DNA from: Opeltia flavorubescens
Taxonomy: Eukaryota; Ascomycota; Lecanoromycetes; Teloschistales; Teloschistaceae
Length of the DNA: 64,000 nt
NCBI GenBank assembly: GCA_000442125.1
Contig: KE546967.1
Span: forward strand, 1,922,001 to 1,986,000
Reading direction: 5' to 3'
In this document: piece by piece, positions 1 through 64,000 of the stretch
Layout of the letters: each line of letters opens with the position of its first letter
Numbering within the stretch: the first letter of the stretch is position 1
Notes under the pieces: model-generated
What the model was told of the DNA's origin: nothing
Database searches by the model: none
The model's input: only the letters and a program-made list of their open reading frames with translations
Translations under genes and position numbers: made by a program

Positions 1-1185
1 TTGCCTCAGAACACTATCGCTGGTTGGTCAAGAACTACCAAAGCATCCAGCAATGTCATTGAGCATCCAAGAAAATCATCTCTTCCATTCTCTAAGTATG
101 ATGAGGACGCAACAACTGCCACGATGTCGACATCTCCTACATCTGCGAGAAAATCCATAAGCGGTACACCACGTCATCGCCGGCACACCAGCGGTGGCTC
201 ACGGTCAAGGTTTGCAAGCGTGGACGAAATGCATATCCATCCAGCGAGCTTCAGAAATGATATCATCAAAGCTGGCAGACTCGAAGACATAGAATCGGGT
301 ACATCTGAGGCCGAAGACAACGAAGAGGCTTTGATCGATGAAGTAACAGAAGATGAGCCACTCCTGGGCAGGCATAAAAGCAATGGTTGTGCGAATGGAA
401 GCGTACAAGATTCAGTCAAGCCCAAATCATACGACCACGCGGCCCATAAACATAGTCAACCCAAGGAACATGGCAAAGGAGGCCACTCCCACGGTGATCT
501 CAACATGCGCGGTGTTTTCTTACATGTCATGGGAGATGCTCTGGGAAATATCGGTGTGATTGGCTCCGCTCTTATTATCTGGCTTACGTCCTGGTCCTGG
601 AGATACTATGCTGACCCTGCCATTTCTCTTGTCATCACGGTCATTATTCTTGGATCGGCGATTCCCTTATGCAAGGCAGCCTCGCGGATCCTGCTTCAGG
701 CTGTTCCGCCGGGGATCAGTGTTGATGATATTAAGACAGACATCGAGGATTTTCCCGGCATCATCAGCTGTCATCATCTGCACGTGTGGCAATTGAGTGA
801 TACTAAGATGGTTGCATCACTACATATCCAGGTGGAATTTGACTTCAAGGGCGAAGGTTCTGCGCGTTATATGGAGTTAGCCCGGGCAATCCGACGGTGC
901 CTGCATGAGCATGGCATTCACTCATCTACGATCCAACCGGAATTCTGTCTTGACAGCACTCATCGACATACGTCAGGACATACGTCAGAAAGTGAAGATA
1001 ATGATCCTAAAAGCCTCCAAAATGGAAAGGGATCTAAAAGTGCTAGCAAAAAGGGTAGTCGCGCAGCAAGCATACGCAGCCAGCCCGATGCTTGTCTGCT
1101 GGAGTGTGGCGATGAATGCGGGCAGGCTGGACAGTGCTGTACACCAAGTGCCGCCGACAATAGATCTTCGGATGAGAATCGTTGA
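1..1185 (+). CDS. Zinc/cation diffusion facilitator (CDF) transporter, C-terminal part
   Basis: The frame is open from the window edge, so the start and the first transmembrane segments lie outside. It is the last part of a CDF-family metal/proton antiporter of the Zrc1/Cot1 type, which loads zinc or cobalt into the vacuole or other organelles. A long Ser/Thr- and acid-rich loop (residues 1-150 of the fragment) ends in a His-rich stretch with HSHG at about 162. Transmembrane segment 5 (about 172-195) carries the paired H175 and D179 expected at the metal site, and segment 6 covers about 204-222. The cytoplasmic CDF dimerisation domain follows (about 235-320), including HHLHVWQL. The tail has a cysteine cluster (CLLECGDECGQAGQCC, about 366-382), which could be an extra metal-binding site; that is inference. 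The stop is TGA at 1183-1185. The family call is firm; the metal specificity is not. Confidence 0.9.
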   Translation: MPQNTIAGWSRTTKASSNVIEHPRKSSLPFSKYDEDATTATMSTSPTSARKSISGTPRHRRHTSGGSRSRFASVDEMHIHPASFRNDIIKAGRLEDIESGTSEAEDNEEALIDEVTEDEPLLGRHKSNGCANGSVQDSVKPKSYDHAAHKHSQPKEHGKGGHSHGDLNMRGVFLHVMGDALGNIGVIGSALIIWLTSWSWRYYADPAISLVITVIILGSAIPLCKAASRILLQAVPPGISVDDIKTDIEDFPGIISCHHLHVWQLSDTKMVASLHIQVEFDFKGEGSARYMELARAIRRCLHEHGIHSSTIQPEFCLDSTHRHTSGHTSESEDNDPKSLQNGKGSKSASKKGSRAASIRSQPDACLLECGDECGQAGQCCTPSAADNRSSDENR

Positions 1186-1608
1186 CACTGATGGAATTCA
1201 TGAGTGGGATGCCAAGGGGAGTTGGGGATCCGGTGTTAAAAAAGGGCGGGAATTGGGGAGTTGCTCAAACTATGGCTGTACACAAGAACTCGGGATGTAT
1301 AATGTACATATAAAAGCACAGTCGTGGCAGGAGAAGACTGGCAATCAAACACCAACAAAACTGTTTTAAAAGAAGCTGTAGTTTTCAGAGCCTGTGATTG
1401 AATGACGTAGTACGCGCGGCGCGATCCTCGAATAGTGACTGCCAGCCGTGAATATTGAATTACCCCTGAAGCCTACAAGCTGTTCCTTCCCAGCCAGGAA
1501 CAGAAATGTTGCATGATACTGTTCAATAACCTAGCTGGCTGGAGACTCGCTCCTTGACTGGTGATACTTTTTGGAGTGCACGATGTCCTCAGCGCACGAT
1601 CCTGTACA

Positions 1609-3744
1609 ATGAGCTCTCGCCGCCATGCACCACTCTCCAGCGGACACGATTACGGATATTTACATTGGTTTGTCTTCATTCTCCACTTTCTGGAACGCCA
1701 TGTCTTCCGACATCTCATGACCCTTGTTCGCGCCATCTTGCCTGGGGACTATCGACAACACAGCCAGACCAGCAGGCTAAGATGGCAATTTAAATCACTG
1801 CTCAGCTTACCGACGGCTTTAACCTTGACATGGATGGTTGTGATATGGTGGGGTGAGATCGGGACCTTCAATGGCAGTTTGAAACAGTGCAATTGGGCGA
1901 ATTGGGAGAAATGGGTGAGACTCTTCATTCCGTCGCAAAGCTGCGATGTCTCCTAACACGCTCGACAGCCAGAGAATGCCTCTCCTCATCATATGGTTCT
2001 CATTGCAGACCCTCAACTGGTTGATCCCCACACCTATCCTGGTCGTCCTTGGCCCTTGTCTGCAATCACACGGTATCATACCGATTACTACATGCGCAAG
2101 TCTTTCACTTTGGTACAGAACCACCTGGACCCTGCGACTGTCTTCTTCCTCGGAGATCTTTTTGATGGGGGACGAGAATGGATGCCACGTGGCACTGCAA
2201 ATTCTGACCTAAGGTGGAGACAATACGGAGAAGATTTCTGGGTTAAGGAGTACAAGCGATTCGGGAACATCTTCTTCAACGAGTGGCTCCGTAAGGGAAT
2301 GGAAGGACAACACGCAGATGTTCATCGAAAGATTCTGGCTAATCTACCGGGAAATCATGATCTCGGACTGGGAAATGGCATCAGGATACCTGTGAGGAAC
2401 AGGTTTCATGCTTTTCTTGGAGACGGAAACCATATTGACGTTATCGGAAACCATACATTCGTATCTCTAGACACTGTTTCCTTGAGCGCCAAAGGCCAGC
2501 CAGATCCAGCAACCGGACGTCAAGGCGCCGCCGATAGCACCAGCCAGAACAAGGAAATCTGGGGTCCTACAGATGATTTCCTCGCAAGCATCAAAGAAGA
2601 AAAACGTCGTGTCATCGACCGGGCAGTCCGCTTCCAGAATAACCGCATCGAAAATAGTCTTCTCTTCCACTCAATCCTCGACATCGACGACCCCCTTGTC
2701 ACCAAATCAGTCCACACGGCCTACACCCCAAAAGCAGACATGCCCTCCATCCTCCTCACTCATATCCCCCTCTACCGCGCAAAAGGCACCCCTTGCGGTC
2801 CTCTCCGCGAGCGCTCCCCGCCATCCACCCCCCCAACCAAAGAAGGCGAATACCTCGATCCCGACCCCAGAAACGCAATCAAAGTTGAAGCAGGCATCCA
2901 ATACCAGAATGTCCTAACCCCAGAGATCTCAAACGAAATCATCGAAAAGGTTGGAGATGTGGAGTTTGCGTTTTCGGGCGATGATCACGATTACTGCGAT
3001 GTTTTGCATCGGAGGTATACGGGGAGGAGGGGAGGGGTGAGGGAGATTACGGTCAAGAGTTTTTCGTGGGCGATGGGGGTTAGGAGGCCGGGGTTTTTGA
3101 TGGTGAGTCTTTGGAATCCGGTTGATGGGAGGGATGGGGGGAGGATGCACTTTGAGGATGGGAATCGCGGTGGGAAGTCTGATGGTGGTGGGGAGGGGGA
3201 GAGACAGCAGACGGTACAGACGAAGCTATGCTTGCTGCCGGATCAGTTGGGTATTTTCATCCGCTATGGCATTCTTGGGGGCATCACTTTGGTGTTACTG
3301 TTCGTCCATACGGTCCGGAGTGTCAACCGCGATAACACTCCTGGAACGAAAACAAATTCGAATGGCAATATCCTCCCCCTCTCCTCCTCTTCTTCCTCAT
3401 CGCAGAAATTGAAATCAGATACCCCGCCCTCGTCACCTACACGCAAAGTCTATTCAAAACCGAATGGAAATGGCACGGCTTCTGCGGTTAGGCCAAGGGG
3501 GTATGGGTATCCGGGCTCTATCGAGAGTAAGAATTCATTGAATGATGAGGTGATGGATGAGAGATGGGCGGATATTTCAATGGGGGAGGGTGGTGGGACA
3601 GGGAGAGAGGGCGGTGGTGGTAATGGGTATGAAAGGGGGTTTAAAGCCAGGGTTGGGGTTTTGGGAAGGGAGTTCCGAAAGGAGTTCTTGAGGGTGGGGA
3701 TTTTGGTGGTGGGGTGGTGGGTTTGGTGCGTGGGACGGTATTAG
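1609..3744 (+). CDS. Cdc1/Ted1-type membrane metallophosphatase (GPI-anchor remodelling family)
   Basis: Two exons, 1609-1914 and 1969-3744, with a phase-0 54-nt intron containing CTAAC, give 693 residues. The intron is supported by the joined frame WEKW-PENASPHH-MVLIADPQL, which matches the family. The N-terminal part has one hydrophobic segment (about residues 66-84). The calcineurin-like phosphoesterase domain shows ADPQLVDPH (about 115-123), GDLFDGGR (about 164-171), GNHD (about 230-233) and SGDDHDYCDV, the metal-ligand motifs. A second hydrophobic segment reads GIFIRYGILGGITLVLLF. Family members sit in the ER membrane; yeast Cdc1 and Ted1 and mammalian PGAP5 remodel the GPI-anchor glycan using Mn2+. 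The C-terminal 200 residues are low complexity (Ser runs, Gly-rich) and end in another hydrophobic stretch. It converges on LYS1. Which of the two yeast paralogues it matches was not resolved. Confidence 0.88.
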
Positions 3745-4753
3745 TTTTTGATGTGTATATATATTTATCGTATCCAAAGGGGTTTTTTAGAGAAATTATG
3801 TCTTGATGGTGATGATTTTTCTAGGGGCTTTCTGGGTTTGGGTTTATTTTGAAGGGATCATTTGGGAGAATTGGTTTTTGTTTTGTATACTGCTTCTTTT
3901 CACCTTGGCGTCTCCCCCTTTTTTGCTTGACAGGAGATTGAGTAGAGTGCAACTTTCTAGCATTTGGAGGGTGGATATCATAGGCCGAGAAAATTTTTCT
4001 CCGTAGAAGATAAAGGGGATAAGAAGCTGAGTTTTCAACCTTTTTTCTGAATATATTACCATTTGTTTTATTATACGATTTCCCTCCTTTGTCAACCCCT
4101 TTTTCTTCTCTCTCTCTCTCTCTCTCTTTTTTTTTTTGGCGGAGTAGATTAGGCAGAACCTCAAATTATAAGTGACAATCTAGGGAGATATGATGATTTT
4201 ATGGGATTTTTGAGGGGGGTGGGAGATGCACTTAGTATTTAGGGGATGCTGATTAGAATCATGGGTGTAATTTTTCTTCCAATGATTAATATGATGGTTT
4301 GTAGGCGGCGTTGGGGTGGTATGGGGATTTATTCCGAGGGGGTTTAGGGGGTTTCAGTGATGAATTGGGGAAAATATATGGGAGGTAGAGAGAGGGAGGG
4401 AGGGAGGGATAGCGAGATGACAGGAATGGAGGAAGGGATGGGGCTTCTGTTGGGATGTATATGCCTAAGGGAAGGGAGAGGGGAGATGTGCGGGTTGATG
4501 GTGGGGAAGAGTATTGGGGTTTCCATGCTGATGAGGAAGGGAGGGGGGTGATGTCGAGGTATTGAGATTTAGGAATGGAGGGGAGGGTGGGTTTGAAGGG
4601 TTGTGTGTTTTGACTCTAGAGATTGGAAGGATATGGGAAGGATATGGGGGAGAATCGATACTGGTACCGAGTTTATTGGCTATTGAACGGGATGTGGAGC
4701 TTTTGGGATATCTCATTACTCTCCATCTCTCTATCCCCTCGACCTATTCCTCT
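3745..4753. other. Intergenic region between convergent genes, with a polypyrimidine microsatellite and a G-rich tract
   Basis: No gene is supported here. A (CT)n run followed by a T run lies at about 4110-4136. From about 4200 to 4640 the + strand is strongly G-rich with runs such as GGGAGGGAGGGAGGG near 4395-4410. The open frames in this stretch (for example 4357-4551) are low-complexity products of that composition. The stretch must hold the 3' ends and polyadenylation sites of the two flanking convergent genes. Confidence 0.6.
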
Positions 4754-6169
<1,416 letters not shown>

Positions 6170-6560
6170 TTTGTATGAAAAACACACGGTTCTGGACGCG
6201 GAGAATATTTCAATTGAGTGTACAAGCGCTTGAGAGTCCAATTGAGGCCTTCGATACCACGGTTGTGTTGTCGACTAGTCGAAGTACTGGTGGTCTCTGA
6301 CTCAATTTGGCGACAAAAAAAAAGATTCTGCCGTTTTCCGATGACGGACGAAAGAGGGTGAGATTTTACGCGATGGTTTTGCCAGCCCCTTCTCCCCTTT
6401 TCCTTCCGAACAGCCTAGAGCTTTTTCGCTTCTCTTTACGCATATTGTTGTAATTCACGATGTTCAGCGATTACTATCAAAGAGCGTCCAGCCATGATTT
6501 GGTCTATGATTTCCAAGTTCTCAAAGTCATGATACGGTTTACGATGCCTTGCTCCTTTCA
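6170..6560. promoter_or_regulatory. LYS1 upstream region
   Basis: This is the 5' side of LYS1 before the MITE-like element. It holds an A-run near 6316-6325 and C/T-rich stretches near 6390-6440. I can name no binding site with confidence, and no coding frame here is convincing. Confidence 0.4.
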
Positions 6561-6827
6561 TGTATCCCATCCCAGGTCATGGCACTAAAAAGCTTGGCCA
6601 GGGGTTAGAGGTAATTCCACCACCTCTGCTCCTCGCAGCTTTTTTGGATGTACACTAAGTGGAACTCGTTGATACAACAATCACATCGGAAGAGACACAT
6701 GTCTAAATATAGATGTAGAGCTGTATAGAAACCTAATTAGGATAAAAAGAAAATAAATTTTTTATATTAGCATACGGAGAAATGCGCCAAGCTTTTTAGT
6801 GCCAGGCGTGACCTGGGATGGGATACA
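6561..6827. mobile_element. MITE-like non-autonomous DNA transposon, 267 bp
   Basis: The ends are inverted repeats of about 40 bp. The left end (6561-6600) reads TGTATCCCATCCCAGGTCA and then GGCACTAAAAAGCTTGGC; the right end (6785-6827) is its reverse complement apart from a small insertion and few changes. The centre is AT-rich (about 6700-6775) and has no coding capacity. TA dinucleotides lie just inside each outer end (6563-6564 and 6824-6825), so the true element may start after a TA duplication, which would suit a Tc1/mariner-derived MITE. That assignment is inference. It sits between the 3' end of the hydroxyacid dehydrogenase gene and the start of LYS1. Confidence 0.75.
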
Positions 6828-6908
6828 TACATCCAAATACATACTTTTCAATAGGCATTTCGTGCCATCCATTTCGACAATTACGAAGACTTAGTCCGGA
6901 TTTCAACT

Positions 6909-8093
6909 TCAGTAGCCTCTAGATCGATCAACCACATTGATAAGCCTCTCCCCATGCTCCCGCTTGTCTAAGTTGATTTCGAATACCTGGAAACACCGAT
7001 CTACGTAAGCGCTACCGAGACCGCTGACATGAGGTGTGATAATGCAATTAGGTGCATCCCACAGAGGATCATCAGGCGGTAACGGCTCAGGATCTGTTAC
7101 ATCGAGGGCCGCTCCTCTGAGACCAGGAATGGACGTATCAGACTTTATGTCGATTTCTGGAGCAACAGAGAAACTTCCATCAGCGGACGGCGAGTTCGCA
7201 GCAACGTGGTCCTCGTAAGCACGAAGAGCGCTGATAAGAGCCGGCTGATCGATGATGGGGCCGCGTGAGATGTTCGTAATGAATGCGTTCCGCTTCGATA
7301 GAATATCAAACTCTTCCTTACCAAGTAAGTGCGTCGTCTGCTTCGTCAGCGGGACAGAGATGAGAAGATGGTCGAGATTCTGTGCGAGGAAATGATGCAA
7401 GTCTTCCTTATCAGTGCCGCTATACCACGCGCTTGGGAAGTTCCCTTCAGGGTCTCCAGTCCCTGGGACGATAAAGCCATGATCTTTCTTGCTCTCGGGA
7501 GATTCGCGTGGTCTAGCCGTGTATGCTATGACGTCCATTCCTGTCGCCTTGGCTACACGACTGACCTGACGTCCGATACTTCCGTAGCCTAGGACACCGA
7601 GACGCTGACCGACCTTATCATTGACGTTACGCAGGAGTCCGATGTCTTGTGATCTTTGACCCCACTCGTGTTTATTCTGCCACCGGTGGAGCAACGAATA
7701 ATAGTGGGAAGACGTTAGCATAGTCATAAGTACCCATTCTGCAATTTGCGGACCATGGATTCCCGACGACGTGGTCAAGGGGATCTTCGTGTCAGTATAT
7801 ATTGGTGAACTGGCCACATGATTTGTACCTGCCGAAGTGAAGTGGATGAGTTCAAGCTTCGGACAATCTTGTGGGGAGGGAGGTAATGCCGATAGTGTTA
7901 TCAGAAGCGTGGCATCGTGAAAGATCTCAGGTGGGACTTGTTCTCGGGCCTTCCACGGCGTTGCGGTAAAGTGGAGCTGGTGGTAGGTGATTTTGATATG
8001 TGGATGGTTGCGGCGTATGCGGTCGAAGATAGCAGTAGGTGGAGCAAAGGGAAGTATGACAAGGAGGTGCTCGGGCTTAATTCCGCCTCCCAT
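6909..8093 (-). CDS. D-isomer-specific 2-hydroxyacid dehydrogenase (NAD(P)-dependent)
   Basis: A single-exon frame of 394 residues starts at the ATG giving MGGGIKPEHLLVILP; the frame opens further upstream but has no ATG. The protein would reduce or oxidise a 2-keto/2-hydroxy acid with NAD(P). The Rossmann motif GVLGYGSIGRQVSRVAKATG is followed by the catalytic arginine in NISRGPIID, the acidic residue in ALDVTDPEPLPPDDPLW and the catalytic histidine in ITPHVSG, so the R-E-H triad is present. An insert of about 40 residues after the ARP of the cofactor domain is rich in charged residues, as in the fungal 'D-isomer specific' subgroup. The substrate (glyoxylate, hydroxypyruvate or other) cannot be told from sequence. 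Neighbours LYS1 and the aldolase gene lie on the same strand but need not be related. Confidence 0.9.
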   Translation of the reverse strand: MGGGIKPEHLLVILPFAPPTAIFDRIRRNHPHIKITYHQLHFTATPWKAREQVPPEIFHDATLLITLSALPPSPQDCPKLELIHFTSAGTNHVASSPIYTDTKIPLTTSSGIHGPQIAEWVLMTMLTSSHYYSLLHRWQNKHEWGQRSQDIGLLRNVNDKVGQRLGVLGYGSIGRQVSRVAKATGMDVIAYTARPRESPESKKDHGFIVPGTGDPEGNFPSAWYSGTDKEDLHHFLAQNLDHLLISVPLTKQTTHLLGKEEFDILSKRNAFITNISRGPIIDQPALISALRAYEDHVAANSPSADGSFSVAPEIDIKSDTSIPGLRGAALDVTDPEPLPPDDPLWDAPNCIITPHVSGLGSAYVDRCFQVFEINLDKREHGERLINVVDRSRGY

Positions 8094-8785
8094 TATGGCT
8101 TTGGCAAGGACAGACGTCAAAGTACTTGTACGATAAGTTTCGAAACTTTATGCCCAACCGTTGATTTTAACTGAAGCAGATCCTTGCCTATTCGTAGGAC
8201 GTAGCTCTTGTTGAAACATGCAAGCTGTAACGTGTGGATGAAAAATACAAAACTCTACACAGCTTTTCGATGCAAGAAAGCAATCTTCAGTCTATCAGCG
8301 TATGTGTAGAGCCCGTTGTAGTAGTAAGATGAAAGCATCCGTCGTCCTGTTGTGTTGTAACCGTTGAAGAGTCCGCAAGCAGCTGCAACCGGCATGGGGA
8401 ATTATTGACGTCCATGACGCAAATTGCAGGGATAATGGGGATCTTCTTATCTCTCGCCTACGGCCGCTATTAGCTTTGTCCGCTTTGGTACACAATGCAG
8501 GGTTCAGGATTTTAGAGGACGTCGCTCCGCTGGACTTGTTCTTTGAATGCGGATAAGCTACCCGCCTCTTCCTCTCAAAATCAAAGAAGAGCTTCATAGT
8601 AAGTATGGTATTGTTACCCATGTATATGCCTGACACCAAAGTTAATCATGTACTCGCCAGCTTTTCCCAGTAAAACGGCCTCCCAAAACCTATGAGCTAT
8701 GTGTACAAAGATGCTGAGAGAATAGAACACCTCAGGCAACGCCCGCTTGATCGCAAGACATCAGATTACCACCCATTGAGAAAGG
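8094..8785. other. Intergenic, no supported gene
   Basis: This stretch lies between two minus-strand genes. A 114-codon open frame at 8295-8639 (-) has no recognisable domain, signal peptide or splice context, and I treat it as chance. It must contain the promoter of the hydroxyacid dehydrogenase and the 3' UTR of the aldolase gene. Confidence 0.5.
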
Positions 8786-9895
8786 TTATGAAAGAGACTT
8801 TTCCAATTCCACCAACTCCTTGAAACCGGCTGCGTATTTGATAGCTTCCTGTTCGTTCGGTCGAGGTAACGGTTTGCGGGCAAAGCCACCGTAGCCATAG
8901 TGCGTCTCCAGCGCACTCTTGGTGCCTACAATGCCACCCGATATTGCTGCCCAATCGCCACGAGCGACAACTGCTTGCATTTTCTTCGCCTCATCCATTT
9001 TGCCTGCCTTGTAGAGTTCGATGATCCGGACGCATGCTCTTGGAGCTATATTACCAAGGCCGCCAATGATTCCAGAGCCTCCGACCACCAAGGTCTGGAG
9101 GGTAAAATCGGCAGATCCACCCATGCACATGAAACCGGAGCCATTTTCAGATGGGGTCACCGCATCTACCGCGGATGCAATTCTTCCCAATTTGCCCGTG
9201 TTGCCGCAAGTCAATTTGCAGCCAACGATGTTGGGATGCTCGGCGAGCTTTGTGATGACGTCCGAATCAATGTCAATGCCAGCTACTGCTCCTGGATAGT
9301 TGTAGATGAGGATTGGAATAGGCGAGGCTTCCGCGACTTCTTCGAAAAATTCGACCAGTGACTCAGGCTTGTACATGGCCTTGTAATAGGAAGGTGGAAG
9401 GACTAGAGCGTAATCACCCCCGGAGCTCATAGCTTCGCGGCATAATTCGATGGTTTCGCGGGTTGATTGGGAGCCACAGCCGACAATGATTGGTAGGAAT
9501 TGATAGCCTGCATTGTCTAATGCGTTACGGGTGGCTTTTGTGACCAGCTTCCGTTCCTGATGCGTCAAGTGGACCGCTTCGCCATTCGAGCCCTGAGTCG
9601 TGAGACCGGCCACACCAGCTTGTGCAAGGCGTACCGCATGTTTGGTAATTGTGCCAAGGTCCAGATCTTCTGTATCTTCGTGGAAGAAAGTGACTGTAGG
9701 TACGTAAACGCCGGGTCTCAACAATCGTGGATGAGTGTCCTCGACGGAAGATGCAGCGGTGCTGTCTGAAGATTCACTGAATTGGGATTGGGAATAGATT
9801 GATTCGACGATGCTTTGTGAACGAGGAGTAGGATTGAGGGGCAGATCTTGATGGAACGTGTTTCGCGGCGAAGGGTTGCCGTGGCGTGGGGCCAT
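8786..9895 (-). CDS. DapA-family (dihydrodipicolinate synthase/N-acetylneuraminate lyase) class I aldolase
   Basis: A single exon encodes 369 residues. After a Ser-rich extension of about 55 residues comes a TIM-barrel aldolase of the DHDPS/NAL superfamily. Visible marks are GVYVPTVTFF at the barrel start, TTQGSNGEAVHL (the GTTGE-like substrate loop), LIYNYPG with the conserved tyrosine, and VGCKLTCGN with the Schiff-base lysine. Fungi make lysine by the aminoadipate route, so this is not lysine synthesis. Likely relatives are 4-hydroxy-2-oxoglutarate aldolase and the fungal L-threo-3-deoxy-hexulosonate aldolase of galacturonate breakdown. I cannot choose between them from sequence. Confidence 0.9.
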   Translation of the reverse strand: MAPRHGNPSPRNTFHQDLPLNPTPRSQSIVESIYSQSQFSESSDSTAASSVEDTHPRLLRPGVYVPTVTFFHEDTEDLDLGTITKHAVRLAQAGVAGLTTQGSNGEAVHLTHQERKLVTKATRNALDNAGYQFLPIIVGCGSQSTRETIELCREAMSSGGDYALVLPPSYYKAMYKPESLVEFFEEVAEASPIPILIYNYPGAVAGIDIDSDVITKLAEHPNIVGCKLTCGNTGKLGRIASAVDAVTPSENGSGFMCMGGSADFTLQTLVVGGSGIIGGLGNIAPRACVRIIELYKAGKMDEAKKMQAVVARGDWAAISGGIVGTKSALETHYGYGGFARKPLPRPNEQEAIKYAAGFKELVELEKSLS

Positions 9896-11441
9896 GGTGG
9901 AATTGAGGCTGTGGAGATTAGGAGCGTGATGCTGTAGGACAGAGGTAACAGATAGAAAGAATGGAAGAAGAAATTTCAGGGAGGGTCATGAAGAACTATT
10001 ATACACAAATGGGGGCGTGACCCCATGGAATGAAGAAAATCCTTCAGTTTAAGTAATCGTAACCAATGCGGAGGGACTGGTCATGGGGAGGCCCGAGCAA
10101 CGTGAGAAAGAGAGGTTCCGAGTGGGGGTCCGCCGGCCTATCTTTGGGGCCACAAACATTTCCGGGGGATGGTAGCTAGCAAAATTTCATGGCGTCAAGT
10201 CCGAAGTTTTTACCGGTTCGAAGATCATCGGGCGTAGTGGCAGGTAACATGTAAGAAAGTGGGATGAAGAGCCAGGAACACAACGCTTTGCCTCGGGAAG
10301 ATCAGACATAGCCGCAGGAGAGGCGAAAGAGGGTCGTCCCCTCAGCTTGCTTCGTGACCATCGCAGCTGCAGCCTTTAGTCAAATCCGGAGATTTTCCGC
10401 CCACTTTGCTGATCGAAGGCTCCACCTCCCATTTCAGAGTTTGACATTCCGTGGGGGTCACTTGACTTGAGCCGTAAATAGACGCCGAGCAAAGGTCCCC
10501 TCAAGCATCTCCAAATTTAATCATAATTTATGCCCTTCCCTATAATCCTTATAGAGATGATCAGGTACCAGATGAATCATGCAGACAACGGTCATCGCCT
10601 GAAGATCCAGCGCCCGCAGCGGCTACTTCTAGAACGCGGATAGCTGCAGGCATATCCACATTGGCGGGGTTCGGAAGGCGCCGTGGGGGATTCGCCTGGT
10701 AAACTGGTGGGTGGGTTGTGGTGGGATGTAACGCACGGGAGGATGCAGACACAACCTTTTGAATTCTACTCGTACTTCTGAGGAACACGTTCTCTTTCAA
10801 GTGGCAAAGTCATGCCAACTTGAATAGTCCCGACAGTGGTGCCAACTCCGGCCTGTCAACCGGAGAATATATTAGCGAGTTATGTGGTCCGAGCAGCTGC
10901 TAAAGCCTAGGGGAAAGGTCTGTGCCTTCGTTCGAAGTCAACCAACCACGCACCCATTCCGTCTTTACAAGTCTGGTACGGGTCACCTCAAATGTCTTAT
11001 TTGGCGAATTGTGGAAGTTAATACTGCCGTCTTGAATAGGCAAAGAGTATTCGAATATACTTTCAATGCCTCCAAGGCGGCCCCCACGCTGACATCAAGC
11101 TGGGTGTAGAAATAGTCGGGCCTTCTGGTCCTTATGTTTACATTGTGTATCCCCAAGTAGAAGCAATGACCGATTACAAGGCCTTTCAGCTTGTTGAAAC
11201 GCCACCGGATCGAGATCCTTGATGGAGGAGCAGAGCTAAGGATGACTTGCAGGTGCGAGTGGGTGCGGAGACTCACAGTCGGGTCGTCCACGTGGACATG
11301 GGATCTAGATTAGGGAGTGATTTGCGTCGCCCAATGATTTTATGGCCGGAAGGAAAGCCCCCGCATCACCCTGCTTGACTAGTAAACTGGGTATCTTCGG
11401 TAATAATTCAGTCGCAGCATGAGTCAGTGTTTACTGGTCCC
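9896..11441. other. Long intergenic region, no supported gene
   Basis: About 1.5 kb between the aldolase start and the PFA4 stop. It includes the aldolase promoter. Short open frames at 10561-10800 (-) and 10983-11291 (-) lack domains, signal peptides or splice-compatible partners. I see no repeat or RNA gene here. Confidence 0.5.
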
Positions 11442-12856
11442 TCAATGCTTTTTCATAAGCCTCGCTCGGATTTCCGCGAGTGGTACGTCTTCTTCAGCCT
11501 CCTCATCGACCCCAAAGTCATGGAGAGTTTCACCCTCCGAATTATGCCAATCCAATCCAGGTTTTTTTGAATGAAGACGACTAGTCGTATGCTGCGACTG
11601 ATCTGCGGAGATTTGAGTTTTGCTGTGATTTGTTTCCCACGGCGTCTTGGGAATCGTATCGCCACGCTTTGCGTACCGTAAGATATCTAATTCTTGTCTC
11701 TGTCGGAAAGCTTGTACATCAAATCCAGATGTTTCTGCGCTGTAGACGAATGGGTCAGGCTCGCTCCTTTTGTAATGCCGCCTAGGTATCCGTTCTGGGT
11801 CGGGAGGCGGCCACAGGGTCCCAGGGTCTATCTCTATTAGTCACGTGTCTTGTACAACCACGTTCTAGGCAAGTCCATCACCTTCAAAGCCATTTGTCTC
11901 AAATTCCACACTAGAAGCATTCTGGGGGGTAGATGCGAACGGCCACAGCCACAAAAGGATCGTACTACCCATCGCCTGCTTGACATTTTCATAGATACCT
12001 ATGTCATAAGGAAATTCCTGCTTTACGATCTTAAGTCTTACACCATCTGGTCCGTCAACGTAGCCTCCTTGCGCCCTCGCCTTCCGAACCAATACTTCGT
12101 GACGTTCAATTTCCCAACCTTCAATCGTAGTCACATTTGAGCCTGCGACCCAGACGTTTCGGGCGAGCATGACACCAACAGCAAAGAGAGTGATTGAAGT
12201 GGTAACGGAAAAGATGAAGAGAAACGCTAGATGGATTGGTGAAGGACCTAAATACTGTCACCACGAATGAGCTGAGTACCATCTGCGGCAAGGTGGTACT
12301 CATACACTTGGAAGACTACGACTGCTNCATACGAAGGCTAGCCGAATATAGAGAAAGTACTCCAGGTAGATCATGGCAGAAGCTGAGTAAAGGAGGAAAC
12401 GGAGGAAGTGAGGGAATGTACGATAAGACACGCAATTGATGGTCCAGGGACAGTGATGGTCCATCTTTGGTATACATCTGCTGGTGTCATTAGGGATTAT
12501 CGACATGATTTAGGTTTGCTGCATCTAAGATACCTCTGACAAACCTTGCAATGATGGGCCCTGGGAGGCTTGAAGTGTTGACATCGTTTGCACCATCTTT
12601 GCTTGCTTTCAGTAGTAGGGTCTTCCCGTACACCTCGGGGTTTCCAATCACGAGGGATACGTCCTGGATCGGTGAAGCAAGCCCGAGCATATGAGACCCA
12701 CGTGCAAGCAACCAAGACATTGAACACGTATGATTGCTTCCGACTGAGTGCGCCTCCCTCAATATAGGGGAACAGCCATTGAGGCCCGTAGGCCAGGAAC
12801 GAGATGAGAGAGACGACCACGATGAAGTATATCCGATGCAATGAGGCATACTCCAT
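11442..12856 (-). CDS. PFA4: DHHC palmitoyltransferase Pfa4
   Basis: Four exons, 12856-12534, 12477-12308, 12247-11882 and 11827-11442, join in frame to 414 residues, near the usual Pfa4 length. Pfa4 is an ER-membrane S-acyltransferase; in yeast it palmitoylates chitin synthase Chs3. The first segment VVVSLISFLAYGP is followed by the DPG motif (CFTDPGRIPRDW), the Cys-rich domain (RWCKRCQHFKPPRAHHCKVC) and DHHC at residues about 114-117 (PKMDHHCPWTINCVSYR). Two more membrane segments and a TTxE motif (TTIEGWE) follow, with PPPDPERIPR in the tail. The N at 12327 lies in a codon that is probably Trp. Intron 2 must start at GTGTATG (12307) to keep the frame; the nearby GTATGAG would shift it. An upstream in-frame ATG at 12913 would add 19 residues. 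The class IV chitin synthase in this window is a possible substrate, by analogy only. Confidence 0.9.
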
Positions 12857-13083
12857 CTTGTTATCGTGCTCGTGCCAATAACATGAACGCTGGGCTTTAT
12901 GGGCGAGGTCCATTAGCCTCCGGCTAGAATTGCCAATTCGAGTTCAGAGCATGTTAAGATTAACCGCGGTGAGCCGGTCTAAAGAATTGACGTAGCCACT
13001 TCACGAAGTCCATCTCTAATCGATCATTTGCAGATGAAGATCTTCTTAGTCGTCCACCAATATAATGGCTGCGTGCTACTAAT

Positions 13084-14451
13084 CTATGGCAGAGCACCGC
13101 CTACTGACACCGTTATGCGCTCATTATCCCCTGCAGAGAATGGTTAGCAAACATACATTGGTGTGCCTATTTCATGACCTTCGCATCTCAGGACACCTAC
13201 CAAGAGAGACCGCAGTGCCATTCATACCGTGTTGAACGCACATAGTATTCACTGCAACTGCTGCCGCCCAAAGATCGAACCAACATGCTTTTTCAGGCGG
13301 AGTTGTGGAGTCCTTATTGACAACGATGTTGCATGGATAAGGGCCGACTACTGCTGCTATACATTTTCACTTTCTCAGTCCTTTACTTGAGTATGGCTAG
13401 AGAAAATCATGCTTACGATGGGTGGTAATTCTTGGCAGCACAGTACCGCCGGCGCTTGTGGATAGGTCAGCAATGTGTGATCGTTGCTCCAGGATCAGTG
13501 ACGCTCTTTGGATCAGAGAAGAAACGTGATTGCTTACTATTCTCCGGGTCTCCTCTGTCCTTCGGCGATGAACCATTTCTTGCTCGGTCCAGCTCCCATC
13601 AATTCAAGTGCGGCTGCGCATGTGTCATAGGAAGGGACTGTTTGCGACCTTGGTTCGCACTCCACCGTAGGCTGGTAGTGTTTGATAATTACTCTTAACT
13701 CGTTCTCCGCAGCTAACAAACAGTCTCTTGATCAGTCCGCTGTCTGTAATGAAAGACTGCAATGAAATGAAGCTTCAGAGGTAATTCCTTGCATCCTGTT
13801 TCTTTGGAGAGGACCTTCGATGATAGTTTGATAGTCGGAATTAGGTCGTGTTTTCAAAAATGGACGCGAAAGGTAAGATACAGCGTCGAAAGGGCGATAC
13901 ATACTAAAATCTTGTGCCACACCGGCAAGGCCTGAAGGAGCGACGCATTTAATAATGAGTGCTTTCGCTTGCTGATAAATATCATTGCTGGAAGCGATAT
14001 CGCCTGATACCCCCTACTTGAACTTTTAGCTTCACCTCCATCAATCTAGCCAGCTTGCATGAAAACCGCCAAACACAATCCTGAGACGATTCTGTGTACA
14101 GACCGCATGAACCAAGACGTCGATAGCGCATATCCCGTCGTCACCTAGATAGCGGAGCGGCAATGGTATAGAACCTCGGTGATATACATCAAATCGTGGT
14201 TCGTATATGTGCGGTTTTGGGTTGCGCGGGATCTTTGCCAGGGCGTTCTCGCAACTTTCTACTGGTAAGTTGGCTCCGTAAATCTGAGTGCAATACAACT
14301 TTCGCCTGGGTGCCGGCGCAGTAATATTTGGGTTCGATATTGACAAATCACCCGCCACATTGGGAGGAGCCTGCGAGAACGGAGACGGAGGGGCAACGAG
14401 AGCAAGTGATCTTATGGCGAAAAATACCAGCAGTATGATTGATGAGAACAT
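13084..14451 (-). CDS. Secreted two-module cysteine protein of unknown function
   Basis: I rebuilt six exons: 14451-14104, 14013-13905, 13712-13538, 13454-13417, 13356-13201 and 13130-13084, giving 290 residues. All junctions keep frame. The first intron (14103-14014) is the least certain because its donor is GTCTGT. A signal peptide covers residues 1-18 (MFSSIILLVFFAIRSLAL). Two similar modules follow. Module 1 has YCTQIYGANLPVESCENAL, then IPLPLRYLGDDGICAID and ALIIKCV. Module 2 has SYDTCAAALELMGAGPSKKW, then AGGTVLPRIT, YPCNIVV and NTMCVQHGMNGTAVSLG, ending GGALP. The layout C-x-C..A, LP-x-R/K, CxI, then a helix with a late Cys resembles uncharacterised secreted proteins of plant-associated ascomycetes that I recall. 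No catalytic motif is visible. An effector or surface role is only a possibility. Confidence 0.68.
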
Positions 14452-15335
14452 TTCGACAGAAGGAAGCGAACACTGAGATGCTGATCCAACAATTGCTAAG
14501 AAACCACGGAGATTAAGTTAGCTTTTGACTCGTTGAAAACCTACGTGCATGTTGAAGCTTCTCACCCTGGGAATAATACTTAGCCCGACTATGCGAGTGC
14601 TGAATCTGCTTTTAATAGCTGATGAAGCGACTTGCGCGTCTTGGTGAGTTATTTGCGATGCGCTACTACGCGCAATACTTGAAACTCCCCGATTGCTATC
14701 AATTTGAACATTATTTGTCTCGTCGACTGAAAAGAGGGTTTAATGAATTTATTGATGGTGCTGATCACGATTAACTTTGACGGTGGTAATTCTCGCACAT
14801 ATCAGTCAGGTAAGATGTCTTTTTCACGTAGAAGGTGTGCATGTGCATATCCAGATAGGTGAAAGGTGAGTGGAGACTGGTTGAGGTCTACCTGATGGAA
14901 AGGCAAACCATACCAAAGGATTTGTCTTGTTCACCAAGTCGCTATATCGATTTCGCTTCACGAACTGTCTTCGTTACTTCCATTCTGGTTAGCAAGCTCG
15001 CCGATCTTAGCCTACCAATCTTAGGGNAGTTACTTTCAACGGTAAGTCCATTTGATATCTACAATAGTCGCCACCGAAGTCGATACCTCGTAAGCTCGAA
15101 GATACAAGCCTATTTTCGATACTGTCGACTTCGGTGAGTCGGACAAGCTTTGTCAGAGCAGCCACAGTATAGAATAGGGAGGTCGCAGTGGCTTTGAGAG
15201 AAGAAATAGCAGTGGCCCCGTTGGTGAAGCAAAAGTAGACGAAGTGGCGGAGTCAGTAGAAACCAATTCTGGCTCGTCATCTGTACGACAGCGACCATCG
15301 GATACATCTATCCCCAACTGATCTTCGATGTCGGT
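14452..15335. other. Intergenic, no supported gene; one ambiguous base
   Basis: This holds the promoter side of the secreted protein gene. Open frames such as 14859-15137 (+) show no domain and include the N at 15027. I see no repeats or RNA gene. Confidence 0.45.
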
Positions 15336-15900
15336 TTAAACGTCATCACTGTCGTCGCTGTCAATGCCATTCCATTCTTCATCTTCTTTAGCAGCGGCCG
15401 GCAAAGTCTGCACGTACCAACGCTGCTGCGTCACTACCTTCGACGCAGAGCCTAATTCCACATTCCGTTCTTTCAGCTCCTTAATTGATGAATGATCCTT
15501 TGAAAATCTTCGATGAAAAGACGTCCAGGCTTTATTGATTCGTCTGGGCAAGACACGGCGTCCGTTGTGAGATGCATCCATAAAACCTTCGGCAGCGAGC
15601 CGTTAAATTTCAGTATCCTACCGTATAAGCGCCAGAACGAAGCTTTTATGGACACTGGTACATGGAGGAAGTATGCTTGCGCGGTAGAGGGTGAGATGGC
15701 TTTCCACCCGGAGGCAATGAGGGCTTGAGACATGGTCTTCAACAAGATTGATTGTAGAAACATCCAGATCATACTCGGCTTCCTCGTACTGTTCTTCCAC
15801 ACTTTTCGATTCTGGCGCATGATTCAACTAATATCTTTCCTCACGCGGACCTGCTGCTCGAGCAACTTTGGTTCCGATTTCGTCCTGTCAGGTGTACATT
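15336..15900 (-). pseudogene. Decayed coding-like frame of unknown family
   Basis: Two open segments, 15827-15618 and 15581-15336, lie in the same minus-strand reading frame and are separated only by a short stretch with stops. The same frame continues upstream to about 15900, again broken by stops. The composition looks coding: it is hydrophilic, with SKSVEEQYEEAEYDLDV near the start and an acidic end DEEWNGIDSDDSDDV before TAA. I recognise no family. The breaks are TAG, TAA and TGA codons of the kind made by C-to-T change, which fits neutral decay or RIP. It could also be a low-expressed gene with unusual splicing. Confidence 0.4.
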
Positions 15901-17445
15901 ATACCTAACCAAAGGTTACAACATTGAGATATGTTGGTAATAATTAGCAGAGCAAATCATTCGATTTGTTGACGCATGTCCATCTGTCAGTCTGCCGCGT
16001 CTTTGCATAAAAAGGATGGGCTCATCGAACGCCTGATCCCAAGACCCATCACTGGCTGGAGTGATCCTGCTATATCGATACCTCGGAAAGACCATAGGGA
16101 CCCAAAAAATACTTGCAAGTCATAATCGGAAGATCTAGTACAATCATAGCTACTAACGCCTCTTATGGAATCGAAGTAGAAACCTATGGTGAGTGCTGTT
16201 CTGGTCAGACCGGCGAGTATTGATATACTCGTGAATGTGGCAGCAGAACAATGTCAAGCGAGGTAGGAAGAAATTGGAATAGAAAGGTAACAATCGCTGT
16301 TATCAGCCATTCAATAAGGAGACTTACCTTTAATCATGCGAGATCATGTATCTTCGAGCGACCACTATAGTCAATTGTTCTTCCATCAAGCCTTTACAAT
16401 CATTGAATCAAATCGAATTAATTGGTATTCGAATGCCTTGATAAATGAAGAGGAATCGGCTGTTTCTTCCAATCATCACCCATGAATTCACCTAGTTCAA
16501 TTTTTTTTCATCAGATCTTCCTTCAACAGATCCTTCTTCATCAGGCCTATCTCGCTCATGTGACAGGGAGGCCTCCCTGCGACCCCGTCTCTTCTCATCT
16601 ATAAATTAAACCCTCCTCCCACCCTTTGGACCAGTCTTCATGACAGCAAACCAGATCAGAGTCTTCCTTCCTGATCAATCAAATGTCCAGCCCTTAGCCA
16701 TTATCATTCAACCTGTTTAATCTCTGGTTTATCAGCAAACCCGTGAGAAACCTGCAAGATGATTAACATCTCTGATGAACTCGGAGGGGTTTTGATCTAC
16801 TCACACATTATCTCATTACTATAGTAGTCCCGCCGGTGTTTGGCTGTCATTTTCACGTCGTAATCGATCTTTGCCAGTATCTTCAAGGAGTTTGCTCTAC
16901 AATTTTATGCCGAGTCTCCATTTTGCCAATTTTTCGTACCTGAGCTCGACCTATTCAGCCGCATGTAGCTGGCGTCTAATGTAAAGGAGATGATGATAGT
17001 ATTCTGTTGTATATCAAAGTTCAACTGTGAAAATTTAATATGATCTATTGAGTGACGGAGCTCACAGAATCTGTTATTGTGCCCACGCATTTGTCTACCA
17101 TTTCTTCTCTGATTCCTTCTATATATCATCGGATAATGGGATGATCTCAATCTATCTATCAAAACTTGGAAATTATATATACAGCAATTCCTCTAGGTCT
17201 TTCCGTAATATTTCATCTTTATCTCCATGTCAACCTGATCTGGTATATACTATCCAAGCCTAATGTCTTGATCTCGTAGCCATACCATCCAATATAATAC
17301 AGTGAGATGAGAATGCTATCATGTGTTTTGCCGAGCTTAGCGCTAGACGTACATCGACAAGGCCAATCCATCAAAAGCTTCATTCCCCACTCCCCATTAT
17401 CACTTAAATTGTCATTACTTATCCCGTTTAAAAATTCACCTTTTC
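15901..17445. other. AT-rich intergenic region, no supported gene
   Basis: About 1.5 kb with A+T above the surrounding genes and many T-rich or pyrimidine stretches (16500-16560, 16690-16740). Short frames (16905-17162 -, 17048-17263 +) are low complexity and lack support. I see no inverted or direct terminal repeats marking an element. Confidence 0.45.
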
Positions 17446-17598
17446 ACTTTCAGTGGCCGAAACATATAATTTTCAGTGGCCGACACGTCAACTTCCACTG
17501 ACCGAAACGTTGGACTTCCGCTACTGACACATTCAACTTTGAGTGGCCGAAACATACAACTTCAGTGACCTAAACAGTCGACTTCTGCTACTGACACA
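17446..17598 (+). repeat. Degenerate ~22-bp minisatellite, about seven units
   Basis: The tract is a head-to-tail array of imperfect units of 21-23 bp, each of the form CTTC-AGTGGCCGAAACAT-AA or CTTC-GCTACTGACACA-. Units start near 17446, 17470, 17493, 17515, 17537, 17560 and 17582. The last unit runs straight into the ATG at 17599, so the array occupies the whole proximal 5' flank of the next frame. Two unit subtypes alternate (GTGGCCGAAAC and GCTACTGACAC). It could be expanded coding sequence or a promoter array; both are inference. Confidence 0.75.
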
Positions 17599-19130
17599 AT
17601 GGACAATAGGAAGCCATTAGACATTAATGAACTCCGAAAACAGCGCGATGCGCTGGATACTGTAATTAAAGTGCAAGAATCGTTGTCTCTTGATGCGAGC
17701 ATATTAATCCAGCAGCGAGATGCTTACAAGGTCGTGCTTGCCATGCAAAAGCCACTGGTTATAAGTCGTCTTTTGTTCTCTTGCTTTCTCGACTTTTCGA
17801 TGGTTAAATGTGCTTTTCCTAGGGCTGACACCTCCCCAAAGCCAAGAACCAAAGGCCAGTGAAAGTCTGGAGCGGCTACGTGGCATGTCCCTTGGTCTTT
17901 AAGAAAGGATACCATCTCATGACTCTCCCTCCGAACTTGCCCTCTGCCTCTCCGAGTATGATAAACACTCGTGTTGCGATGTTATCGAAGCTTGTAGTGC
18001 TGGTGATGTCCAGAACGTTCTGTGTCTTTGTCATCTATAGAGGGACACAACCATGGAGACGCAAGGTGAGTCCGATCATCCGACTTCCATAAGTCCAGCC
18101 AAATTAACGTCATACAAATACGTAGGATTGGAAGAGGCATGATAGCTCTGGGCCGAAGGCTGCCGCAACAAACCCTTGAGGCCGCTGCTCGCTCTTGGTC
18201 AATTCCCCTTATCTCTCGACTTTGGTCTCCTTTTTATATATCACTATATGATGGCCTACTATCTCAATCAATTTACGTGCAATGCCTTGACTTCTTCCTT
18301 TTCCTTCTCTTTCTCCATTATTGTACATTCTACCGTATGGTCCACTCTTCCCTCAAAGTATCTTGTAATATATATTCTCGCTCAGTATATCAAATCCTCA
18401 CTTCATTCAAATCTTTCGTCCAACTCCATTTCTTCTATATCTCTTAGCTCAAAAAAGAGGGGCAATAAGCAAGGTGATCGAGGTTCAGAAGTTGGAAATT
18501 GAGTGTAGGAAGCGCATAGCTGAAGAGGCTAGCACCAAGGTCTCTCAGGCCACAAAGGGAACCTTGACTGTATAAAGCGTGTGAATGCGGCGGCACACAA
18601 GGTGGAGAGGACGGAAGCAGAATACAACAATGCTGAAACTGCTATGGCAGGGTACGTTTCGTTGGGCAAGCGGCCTTGTGCAACGTTGGATATGATTCAG
18701 GGCCACATTTCCGAAATCTCCAATCCTGTGGACAGACCCGAGCATTGAAGTGGGATCATTTGTGGACAAAGCTCGATCTGATGAACAGGAAGGCTCTGGT
18801 TCTGAAGTTAAAGGTGGCAAAGAGCCACAGCCCCCGCTGGGGACTTTGGCCACTGAAGCTCCTCACGTCGAGGAAAAGGGAAAAGAACCAGTAAGACCTA
18901 AGGCTCCCTCCTTGAATGTTATGCAGCATCCTAGCAAAGCTGTGTCGAATTACAAGTCTGATGACAGATTTGACCAGACGCTCGCAAGGAGCCACCGGTG
19001 GTGGCAAACTTACCTGCTCACGTCCTGTATCGGAAGCCCCTATGGCAAAATGTCCAACAAAACCTAAGGCAGCACGACAATAGCTGAGGCGGGCAGCGAA
19101 CGAGTCAGACAAATGGAAGACTTACTACTT
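17599..19130 (+). pseudogene. Degenerate multi-exon gene, hydrophilic coiled-coil-like product
   Basis: The first frame starts at 17599 (MDNRKPLDINELRKQRDAL) and is helical and charged to about 17755. It is followed by an intron-like stretch (about 17756-17821). Coding-like segments then recur to about 19070: 17822-18070 (with SPSELALCLSEYDKHSCCDV), 18460-18575 (VQKLEIECRKRIAEEASTK), 18580-18730 (HKVERTEAEYNNAETAMAG) and 18745-18960 (VEEKGKEPVRPKAPSL). These lie in different frames or are cut by stops, and I could not find one splice pattern that joins them. It looks like a decayed gene with repeated Lys/Glu-rich helices. I recognise no family. Confidence 0.4.
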
Positions 19131-19337
19131 CGAAATTAGATCAACATCGGACACTGTCCAAATAGAAGCATGCCCATAGCAACGGTGAAGCTCCTGGGGA
19201 CCCCTCATCGACCAAATTGTTGAATAAAGAGTTTGAAATCACAAATCATTCGAGGAGTACAGTACTTAGATTCTGATCGGCTTGATCCATTTCTCTCTCC
19301 CGGTCTCTCCAAACCTCCTCCCTCTCTGGTCACAGTA

Positions 19338-20144
19338 GATGGACTCTGCTGACCTACCCACTTTCTCTACCAACGCCGCCACCATCACCGCTAGCACAGC
19401 GTCCTCGCCTACTGCATCTACTGTATCCGTTACATCGACTTCACCCTCTACCTCCAACGATGGCCATACTGTTCACCTTAGGAACATGTCAAACTATCAG
19501 ATTGGCGGACATGGGTAGCCCATCTCTACTTAGATGACGAACCCGGTGTCCACGGTAAGCGGCGCATCAATTACCCAGCGGACCTTGGAACGAAGCGACG
19601 AATCAAGCACAGACGAGAAGCAGCTGGAAAGGCCACTGTCGTGCAAGATTCAAAGGATATCTACTACTATGTTGTCATCAACGGCAATTTCAAGTTACAC
19701 GGGGATGACGGCCAGCGAATGACGTCGGCTAAGGACAGTGAGTTAGCAATCGAGCACGTCGTTACTATCAAACCTTTCAAGCTTGGAGCTATGGCAGCTT
19801 TCTCCAATCAAATCCCCACTGAGACGACCCTTCAATAACGCTCCCTGAAATTCCATGTCAATGTGCCGGTACCGTTCAAATTGACGGCGCATAAAACGGG
19901 CACCACCACCGTGAAGAATCCGTTCAGAGGCGCGCTGGCCAGCCAGTCCGCCGGAAGTATTGAAGCATCGCCATCGGCAGGTACCAAAAAGCCAAAGATC
20001 AAAAGTGGCGGTGCGAAGAAGACACTGAAGGTCGGGAAAGACTGTGATGCGAAGGATGAGAGCTCTGAGATGACGAGTGACACTCTGGTAGCTCAGCTTC
20101 TCCAGCAGGCGCTCGAGATGGGGACGATTGGTCAGGTTGGCTGA
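19338..20144 (+). pseudogene. Broken hypothetical gene (Ser/Thr-rich start plus two further segments)
   Basis: A frame opens at ATG 19338 (MDSADLPTFSTNAATITAST, Ser/Thr-rich) and stops after about 55 codons. One base out of phase a second coding-like segment runs to about 19838, with DIYYYVVINGNFKLHGDDG and IKPFKLGAMAAFSNQ. A third at 19863-20144 is Lys-rich (KKPKIKSGGAKKTLKVGKD) and ends LLQQALEMGTIGQVG. KKPKI also occurs in the next gene downstream, but similarity beyond that is weak. No domain recognised. A frameshift near 19510 or an unseen small intron would explain the first break. Confidence 0.4.
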
Positions 20145-20286
20145 AAGAGTGACGGAGGATGTTGAGGGAGGGATAAGGTCAAGTCGATACCTCGGGTGCT
20201 CAGCTCGTGCATTGAAACGTTGTTTGCGTACGATTGGCGAGTGAGGTGATGCTCAAATGTCATATGGCCCACCGTAATCCAAATCT

Positions 20287-20345
20287 GTTGGGCCAGCCCG
20301 ATTCATCAAATTATCACTTGCTTCCTTTTCTTATTCGCTTTACCT
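20287..20345 (+). promoter_or_regulatory. Conserved promoter block of the unknown tandem family, copy 1
   Basis: The segment with CCCGATTCATCAAATTATCA followed by CTTGCTTCCTTTTC lies 120-180 bp before the ATG at 20465. Near-identical text occurs at the same place before the copy that starts at 40451 on the other strand, and a diverged form occurs before the copy at 21563. Conservation of non-coding text among paralogues suggests either a recent common origin or a shared promoter. Confidence 0.55.
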
Positions 20346-20464
20346 TCTTCCATCCTTCCTACATATCACCATTGGACAGTCCTTTGAGCTGAGTCAATAC
20401 CCAAGGTTTCACGATCGATCTAGCATACCGTCTTCAGAACGGCTTACGGCCAGAGTAAGCTACT

Positions 20465-20979
20465 ATGACAACAAAGGTGAAAATGAAAATTGACAATGGT
20501 TAGAAGACTCTGAAGTCTCAAAAAGGACACTGACAGCTCGATAGATGACAACCATATGTTTGAGCCACTGTCCAGCTCATCTGAACCCGAGAGTGAGCCG
20601 AAGAAGGGCCACTGGCCTCGAGGAGCCAAAAAGCCAAAGATCACCAAATCACATGTCAACATGGTGAATAGCGCCATCGAGATAATCCAGAAGCTGGTCT
20701 ACACGATGGAAAATGCCGAAGACGCAGAAGATGACGATAGCAGCGTCGATACCCTGGCAGTACTGTCCAAAAATGCAGGTAGTGGAACAGTCAATGGAAA
20801 GAATGGACGCTGCACTATTTTGGGCAGGCGAGCAGGAAAAGCTTACGTATGCAAAGATCAAAGCTGCAAAGGGTGATCCAGAAGAAGCGAGAGCCATCAA
20901 AGTCCGATACGAAGAGCTCAGAACCAAACGGCAAGAAGCTCTACAGTTTCTCAAAGCCTATCCGGGAACAGCCAGTTGA
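20465..20979 (+). pseudogene. Unknown tandem family, copy with one frameshift
   Basis: Exon 1 (20465-20498, 34 nt) and the 46-nt intron (20499-20544) match the layout of the intact copy at 21563, whose exon 1 is also 34 nt. Exon 2 begins DDNHMFEPLSSSSEPESEP and includes GAKKPKITK and an acidic stretch. It changes frame near 20765-20790, after which the family core follows: MERMDAALFWAGEQEK, then KIKAAKGDPEEARAIKVRYE and LRTKRQEALQFLKAYPGT. A TGA then ends it where the intact copy continues another 45 residues. The frame change could be a sequencing error. Function unknown. Confidence 0.55.
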
Positions 20980-21384
20980 GTGGCATGACATGATGGCAAT
21001 AAATCGGGGGCAACACTTTCGGCCCTCGCCGAATCAGACGTGCTTAATATTCAGGAACGGGTATTTGATGGACAACAGCTAGAGCTGAAAGGCCCTGATT
21101 GACAATCACAGATTGTTAGGGAAGACTTTGAAGCTCGCACGGAACTCTGTTGATTGTTGTGGGAGTCATCGGGTAGAAGGAAGAGAATGAGGCAGGAGCA
21201 AGCATCCGAATGGCGAATTTTGTCCGGAATTAGGGTGGAAAAGAATTGAGTATAGGAAGTGCAGATGCTTAAGGGACGGCTACGGTCAAGTCGCTACCCC
21301 GAAGACTCAGCTCATTCCATAGGATGTATTTAGCGGACGTTCTGCGTAACAAGATAGATAATACTTACATCCGCCCCGTCAGCT

Positions 21385-21450
21385 TCCGGTTCCGTTGAGC
21401 TAACCCAATCTATCAATCTATCACTTCCCTTCATCTCGTTCTTTTTCTTT
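21385..21450 (+). promoter_or_regulatory. Conserved promoter block of the unknown tandem family, copy 2
   Basis: TTCCGGTTCCGTTGAGCTAA followed by CCCAATCTATCAATCTATCA and a long CTT/TTC tract lies 110-180 bp before the ATG at 21563. It parallels the blocks before 20465 and 40451. About 100 bp further upstream both tandem copies also share GGTCAAGTCG (20174 and 21283), giving a tandem repeat period of about 1.1 kb. Confidence 0.5.
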
Positions 21451-21562
21451 TCCTTCATTTTCATCTTTGTTACATTTTACCATTTAACTGGCCATTCGAC
21501 GAAATCTGTACCTAAAGACTTCTATCAATCCTCGACACCTGATTTAATTGACATCGACAGCC

Positions 21563-22338
21563 ATGACGCCAAAATCTGTGGTTGATACGGAGATGGGTGA
21601 GACGAGCCAAAAGTCCAAAGCAAAAGAGATACTGACACTCTCATAGATGAAGGTACTTCCAAGATTGAGGAAGCTGATGAGGAGTATGGGCCGTTGGATA
21701 GTCCCTCTGAACCTGAGACCGTCGAGAAAGATGATGAGATGTTGGGGCTGCTGCCCGATAGTTCCGCAGAGCCTGAGAGTGACCTGAAGGACACCAGTAT
21801 TGGTGGAAGGCGAAAGGCCAATGAAGGTTCCGATGAGCCCAAAGGTTTCAAACGACTAAAGGTCCCGCAAGCAAAGGTCATCGAAATCAAGAAGACACTG
21901 GAAACGCTGTGGGAAATGCAGGGGCAAATCCAGGAAGAAGGAGAAGAGGAAGACGACAATGACAAAAAAGAAAAGGATAGTCCATTGGCCGCTTCACTCG
22001 TTCTGGAAAAACTTCAGACAATGGAACAGGTAATGGAGCGCATGGATGCACTCGTGAAGTGGGATGCCCGACAGGAGAAGGCTCATTTCCATGCTTGCAT
22101 GGCGGAAGGAAGCTGTGAAGAACAAAACGCCAGCGATGCGAGGTTCAATGAAATTCGAACACGACGAGACGAGGCGATTAAGCTTCTGGAAATGTACCCA
22201 GGAACCGTAGGTAGAGTGAGCATCCACGACGGTCTTAAACCTACAGCAGGAATGAAGGCTTTCATCCAATCCAAAGTCCTTGATCCCATGGAATTGGTAC
22301 CTGTGGAAGTTCTGCCAAAGCCACAGATTCCAAAATGA
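21563..22338 (+). CDS. Intact member of an unknown tandem gene family (acidic, coiled-coil-like)
   Basis: Exons 21563-21596 and 21647-22338, with a 50-nt intron (ACTGAC branch, CATAG acceptor), give 241 residues. The start MTPKSVVDTEMG is followed by acidic Ser/Glu-rich sequence with LGLLPDSSAEPESDLKDTS, a basic patch GFKRLKVPQAK, and an acidic Glu/Asp run. The family core follows: MEQVMERMDALVKWDARQEK, NEIRTRRDEAIKLLEMYPGT, then VGRVSIHDGLKPTAGMKAF and IQSKVLDPMELVPVEVLPK. The core is predicted helical by eye. No signal peptide, membrane segment or known domain. It is the best-preserved of at least four copies here; the basic patch and acidic runs would suit a nuclear protein, but that is a guess. 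Confidence 0.7.
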
Positions 22339-22764
22339 GAATTGCAGCTTCCTGGGGAATAAGACTTGGAACTTTTGCGGGGCGGCACTTGGCTAGTGGT
22401 AGGGGAATGGGGTCATACCGATGGTACTGGTGAGACTTAGGCGGAGCGGACATGAATAAGGTGGGATAGGAAGTGGGTTAGTCGTTGAATTGAGGTTTCT
22501 TGATGCTAGATTCTATTCAGTCTGGATACTTGATGTATCGATGTGATTTGCATGATATCGAACCACATGAGATATAGTGTCTTCTACAAAGAAACGAACG
22601 TCGGTGTATCGAAAGAAAAGTCAGTCTTCCAATCTTAACAGTCATATATGGGGTCGGGATGAAAGGTGAGTTGTGTTCTTCGGAGGGCGGTCGCAATATC
22701 TTGAAGTGTGCGGCTCCATCCGGTCATAGGTATTGTGGCTCTATGCCAACTCCCAAAAGTGAAA
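22339..22764. other. Intergenic region between convergent genes
   Basis: This separates the tandem-family gene from the NLR gene. No frame is supported. It contains the 3' ends of both. Confidence 0.5.
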
Positions 22765-25700
22765 CTATGCCACCTCAGTATTCTCCACGGATCTGTATCG
22801 CTCTTCAATCCCACGTAGCCACCCGTCAAAAGCCTCGGTCTGATCGGGCCGGATTTTAGCCTCCGAAGTTGCAAACCGTAAGAACTTGTGGTCTCGACAA
22901 AGGACGAGTAGAGGGGCTTCCTGATGTTCGATCATGCAACTCTGGCATAGATCCGTATCGGGGCATGTTTTACAATTGTAGAACGGATCAACTCCGTTAT
23001 GATCTTCTTGGCAGACATCACAAAGCACTCCGAGCCCGGCAAGGGGCATCCTCGTTTGCAATGCTTGTCTGGCGTCGTCCTCGGACCCAAGCATGAGAAG
23101 GTATCTAGCGAGGAGTCTCAGGCTGCCCCACTTCTGCCGCGCCAATTCCTTTCTTATCGCTGCTGCAAGCTCGGATGTCTTTCGTCGGAGAAGAACAGTA
23201 TCAGGAACAGATGCTTCTATACTCAACTCCGGTGAATGTTGCGATGCTTGACTTAGGTGCGGTCTCAAGAGCCGAAGCCAATCATAGCACGTCATTCCAA
23301 ATAGATCGGTTTTGGAGAGATCGGCCCCTTGGTGAATTAACTCGAGGACAAGCTCGTCAGATGTAGCCCTGGTAATGGCCTCGCGTAGCGGAGTGTCTCC
23401 AAATTTTGTTGCCGCATTGATGTCGCAACCTTTTGCAATCAAGCTTCGAACAAGTCTTAGGCTTCCATTTCCAGCAGCACAGAAGAGTGGTGTTACACCA
23501 TTTTCATCGGGGATCGTGGGATCGGCTCCTCGACGTAGCAATGTTTCGACGTTGATGGCGTTGTTGGTACAAAGAGCTAAAGAGAGTGCCATGGCCCCAT
23601 ATCGAGCTCGAACGTCAGGGGAACCACCTCGGTTTAGAAGTATATCCCGATCGAGTAGAAGGTTCACCGTCCAGTTACACTCATACTGAGTTTCAGGATC
23701 TATCTGCTGCCTTCCATAGATGCCTGGGCTGTAAGTAGCTTCATAATCCAGGATTGGTGTTGCAGTAGAAGAGTTGATAGATTTTATACTTTCGGCTGTC
23801 TGGTTACTCACGTCTTCGTTATAGTTAAGTAAGAGTCTCGCGGTATTCATTGAATGTCGCTCAAGCGCAAGGTACAGCGGCGTACAGCCCGACTCGGTCT
23901 GCGCACTAATATCGGCGCCGTTGGCAAGAAGAGTTGCTACAATATCCACATATCCAAGTCGCGCTGCGTGATGTAGAGGAGTTGCATTGTCTTTTCCCTT
24001 CTTGTTCAGCCACTGGGTTGTCATTGGAAGATAGCCGTGGGTCTCTCCTGATTCCGTGTGCGAGTGTTCTGACATAGATGACATCTTTGGCTGGAGAAGG
24101 ATTTCCACAACTTCAATATGGTTATTCTGGGCTGCCAAATGCAAAGGCGTGTCGTCATTCGATTCGTTGTCAAGAATACCTGCACCGTGGTCGAGCAGCA
24201 GCTTGACGATCGCAGGATGGCCGTTCCCCGCTGCTGCCAATAAAGGCATAGAGAGATGAGCTGACTTTTCAGGAATGAATAGACCCTTTGGCGCTGTGGC
24301 AGTACTATGATCAAGCAGCAGTCTGACTACTTCAAGATGACCTTGCGCTGCTGCGGTTGTAGTCGCTTCCCAGGTTTGAAAACGACTTAAGCCAGTAATA
24401 GTCTCACATTCAAGTAGGATCTTGACCATGCGGTTACGGCCATGGTATGCTGCCGCGTTGAGAGCGTGATGACGCCAACCTCCCTGCACTGTAACATCAG
24501 CGCCCCACGACATTAAGCGATCAAAGATGACTTCGCTGCCTATAGAGCAGGCTGCTTGCAGAGGGGTTCCGCATACTCCTCCGACTGAGTCAATATCTTG
24601 GTCTCCTTTCCCGTACAGATGATCCATCGTTGGCAGCAGCCCGAAAAGGCAAGCATAGTAAATCGGAATAGCATTCTCCTGGTGCGGAAGTAGTCCCAAG
24701 GAAGTGTCATAGTACGGTATGGCAGTATCACCTTGGTGTCTTATCCACGGAAAGTGAGGTTCTTTCTCGTATCTGACTCGCCAATTCCGAAAATTAATAT
24801 TATCCAATTTGAGGAAATCGTTCACAAAGCTGGATACTTTTCCATAAAACTCCCCAGATTCTCGCAGATGATGAAACCACGAGTGGACAGCATATGCCGT
24901 GAACGAACGAGGCCCTCCAGAATTGCTTCCATACCAGGCTTGTGAATCATTTAAAAAGCGGAGACAGAAGGCTGCAAGCAGGGCATGGTGCATTGCAAAT
25001 TGTGAGTGGTGATCTGGGGATACGTTTGCCAACGCCGGCGCAGGTAAGGCGATGGTAAGATATTGCTTGACCGACGCGTGAACAAGGTGTATGGTGCTCA
25101 TTGACGGATTCAACACCTCCACTTCATCCCGAATTTCGACCAGTGAATGGCAAAGTCCTCTTATTTCAATATTGTTGTACTCGTTGTCAATTTGTGCAGG
25201 TATGTTGTCTGTTTGAAACGCTTCTTTAGTTTCGTCAAGCTCGATGCTAAGCGCTTCGGTCATTTCCTGTACTGTGAAAGCTTGATACCCAAAGGTCAAC
25301 CATCGAAGGATATCAACTGCACGGTTGCGATCTGGCTCCGCGGCTGAGAGGATACTGTCTAAATTGCGTCTGTAGGTTTGATCAAGCCCACGAGGCATTC
25401 CTCGGATGATTTGTTGAATGGTCTTTGTATTTTGGGTACTTCGTAAATCGTACTGTTGGAGCTTGATCCACAGAAACATACCACTGGCTTTCTCTGCCAT
25501 CTGAGCCGAAAGCTCTCGACGAGAGGAATCGTTATATTTCGGAAATTTCTTTGCTACCACAAACTGCGAATAGAGGTCAATGTCACTTTTTACATCTTGA
25601 CGAGAGATCTTGCACTCTAGGATAAGGTATTCCTGTCGTTGTGTAGCGAAAGTGTTGATTTCGGACTCTATGTCGGTCTCATTGCGGCTCGTGATCAGAA

Positions 25701-26941
25701 ATTTAGCTCTTGTCGAGGCAAAAGCTTTCTTGACTTGCTTTAAGAAGTTACTCCTGGTATCATCCAAAGTTGGGTACTCATCTAGTCCATCAAGGGCAAA
25801 GACGCAGGATGGACACCGCACCAAAACTTTACGTAGAAGTTGCCAGATCATGCTTCCGGATGCTCTCCGGGTATTGTGCTGGCGGCGTGTAGCGCGGCAC
25901 AGATCAAGGATACCGCTACCTTGCTGAGCTATGTGTGTGATCCATGTGCGAACAATACCGTCAAGCGTGTCTGTTTTCGAAGCATGGCCTGATATAAATG
26001 CATAAGCAATCGGCAGTTTTAGGTTTTGTCTTACATGTCGAATCAGCCATGCAGAGAGTACGGTTTTTCCAACCCCGGCAGAACCGTGAACCCAAAGGAA
26101 TTTAGCACCAGTGTCGATGGTTGATGCAGACTGCCACTCGAGGTATGCTGGATGGGAAAGAATCCATTCGCATGTTCCATCCAGATGCAAAGATATGTGT
26201 TTTTCGAATTCATCATCATATTTAGAGGCATCGAGCCATTCCAAAACGTCAATCTTGTCGATCTCAAGAAGGTTCTCACGGATCTCTTGCAGAGCACAAT
26301 CGACCTCAGTAGAGGAGTCTTCGTTATCATTGGGTAAGAAAGCTGGGAGAAATCAGTAAGAATGATGTGGGTGTCTAAAATACTCTACTGGCATGCCTAC
26401 TGGTGGCCAATGAACTTATTTGATAGCTGACTGGACTAGCAACGTGGTAGAGTGCGTTGACCAGATCTTCTAGAACGCCAATGTCCTTTTTAAGCTTTTC
26501 CCTCTTCCTTAGGGACCAAAGGATTCGGCTCCGTGTAGATGGAGACTCACGAGGCTCTGGCTCACTCTTGAAAACACTGGATTTTGGACCCCAAATTACC
26601 TGTTGAGGTGCTTGTTGTCTGGTAGACAGCGTGATAGAAGAAAGGGTACCTTCTATATTGTGGAAAGTTTTCTTGACGGATGCAAGAATAAACTTGATGA
26701 TGGGGGCTCTTCTGGGATCATCCAGGCGAGGATCGTGAGGGTCCACCAAGCTATCATCTTTTATGCCAACGCTGTCTGCCCAGTCTTGTAATCGTATTCT
26801 ATAGGCTTCGATCTGTGCAAAGGTAGCCTGCGACTCGATTCCATATCTGCTGTAAGCTTTGAATTGACTCCCGATTTGAATACATGCGTTGTAGAGCGAC
26901 ACGATGCCAATAGCCAGTCCAGCAAATTCGACGCCAGACAT
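22765..26941 (-). CDS. NLR-like STAND protein: HeLo-like, NACHT, ankyrin repeats, ZZ zinc finger
   Basis: Exons 26941-26389 and 26342-22765, with a 46-nt intron, give 1376 residues. The start ATG gives MSGVEFAGLAIGIVSLYNAC. Residues 1 to about 200 form a HeLo-like helical domain (IEAYRIRLQDWADSVGI, then DLVNALYHV). HeLo domains in fungal NLRs and HET-s act as membrane-damaging death effectors. The NACHT ATPase has the P-loop GSAGVGKT (about 271-278), Walker B FALDGLDEYP (about 367-376) and ITSRNE sensor region. About ten ankyrin repeats follow (for example TPLHLAAQNNHIEVVEILL and TPLHHAARLGYVDIVATLL). A Cys-rich ZZ-type finger lies near the C-terminus (CDVCQEDHNGVDPFYNCKTC, then CQSCMIEHQ). 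The ankyrins are diverged rather than near-identical. The likely role is non-self recognition or programmed death. It is transcribed away from a HET-domain gene. Confidence 0.92.
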
Positions 26942-27613
26942 GAAGACTTGGAGGATGTTCCACCATGTGATCAAACTTTGCTGGCGACTTGTAGTACTCT
27001 AGATTGGAAGTAACTTGACCATAATCGACAGGGCCTTTCCTTGTGTCTTCCGATTATAGGCGAGGCAGATGGGGGAAGGAAACAAGGAGTTGTAAACCTC
27101 ATCCGATATTGACATTACCGCAAGGCTGGCCAGGCAACAGAATCTGTGCCTCTAGGTCACTGCCCCACTGCACGACAGTCCTGGAAGATGGGCTCAATTG
27201 GCAAGGCTACAGACGAGGTAAGCGTGGACCAATCGAACGGTGGTCCCAACATGACGAGGCTTTGCCTGCATATTCATACGTAATCACGTCCTGCGGGTTT
27301 TTACCACCATCTCAGAAGCAAGCCGACTGCCTAAGGATACAGTATCTCGAAAAGGGTTGAATACGGAAACCATGCCGCGACGCAAATTGCATAGCATCGA
27401 TGCGATAAGTGCAGTAATGAACAAAAGACATGAGTAACTGTAATATGGAAGCCCATATAATGACAAGAGCGCAGCTTTACAGGCAAGTTCAACGCGATTG
27501 GGTTCAAGTCACCCACTTGTTCGTCTGCCGTGAGAAAGTTCTTGCGTGCAGTAGTGAGTAGCTTTCAACACCCTTGTAAAGCTGGCATCAAGTGCTATCG
27601 ATTGTCAAGACAC
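26942..27613. promoter_or_regulatory. NLR-side part of the divergent NLR/HET intergenic region
   Basis: No supported gene. The open frame 27043-27360 (+) lacks domains. The start of the NLR lies at its left end and the inverted-repeat element at its right end. Confidence 0.4.
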
Positions 27614-28110
27614 CATTTGGCGCTTGAAAAACCCTAGAGACTGCTTAGCATCAAGAACAACAACACCAACACACTCATTCTGGGTCAGAATTCTATACAA
27701 ACGGTAAAAACTTAAACTAAAGGCCTAATAGGAGTCTATAACTCGGTATATTTATATTTTTATTTTAAAAATTTTTCTTCGCTCTTAGATCGTTCTTAAT
27801 TAAAGGTTTATTTTTTTAAATTTCGGAAAAGTCTTAAACGCGCCTACCGTAGAGTAGCGGAGCTACTAGTATAGCCCCCCGTAATAGAGCCCCGCCGTAC
27901 CCCGCTTGAAAATTAAAGAATTAAAATATGAATTTATATTTTTATTAATATCTACTACTAGTAAATACTATAAAGGTCTTATTTCCCTTATTTCTCACAA
28001 TTCTAGTGAGTGGTTGTAGAGTTATTATAGGAGTTGGTGACCGATATGAGTATGTTGGTGTTGTTGTTCTCGATGCCAAGCAGTCTCTAGGGTTTTGCAA
28101 GCGCCAAATG
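27614..28110. mobile_element. MITE-like element with ~70-bp terminal inverted repeats, 497 bp
   Basis: The left end (27614-27688) starts CATTTGGCGCTTG and includes CCCTAGAGACTGCTTAGCAT; the right end (28036-28110) is its reverse complement with about nine changes in ten matching bases by eye. The middle is very AT-rich (27740-27840, 27910-28000) but has a GC-rich island near 27840-27905 with small palindromes. No coding capacity. I see no clean target-site duplication; a 9-bp pair (TCAAGACAC and TCAGCGTAC) is too poor to claim. It looks like a non-autonomous DNA transposon, perhaps of Mutator or hAT type. It lies only 50 bp before the HET gene start. Confidence 0.78.
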
Positions 28111-28159
28111 TCAGCGTACGAGCTCTAGCAATGCGAACGACGTTCGTATCAAATTCTCA

Positions 28160-30383
28160 ATGGTACTCCACACTATCGTAACATCAGAAAGCCCATGTCC
28201 GAAATGCAAACAAATCGATCCATATTCCACCTATACCAGCGAAGATACAGATTCATTCAAACATCTGAAATGGCTAGACCAGTATCCTCAATTCTCAGCC
28301 CTAAAGACCTCGGCCGAGCGTGGCTGCGCATTATGTGGTTTATTGCGAGATGCTCTTCTACACAAGTACAGTGATATAGAGATCAAGAAGGCGGAGGATG
28401 ACTTCGATGAATCGGTCCAGCAAGAATGGCCTACAACAAAATGGAACGGGAACGTGGAGATCTACGGTGGACGTTTCGGTGCAGAAAAGATTGCCTCTCG
28501 GTCTCGTGCAGCTAATGAGAAGCAAGATGAAGAGTTTTCAATCTCGATCACCAATCTTTCCTTCAATATCTGGCCCTACCCTCCGCGCAGACAACATGAA
28601 GAGACGGGTCGCTGGGACAGCAACAGAATCTGGTTCAATGTTTACGGGGATTCAAGTAAGTGCTGTATAGATACTCCGGCCCGTGTTGTAAGACTCATAC
28701 TAATTTGATGAAAGACTCTGGTCCGAAAACCCCCTCAAGGCGAGTATTGCCCTGTGACGATGCTCTATCGGCATCCAATGTGAAGGCTATCATGAATTGG
28801 CTCAAAGTGTGCTCAAAAGACCACGCCAAATGCCATCGCAAGAAACTAGCAGTTCTTCCGACCCGGGTCATTGACGTTGGACTAGCCAATGGCTCCATAG
28901 ATCCTAGGCTTATCGTCACGAACGGAGAAACAAACCCGTACATCGCTCTGAGCCATTGCTGGGGCAGGCCTCCAAAGTCTGCAGTACCTAAAAATGCTCG
29001 CACTGTGTCGACGAACTTCGAAAGCATGTTGGCTGGGATTCCTATCGATTCTGTTCCCCGTAATTTCCAAGATGCAATCGAAATTGTCCGCGCACTCGGT
29101 CTTCGCTATCTCTGGATTGATGCTTTGTGCATCATTCAAGACTCTGCGAGCGACTGGGAGGCGGAAGCTGCACGGATGCAAGAGGTCTACGGCTCCGCTT
29201 ATTTGACACTGGCAGGTACCTCAGCAATATCAAGTATCGACGGCTTCATCGCGCGATCTGTATGGCCATTTCCAGTCCTACGCATGAATCGTCATGTCGA
29301 GGACTCTGCTTCTAGTCAGGACAGCGTCTACTTCCGTTATCAGCCAGAGTTTGCGACGTATTCACGAGCTGAAGCCATCGATAATTCGGTATGGAATACT
29401 CGAGGCTGGACTTTTCAAGAGCGCCTGCTGTCCAACCGCATTCTACATTTCACTTCAGGTCGACTGTACTGGGAATGCCGTACTACCGAAGGCTCGGAAG
29501 AGAACGAGCCAGCACGTGAACTCAATTACCAGACTGAATGGATGGCTACCGAAGTTGAGAATATCCGGGAATTGCCCGTCTATCCAGATATATCTGGTGT
29601 TGACAATCGGTATCAGCGATGGTATAGGCTCGTCTCCTTGTGAGTAACCATTTACTTCCCAAAGTAGTCAAGTAGCGTTGACTTACGCTCTACAGGTACT
29701 CCAAACGTGATCTGAGCTTCAGGAAAGATGCTCTTCCAGCACTCTCCGGTCTTGCACACGCTTTTCATCATGTATACGCCAACAAAGACACATATGTCGC
29801 TGGACTCTGGCTGCGCGATTTTATGCGTGGGCTGCTGTGGATGACCAAAGACAGCAGCAAAGCGACGCGAACACTCGAATACGGTTCTCCCTCTTGGTCA
29901 TGGGCGTCAATGATTGGTGAACTTGATTGGCCTAGCCGAACGATAGACAGACATTGTCACTACAATTACGCTGCCGAATTACTCGATGCGCAGACCACGA
30001 CGGATTCTACAGACCCAATGGGGTCCACCAAGGGAGGAACGATCAAGTTGCGGAGTAAATACCAGCAGCTTTCCAAGGTCGTCAAACCATCAGAGAAAAG
30101 TTTTCACGCACGGTTTCCCTTTGATCTGATATCCGACGGCAAAGTGGTTGCAAACGGCAGCTTCGATAGTGATTCCGAGACCCAGACGGACAATGTCTGG
30201 ATGCTGCAAATCGAGGAACAAGGACTCGGAGACTCATTCTTTCCGTACCACCCCATTGGCCTTTTGTTGAAGAAAGTCGATGGAAGTGCCTCTCAATTCA
30301 GTCGTATAGGCTTTTTCACCCTCAATGAAGATCGGATTAAGCATTTTGATAATATTGAACCCAAAGAGATAGTCCTGGTATGA
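28160..30383 (+). CDS. HET-domain (heterokaryon incompatibility) protein
   Basis: Exons 28160-28655, 28715-29639 and 29696-30383 join in frame to 702 residues. Intron 1 has an ACTAAT branch and intron 2 a GTGAGT donor. An N-terminal CPKC and CALCGLLRDALL motif is typical of one HET subfamily. The HET domain itself spans about residues 240-390: YIALSHCWG (about 241-249), NFQDAIEIVRALGLRYLWID, then ALCIIQDSASDWEAEAARM and VYGSAYLTLAGTSA. A C-terminal part with NTRGWTFQERLLSNRILHF and SPSWSWAS follows, the usual HET-protein tail. HET domains trigger cell death when non-self cells fuse, and several act with NLR partners. It is head to head with the NLR at 22765-26941, with 1.2 kb between starts. 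A function as its partner is inference from position. Confidence 0.92.
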
Positions 30384-31307
30384 TCAGATGTCCATATTGG
30401 AAAGTCATAGAGTCAACCTGCTCGGCAATTGTGATCGTGGTAGTAACAGCATGCACAAACTGGCCACGTCAATGAATATTGTTTCCACGATGTAAAAAAT
30501 ACGAAGCGACTGACGGTGACGGCACAGCGGGCTGTATCATTTCTTTTCATGGGTCGGAGGGTTGATCACAAAAGTCCTGTCTCATAAGGGGCGGGGCATT
30601 GCTGCAGTCTTATCACTAACAAACGCACTGTAGATTTGGCCGATATACATCGAGTGACTCTTGAAGTGCAGTATAGCGCCTGCTCATTTAGAGTCGGTAT
30701 ATCGATATCTATACATTTCTATAATGCTAGGATTTACAATTCTTGTCTTTACCAGCTCAGTACTCCAGCGACGATCCCGCCCCCCCATCCGACTCGACCT
30801 TTGTCATCAACCCTCGGTCTACCTCTGCCTTTATACAGAAGTTAGAAGTCAAGAATCGATACGTCAGCTAAGCAGCTTTAGCTAGATGATAATAGGAGCT
30901 TTCCGTAATGTCATACCATGCGTAATCCATAGATGGCTACGTCCTTGCCCATGCATCCATATGCTGCAAAACTCATCATCGTATCAAAATCATGAATTAG
31001 GATCTGTTGACATCTCAATCTGTAGCAATTTAAAGAGCCACGTGGTACGTGGGATTATTTTCGATGTTGAACATGTGAAAATCGTAGGAAATAGACGCAT
31101 GACTTACATCCGCTGGCTCCACCAATCATCGTCCAGCTAAAGTCAACCTCGGCACGTCTACTCCGCCACTACTCGGTCATTATTGACTACCCCGGATATT
31201 CTCATTTCCATACATATTCGCTGTCTTTCTCTTTCGACACCTTACCTTTTCACGCTGCCCTCCCCCTCTGACCTCTCTACCAATTTCCATCCTGACAGCA
31301 GCATAAC
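30384..31307. other. Intergenic, no supported gene
   Basis: Between the HET gene 3' end and the fumarate reductase start. Frames at 30636-30845 and 30886-31140 lack support. The last 150 bp are pyrimidine-rich (31210-31290), as expected of a fungal core promoter. Confidence 0.45.
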
Positions 31308-33642
31308 ATGGAGGCCCGAGTCATTGTTGTCGGCGGCGGCTGTGAGACGAGCCCCCTCAGCTTTCCCTTGGCCCGAGACTGACAGGATGACAGTGTCCGG
31401 CTTGAGTGCTGCTCATACCATATACCTGGCTGGTGGAAACGTCTTACTTCTGGACAAGAACAGTATGTGAAGCCTCCTAAACCACCTACACCACCTGCAC
31501 ACTTTGCTCGACAAGACAAGGTCTTGGTGGAACGATGTGACAGCCTGGAATTTTCTTCGAGTCGATGGACATCTGACGTTCTTCAGACTTCTTCGGCGGC
31601 AATTCGACAAAAGCAACATCCGTATGTATTTCAAAATTCACGATACAGAAGCCATACTGACTTGAATCCTTCCAGGGTATCAACGGTGCTTTGACGAGAA
31701 CACAAGTCGACGAGAAGATTGGAGACAGCGTCAAGCAATTCTACGAAGACACCCTCAAGTCTGCCAGAGATAAGGCCCGTCCAGATCTTATCAAAGTCCT
31801 TACCTACAAATCTTCCGCCGCGGTCGAGTGGCTACAAGATGTCTTCAACCTCGATCTTACACTGGTCTCACGATTGGGGTACGTTTGAGTGTTCAACTTG
31901 ATGACTAGTCACAACGGCTAATCATTTACAGCGGTCACTCTCAACCACGAACACACAGAGGGCATGACGCCAAATTCCCAGGCATGGCCATTACATATGC
32001 CCTGATGCAGAGATTGGAGGAATTGGTCGCAAGCGATCCGGAACGAGTTCAAATCATCAAGAAAGCCAAGGTGACCTCGGTCAATAAGGAGGGCAACAAG
32101 GTAACTGGAGTTACCTACGATTACGGTGGAGAGAAGTGCACGGTGAACGGCGTGGTTGTACTGGCTACTGGAGGCTACGCTGCCGACTTTTCAGAAACAT
32201 CTCTCCTCAAAAAGCACAGGCCTGATACCTTCGACCTTGCTAGCACCAACGGTACTCATGCCACCGGTGACGGTCTGAAGATGTTGATGGAGATTGGCGG
32301 TCGAGGCATAGATCTGGACAAGGTGCAGGTGCATCCTACAGGCCTGGTGGATCCCAAAGATCCTGGTTCGAAGTGGAAGTTCCTGGCTGCTGAAGGTACT
32401 CATCAAGATCCCATGTCACTTCTGCTTGATCCATCACTGATTTCCTGTAGCTCTCCGCGGTGAAGGTGGTCTCTTGCTCAATGGCGAAGGTCAACGTTTC
32501 TCCGATGAGCTTGGTCACCGTGACTATGTCTCCGGCGAGATGTGGAAGCAAAAGGAAGCCAAGAAATGGCCCATCCGATTGGTTCTCAACTCCAAAGCCT
32601 CGAACGTCCTCGATTTCCACACTCGACATTACTCTGGTCGCGGCTTGATGAAGAAAATGTCCGGTAAGGCACTGGCGAAAGAAATCGGTTGCTCGGAAGA
32701 CACTCTGCAAGGCACATTTACCGACTACAATGCCATTGCCGACGGCAAGAAGAAAGATCCATTCGGCAAGAAGTTCTTCCACAACCTTCCTTTCGACATC
32801 AACGACACCTTCCACGTAGCGCTCATGGAGCCAGTCCTCCACTTCACAATGGGCGGTATCGAGATCAACGACAAGGCGCAAGTTCTAAATCCCGAAGGCG
32901 ATACTTTCGAAGGCCTCTACGCTTGTGGAGAACTCGCTGGCGGTGTCCATGGCGCGAATCGACTCGGTGGCTCCTCATTACTCGGCTGCGTGGTCTACGG
33001 CCGCGTAGCAGGTGAGAGTGCAAGTCAATATCTCTTCCAGAAAGTCATCACAGGCGGTATCTCCTCTGCTTCTCAGCGCCTTGGCCAAATCTCACTGCAC
33101 ATCGACCCTAACACCCCCGGCAAAATCTCCGTCGAATGGGCAAATGGTGATTCTGCGTCCTCGTCCTCTTCATCAGCATCTTCATCCGCCAACGCCCCCT
33201 CAGTAGGCGGCCAGAAGCAAGCAGACCAATCCCAACAGTCCGTCGCCCCCGTAATGAAAGGCGCGAACGCCGACAGCAATGATCCAGGAAAAGTCGGTAA
33301 GCCTACCGACCCGGTAGAGTTCAAGGTTCCGGAAAAGGAATATTCGATGGAGGAAGTGCAGAAGCATAACAAGAAGGATGATCTGTGGATCGTGGTCAAG
33401 GGCGTGGTGCTCGACGTGACAAACTGGTTGGATGAGCATCCGGGAGGACCACAGGCGCTCTTTAGCCATATGGGGAGGGATGCTACTGAAGGTACGTTTC
33501 GGGTATTCCCCTGCGATCGAAGTATGTTGACGTTGAGATTATAGAATTCGAAATGCTGCACGATGACGAGGTTATCCCCAAGTATGCGGCGAATATCGTC
33601 ATCGGGCGGGTTCAAGGCCAGACACCTAGTCTTGAGATATGA
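31308..33642 (+). CDS. Soluble-type fumarate reductase flavoprotein fused to a cytochrome b5 domain (Osm1-like)
   Basis: Seven exons, 31308-31341, 31394-31462, 31587-31621, 31676-31878, 31932-32395, 32451-33491 and 33545-33642, join in frame to 647 residues. The start carries the FAD-binding motif VIVVGGGLSGLSAAH, then GGNSTKATSGINGA. Further marks are LATGGYAADF, KVQVHPTGL, the active-site region RGEGGLLLNGEGQRF and FTMGGIEI, and GGVHGANRLGGSSLLG. A Ser/Ala-rich linker (about 500-545) leads to a cytochrome b5 domain with YSMEEVQKHNKKDDLW and the heme ligand region WLDEHPGG. Yeast Osm1 and Frd1 reduce fumarate to recycle FAD/FADH2 or NADH; fusion with cytochrome b5 is common in filamentous fungi. 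No obvious mitochondrial leader is seen, so location is open. Confidence 0.92.
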
Positions 33643-34312
33643 AATCGTTGTAGGATCATGAGGTGATGCATGATGGTATGTTGATGTGTGGGATGGGGGG
33701 TTAGCATAGCTTTGGTTGATGGACGCTTGAGGGTGGCGTTTGAGCTCGTGTTTCTTGTGAATACCTAAGCATTTTTTGAAATCGAAACTTGATCCTATCG
33801 ATCTATTTTGTGGTCTGATACATCTCTGGACTTCCGTATGCCATCAAGCTTGTTGGCGATGACAGAGTTCGCGCATTACTCCCACTTGTCAGCCCAATAA
33901 AGCCAGGAATAAACCGTGGGAATGTCCAATGCAAGTTCCAAGATGAGAACATCGATATCACGCTTGACTATCGCTTCCGAGAACTGGGTGTACATAATGG
34001 CCAAGTGTACGGTATGCACGTATTCTTCTAGTATTAAAACTTTCGTTCGTATACCAATGTATATGTATCTAGCGCTTCGTCGCGACATGGGGGTATAATA
34101 TCTATATCTATCTCAAAAGCAAAGCGCTGCAAATAAAGCGCCGATCCTATATAGCGAAAACAGATCTCCCATCCCAGATACCTCAGCGCCGCGCTAGATG
34201 CTCAATCAAAGCCATATAGATAGTCGATCCTCCTCTTTTTTCTTCCATTCCTTTGTAGATGTGCAAGCCATATCCAGCCATATCATCAGCCATGATGCTC
34301 CTCCACCCTTGC
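33643..34312. other. Intergenic region between convergent genes
   Basis: No supported gene. Short frames 33876-34088 (-) and 33916-34098 (+) overlap each other and show no domain. Confidence 0.45.
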
Positions 34313-37300
34313 TCACTCCTCCCTCTCCGTCAACGCGGCTCGCACAAAAATCTCCACCTCCGCATCTCCTCCCTCCCCAGTGTGAATTCTCTCTACCAGA
34401 GTCCTCACCCGTCCCTCCCAACTCTCAATCTCCCCCTCTTCCAGATTTTCAAATCCGGTTTTCTCCTTCATCTCCATCCCCCTCAAGCCCAGTTCAATCT
34501 TCTCCACAAACCCCTCAGTCTTCATAACCTGTACTAGATCTCTCACACCCCCCTGCTGATCACCCCCGGAGAAACTCGTCTCCAATGGTAAAAGACTGGT
34601 TTTCGCTCTTTTAGTCCGGTCCTTTGCATGCCGCATAAGGTATGCGCGAGGATCTTTTGGATTAATCTTCGGTATGGAATTATCCTGCGGACTCTCACCC
34701 ATTGATGTGGAGGGAATGGGTGAAGTATGCAAAGCGTCCCTTGCGCTACGGTAGCGGTTCAAATGTGGCGAACATATTGAAGATTGAGATGCGGAGACCT
34801 TGATGCTTGGTGGAGGGGAGGAAGATATGGACAGAGGGGGATTTTCCGAAGGAAGACGTTGGGCTTGAGACTGAGATTGTTGGCGGAGAAAAGCCCTCCT
34901 AGCGGCCATGGCGTCCGCTTTGCGTTTCTCGTAGTCCATTGTTAGGGCCAAGCCTGGGTGCATTGGTGTTGCTGGCGAAGGAGAATGAGGGGAGGATTGG
35001 GAGGGGCCAATGGGAATGTCTGCTACGTGGGCGTCATCACTTCTACACGGCTTTTTCGGCCGCTGGGAAGATGGCTCAAGGTTGTCGAACCATACACGAG
35101 TGAGGTCACGGACGGGAGGTGTGAATGGCTTGTTGATGTTGTTGCTGATTGCGCGCTGCTGTGGCTTTCGGCGTGGTTTTTGCGATATGTCGGGGATGGC
35201 ACTTAGGGGTGTTCCTTGAGATATAGTGGATGCTGAGACAAAATCTGAGCATGGTGGTCGGAGCGGGCTGGTAGAATCCTGTTCAGCGACGAACAGATCT
35301 TGATCTGCTGCCCCGGGCAGCGGAGGTGCTCTCTGGACCCAAGAGTCGAGTGCTCCGGAAGGAGAAGTTTCTACTTCTTCACTTATTGATCCTTGCGAAC
35401 TCGTGTCTGCTTCACGATGAGCTTTTCCCCAAGCTCTCCTCGGATATGGAAATATATACGGCGAGGATTTTTCGTTCGAGGTAGCATCTTGTGATTTCGC
35501 AGGTGTAAGAAGGATTGGAACAGAGCGTCGTAGAGGCGAAGACTGATCCTGGGCCAAGTCACTGTTGTCTTTAGCTGGAGTCAACAGCTGAGGATTGCAG
35601 GTATGATCGGTAGGGATTTGTTTTGGGCGACGGATTGACGTATTGGTTTTTGCAAGAGTCCATGGGTTCGTGGCATTAATGTCTCTGAGATCGTCTTCAT
35701 CCTCAGGATCTTGACTTTGAGCGGTGAGATCATTTTCAACGAGATCTTCCCCGTCTTCCTCCACGTACATGCTATTGTACCACTTCTGCTTCGTGCCGTG
35801 CTGTACTTCTTGAGATGAGCTTGAATCTTGCTGGGAACCGTCATCTTGATGTGAATGGCCGGGACTATTTGGTCCATTGGGCTTGTGACCATTACGCTGC
35901 CCTTGAATATCAGGCGACGTTTGCTCAGGCAGACCACCACTTGATTCAACTTCCTCTATTTGTTTCGCCGAGACAGAAGCCAGGGGCTCAGTATGTACCG
36001 GTTCCGGTAATGCAGTCTTCGTGATCTCTGGTGCTGCTTTTCTTGCGAGAAGCAAATCAAAGACTCGCGGCTTCGAGGCTCCGTGTCGACTACTCGTCGT
36101 CTGCTTCTCTACGGCGTTCAGCTCTCCATAATGGCTTTTGAAAAAGGTCTCCACCATTCCAATGATACGGGAAGCATTGGAGAACAATACATCGTCTTTC
36201 GCAGGTTCAACGTTCGCGTCATAACTTCCACGAGGGCAGATAATATTCATGCACAAGAAGGGGTCGACAATTTTCTGATGAGCTGAAGTGGTACTGGACG
36301 ACTTCAGATATGACTTGAAGAGCTGGATGACCTGCTTGAGGGTACCTCTAGTACAAGAGACTGGTCTCGAATCAACTGAGATAAAGTGGCCGACATTGCA
36401 GATCACGGAAAGGTCTGCTGAAAACGATCAACTTGAATATCTTGCTTACTTGACCAACATACCACTGTCTGACTTGGGGATCAGAGTCTCTACTCCGAAG
36501 GTGCGGTCCGGCTCCACGGATTGCTCAGTCTCCTTGGATGCACTGGTTCCAACGCCCGAGCTCCGCTCATCTGGACTCCACACGACCCATTGACATTGGT
36601 CTGATACTTTCTTGCCAAGGATCTTTGTAGCTGCATCAGAGACACTGGCGTCCGACTTTGGTGCATAAGTCCAATTGCCCTTGTCGTTCTTAGCCTTCAG
36701 TACCTTCAGTATCAGTCTTACAGCTGGCCTGGCAAATGCATATGCTTGTAGTGTTTGCTTGAGCTTGGCTAGTTGCTTCGTCGAGTCTTTCAAGGCAGTC
36801 TGTCGGCGTACAGGGAAGGTTCGTAGGAAGTCTGTGACGCGAATGGTGGTCCCCACAGCTTGAGATACTCGGCCCTCACTGCATTGATCTCATTAGCCAT
36901 GTCCAGCTATAGGTTTCGAGGCCCTGTACTTTTCAACCTCGCCATTGCGGCTCACCTTCAAGCTAACCGCTGTAGCTTCCCCAATGATGCGAGTCGTGAC
37001 TACAAAGCTCCCACTCATCTCCACAGCACTAGCCAATGCTTCGCCGCGGAACCCAAGGGAAGCTCCCCCAATGTTTGCTAGCTCATTGAGATCTTTGATC
37101 TTGCTGGTGCAATGCCTTCTACCCACCAGGGCGCGGTCGTTTGGTGCAATACCGTGACCATTATCTTTGACTTGAATGACATCAAGCACATTAGCTGATA
37201 ATTCAATGGTGATGGAGGTAGCTTGAGCGTCAAGAGCGTTGTCGATTAACTCTTTGACCAATGACGTGGAGTCGGTCAAGACTTGCGCGNAGCCAATTGC

Positions 37301-37336
37301 ATGGACCGCTTGAGGCGGCAGAGCGACGATGGACAT
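34313..37336 (-). CDS. MutL-family DNA mismatch repair protein (Mlh2/PMS1-like)
   Basis: Exons 37336-36930, 36878-36463 and 36417-34313, with 51- and 45-nt introns, join to 975 residues. The second intron has two acceptors three bases apart (CAGCAG), so one residue is ambiguous. The GHKL ATPase is clear: VKELIDNALDA with catalytic E29 and N33, VKDNGHGIAP (about 57-66) and SLGFRGEALAS (about 91-101). It is followed by VGTTIRVTDFLRTFPVRRQ and the transducer domain with FISVDSRPVS and RGTLKQV. The last 600 residues are a long, disordered, Ser/Pro-rich linker, and the DQHA-type endonuclease motif of Pms1/Mlh3 is not visible. That favours the Mlh2 (human PMS1) group, a Mlh1 partner in recombination and repair. 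The N at 37290 falls in codon 16. Confidence 0.88.
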
Positions 37337-37532
37337 GCTGTACCATGGTGATGCTATTGTATTGTGGCCAGTTGTAATCCTACATCTTGCCGGCAGGGAG
37401 TATTGGAAGCAGGCAAAGGATGCCAAACACTCGTAAGCGGAGGCAAGGGAGGCTTTCGCAAAGCTCCCAGGGCTTGGCGCTAAGTAAAATAAAGAGGTAT
37501 ATATATCACAATTTGTGACAGATCTCCATCTC

Positions 37533-37606
37533 GGGGATATGGTTTAGTTGGTATAACGCCTCTTTAGCATCCCAGCATAGAGGAAGTCTAGGGTTCGATT
37601 GTGAGA
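37533..37606 (+). pseudogene. tRNA-Ala(AGC)-like relic with a short intron-like insert
   Basis: The text GGGGATATGGTTTAGTTGGT, the arm CCTCT-TTAGCAT...AGAGG and the T-loop GGTTCGATT give a recognisable D-arm, anticodon arm with AGC, and T-loop. The anticodon arm carries eight extra bases (CCCAGCAT) where fungal tRNA introns sit. The T-stem 3' half and the acceptor 3' strand do not pair, so the molecule looks decayed at its 3' end. It lies alone between the MutL gene and the repeat-rich block. Confidence 0.45.
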
Positions 37607-37899
37607 AGTCGTTGTATCGATATATCGAATTACTCTGCTGACAGTAGAATAGCCCTATATCTCCACGAGAAAGTCATTTTTTGCTTTTTTTGATTGAGTT
37701 TTGGGACTTTTTGGTCAATTCTTATCACCATTGTGGCCAAGCAGAGAAGGCGCTAATGGCGGAGGTCAAAGCTTGGCGTTGACCGGTGGACTTATTGCCA
37801 TTCATCCACTTCCAAACAACTATTGCATGTTAAATCTGTATCATTTGCAGCGTTCCGACTATGATTTCGACACTGACTTTTTCTCTCTGCGATTGAGTT

Positions 37900-38360
37900 A
37901 ACCGCATGAAACAATGCATCGAGGGTGTCTACAGGGAGACAGCACTGTTGAAAGGACACTGAGAAGTCCATTGGGGACACTGTTCACCAGGGTCGTAGGG
38001 TCACAAAGCTTAGCATTTCTACAGATACTGTTTAAGAATGATTGTACAAAGACACTGGTATAAAGTATCTGAAAAAGGACATTGCAGGTAAGAATCAACT
38101 TATGCCTAGACTTGCGCCACTGTGTTAAGCTATGCTTTGTGGCCACGCAAAGGGCAGCGGCCCTCAGAAGACCATTGTCCAATCTGACCGACCTTCTAAG
38201 CGTTCTTTCCTCCTTTTATCGATGTCGACAAATGACCGAAGCCGACCTCGCCCCAGTGATTGCCCACCCCCATACCCCCCAAAAAGTTTTCTATTGGTGA
38301 GGCGTTCGGTCGGGATAGTGCCCTCATCAGGAAGATGTTGGAGATATAACTATGCATAAT
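37900..38360 (+). repeat. Decayed duplicate block of the unknown family region, copy A
   Basis: The block contains scattered GGACACTG/GACACTG motifs (37938-38090) followed by CAGGTAAG and, after about 45 bp, a stretch with TTAAGCTATGCT and GGCAGCGGCCCTCAGAA. The stretch 38081-38192 matches 39376-39493 closely by eye. An open frame at 38132-38359 (+) covers part of it. Whether either copy was ever coding is unclear. Confidence 0.5.
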
Positions 38361-38390
38361 ATCCCTGTCGTCTTCGAGAAGCCTCGGTTG

Positions 38391-38642
38391 TCATTCGCCA
38401 GTCTGTGGCTGTGGCTGTGTCCCTTCATTCAGTATTTCTTTGATATCAAGAACTTTGGATTGAAGATAGGTCACCATATCTGCTGTCGGCTTGGGACCAT
38501 CGTGGAGGGTTACCCTGCCTTTGATCCGTGGGTACTTGCTCAGAAGCTGTATCGCTTCTTGTCGCTCAGTCCGAAGTTCGTTGTACCTTGCCTTGATGTC
38601 CTTTGCTTCCTCAGAATTCCCAGTATTATGGGCTTTTTGCAC
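38391..38642 (-). pseudogene. Unknown family, 5'-truncated copy
   Basis: The frame reads KDIKARYNELRTERQEAIQL, LLSKYPRIKGRVTLHDGPKP and TADMVTYLQSKVLDIKEIL, ending QPQPQTGE. This aligns without gaps to the last 80 residues of the intact copy at 21563-22338 (RFNEIRTRRDEAIKLLEMYP onward). No acceptable N-terminal half precedes it on the minus strand, so the copy seems truncated. It lies opposite in orientation to the 20-22 kb copies. Confidence 0.6.
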
Positions 38643-38999
38643 TTGCTTTTGGCTACGATATTATCATTTTTTTCAACTATAGGTATAGCAGACGTCTTTC
38701 TACGCCTTGGAGGACATTTTTCTTCGAACTTGTGAAATCGTTACGTCGAGTTCCCTGGAAGGGACTGCCCCAAGCGGGGCATTCGATACTATTGGTCAGT
38801 CGCGTACATATCATCTGCTGAAGGCGCCGTGGTCCCTATGATTGTTATATGATTTCAAATTTCATTGGCAGTTCAATTGGATACATATATCGTACGAATA
38901 CAACGCATTAGGCCAGTACGCGGCTGGTGGCTTTCGCTGACCCAAAGGTAGTGTAGCAACCGAGTCTTGGCATCCCTATTTGATCCTTCATTCATACTA

Positions 39000-39600
39000 A
39001 AGCTGTCGGCAAGTGCTCAGGATGGTGACACTGAAAATTGATCTTACCGGTCCGGTCACTAGAATTGGTTTGCTATGCTCAGCTTTCCTACTGGGACAGC
39101 GCACCTTCCGAGGGCCGCAGAGCATCTCTGCAGGGACGCTATTCACTGAGATCTGCAAAGGGACACTGCTGAAAACGACAATACTCGAAGGGACACTACT
39201 CAAAAGGATATTGCCAGAAAGAATGTCACTAGAGAAGATATTGCTAGAGAGGCTACTGCTACACAAGCTACTGCTACACAAGCTACTGCTACAAAAGATA
39301 CTGCTGGAAAAGATGCTGTTGAAAAGGCCACTGCTAAGAAGGACACTGATTAGCGGCCAATGCACACAAAGATCAGCAAAGAGACACTGCCGGTAAGCAT
39401 TGGATTATATCTAAACCCGTGCCACTGTCTTAAGCTATGCTGTTCGGCCACTCGAATGGCAGCGGCCCTCAGAAAGCCAATGTCCAATCTAACTGATTTC
39501 CTGGCACTCTTTTCCCTTTGTTTCATTAATGATCAATGGCCCTTCTGCCTACTGATTGTCCCTCCCTATTAACCCTAGTGTCCTTTTCCATTGGCCCAAC
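39000..39600 (+). repeat. Duplicate block of the unknown family region, copy B, with an internal coding-like minisatellite
   Basis: This is the better-preserved partner of the block at 37900-38360. At 39161-39350 the + strand reads as a Lys/Asp/Thr/Ala-rich repeat of five- to six-residue units (RDTTQKDIARKN, then ATATQ three times, then KDTAGKDAVEKATAKKDTD). Three copies of the 15-mer GCTACTGCTACACAA lie at 39252-39296, the third with one change. The stretch 39376-39493, with CGGTAAG and GGCAGCGGCCCTCAGAA, matches 38081-38192. Confidence 0.55.
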
Positions 39601-39662
39601 ACGGGCTCCTAATGTTCCTTCCCTTCAATCTGAATCCTGTACCTGTGGCCGGCGGCTCAAGG

Positions 39663-40451
39663 TTACCAGTTCTTTGGGGTCAATGACTTTCGGATTTCAA
39701 ACAGACGCCCAAATGCATCTTGTCGATCTGCTCGGATAGTGTCGTATCTGGCTTTAAAAGCCTTTCTCTCTGCACGACTACCTTTCAGTCCTCGGAGGGC
39801 GTGATGGCGGGCCTTTGCTTGTTGTGCCAGTGCCATCACAGATGCATCCAAGCGCTCCAGTGACTCTTCGAAGTCTTGGTGCCAAATGCCAAATGTATTG
39901 TCCTCCGCTTCTTCTTCGTCATTGTCTTCTTCGCCAGCTTCTTCGTCATCCTCCTCGTGACCATTGGCTTCTTCTAGAGTGTTCCTCACATTGTCAATCG
40001 CGTCCTGTATTTTGGTGAGTGCATTGGTCCAGGCTCTAGAGGTTCTTGGTCGCTTGATGAGCTGAGGCCAATCGGAGCTTCCCTTTGCCTTTCGCTTTTG
40101 GCCACTACTGATGTCTTCGAATCACCTTCAGCCTCAGATTGGCTGTCGGGCAGCGGCCCTAAGATCCCATCATCTTCCTCAATCTTGAAGGTGTCTACAC
40201 CTACCAGAGTGTCAGTGTCCGTTTTGAATTGGACTTTTGATTGGCCTTACCCTTGTCAGTCTCCATATTGAGCTTCGAGCCACTGCTAGTGTCCTTTGAG
40301 TCACTCTCAGACTTGGATTGGCTGTCGGGCAGCGGCCCCAGAATTCCATCATCGTCCTCGACCTTGAATGTGGCCTCACCTACCGGAGTGTTAGTGTCAG
40401 TGTCCATTCTGGATTGGACTTTCGATTGGCCTTACTCTTGTTAGTCGCCAT
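39663..40451 (-). pseudogene. Unknown family, copy with a duplicated internal exon and one frameshift
   Basis: Exon 1 (40451-40436, MATNK), exon 2 (40379-40251) and exon 3 (40200-39663) are joined by introns of 56 and 50 nt. Exon 2 encodes FKVEDDDGILGPLPDSQSKS; exon 3 starts with FKIEEDDGILGPLPDSQSEA. Exon 2 and its flanking intron are therefore a tandem duplicate of the start of exon 3, with a period of 185 bp. A one-base loss soon after PDSQSEAEGDSK shifts the frame; the remaining frame runs to the end with an Asp/Glu run and the core LERLDASVMALAQQAKARHH, then FKARYDTIRADRQDAFGRL. It ends TPKNW, earlier than the intact copy at 21563. The frameshift could be a sequencing error. Confidence 0.55.
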
Positions 40452-40584
40452 ATTGACCCCTGGTGTCACCGGCGGTGAGCTCATCGAATATGGTACGGAA
40501 GATTAACCATAAACTTTGTGAATACCAAGCTAGCTGAATGACTTGCCCAATGATGATATGTATGAAGGATAAAAGAAAAGAAAA

Positions 40585-40655
40585 GCAAAGGAAAGAAAAG
40601 ATGAAGATGAAGCAAGTGATAATTTGACGAATCAGGTTTAGCTCGACGGGATCGG
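40585..40655 (-). promoter_or_regulatory. Conserved promoter block of the unknown family, minus-strand copy
   Basis: On the minus strand the text is CCGTCGAGCTAAACCTGATT, then CGTCAAATTATCACTTGCTT and a TTC/CTT tract, 135-200 bp before the ATG at 40451. It matches the block at 20287-20345 almost word for word and the block at 21385-21450 more loosely. Confidence 0.55.
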
Positions 40656-40909
40656 AATAGGCACGGTGAGTGCATTAGATATACCCTTATACACCCCAAT
40701 AATGCAACTTTCCATCCCTCGCAATGCAACCCAAAGAGAAAACACATACTAGAACCTCACAAATCCAACCAGAAAAACCATGCTTTTCCCTCAACCAACC
40801 TTGCAATGCTGCCAATTCCCAACCCTTAAGATATAAACCATGCATACTTCCCGAAAGATGCCACCACCAATACACAATGCTATATCCATACCTTCCATCC
40901 CCCATCCCC

Positions 40910-43193
40910 CTAAAAGATTCCAAATCGCTTATGCCTCCCCTTCTCCTCTTCCTCTCCACCGCCCACCTTACCTCTCATGGCCCCCCTTTCCGATGTTGGT
41001 GTTGCCCGCTGCTGCTTGGTGGTCGCTGGCATAGAACCTCCAGACGCTGCAGCGCGTATGGCAGCAATACGATGTTTCGCCCGTTCATCACCCTGATCCG
41101 CCGCGCGCACGTACCAGACATTCGCCTCCAGAGGATCGCGCCTGCAACCGATGCCCATTTCCGTGAAGTAACCGACTGCGTACTCGGCTTTTGGGAGACC
41201 TGTTCAGTAGGGTTATCAGTCAAGTGAATTCAGAAACCGCCGATAGATAGATGGAGAAAGAACTATACTGCATACCAGTCTCAGCAGCCTTCTTAGCCCA
41301 CTCATAAGCCTCATTCTCATCCTTCTCCAACACCGGCATCGCACCAACCATATACCAAGCACAAAGTGCCATCATCGCCAACGGATGCCCCTTCTGCGCC
41401 GCGCCGGTGTAGAAATGTACGCTCAGCGCTGGATCTTTCGGGCAGCTCAGTTTCCCATGTTCGTAAGCGTCGCCAAGTCGGTAATTCGCCTCCATGTGGC
41501 CTAGATCGGCAGACTGCGTGAACAATTGCGCAGCGTAGGATTCGTCGAGGAAGACATCGTCACCGTAGCCGGTTTCGTGGAGAAGGCCGAGTTCGTAGGG
41601 TGCGTTATTGTATTGGAAGTCGGCGGATTCGGCAGCCCGCTTGAGCCATTTAATGCCTTCTTTGTATCGGATACCGAGACCTAGATCGCCGACCAGGCAT
41701 GCTCGTCCGAGTCTCGATGCAGCACCGGGATGGTTTTTGCTCGCCGCCTGTCGGAAGAATTGGGCCGCTTTTGGTGGATCTTTCCTTGTGCCCCAGGCAA
41801 ACTCGTAGCAAAGTGCTGCTCGATAGCCCGCCTCGGCATGTCCGTGCTTGCTTGCTGCGATGAAGAGCGGGAAAGCTCGATCGTAGTCTTCTTTTCCCTT
41901 GCTGAATAATCCGGATGCGTAGCCATCAGCTAGGTAGTATTGAGCGAATGGATAACTACGATCGGAGAGTTTTTGCAGGATGTGCCTGGCTTCTCGAAGC
42001 AACTCTGTTCTTGATTCGATGAACGTGGGGCCTTCCGACCCATCAAGAGCATTATCACTACCATTTGAAGATTCTTGAGCGGTTTGGATCATGAATATAG
42101 CAAATTCATACTGTATAGTTGGGTCGTTGGTCTTCTTGACATTGGCTCGGTACATATCCAGCGTTTTCTTGGTGCTAAGTAATGAGGCATTATTGCCCAC
42201 CACTTTCTGAAGATGCACGTTATCAATGTTTGTTGCTGCAGGTGGAGGTTGGGGGTATGGGACGTTGATGAGGTCTATGTATGAGATGGGGCGACTGTCT
42301 GCTGAGCTAGCTGGGGAGAGACGGCTGAGGTGATTGGGCGACCTTTGAGGAGAACGATTCCTGGAAGCCAGGTCAGAAGTGGAGGAGTATGCAGAGATTG
42401 GTCTCGGCAAAGTGGTACGATCGGATGGGGCTAGATGCGTGCTGGATCTGTTGTCCACTGACAAGAGCTGAGAAGGTTCAGACGATCTAGACCGAAACTG
42501 AGGGCGCTGCGATGGACCATCCTTGAGCCTCATTCCTGTACTTTCATCGAATTGGTCGTGGTGGTGTTGGAACGGATGGTTGAGCTCAGCAAACGACACG
42601 TGTTCCACATAGCTGCCACCGGATGTTCCTCTGGACTGAGGCACTTTTCTCCCGTCTGAAGACCCGCTCACATTTCGGTCGCTTGCATTCGATAACACCG
42701 CGCTCTGTGGCTCCTGCAAAGTGCCAGGTAGCTCAACATCGGGCCTCTGTCGGTACGGTATGGTTTGGGTTACAGGCAAGGATGGCGGTGATGCCGCTGA
42801 TTGTTCCGCCGAGTATGGAGGTGGGTCTGACAGTGTTTGCGAGTCTCCTTGAATATCTGATTCTGTGGGAGGCTGTCTCAAGTGTAAATCATCCCCGGCC
42901 TCAAACGAAGCGGCGCGGGAAGCTGGACGAGCTTGGCTTTGAGGTCGATGAGCAGCGCGATCTGCAAAGAGCGGAGGTATCGGCGGTAGCGGGTGGCTTG
43001 TGTCTATCAAAGGGGGTGTTCTGGAAATGTCATGGGATGATAATGTGCTGGGAAAAGAGGTGTAAGATGAATCGTTTCTATATGCCTGATCTCGCAAGAT
43101 ACTCGTTGTCGATCCAGTTGATGGTATCGTTGATCTGATCGATGGTGTTTTCGAGTCCTCGCTCATGATTTTGAGATATTGACCCTGGATCAT
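40910..43193 (-). CDS. Sel1-repeat chitin synthase activator (Skt5/Chs4-type)
   Basis: Exons 43193-41276 and 41199-40910 with a 76-nt intron give 735 residues; an internal ATG ten codons in (MSEDSKTPSIRS) is a good alternative start. Residues 1 to about 330 are disordered, Ser/Pro-rich. Then come YIDLINVPYPQPPPA and the helical start NNASLLSTKKTLDMYRANVK, followed by Sel1-like repeats (YPFAQYYLADGYASGLFS, HAEAGYRAALCYEFAWG, HPGAASRLGRACLVGDLG, HMEANYRLGDAYEHGKLS, HPLAMMALCAWYMVGA, KAEYAVGYFTEMGIGC). In yeast Skt5/Chs4 binds and activates the chitin synthase Chs3 at the plasma membrane. The C-terminus ends KRFGIF and lacks the CaaX prenylation box of yeast Skt5. Its divergent neighbour is a class IV chitin synthase, the Chs3 homologue. 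Confidence 0.9.
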
Positions 43194-44805
43194 ACACTGA
43201 ATGATTCAAGGATTTCCCAAACGTGATGCTCTTCCTCGTGCTCGGCAGAAAATCCGGATCTATTCTAGCTCTTCTCTTTATATTTCATCCGTCAAGCCGG
43301 TTCGCAGCCTTAGCTTTCTCCACGAGAGTTGAGTATAGCGAAATACGGATTTTGAGATGAAAAGAGTAGGGTGGATTGTTGATTGGTCTTTGCGGATATG
43401 CGATACGCGGTAGTGGTCAGAGTAGTTACGAGCGCTGAAGGAGTAGGAAACGTAAGCCTAGGTGATAAACTGAAGAATCCTTAGGTCTTTTTTTGGGACG
43501 TAAGCGGTTTCGCCGTCGCCGGCAAGGCAGCGGAGGGCTCGGTACTGTGATGATCCGAAGCAGTTTCCAGGTCTTTTTCCAACGGTTTGTGGGGTGGACC
43601 GGAAAGTTTTGAAAGTGAGAGAGTGGAAATAGAGGTATCAAGGTGCATAGGAACGATTTGGAGGCATAAGAGATATCTAGGTGGTAATAATGTGTTGATG
43701 TGCATCATGGCCATGGTGGCCGCAAGCTGCAAGCCAAGCCCACAAACTAAAGGATCGTGGTGCCACTCGGAGCGAACTAGCGGTTCCTGGCGATCTCGAC
43801 AATTCGACATCTTGACATGAACAATTTCTATCGCTTATTCGGACCATGTGAGTAGAACGACAAGAATTTTGGGCTTTCATTACGTACATGACCTAAGTGT
43901 ACCGTCTGGCTTCTATCAACCTTGGTTGACTCCCATGTGCAGACTGCCACAGCGCCACTGTTTACGTATCGGTTTCCCCTCATGCTTGAGCAAGAATTCC
44001 GATGGCTCTATGCTTCCTTACCTCATGTCACGTTGATGAACCCGTTACCGTTGAAATGAGTCTCTAACCTTTCGTAACGACTATTCATGTCTGGAGCACC
44101 TTCCAGCCAAATGGCATTCAGGCTTTCCGTCCGGAGCTTGATCTGTAGAAAAGCGTATTGCCATGGAAACCCGATCGAGGAAGCCAAGCCGAAGCCCCAC
44201 CTAAAGCTAAGCCTAATAAAGGTGCATCTGGCCTCGTATAGCGGGCGTGGGTGGTCATGCAAGCCTAAAATAGACTCTGCTTTGCTTCGTGGCCCCCCTG
44301 TCTTTCCGGTCGGATTTTGATGCATTGTGCTTCAACACCATTTGTTTGGTCTTGAAATCTCAAACTTGCATCTTTTCGTGAACATCTCATAGCAGTCGAG
44401 CCAGTCAAGGCCATTTCACTCGCTTATCATCACTCGCTCCCTTACCCTGTAATATCGCAACTGACCTTCGCAAAAGCCTTTCGAGCCGAAACCACCTAAT
44501 CGTTCATTGTTTACTTCCCTACTACTCGAATATCACTGGGGTTCATTCATCTGTGAGCTCTCTCGCCCTCGGGCCACCTCGAATGCGCTACGAGGGACTA
44601 CGAGTTATGGAGTAGACCTAAAAAATATCTGTCCCTGTCGAGTTTTCCGGATCGGTGGCGGCCAAGCTCTCGACGAATCCTGGGTGCCGGCAAACCTCAT
44701 CTCATATAACTTCTTACTTCTATGTAAATATTATCTGATCTATCGTATGTCGATGTCTCAGCCCAGCCACTGGAATGTAACTAATGTTCCGTCTGTGCTA
44801 GGAAA
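43194..44805. promoter_or_regulatory. Shared upstream region of the chitin synthase activator and class IV chitin synthase, with a 5'UTR intron
   Basis: The two genes start at its ends and run apart, so it can act as a two-way promoter. A good intron (44745-44801, GTATGT donor, TAACTAATG branch, GCTAG acceptor) ends four bases before the chitin synthase ATG and is probably a 5'UTR intron. The frame 43481-43810 (-) of 109 codons and smaller ones have no recognisable features. T/C-rich stretches near 44390-44460 could be promoter tracts of the synthase. Confidence 0.5.
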
Positions 44806-47800
44806 ATGTCTTATCCACGACGGCCGTCAGCCTCATCTCCCAAGCGGGAACATCGATCGCCCTACCGAGACTCCCCATCACGTCGCTCCCGAGCTCTTGA
44901 CATAGAGACTGGTCCGTATCACGACGCCCCTAGAACGCCCACTCGGAGACCTCGTCAGCAAGCACATCTCCGTGCAGATAGTTCGCCAGGCACTCCCAAG
45001 GGGGACCGAGATCCAATCATGGCTTCGCGGGGAGGCACCGTCCATGAACTCGGCAGGAAACGAAGTTTGATCCGACCAGAGCGCAACCGGATCGACCGAG
45101 ATCATCCCCAGTACCGTTACCGCCAAGCTGCCCAGAACATGGCTGTTCAGCCATCAACCACAGGCAATGATCCAACTATGGAAGAGCTTGAAGATGATGA
45201 AACTCTTATGTCGGAAGAAGAAGCTGTCAAACAGCCTCGAAGGGTCAATCAAAGTGGTCCAGGTGGTATGGCTTACTCCGAAGATTCATCCACTCGCGGT
45301 CGGCCTCGAGACCCCACTCCGATTGTTGTTGGAAATGGCAATAAAAAAATACCTCAGAAGTTGGAGAGACAAAGGACCAAGAAGTTGACCGAGGAAGAAA
45401 TCCAGCGGAAGAAACAGATGGACGCGGTAAAGCCTCCCAGTCTTTGGAATGTCTATTGTGCTATCGTTACTTTCTGGTGCCCCGGCTTCGTCTTGTCAAT
45501 CTTTGGAAAACCAGCGAAGGCGCAGCAGCGGGCTTGGAGGGAAAAGATGGGCTTAATTAGCATCATACTCCTGATTGCAGGTTTCGTCGGATTTCTCACA
45601 TTCGGATTCACTCAAGCTGTCTGTGGTCAACCGGGGCTCCGACTGAAAGTTAACCATGTCGATTCCGGCTACATGATCTTTCATGGAAGAGCATACGACC
45701 TTTCAAAATCTAAGCACCCTGCGGCGTACCCCAACATCCCAGAAAACACAAATGTCTTGTGGAACCTTGGCCAGAAGTTTGGTGGCACGGACGGGAGTTT
45801 CATGTTCCAGAATGTCAACGGTGCTTGCAAAGGCCAAATCACGCGTGCTCCTGGGTCCGATGTTCCGACGAATAACGATGGCGACCTCGCGTGGTACTTT
45901 CCATGCAATGCTTTTAATCAAGACGGCAGCAGTGCTCCTAATTTGACATATCCTCATTACTTCGGATATGCTTGTCATACAAGTGCGAAAGGCCGTGAAG
46001 CATTCTACTCCTTGGGAAGTGCTGGCGACGTCTACTATACCTGGGATGATATCAAGAACTCGTCTCGCAATCTGATGGTTTATTCGGGCAATGTTCTGGA
46101 TTTGAACTTGCTGAATTGGTTCAACAAAACACAAGTCAATTACCCAAAACGCTTTGATGAGTTGAAAACAAATCCGGCTGTAAAAGGAGCAGACGTCACA
46201 CGTGCCTTTCAGGCGAACTCTGACAAGCGCGTTGGGGAATGCTTGTCCGAGATTATACGGGTAGGCTCGATCGACACGGAAAGCGTTGGGTGTATCGCAT
46301 CGAAGGTCGTGCTTTATGTGTCGCTAATCTTCATATTGTCCATTGTCCTAATCAAGTTCCTGCTCGCTTTAACGTTCCAATGGTTCTTCAGTCGACGATT
46401 CGCCGCCTCTAAACCAGGCATGGCAGGCAATTCGAAGAAACGCAAGCAACAGATAGAGGAGTGGAGTAATGATATCTACCGGGCTCCGCCGCGAATGAAC
46501 GATTCAGCCATCGGTCTATCTGAGAAGTCGAGCAAGAGATCTAGCGCCTTTCTGCCGACTACATCGAGGTTCACCAGCCCATACGCAACAGATCGGCCCA
46601 CAACGAAGAATAAGCCAGCGCCGACTACTATGTCTACTCAGACTTCCGTAGCAAAATTACTTCGCCCAACATCGATGTATCACCAGGCTGATAACAGTGA
46701 ATTGACTCTTCCAAGTTTCGATCCAACCTATAGACATAGTCTAGCTGGCAGTCGCTCAAGCCTTCTTATGTCCGCACAAGACAAGCGATTTTCCAGTACG
46801 ATGGCAGATGTCCAAGGTTCAGGTCCGGCCGGATTCATTCACGAAGCAGTGGTACCTCAGCCACCACCAGAATGGGAGCCATTCGGTTATCCATTAGCGC
46901 ATGCTATATGCTTGGTGACTGCTTACTCAGAAGGCGAAGAAGGTTTACGGACAACGCTCGACTCAATCGCGACTACCGATTACCCTAACAGCCACAAAGC
47001 CATTCTTGTTGTGTGTGACGGTATGATCAAAGGGCAGGGTGAAGATTTAACGACACCTGAGATCGCGCTGAGTATGATGGGGGATCATGCAGTTTTGCCA
47101 GACGAGGTTCAGGCCTTTTCGTATGTTGCGGTCGCTAGTGGATCGAAGCGACATAACATGGCAAAAGTATATTCAGGGTTCTACGACTACGGTGAGAACT
47201 CGGCCATTCCATTGGACAGGCAACAGCGAGTACCGATGATGGTCGTCGTCAAGTGCGGAACTCCGGATGAAGCAACAGCACGTAAGCCTGGCAATCGCGG
47301 AAAGCGAGACAGCCAAATCATCCTCATGTCCTTCTTACAAAAGGTTATGTTTGACGAGCGAATGACGGAACTGGAATTTGAGATGTTCAATGGCCTCTGG
47401 AGAATTACTGGAATCTCACCAGACTTCTACGAGATTGTACTTATGGTGGATGCCGATACGAAGGTCTTCCCGGATAGTATTTCCCACATGATCTCCGCGA
47501 TGGTCAAGGATCCCGAGATTATGGGTCTCTGTGGAGAGACGAAGATTGCCAACAAGCGTACAAGCTGGGTCTCTATGATACAAGTATTTGAGTAAGTTCC
47601 CAGTCGGTGCTTTTCATGAGGACTTGGGCTGATCGGCATAGATATTTCATCTCTCACCATCTTTCAAAGTCGTTCGAATCCGTATTCGGAGGTGTGACCT
47701 GCCTACCGGGCTGCTTTTGTATGTATCGGATCAAAGCGCCCAAAGGAGGGCAGAACTACTGGGTTCCCATTCTAGCCAATCCGGACGTCGTAGAGCACTA

Positions 47801-48608
47801 TTCGGAGAATGTGGTGGATACGCTGCATAAGAAGAATCTGCTACTTCTCGGTGAAGATCGATACTTATCGACATTGATGCTGAAGACATTTCCAAAGCGC
47901 AAGCAGGTCTTCGTGCCTCAGGCGGTTTGCAAGACGACCGTACCCGAGGAGTTCTCGGTCCTGTTGTCGCAAAGACGACGGTGGATCAATAGTACGGTGC
48001 ATAATTTGATGGAGCTAGTACTTGTACGCGACCTCTGCGGCACGTTCTGCTTCAGTATGCAATTTGTCGTCTTCATTGAACTGGTCGGGACTTTGGTCTT
48101 GCCTGCGGCCATCAGTTTTACCTTTTATCTCATCGTCATCTCCATTGTCAAGAAACCGGTACCAGTCATCCCGCTAGTTCTGCTGGCGCTCATCCTAGGA
48201 TTACCGGCAGTCCTTATCGTTTTGACGGCACATCGATGGTCATATGTCTTATGGATGATCATCTACCTTTTCTCGCTCCCAATTTGGAACTTCGTCCTGC
48301 CAGCGTATGCATACTGGAAATTTGACGATTTCAGTTGGGGCGATACGAGAAAGACAGCTGGTGAGAAGACCAAGAAGGCTGGGATCGAGTACGAAGGAGA
48401 ATTTGACAGCAGCAAGATCACAATGAAGAGGTGGGGTGATTTTGAAAAAGGTAGGTCATCATTCGTCTATGCGTAAGGCAACGCATGCTAATCGTTTCGT
48501 GCAGAACGACGTGTCAGAGCATCGACAACCGGTTGGTCACAACCACCGACAACAACGGGGGGCTCGCATGTTCATCGTCAAGGTTATGAGGAATATTCGG
48601 ATATATGA
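44806..48608 (+). CDS. Class IV chitin synthase (Chs3-type)
   Basis: Exons 44806-47591, 47642-48450 and 48505-48608, with 50- and 54-nt introns, give 1232 residues, the normal class IV length. The enzyme polymerises UDP-GlcNAc into chitin at the plasma membrane. A basic, Ser/Pro-rich N-terminus is followed by two membrane segments (about 210-275) and a cytochrome-b5-like region ([17 protein letters not shown]). A membrane segment ([19 protein letters not shown]) precedes the glycosyltransferase 2 domain, which has [49 protein letters not shown] and the catalytic QRRRWINST (about 1038-1046). Three to four C-terminal membrane segments follow. It is divergent from its probable activator. Pfa4, also in this window, palmitoylates Chs3 in yeast. 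Confidence 0.95.
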
Positions 48609-49802
48609 CTGCATCTTAGATCTGGTGGCATAGCGATTAATGAACCTTGCATCATGGGATCCGTGGGAGGCCTGTCTGGGAATCGTTCATTGTACATAAC
48701 CTCGGCCTGTACTTGCGTAGGGAGTTGGAAACTGGGTTGTAGCGGCTATATTCTTATCCTATTGTTTGGACGTTCCAGCCTGAAGTGCTTGCAGACCTGA
48801 GAAAAGATGATTAGCAACGCCTGGATCATGCATACAGTCCACGTCTACCTTATCACACGACTTACCATTAGAAAGCATTGTACAGAGGCAAGTTTCCGAG
48901 TAGTCTTAATGCAGCCATCCGTTTTGGGTTACAGGGGTTTCCCTGGTTGTCGACGAGGCGTTCTGGCCGCAACCTCTTCAACCCCACCAATGCACAGTCG
49001 TCTTATTGCTTGCATACTGTCGACGTTGAAGCGGAGAAACTACGAGTTAAGCCTTTCTTATATGTGACTGTCACATTGAGCTAGCGGGTACTCTGTGAGA
49101 ACTGTATCTTCGCTTCCACGGATCTGTGGCAGCCTCATTCTTCAACCATCCCTGACTTCAGCATTGACTCACCGTGGCCTCTGCAGCCTTGGGAGACGAG
49201 CTCTAGGAAATCGTCATCTCGAGGCAAACGCATTGATCACCTAACCAAGCGATCAGTAGGAAATCTTCTCTGTGCTTCGTCTTCTATCACTCCGCTCGGC
49301 GTTCCAGAACAACCTTTGAACACTGTCGAATTCCAGAGTCTCCAGAGGTTCACAGCCTTCTCATTACTTCAGCAGGGACTGGAGTCACCTATCGGAACCG
49401 CTGTCATTTGTCTATTCCTTCTTCTCTCCTCCTCGGCTTGGGGTCAATCTGACACATCATACTTTACAACGGAAAAAAGGCACAAAAAGAGGGGGCGATA
49501 TCATTGAATGGTTGACAGAACGCGCTGGCATGTGGGACATACAACGGTGGTGCTTCATTCATGGATGATGTAGTCAGTACCGCGGTACATCTGAGCTGAG
49601 ACTCCGAGGACTCCTGTGGACTGTCACGGCTCGTCCATGGTGAAAGATTACATGCGCAATACTTCAAATATACTTGCAATTGGTTCTGTGCCTGTCGATC
49701 TACATTTTGAATAATACTTCCTCGCGGTGGTACTATGGGGCCTCGTTCATCAATATCTACATTCCGTTGAAAGCTCATTTACTTTGATCTTCTACAGCGG
49801 AG
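48609..49802. other. Intergenic, no supported gene
   Basis: About 1.2 kb between the chitin synthase stop and the WD40 gene. Frames at 48807-49067, 49316-49507 (+) and 49464-49778 (-) have no domain, signal or splice support. No repeats or RNA genes seen. Confidence 0.45.
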
Positions 49803-52124
49803 ATGAGTTTTGACCGGCAGCCCGAGAACCGCGCAGATTGCAACTACAGTGTATTGAAAAGTCGTTCTTCGGACACACTGTCGACAGCATCTGGCCACTC
49901 TGCAACAGCGACCTCCGATTCCTACGCTACTTGCAAAAACCAACCAGATACACCTCCAACGCCCTTCTGTTCATGGCCAGTTTCAGGACTACATGAGGCT
50001 TCATCCTTCGACCAAGAAGAGTTTGACCTTTGGAAAATGGCACAGTTTGATCTCGGTTTGGGATGTGGATCAGAATGTGAAGATGAATACGAGGGAGGAG
50101 TGCCGATATCAGACGATGATCAGAGATTCATAGAAGATGATGCGCAGGACTATCCGCATGGCTATCTACAGGAACAGAGTACTTCCTTGTCGGAGAGTCC
50201 AAATCTTAATGATACCGAGCCACCAGAGCTACCGAGAAAACAGTCGGAGCATGGGACAATCATTGACGCTGGTCCGTCATTAGATGAAGAAGTTCTGGGG
50301 ACACAGTCTATCGATCTGGCGCAAGACCGCGAAATCAACGTCGAAGATTGGCCGCCACTTCTGCCTGACTTCTTCCATTCTCCAATCGATGACTCTGATT
50401 TTGCTCTTGCCTCCCAGCCTTCTGAGAACCAGGGCAATATATTGAACGTCATTCAAGATCAGGCTCCATTCGATACCGTTACTTCTAGCCCAGAGACGAA
50501 CGACGAGCCTGGTACTGCCGAGCTCAATTCATTCAGCCACGTTCCATTGGAAACATCTAATGGTGATGAAGTCTCCTTCGAGGTGCCTGAAGCGAGCGTC
50601 GATCAACTACCTCCCCAGGTGCCTAGCTGGTGGTACTTCTATCCACATAACAATATGTCATTTGTCGATTGCCTACATTTCTGGAGCGATGGCTACTCTC
50701 TACGGAAAGATACACCTCAAAATGAACCTGGCTTCGATGGCTACTCCTTCCCTCCCTTGACCCCTCGTGGAATCTATAGGGGCATGAGAGATCGATTGGA
50801 ACACCAGGTCACAAAGTCCGAAGTCACTAGAGGTATTTGCGATTCTCAGGGCCTCATTTGGGATAGCTTTGGAGCGAACCGAGCTTCAGCACGCACAGTA
50901 CGCTACGAAACTTACTTCAATCAAGCGAACTGTTTTCCTTCATATCCTTATGCCAGACTCATCAACGGTAGGCCTATGTTTTGCTCGGCCAGATTCGTGA
51001 ACCTTGAAGCCAGGGCTCGTGCTTGTGTACTACCCGACAAGGCGAAATACTTCCGCTTCAGTCGAATGAATCTAGAACATAAGATATCCGTACCACACTT
51101 TCAGCTCCACCACACCATCGCCGTGAGTTCCAAAAATTCCGTCTTCTTCCCTACCGCCACTCAAGACGAAGATGGTTTTCTCAACACCGACTCGCGAATT
51201 ACTTGCCTTGACCCAAACGTCTCAAACTCGTCCATCATCATCAATTCCGCAAAGATCAACCCTCATTCCGACACCCCACACATGTCAAAAATATTCACCC
51301 TTACAGCTCAAAACAATATTCTCTTTGCAGGCGGTCTAGATGGCGAATACGCAATGAAATCACTCTCTTCCACACCTCTCTCCCCATTTACATCCGGCCA
51401 AGTCTCCGATGGTGAAAACAACAGCATCAACCATATCCACACCTATCTTGACCGCTGTAGCGGCCTCCCCCGAGCCGTCCTCTCTTCCAATGACTGCTTC
51501 ACCCATATCCTAGACTGCATGACTAACACCTTCGTCTCCCGCCAGAACCACACCAAGCAAGTCAACTGTTCAGCCACAAGCCCGCATAACCGCCTTCGTA
51601 TCTTGGTCCGTGATGCCAAGCACCCTCTTCTCGTAGAAGCGGATTCGGGGAAACGCGTTGGTAAGTTATCCGGGCACTCGGATTTTGGCTTCGCGTGCGA
51701 TTGGAGCGGTGATGGCATACATATCGCAACCGGCGCTCAGGATGGGCTGGTCAACATCTATGACGCGAGATCTTGGCGCAAGCCTTTGAAGACGTTCAAG
51801 GCTGAGCTAGGGGGTGTGAGGAGTCTTGCCTTTTCTCCTGTTGGGACTGGGAGTCCTCCGGTGCTGGTTATGGCCGAGGCGGCGGATTTTGTTCATGTTG
51901 TGGGGGGAGCGGGGTGGAGTGAGGGGCAGACGGTGGATTTCTTTGGGGAGGTTGCGGGGATTGGGTTTGAGCCTGAGGGGGAGCGGTTTTGGGTTGGGGT
52001 CGCGGATCCGGATGTGGGTGGGTTGATGGAGTTTGAGAGGAATAGTGGTGGGGGATTTGGGAGGAGGAGGAGATGGGGGGATGTTTTGAGGGGGAGAAAG
52101 GAGGAGGATGATTTGGACAGGTAG
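49803..52124 (+). CDS. WD40-type beta-propeller protein with an acidic N-terminal half (DUF2415-like C-terminus)
   Basis: A single exon of 773 residues. The first 270 residues are acidic and Ser/Pro-rich with EFDLWKMAQFDLGLGCGSEC and many Asp/Glu. From about 290 the sequence is conserved-looking: WWYFYPHNNMSFVDCLHFW, FPPLTPRGIYRGMRDRLEHQ, LIWDSFGANRASARTVRYE and QLHHTIAVSSKNSVFF. WD-like units follow in the last third (GHSDFGFACDWSGDGIHIAT, then DGLVNIYDARSWRKP and GGVRSLAFSP...LVMAEAADFVHV), which resembles the fungal DUF2415 family. No catalytic motif; probably a scaffold. The final 100 residues are Gly/Arg/Glu-rich and the DNA there is strikingly G-rich, unlike the C-rich codons of 51130-51600. 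Confidence 0.8.
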   Translation: MSFDRQPENRADCNYSVLKSRSSDTLSTASGHSATATSDSYATCKNQPDTPPTPFCSWPVSGLHEASSFDQEEFDLWKMAQFDLGLGCGSECEDEYEGGVPISDDDQRFIEDDAQDYPHGYLQEQSTSLSESPNLNDTEPPELPRKQSEHGTIIDAGPSLDEEVLGTQSIDLAQDREINVEDWPPLLPDFFHSPIDDSDFALASQPSENQGNILNVIQDQAPFDTVTSSPETNDEPGTAELNSFSHVPLETSNGDEVSFEVPEASVDQLPPQVPSWWYFYPHNNMSFVDCLHFWSDGYSLRKDTPQNEPGFDGYSFPPLTPRGIYRGMRDRLEHQVTKSEVTRGICDSQGLIWDSFGANRASARTVRYETYFNQANCFPSYPYARLINGRPMFCSARFVNLEARARACVLPDKAKYFRFSRMNLEHKISVPHFQLHHTIAVSSKNSVFFPTATQDEDGFLNTDSRITCLDPNVSNSSIIINSAKINPHSDTPHMSKIFTLTAQNNILFAGGLDGEYAMKSLSSTPLSPFTSGQVSDGENNSINHIHTYLDRCSGLPRAVLSSNDCFTHILDCMTNTFVSRQNHTKQVNCSATSPHNRLRILVRDAKHPLLVEADSGKRVGKLSGHSDFGFACDWSGDGIHIATGAQDGLVNIYDARSWRKPLKTFKAELGGVRSLAFSPVGTGSPPVLVMAEAADFVHVVGGAGWSEGQTVDFFGEVAGIGFEPEGERFWVGVADPDVGGLMEFERNSGGGFGRRRRWGDVLRGRKEEDDLDR

Positions 52125-52626
52125 GCGGGGGGAGGAAAGGGGTTGAAATTTGATTTGGAGAGGAATTCATCGGAATCTAGCCATGGCATTGGAATGAAGG
52201 CATGATGGGATGCGTGATGAGGATATGAGTGTCATTTGGTGTGTAATATATTATTGCCTATTCTGCAATTCTGTTTTTACGTTACGCATGGAATTGGTTG
52301 GCGGGTCTACTCATTTTTCATGCTTTTTTCCATTAGCATCAAAGCATTTATCGTTCTTTTCATTCAACTCGGAAAGCGTAATTTTGTAATCAGAATATTC
52401 CATGCTTTTACCGTGGCAGACCAAGGGGCCAATTGTTTGACAACTGCCCCGCAATTTGACCCCTCCACCACCCCGCCAACCGCCAATGGGTACCTGATCC
52501 ACTAAGTCCACGTCAGCGTGCGTCATTCTAGGCATTCGATAAATCTTCCTTGGTAATTCAATTGAGAACAGAAAAACTCTCCAGCTCAACGAATCTCCAA
52601 TTGGCGTCTTGACACTAAATATCACA
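52125..52626. promoter_or_regulatory. Intergenic/promoter of the Gly-rich protein gene
   Basis: No supported gene. It lies between the WD40 stop and the ATG of the 'beta-flanking' gene and must hold that promoter. A C-rich stretch lies at about 52440-52490. Confidence 0.4.
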
Positions 52627-53753
52627 ATGTCCTACAACGATTCCTACGGTGGTGGACAAGGAGGTGGATACGGTGATGATTCTTACAGTGGTGGAGGTGG
52701 GCGTCGCCAGGAACAAGGTTATGGCGGCGGTGGTGGAGGAGGAGGAGGCGGGTATGGTGATGATTCTTATAGCGGGGGAGGCCGTCAAGAAGGTGGGTAT
52801 GGACGGCAGGAGGGAGGGGGATATGATCGTCCGCAGGTATGTTAATTATATCTTCTTTTACATCCTCGAACCTCGAAGCCTTTCCTTTGCTTCACTCCAA
52901 GTTTTTTGACGAGGAGAGATAAAAGGCTGACTCAACGAATTGCCCCAGGAATCTTCTGAGTATGGCGGCGGCGGCCGAGGTTCAGACAATTACTACTCTG
53001 GGGGTAGTATGAGCGGAGGTCAAGATTACCGCACTGGAGGCGGCGGTGGTGGGAATAATCTCAACTTCTCGGGAGGTGGAGGGCAGTACGTCGTGATCTT
53101 TTCCCTTTCTCTCCCTCCATAAACATACTTCCATACCACGATCTACAAAACAGCTGACCCCGCCCAACGACAGGAACGAATTCGACGGCGCCATGCACCA
53201 CGCTCAACAACACTCCTCTTCCTCCGAAGACTCATCCCTCTTCTCCTCCGCCCTCTCCATGCTCTCGGGAAATAAACACCAGGTCGCAAATGAAGACTTA
53301 GACGAGCGGTCTGCAATCCAAGCACATCAATCTCTTTACAATAACAACGATAGCGACCAACGTCAGCAGCATAACAGCTCTTCGATGGGCGCGGGAGCGG
53401 CTATGCAAGCTCTCAAGATGTTCACCGGTGGTGGTGGGCAGCAACAGCAACAGGGACAGGGACAGGGACAAAATGCATTTATTGGCATGGCGATGGGGCA
53501 GGCGAGTAAATTGTTTGATCAGCAAAGTCAGCAGGGGAGGGTGGAGAGCGGGACTGATAAGCAGAGTGTTGTTAATCAGGCGGCGAAGATGGCGCTGAAG
53601 ATGTATATGAAGGGGCAGGTTGGTGGTGGTGGGGGAGGGGGGCCGAGGGACGCTCGAAAAAAAGCAATTTTTGATGTTGTAGGAGTGTCTATTGGACCAG
53701 TTCTGATTACGTTTCATTCCGGTTTTCGAGCAAGGACCCTCAACCTCACATAA
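52627..53753 (+). CDS. 'Beta-flanking' family protein, Gly/Tyr-rich N-terminus
   Basis: Exons 52627-52836, 52949-53085 and 53174-53753 (introns of 112 and 88 nt) give 308 residues. The first 115 residues are a low-complexity Gly/Tyr/Ser/Asp/Arg region (SYNDSYGGGQGGGYGDDSYS). The conserved part starts NEFDGAMHHAQQHSSSSEDS, with SLFSSALSMLSGNKHQ, AIQAHQSLYN, MGAGAAMQALKMFTGGGG, QNAFIGMAMGQASKLFDQ and TDKQSVVNQAAKMALKMYMK. This is the fungal family often named beta-flanking protein, of unknown role; the name comes from genome position, not function. The last 35 residues after the Gly run do not look like the family end that I recall (a short Leu/Ala-rich tail) and overlap the methyltransferase gene on the other strand, so the true 3' end may have been replaced. 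Confidence 0.78.
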
Positions 53754-54577
53754 CCCAGCCACATACCCCCCTCCCCTTCCTCCCTGGAGATCACGCTCCT
53801 TAGCACCTCACACACTTCCCTCACAACCCTTTCCCTCTTCTCCTTATCCCCACCCAGCCCCTCCAAAAACTGCGCCCCCATAAGTCTAACCCATCCTTCA
53901 ATCCCCCCCTCCTCGCTCTCCGTTAACCTCGTAGGCCGATACTCAATCTCCATCTTCTCAACCACAAACCCCACCCCCTCTAGCAGATTCCGCATCTGCA
54001 CCTCCGAGGGAAAGAACCATGGACTTAATTCCCTTGCCTTCTCGATGCTTATACCTTGGTGGACTAGGGTGGAGAGAAGCGCGGTGTGTACCTCCGCTAC
54101 GTTTCCCGCGCCGCCCATTTCGAATGTGAATGTCCCTCCTGGCTTGAGCATCTTGAATGTGTTTTCCAACACCCCTACCCTTGTACCCTCGTCTCGGAGT
54201 ATCCAGTGTAACGCCGCATTTGAGAATATTTTATCATACCCCCCCTCCTGAAACCCCGTCCATCGTTCCAAATATCTACAATCTTGAACCGCGAAACTTA
54301 GGCCTGGGGTTTTTCCATAGCTGGCTTTCGCGGATGTAACAAGGTTTGGGGAGGAGTCTATACCTGTTACGCTGAGGGAGGGGTGCTGGGAGCGGAGGTT
54401 GGCGGTTAGAACTCCGTCGCCGCAGCCTAGGTCTAGGATTTTGTCGGAGGGGTGGGGGGAGAGCCAGGAGAGGATTTTTGAGGTGAGGAGGGGGACGAAG
54501 GATGCGGAGGAGGTGTAGGCGGAGGGGGTCCAATGGTCTTTTTCTGGTTGGGGTTCGGAAGGGCGGGGTGAGGACAT
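53714..54577 (-). CDS. SAM-dependent methyltransferase (trans-aconitate methyltransferase-like)
   Basis: A single exon of 287 residues starting MSSPRPSEPQPEKDHWTPSA. The class I methyltransferase fold is marked by ILDLGCGDGVLT (motif I), VTGIDSSPNLV, a conserved aromatic helix in DKIFSNAALHWI, and LKPGGTFTFEMGGAGN. The HWI and GxGN positions resemble trans-aconitate 2-methyltransferases, but the true substrate is unknown. Its last 13 codons overlap the end of the plus-strand beta-flanking frame by 40 bp. Confidence 0.87.
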   Translation of the reverse strand: MSSPRPSEPQPEKDHWTPSAYTSSASFVPLLTSKILSWLSPHPSDKILDLGCGDGVLTANLRSQHPSLSVTGIDSSPNLVTSAKASYGKTPGLSFAVQDCRYLERWTGFQEGGYDKIFSNAALHWILRDEGTRVGVLENTFKMLKPGGTFTFEMGGAGNVAEVHTALLSTLVHQGISIEKARELSPWFFPSEVQMRNLLEGVGFVVEKMEIEYRPTRLTESEEGGIEGWVRLMGAQFLEGLGGDKEKRERVVREVCEVLRSVISREEGEGGMWLGYVRLRVLARKPE

Positions 54578-54630
54578 TGTTCTTGTTTTTCGTCAGGGTG
54601 GGAGGAAGTTGTCGGATTGAAGACGGTGGG

Positions 54631-54705
54631 ATTGGAGGTGTTGGGTTTGGAGATGCTGGGTTTGGAGGTTGTGGGTTTGGAGGTTGTGGGTTTGGAGATG
54701 CTGGG
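54631..54705 (+). repeat. 15-bp minisatellite, five units
   Basis: Five adjacent 15-mers: one ATTGGAGGTGTTGGG, then TTTGGAGATGCTGGG, TTTGGAGGTTGTGGG twice, and TTTGGAGATGCTGGG. The first three units differ by few bases. It lies 54-128 bp upstream of the methyltransferase ATG, so in its promoter or 5'UTR. It can be read in frame as GFGDA/GFGGC repeats, but no gene supports that. Confidence 0.8.
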
Positions 54706-56335
54706 GTCGGGGATGAGTTGTTCGAGCGAGATGGAGGTAGGTGTGGAATTTGTATCTCGGTCTTGAGGCCATGTCTTCCCTGCGGGTTGTCATGCAACTT
54801 CAATCTGTATGCATTGAGATGTCCGATATCGGTGGTGAGCTGTGATGGATTGTGATATCGATTTGCCAAGCTTTTGAGCCGCTGATAGAATGCTTATGTC
54901 AGCTTCCTTGACCAGAGCCCTTATTGTGCAGGACTCATGCTATGCTCGTACGACGGTTTATGCATCAGGCTTTTTATGCACCAGCGTCTGGGCTGGATCT
55001 ACAAATAAAGCTTGTTTCCGTCTGCTGACTGGCTGGATTCTTTGAAAGTCCTACTCGACGCCAACAATGTTCGAGGCTTTGGGACCAACGGTCATGACGA
55101 TGGCATGTATCGTCTGACCAGTTTTTGGCGTGGCGATACCATGGCCCAAAGTCCTCTGGATTGTCTACTGCTTGTGTTGGAGCCGAGCTGGACTGTTTGT
55201 CGCACAAGTTAGATCTGGACTTCGACGAGCCCAAAGGAACAGCATCCGTTCGTGGCCCATATTCGAGCCGACTTTTTCAATGTCTGGGCACTGTACAATT
55301 ATCTATCTGAAGCTGCGAGATTATTGATCAGGGTAATCCCTCCCTATGGCTAGCATATGTACAAGATCAAATGGGGAGACAGACGAGACACAGCTGCCCA
55401 CCCTCAAAGACGGATCTTGGTACAGATCTTCATAAGACAATAGAACCGACATACCAACTGTAGCCGACGCGACTGATAAGCTAAGGAAATGGCACTTACC
55501 CAGATCCACGGAAGGGCCGACGGGTGAGCATCCTGCAAGGAATAAGATGAAAGCCCCCCAATTTTCAGCCAATGCATCCCACCGCCAAGATCTCAAGCCG
55601 GCCCTTTTTCTCCTCCCCAGATTCGAATTGGGTCCAGGCTAAAGCTAAGCAAGAAGCTAAACTGTCTGGACATCACGAGTGATCTGCCTTTCACGCTTCT
55701 ATTCCCTGACATCATCAAGCCCGTCATGCACAGACTCTCCTCGAGACACCACATGGTCTTGCGGCTTTAATCGCCTACGTGGGTACACCAATCATATTTT
55801 CACCTACGTTTGTGGGTCTCGGGTCGCGTAAATCCCCAGATTCCGTCTTGCTTTTCATAGTACAGCATGTCCGGTACTATGATAAGGCGGTTACTGCATG
55901 AGACACGGGATTGGACACACCTACAGATGTCCGAATCTAAGAATGCTCAGGCTGTCTTGTACCGTCTTGACTTCTACCATTGGAACCAGATACGGTGAGT
56001 CGAACGGTTTGGCGTCATTGGCCATGATGTGAAGCCCTACCGAAAAACAAGCGGTTAATCGCCACTGGGTCTGCCGGGGATATGGTAGCTCTTGTCAATC
56101 TCGGGGTACGCTAGATGAATGCAGATGCGGAGGAGTGTCCCAGGTGGTCAAGACCCTGTACCTTAATGAGGGGTCGGGGAGAGCATGGTTCATATAGACC
56201 TGCCCTTTCTGTCACCTTTCACATCTTTGTGTTTGACGTCTGGACACGCTTCATTCCCTACCATTAAGTTTTGAAACTCCAATCCTCTCGGGACTCATTT
56301 TCTCTACCGGGCAAGGCACAAGGTAGACCTTCATC
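54706..56335. other. Long intergenic region, no supported gene
   Basis: About 1.6 kb between divergently transcribed genes (methyltransferase - and transporter +). Frames at 54974-55234 (-), 55321-55596 (-) and 55012-55212 (+) overlap each other and lack domains. No repeats or RNA genes recognised. Confidence 0.45.
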
Positions 56336-58255
56336 ATGGGGTTAATGATCAAAAAACCACAGGATGTTCCTGGCTCAGCGGCGCCGGCTATTATCATCGG
56401 GCTATTTGTCGCTTTTGGCGGCATTCTCTTTGGGTAAGAGTCCTACATCTCGGAAGGTTCTTCAGCAGTATGACTAAAGATCAATAGCTATGACACGGGT
56501 ACAATTGGAGGTACCAATGCGCTTACGGTCCTCTGGAAATACTCCCTCAATCCTAATGTTGTATAGGAATCCTGGCAATGCCATATTGGCGAACTCAATT
56601 CTCAACCGGATACACCAACTTGAAGGACGGGAACCCAGATGTTAGCCCAAGCCAATCGTCAACAATCGTTTCATTGCTTTCGGCAGGAACCTTCTTTGGA
56701 GCTTTATCAGCGTCTCCAATGGCAGATCTACTTGGTCGGCGGCTTGGAATGATTGCTTCGACCGGCGTCTTCTGCGTTGGGGTAATCATGCAAACCGCTG
56801 CCACTGCCATCCCTCTCTTCGTTGCTGGTCGTTTTTTCGCTGGGTTTGGTGTTGGATTGATATCAGCAATCATCCCGCTATATCAGTCCGAGACAGCACC
56901 GAAATGGATCCGAGGTGCAATCGTTGGATGCTACCAATTGGCCATTACAATCGGTCTACTCCTTGCCGCTATCGTAGATAATGCGACCAAAGATCGAAAC
57001 GATACAGGTTCTTACCGGATCCCCGTAGCGGTGCAATTTGCTTGGGCCATTATCCTGATTACTGGCATGCTGATCCTCCCTGAGACGCCTCGCTACTACA
57101 TCAAAGTTGGGAAAGGCCCGCAGGCGGCCAAGTCGCTATCTCGACTACGTCGACTCGATGTTGATCACCCTTCTCTCGTCGAGGAGCTCGCAGAGATTAA
57201 AGCAAACTACGATTACGAATTGTCTCTTGGAAAGTCAACATACATAGAGTGCTTCAAGGGGTCGCTTGGCAAACGTCTTCTTACTGGATGCCTGCTTCAA
57301 GGCTTGCAGCAGTTGACGGGCGTTAACTTCATCTTCTACTACGGCACATCCTTCTTCAGTAATTCCGGAATCAAAAACTCCTTCGCCATCACCATGATTA
57401 CCAGTGTCATCAATGTTTGTTCCACCTTCCCAGGCTTGTATCTCGTCGAGAAATGGGGCCGCCGACCGCTGCTCCTCTTCGGTGCTATCGGGATGTTGTA
57501 CGTTGATGCAATCCAGACCGACCCCTCGTATTGGATCTGCTAACAATGATAAAGCGTTTGCCAGTATATAGTGGCAGGAGTCAATACAGCTCTTCCGGAT
57601 TCCCAAGTGGCCAACAAGGTCTTGATCGCCTTTGTCTGTTTCTACATATACTTCTTCGCAAGTACCTGGTGAGTATATCTTTCCGCCCCTTTTCTAAGAT
57701 TATTGCACAATACAGCCTCGGGCAAATAGGATAAAGGACGCTGACTGACATGGCATTTGAAGGGGTCCCGTTGCATGGGTCGTCACTGGCGAACTCTTCC
57801 CTCTCAAATCGCGGGCCAAATGCCTTTCAATGACGACGGCATCAAATTGGTTACTCAACTGGGCGATTGCATACTCAACGCCATACATGGTCAATGGTGG
57901 CAAAGGGAATGCCAACCTACAAGGAAAAGTATTTTTCGTGTGGGGCACCTTCTGTCTCATCTGCGCCTTCTTCGTCTGGGCTTTGATCTATGAGACCAAG
58001 GGTCTAAGCTTGGAACAGGTTGACGAGTTGTACGGCAAGTGCAGCAAAGCATGGCAGAGCAAGGAATTCCGGCCTACGCTCAGCTTCGCCGAAGTTCAAG
58101 AGATTCGAGGGAGTGTGAGTGGTCGACATGCGAGCTTGGCAGATATCGAGGCCGATGTGGGGAGAAAGAAGAGCGCGGCCCATTTGGAAGGACATCACAC
58201 CGCACCGATAACAGATGATAAGACGGGCTATTATACTGGTGGTGCTGGCGTCTGA
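56336..58255 (+). CDS. MFS sugar transporter (hexose/quinate permease type)
   Basis: Five exons, 56336-56433, 56488-56510, 56567-57497, 57555-57668 and 57763-58255, join in frame to 552 residues. Exon 2 is only 23 nt. The intron at 57498 uses GTACGT and the acceptor AAAG at 57554; the product GAIGMF-VCQYIVAGVNTA matches the family. Twelve membrane segments are expected; marks include GYDTGTIGG in TM1, DLLGRRLGM, RFFAGFGVGLISAIIPLYQS, LPETPRYYIKVG, GLQQLTGVNFIFYYG, EKWGRRPLLLFGA, TWGPVAWVVTGELFPL and YETKGLSLEQVDELY. It imports a sugar by proton symport at the plasma membrane. The 100-residue C-terminal tail is cytosolic. Which sugar is unknown. Confidence 0.92.
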
Positions 58256-59241
58256 ACCATGCGTGAGCTGTGCGTACACTATACATGCGTCGTTGATATT
58301 GCGAAAGACAAGATCTAGATAGATTTCGGCGGTTGAATTCTCGACGTATTTGTTTCGAGATAGCCTCGGTCTTTATGAATTAACCCATGGCACTCAGAGC
58401 ACTTCCTGCACGAATATACTCCGTCTATGTCGGCCTCACTTGATTAATACGGTGTTCAAGAAGGTCACCAAAGAGATGGTTTCCATCAGTGTAACCATGA
58501 GCCTGATCGGGCGACGTTGAATTTGAATATCGAAAACCTCGCTGTCGTTGTCCAGGATGGCAGCCAATGGAACCTCATGGTGACCATATTGGACCCCTGT
58601 TACCCCAGAAATTGTCTCCATGCGCCCGGGAAATTACGAACGGGGATCTGCGATGAACTATACTGATTTAAGACTAGCTTAACAGTTCGACTGCAGAGCC
58701 GTTCGAACCCTTCTTTCATTTCATCTCCACTGATTCACTCTGTTGACTCTTCCATGCCGAAGCTTCTCTCTGAAATTTTGGTGATGATGCAATCCAGTGA
58801 CAGTCATGTGCGTGCCTCTAAGTCTCTACACTCTCTTCAGATATATGTATGTTTGGTTGGACCCTTGCAAACAACCAACATCATGTTGTTTATTCCTTGC
58901 CGCAGCTAGGCTAAAAACCTTGACCACGCCAATTTCCACCTAATTCGGATAACCTCATTTCGCTCCTTTGATGATATCCCGCCGTTGGGATTGGGGGCAG
59001 GCTCGCTCGTGCTAGCCCGTCTGCTGCCGCCATGTCCTCGCTGTCTTTTACTTCGCCGTCTCAATGGTTTGACATCTTTGTAGTCGCTCCCTTATCATCG
59101 TCTCCTACAACCGCTTCATTCGTTCAGCGGGCCTTCTTTCATTATCCTCGCGAAAACGCTTTGATGTTGTGACTTTTGCTCTCGAAAGAGACTTCGCGAT
59201 ACCAATATACCCCAATTTATTTGACTAATTCATAATACATA
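58256..59241. other. Intergenic, promoter side of the glucanase gene
   Basis: No supported gene. The frame 58436-58621 (-) has no recognisable domain. The last 200 bp are pyrimidine-rich, as in fungal core promoters. Confidence 0.45.
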
Positions 59242-60523
59242 ATGCGGACTGCCTCATACGTCGCCGCTTCAGCTTTGCTGGGCTTCTCTTTTGCGAGCAG
59301 CCTTCCTCGACATGGCCATCAAGCGTTCCATGACAAGCGCCATGAGGCTCTCCTCGAGAGAAATGATGAGCAATTATCTCAGAACACCAGCTGTGCATGT
59401 ACCACCATTTGGTCAACCTTCTACGGAGAGCCTACTCGTAGGTTCTCCTATACCCGGAGGAAAAACCTCCCAAACTCGTCGCTGATACTCTACAGTGATT
59501 CAACCAGCTGAACCAGAAACCACGAGTACCACCCCTCCAACCATAGCGCAGACAACCATCCATCCTATAACCAATGCCCCCGAAGCTCCCTCTTCAACAT
59601 CAATCGCACCCAAGCCCGCCCCTCCTCCTCCTAAAGCTCCCGCCCCAAAAGCAGCCGCACCACAACCCAAGAAACCTGCACCCAAAGCTCCCACCTCCCA
59701 CGCCTCCTCCCCGCTCGGCACCACCGGCTCCCAATGGGCAATGACTTACTCCCCCTACACCAACTCCGGAAACTGTAAATCCACATCCGATATCACAGCA
59801 GACGTCACCTCCATCGCCTCCAAAGGCTTCTCCAGCATCCGCATCTACAGCACCGACTGCAACGGCCTTGGCGCCGTCGCAGCAGCTGCAAGCCCCCATT
59901 CCTTAAACCTTATCCTGGGTGTCTACATCTCCGACTCCGGCATCGAGGCCGCGCGCCCGCAGATTGAGGAAATTGTCTCTTGGGCTAGCGGTGGGGGCAG
60001 TTGGCAGGGGGTAGAAATGATCGTCGTGGGCAATGAGGCTGTTTTCAACGGGTTTTGCTCAGCGGAGGATCTGGCGGGTTTTATCGCTGAAGCGAGATCC
60101 GCGTTTAAGGCCGCAGGGTATTCGGGGCCGGTTACGACGACGGAGACGATGGATATTCTTCAAGAGCATTCTTCGACGCTTTGCCCCGCGATGGATATTG
60201 CGGCTGCGAACATCCATCCTTTTTTCAATGGGCAGGTCAGTGCTAGTGAGGCGGGGAAGTTTGTATCTGAGCAGTTAGCGATGTTGGAGGGAGAAGTTTG
60301 TCCGGGGAAAGAGGCGAGGAATTTGGAAACTGGATGGCCGAAGCGGGGGGAAGTTAATGGGAAGGCTATCCCCGGGGTGTGGGAGCAGGAGGTTGCGGTT
60401 ATGGGGATTAAAAGTCAGGCGGGGGGGAAGAGTGCGTTTTTTAGCTATGTGGATGATGAGTGGAAGGGGGAGGGGGAGTGGGGCGTTGAGAGGAATTTTG
60501 GGTGTGGGGGGTTGTTTGGATGA
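59242..60523 (+). CDS. Secreted GH17 glucan endo-1,3-beta-glucosidase (cell-wall Scw/BtgE type)
   Basis: Exons 59242-59437 and 59496-60523 with a 58-nt intron give 407 residues. A signal peptide (MRTASYVAASALLGFSFAS) is followed by a segment with CACTTIWSTFYGEPT, the motif of the BtgE/Scw11 group, and a Pro/Ala/Lys-rich wall-binding linker (about 85-140). The GH17 barrel shows WAMTYSPYTNSGNCKS, FSSIRIYSTDCN, the acid/base glutamate in IVVGNEAVFNG and the nucleophile glutamate in NLETGWPKRGEV. It remodels beta-1,3-glucan in the wall. The linker codons are C-rich; from about 59975 the DNA turns G-rich. Confidence 0.92.
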
Positions 60524-61342
60524 GATTAGGAGATGGGGGAGATGGGGGAGTTTTTGTTTCGAGGAGGGTAAGGGGGATATGAGTACGTCTATGTAATCAT
60601 AATTTTCTTCTCGTGGTCTCGTACGACAATCCTTTGAAGGAGATTGGAGTGTTGTGACGCTTATTAGGGGAGGTTGAATGCTGTGTATATATTTCAAAAC
60701 TTTTCTGAGAACTTAATTTTTTGCTTTGCCTGTGCTACATATTTATTTATTTTATTCTCCTTTTTCTTTTCCGGGGGAAATACTTGAATGAAGAAGTTGA
60801 ACAAGATAAAATGAGATATTCTACTATCTTGAATATCGGGGCTGGATATTGGACAGTGGGAAAGGCGGAAAAAGGACGATAAACGTAATCTTTGAATATC
60901 TATATTCCGTGTTCATGATGCTTGCACATATGTCGGTGCTGGTGCTGATACTGATAGTCTTGCGTGGGTATGCCTAAGCTCGTATTTGTGTACCGAAATC
61001 GAAGGCCCTTTCCATAGACGAAGCATTCAAAAGCGGCCTGTCTTCTACCATGCTATTACCATGGCACTTGAACAAATCCAGGAACAAGCGGATGTATCGA
61101 TGACTCCGGCTTTTGAACGAAGTATAAGTGTCCATGCGAAGGCGATTTCCCTTCTCTTTAATTCCATTAAAATACGATGAAAACCGGGTCGTTGATTTAT
61201 CTCGTTCGTTAAGTACTATGCGTAAACGGTGGTATAGATATGCAAAACACAGTGCCCCCATGAAAAAAATCCAGATAACGTCGCTTCATCCATCCAATTC
61301 CCAATCCAAGAAACACATCCCAACAATTCCCCCCCCCCCTCA
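60524..61342. other. Intergenic region between convergent genes
   Basis: No supported gene. T-rich and A-rich sections near 60700-60780 may be the 3' end of the glucanase transcript; a C-run lies at 61331-61339. Frames at 60974-61261 (-) and 60986-61180 (+) lack features. Confidence 0.45.
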
Positions 61343-64000
61343 TCACCAAAATTTCGCCTTCCCCAATCCCTTGCTAATACCAGTCTGCTCCCCTACATTC
61401 CCCACCGCATCCTGCCCAGCCTTCGCTCCCTCCCCAACTTTCCCTCCCACAGCACCAGCCGCATCAGCGCCTTTATCCAAACCCGTAGTTTCGCCGACTT
61501 TACTCGCCGCATCTGTTGCTGTCTCCGCACCCTTGTCCAACCCCGTAGTCTCGCCGACTTTACTCGCCGCATCCTGACCCGCCTGCGCTCCCTCCCCTAA
61601 TTTCTCGGTAGCGGTTTCCGCGGTCTCAGTCGCTGTCTCCGCACCTTTGTCCAAACCTGTAGATTCGCCAATGTTGCTGGCGCCATCTTTCGCGCTCTCT
61701 AGACCTTTCTGTGCAGTCTCCCCAGCTTTGGCGGCTCCGTCTTGAATACCCTCCGCACCATTGCTGACAGCCTCACCGGCTTGATCCGCACCCGTAGACT
61801 CCCCAATCTTCCCAGCTGCGTCTTTCGCTCCCTCAACTCCCTCGCTGACTTTCTCTACGCCTTTATCCGCACCGGTGACCTCTCCCATCTTCTCCACCCC
61901 ATCTTTTGCGCCTTCCGCTCCTTTACTGACGCCCTTGCCGAGTTGCTCGGGGGCTTGACCTGCGGTCTTGACGCCCGTTTGTACCCCATCGCCGACGGTA
62001 TCTACGGCTTTGCCTCCGCCGGAACCGACCATTTTACTGGCATTCTGTGACGTCACGCCAACTGCATCGACGACCTCTTCCGTTTTCTCACCTGCGGTCT
62101 CGGCGCCGACAGCACTCATGCCTTTGTTCAAGCCCGAACCGGCTGCATCTGTCGTTCCCTTGGAGACGGAGCCGACTGTAGAGGTTGCGTTCTCCACTGT
62201 CGTGCTTGCGGCATCGGTGCCTGTTTTGGCAGCATCGCCAGCCTTGTTTGTGGCATCTTGTTGGGTTTTAGAGGCCGTGGTCGCAGCTTCGTGGACTTTT
62301 TCTGTCGCACCGCTCGTGTCTGCTTCTACGGGTTTGCTGGAGGACCAAGAAGGGAGATATGCGGCCGCGGAGGCAAGGTAGCCTTTTGACGGTTCGTCGG
62401 CTTTTGCTGGAGCGGCCGTCTCAGTTGCTGCGCTGCCAGCATCTGCGACTTTGCCGGTTGTGCTGTGCCAGGAAGGCAGGTACTGTGCTGCGTATAGAGC
62501 TGCTTGGGTTAGATAGCCGGGGCCGACTTCGCTAATGCCTTCTTTAGCTAGGTCTTCGTTCTTGCTGCCGGAGCGGCTGAGGTAGAGCTTATCCTTCGCA
62601 CGTTGGTAGTAAGTTTTGCCGTCGGTGTCTTTGTAGGTCGCAACGCCATCGATGGCGTTGGCGCTCGATTTGAGGGCTCGATAGCCAAACTCAGCAGCTT
62701 TATCGGGGTCTGAAGCGGTGCTGCGGGAAATGTAGAGCTGCTCGCTGGCCCATTGCATCATGGTTTTCTCGTTCTTCTGCTCAATTTCTTTCTCCATATT
62801 CCCAGCTTCCTTCTCCGCGTCTTGATCACTGACGTCTTTCTTGCCCAGGTAAGCTTGAGATTTCTCTTTCGCTTGTCGGACATAGTCTTGTTCTTCCTCC
62901 TCCGCGAGCATCTTCTCGTAAGCGGCTTCCTCGTTCTTGATCTCCTCTTTGTCGAGATCTTGGAGGCCGATCTGGGAGAGTATCTTGCCGATGAGGAAAC
63001 GATACCGAAGGTGGCCGTTGACTGTTTCGCTGACGTCAACATTCTCAACACCAGGAAGACCTTGAATTGGGGCAAGGCCAGCGATGCCATATTGGATGGA
63101 GCTGGTCCGGTAGAGGAAGGCTAGGACGCGGTCATTTGTGGAGTAGACGTTAATAAGGCGACCAGAGCAAGCGGTCTTCATCATCCGCCAACTCGCCGTG
63201 TCTGAAGGTGTAGGAGCTCCGATCAAGATGGCCGATTCGACCAGATCGAAGGCCTTTCGCTTTGCAAGGCTTGTCAAGCACGAGTAGATAGCTCTAGCAC
63301 CAAGAGAATAGCCAATCAAGGTGACAGATCGTTGACCCTGAGCGCGATGTATCAGTGCGTCCGCCAGAACTTCTCCAGCTTTATCCGCCCTTGTCTTTCC
63401 CAATGTAAAGGGGTTGTCGACCACTCTTGCGACTTTGGCCAGGCCCATAGGCCATGTCACGGAAGACATGAGCTCTGCGAAGACCGTCTTTTGGATGACT
63501 TGACTCTGAGCATATCCCCAAGCGGCGCTACTGAGCATCGTTTTCATCGAGTTACCCAGGTTGATCAACGTCTCAAGTTCCCATCTCAGAGCGAACACTT
63601 CCGACCCAGTATTGAGGACTCGCCAAGGTTTGACGATCTCTTCCTTCTCCGTTAGCCAGCCCGTGATGCCGATAGTAACGCGGAGCCGGCGGTCTTCTTC
63701 TGCTGCTTCGCTTTCGTCTGCAAATTCCTTCCTCCGACCGTGGACAGGCAAAAAGGCAAAGTCTTCGACTTCACGGGAAAGGTTGTCCATCATCTGCCCA
63801 GTCATCTGGCCGCCATATGCTCCGAATAAAGCGCCAACGAGATATGTGCTTCCTGCAACCGTGCCAAGATCTATCAGACAGGTTCGTCAGCAGGGCTCAC
63901 CAACGAATGAAAGTGCAATACATACATCCAGCAGCAGCAGTCGCTCCTAGTCCCAATCCACCCATGAGAGCACCAACACCAGAGGCAACCATGGGAGCAG
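61343..64000 (-). CDS. DUF726/TMCO4-type alpha/beta hydrolase with an LEA-like repeat tail (5' part outside the window)
   Basis: The visible part is a last exon (63870-61343) and 75 nt of the previous one (64000-63926), joined by a 55-nt intron; the frame reads VASGVGALMGGLGLGATAAA then GTVAGSTYLVGALFGAYGGQ, so a membrane hairpin precedes the enzyme. It matches the yeast YFL034W/Mil1 and human TMCO4 family: LRVTIGITGWLTEKEEI, FALRWELETLINLGN, the nucleophile elbow VTLIGYSLGARAIYSC, ILIGAPTPSD and YRTSSIQYGIAGLAPIQ. From about codon 430 after the intron the protein is a Lys/Asp/Ala/Gly/Glu-rich array (KVGETTGLDKGAETAT and variants) like LEA or amphipathic lipid-binding repeats, ending GLGKAKFW. 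The tail DNA contains tandem ~66-bp repeats near 61470-61640. Confidence 0.87.

Follow-up and report, generated by a model that had tools for sequence, protein, structure and literature searches.

When two putative cell-death genes lie back to back in a fungal genome, do they act together, or do they belong to families so abundant that members meet by proximity alone? The 64,000-nucleotide stretch of DNA from Opeltia flavorubescens, a lichen fungus of the Teloschistaceae, analysed here (the window) raises this question. An NLR gene on the minus strand and a HET gene on the plus strand diverge from a common intergenic region, 1,218 bp apart from ATG to ATG, both with intact reading frames. Between them lies a 497-bp inverted-repeat element, which leaves 672 bp of other DNA on the NLR side and only 49 bp between its right end and the HET ATG. 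The original prediction had described head-to-head NLR and HET genes about 1.2 kb apart, death-type domains on both proteins and a transposon-like element some 50 bp ahead of the HET ATG. All of this is borne out, by the reading frames, by Pfam (HeLo on the NLR, HET on its neighbour) and by the 65-nt arms of the element. That the two genes form a working pair, as was also proposed, finds no clear support in the density of such genes in the genome, in the lineages of a second pair, in the contigs of relatives or in motif comparisons, and the NLR carries a HeLo domain of its own.

The NLR and HET genes

The NLR gene (22765..26941, minus strand) comprises exon 1 (26941-26401), an intron (26400-26343) and exon 2 (26342-22765); the introns of both genes have predicted splice sites, read from the sequence. 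Its product of 1372 aa, of HeLo-NACHT-ankyrin-ZZ architecture, is 100% identical to database protein P0001 (1372 aa). Domains were called where Pfam scores exceeded the curated cut-off. The HeLo domain (PF14479, residues 8-178; 26408..26920, minus strand) scores 53.1 bits against a cut-off of 23.2. It is followed, on the same strand, by an NPHP3_N/NACHT nucleotide-binding domain (25684..26178; NPHP3_N 101.1 bits, cut-off 24.8), for which the NACHT model itself is barely above threshold (27.1 versus 26.7), by ankyrin repeats (23380..24468, an approximate span from the best Pfam stretches; Ank_2 171.3, cut-off 27.3), and by a ZZ zinc finger (22918..23028; 28.2, cut-off 21.4) that is also recognisable from its C..C spacing pattern. 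The protein thus has the nucleotide-binding domain, the C-terminal ankyrin repeats and the N-terminal HeLo effector domain of a fungal NLR, the last by Pfam and with HET-s as top structure match by sequence (E 0.013). Like the HeLo-NACHT-ankyrin NLRs that the accessible part of PMC4986451 catalogues in many fungi, it begins with HeLo; unlike these, it ends in a ZZ finger. Of 13 family members inspected, 12 have ZZ-type cysteine spacing: the window NLR itself and 11 of the 12 relatives. A literature search for ZZ-type fingers combined with NACHT and ankyrin domains in fungi returned no match.

The HET gene (28160..30383, plus strand) has three exons (28160-28655, 28715-29639 and 29696-30383), separated by introns at 28656-28714 and 29640-29695, and encodes 702 aa identical to database protein P0121. 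Its HET domain (PF06985; 28939..29421, plus strand) scores 111.6 bits against a cut-off of 22.5 and is followed by a PSWSW motif (29889..29903, plus strand), read from the sequence. Of the 120 listed HET proteins 87 carry this motif, the window protein among them. Two Gyalolechia proteins match the window protein, at 69% identity over the whole length and 73% with 64% covered; the first residues, MVLHTIV, are common to the window protein and Gyalolechia gomerana P0122. In the protein tree the remaining eight rows of its clade are all named as Teloschistaceae-type fungi, of genera that we take to be lichen fungi. We know of no incompatibility function for the window HET protein.

How does this arrangement compare with known systems? 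In het-S/nwd2 of Podospora anserina, as far as the available part of PMC3321046 describes it, an NLR gene is likewise adjacent to and divergent from a gene for a death protein, and HeLo is involved. Unlike that system, the window has HeLo on the NLR itself and a HET protein as its neighbour, and no motif common to the two was found: the genes are adjacent, as in a cluster of this type, but no motif common to the NLR N-terminus and the effector C-terminus was recognised. By its HET domain with PSWSW downstream, the HET protein resembles TOL/PIN-C of Neurospora crassa; the PSWSW motif is named in the portion of PMC10890737 that we consulted. The same portion places the HET gene of the P. anserina het-B locus beside an unrelated gene, and PSWSW-type HET genes also beside PII-like genes. 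The window HET gene, too, has an unrelated neighbour, which here, unlike at het-B, is an NLR.

An old transposon copy at the HET promoter

The intergenic element (27614..28110; 497 bp) is MITE-like. Its left and right terminal inverted repeats (27614..27678 and 28046..28110), 65 nt each, are 94% complementary, and with a GC content of 0.36 it shows a RIP-type dinucleotide bias. The same termini recur across this genome, in at least seven short copies, at least five long inverted pairs and at least one single end, and the element is for that reason more than a chance structure. Against six other aligned short copies its interior is 42-58% identical and its termini 78-94%. The large copies of the family are AT-rich and sharply bounded, and the approximately 1 kb inside the edges of five of them is 83-86% identical in all 10 pairs. 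Copies of 6.4 kb lie at C8:523503-529912 and C11:1595160-1601519. That AT-rich blocks are centromeres only was rejected as a rule for all blocks, C8 carrying two.

Terminal inverted repeats, several short copies with common termini and larger relatives are among the features by which MITEs are recognised, and these are present. Like the MITEs of fungal terminal-inverted-repeat DNA transposons, the window copy is about 0.5 kb long, has no reading frame of 100 aa and shares its 65-nt termini with larger copies; unlike them, it is without a recognised target-site duplication. None was recognised in the eight copies inspected, three of which show a 5-base match at shifted offsets, about as expected from the many offsets tried and in no case convincing. 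Judged by its diverged interior the element is old, and it belongs to a family of terminal-inverted-repeat DNA transposons as one of the short, probably non-autonomous copies.

Neighbours in a crowded genome

Could the adjacency arise without any functional tie? The 34.4 Mb contain 87 HET loci and 46 loci of NACHT type, enough for neighbours to be expected. Three of the 46 have a HET gene no more than 5 kb away, the window pair included, against null means of 2.79, 2.94 and 2.31 under jitter of 30, 60 and 150 kb. Within 15 kb there are nine pairs, an excess over uniform placement (2.87, P 0.001) but not over 60-kb jitter (7.98, P 0.40). Divergent pairs within 4 kb number two, versus null means of 0.60, 0.60 and 0.45 (P 0.116, 0.121 and 0.070). 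NLR-HET adjacency is thus no commoner here than local density predicts, with divergent pairs somewhat on the high side.

The other divergent pair, on C5, has the same layout, with a SesA-type NLR. Its HET gene (C5:63137-64240) is the top paralogue of the window HET by bits (193, next 160), and its NLR gene (C5:66304-67947) is the second-best paralogue of the window NLR (124, best 270). C5 thus joins high-ranking paralogues of both window genes, and ranks this high would seldom meet by chance. The reverse comparison used 240 listed homologues, selected for their similarity to the window proteins. Among the 120 of these that match the C5 HET, the window HET comes 62nd; for two pieces of the C5 NLR the window NLR comes 19th among 108 matches and 69th among 99, and it is absent from the 1 and 23 matches of the other two pieces. 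In a 60-protein tree a 100/98 split separates the C5 HET from the clade of the window HET, though the C5 HET is on a long branch whose placement was flagged unsure; the C5 NLR is in no tree. The layout and the paralogue ranks had suggested that C5 duplicates the window pair; from this split and the low reverse ranks we think that it does not, and that the C5 pair is probably of other lineages.

The evidence on relatives comes from protein lists with contig sizes, in which contigs are short and some members are concealed because the lists are clustered at 90% identity. By tree rows eight named assemblies are represented in the window HET's clade and 17 in that of the NLR. Two are common to both clades, so that two of the 23 named assemblies with either gene show both, each time on contigs of differing size. 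In Kuettlingeria the HET protein (P0128) is without its N-terminus, and a contig break between the genes is possible there. Q9204 and Q9209, left out of this count with HET proteins that belong to a sister clade, likewise list both homologues, on contigs of 7,296 and 7,004 and of 475,240 and 87,710, respectively. The gene next door, for a fumarate reductase, has 120 listed cluster representatives as homologues, few of them from Teloschistaceae; in Bacidia gigantensis its homologue and that of the NLR have distant locus numbers and lie on contigs of differing size. Unlinked genes in close relatives had been named in advance as the result that would speak against a pair: both assemblies with the two genes point that way, short of proof in contigs so fragmentary.

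Independent genes or a functional pair?

We favour, at a probability of about 0.65, the reading that two genes, each an independent member of a large fungal death-gene family, are head-to-head neighbours and that an old element lies at the HET promoter; the finding requires no joint action of the two proteins. Judged by their families, the NLR would be a self-contained receptor, its ankyrin/ZZ end sensing, its NACHT domain oligomerising and its N-terminal HeLo bundle attacking the membrane, and the HET protein would be a death effector with a TOL/PIN-C-type PSWSW domain. Because the element ends so close to the HET ATG, HET transcription probably starts within it or reads across it, so that HET is the gene it would most likely affect; the NLR, with upstream DNA of its own, would be affected less.

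That the NLR senses while HET executes or amplifies death, co-regulated through the intergenic region, we consider unlikely. The divergent layout with death domains on both proteins argues for such a unit, as do NLR/effector gene pairs known in fungi (from what is accessible of PMC3321046), the slightly high number of divergent pairs and the second pair of high-ranking paralogues on C5. In two of the 120 listed NLR homologues, P0048 and P0051, moreover, a HET domain is fused to NACHT-ankyrin sequence with 33-34% identity to the NLR, but their HET domains share only about 25% identity with the window HET protein, over 115-189 residues. Pairs are not in excess over local density, the C5 members match poorly in rank with their HET elsewhere in the tree, and the genes sit on different contigs in both assemblies that have them. 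In a motif comparison that consisted of local alignment and shuffles, the two proteins scored 44 (shuffled mean 42.4, maximum 53), and their termini scored no higher than shuffles; HeLo starts at NLR residue 8, leaving no N-terminal extension. An NLR that bears HeLo needs no partner. Quite improbable, to our minds, is a still more elaborate device, in which a HeLo-NLR and a TIR-like HET effector would be transcribed divergently from a common control region, itself invaded by a transposon: one sensing event would open the membrane and run a second death enzyme, and the window HeLo-NLR/HET and C5 SesA-NLR/HET pairs would be separate assemblies in one genome.

An allorecognition (het) locus, where balancing selection would act on one or both genes independently of any interaction between them, is doubtful. 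HET and NLR genes are often het determinants (PMC10197012, in the part available), and in the tree a long distance separates the NLR from its closest relative (0.45 changes per column on either side), but the same source gives a ratio of 5:125 for P. anserina HET genes in allorecognition. That the element silenced or damaged HET, leaving the NLR alone active, seems very improbable: its closeness to the ATG and its RIP-type bias would fit, but the HET frame is open, with the identities given above to the two Gyalolechia proteins, and an open frame behind an old insertion argues against loss of function.

Were the two genes to act together after all, a lichen fungus would have supplied a new NLR-effector pairing, of a HeLo receptor with a HET effector, with a bearing on the role of the many HET genes. 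The main value of the locus is one of caution, since in a genome with this many HET and NACHT-type loci density alone can yield back-to-back pairs. The transposon family, with its AT-rich large copies, may serve genome biologists more than the gene pair does.

A divergent NLR and HET gene pair and its surroundings

The window corresponds to C3:1922001-1986000 in a 34.4-Mb genome of 23 contigs. On its minus strand lies an NLR gene (26941-22765, one intron at 26400-26343, 1372 residues; database protein P0001, 100% identity), whose HeLo, NPHP3_N/NACHT, ankyrin and ZZ domains all score above the Pfam cut-off, NACHT by a narrow margin. A HET gene (28160-30383, two introns, 702 residues; identical to P0121) runs away from it on the plus strand, with 1,218 bp from ATG to ATG, and its protein shares its first N-terminal residues with one from Gyalolechia gomerana. 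Coordinates, strands, spacing and Pfam matches thus bear out the original prediction of head-to-head genes with death-type domains. Equally confirmed is the inverted-repeat element close to the HET start codon: it occupies 27614-28110, has arms of 65 nt that are 94% complementary, and leaves 672 bp towards the NLR and 49 bp towards HET.

Downstream of HET, at 31308-33642, lies a conserved gene that the names of its homologues mark as a fumarate reductase; spliced by hand, its product shares 94% identity with a Seirophora lacunosa protein. Downstream of the NLR, 19743-22338 holds acid-rich reading frames with similar SEPES/SEPET stretches, and a frame of 245 residues there has no Pfam match. 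For the NLR, HET and fumarate reductase proteins, the nearest relatives with names among the matches listed are lichen fungi, e.g. Loekoesia, Gyalolechia, Variospora and Seirophora. Gyalolechia belongs to Teloschistaceae, as presumably do the other three. P0009, an NLR homologue from Kuettlingeria, carries before its ankyrin part a cysteine/histidine-rich stretch that we take to resemble a PHD finger; it could be a real feature or a gene-model error.

Do the NLR and HET genes act as a unit?

In PMC3321046, het-s and nwd2 are divergent neighbours, as are the window genes, and the comparison originally drawn with them was apt. Two tightly linked genes are the commoner case among non-allelic incompatibility genes, according to Section 7 of PMC12881547. 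In the passages that a non-exhaustive survey of one open-access library brought up, no system is described in which an NLR lies beside a separate HET gene. In P. anserina, the ratio of HET genes with a part in allorecognition is put at 5:125 (PMC10197012).

Could the arrangement reflect chance? With matches up to 2.5 kb apart merged, the whole genome contains 87 HET loci and 46 NACHT-type loci (from 50 matches and one added). Three of the latter, one of them in the window, have a HET match no more than 5 kb away, about what jitter predicts: shifting NACHT-type loci by up to 30, 60 or 150 kb gave means of 2.79, 2.94 and 2.31 (in these and the further nulls below, the lengths of seven or eight contigs are estimates). 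Divergent pairs within 4 kb, two including that of the window, fall on the high side of the same nulls (means 0.60, 0.60 and 0.45; P 0.116, 0.121 and 0.070), which favours a functional pair but is not compelling. Within 15 kb there are nine pairs against 2.87 under uniform placement (P 0.001); this excess looks like regional clustering, because 60-kb jitter removes it (null mean 7.98, P 0.40). In N. crassa, 61% of HET genes are reported to form clusters with lineage-specific genes close to telomeres (abstract of PMC10684091).

The other divergent pair lies on contig C5 (L058, C5:60001-70000) and joins an NLR of SesA-NACHT-ankyrin type to a HET gene of PSWSW type, with putative starts at L058 positions 5172 (likely ATG) and 4789 (first Met codon), less than 0.4 kb apart. 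By bits it joins the best genome match to the window HET with the second-best to the window NLR, again in favour of a working pair. Among the listed homologues, however, tree and ranking place the C5 HET elsewhere than the window HET, and the C5 NLR pieces rank low. We therefore judge the C5 pair to be probably no copied unit, a judgement that the long branch of its HET protein qualifies.

Are the genes linked in relatives? Above threshold there were 156 NLR and 1748 HET homologues; 120 of each were listed, and 57 and 59 of these, respectively, entered trees. Among the matches listed, the HET clade covers 8 named assemblies and the NLR clade 17 (union 23), with only Kuettlingeria (Q9207) and Caloplaca sp. 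1 (Q9220) in both. In each of these two the genes sit on contigs of unequal size (29,593 and 17,857; 134,513 and 248,175), and no equal-sized contigs occur between the 57 tree NLR proteins and the 120 listed HET proteins. This result is tempered by fragmentary assemblies, by a comparison of cluster representatives and longest contigs only, and by the Kuettlingeria HET protein P0128 having no N-terminus.

Local alignment of the window NLR and HET proteins yielded no shared motif (score 44; shuffles, mean 42.4, maximum 53), nor did the motif comparison return anything at their termini. HET domains are fused to two of the 120 listed NLR homologues and are only distantly like the window HET. Closely similar NOD domains bear HET in one NLR and a HeLo-like domain in another, according to PMC4986451. 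Jitter nulls, C5 tree and ranking, relatives' contigs and motif alignment give no clear support to the proposal that the two genes work together, and we consider a functional pair unlikely.

The element family and its age

At least seven short copies share the element's termini (the window, C5, two on C6, C7, C10 and C11). At least five correctly oriented terminus pairs are spaced 6.4, 6.4, 14.5, 20.6 and 38.4 kb apart, and inverted termini bound large copies at C21:467302-505711 (L053-L057), C5:950638-971193 (L061/L062), C8:1038591-1053092, C8:523503-529912 (L063) and C11:1595160-1601519 (L064). At least one lone terminus occurs, a single end at C19:592588-592661 (L065), which also belongs with the large copies. 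The C21 block was read in tiles, and four other blocks for ~1 kb inside one or both edges, C8 1038-1053 kb excepted. Five edges are co-linear over this ~1 kb at 83-86% identity (10 of 10 pairs) and the remaining two match each other at 86% across 710 bp; the large copies thus form a single transposon family whose two ends differ. Eight copies inspected showed no recognisable target-site duplication.

Where read, large copies have ~15% GC. At seven edges, 200-bp bins give 0.38-0.57 outside and 0.07-0.29 inside (one bin omitted), the C21 left edge falling from ~0.5 to ~0.1 across the terminus. The seven termini (L053, L057, L061-L065) keep 33-47% GC, against 12-22% just inside, and are 81-98% identical to the C21 left end; one guess is that continued mobilisation, selecting for tips, spared them AT-ward decay.

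In the six short copies measured, out of seven, TpA/ApT is 1.33-1.41 (window 0.65) and (CpA+TpG)/(ApC+GpT) 0.68-0.81 (window 1.29); two C21 tiles give 1.24-1.26 and 0.07. We take these indices to be a RIP-type pattern. A plain RIP history for the short copies is nevertheless counted against, as interior differences are not mostly transitions in most pairs (fraction 0.32-0.53 in 20 of 21, 0.85 in one), perhaps owing to poor alignment of old pairs. The window copy is old, because its interior is only 42-58% identical to those of six other aligned short copies (termini 78-94%). The two copies most like each other, L020 and L021 (C6:1103487-1103986 and C5:278807-279308), have interiors of 95% identity, and transitions make up 85% of the differences between them; the family was therefore copied comparatively recently.

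A probable account: two separate genes

Going by its family, the NLR would sense and then kill through its own HeLo domain. Since the element ends so near the HET ATG, the HET promoter probably lies within the element or is read across it. The simplest account is that two separate death-family genes came to lie side by side in a genome with many members of both families.
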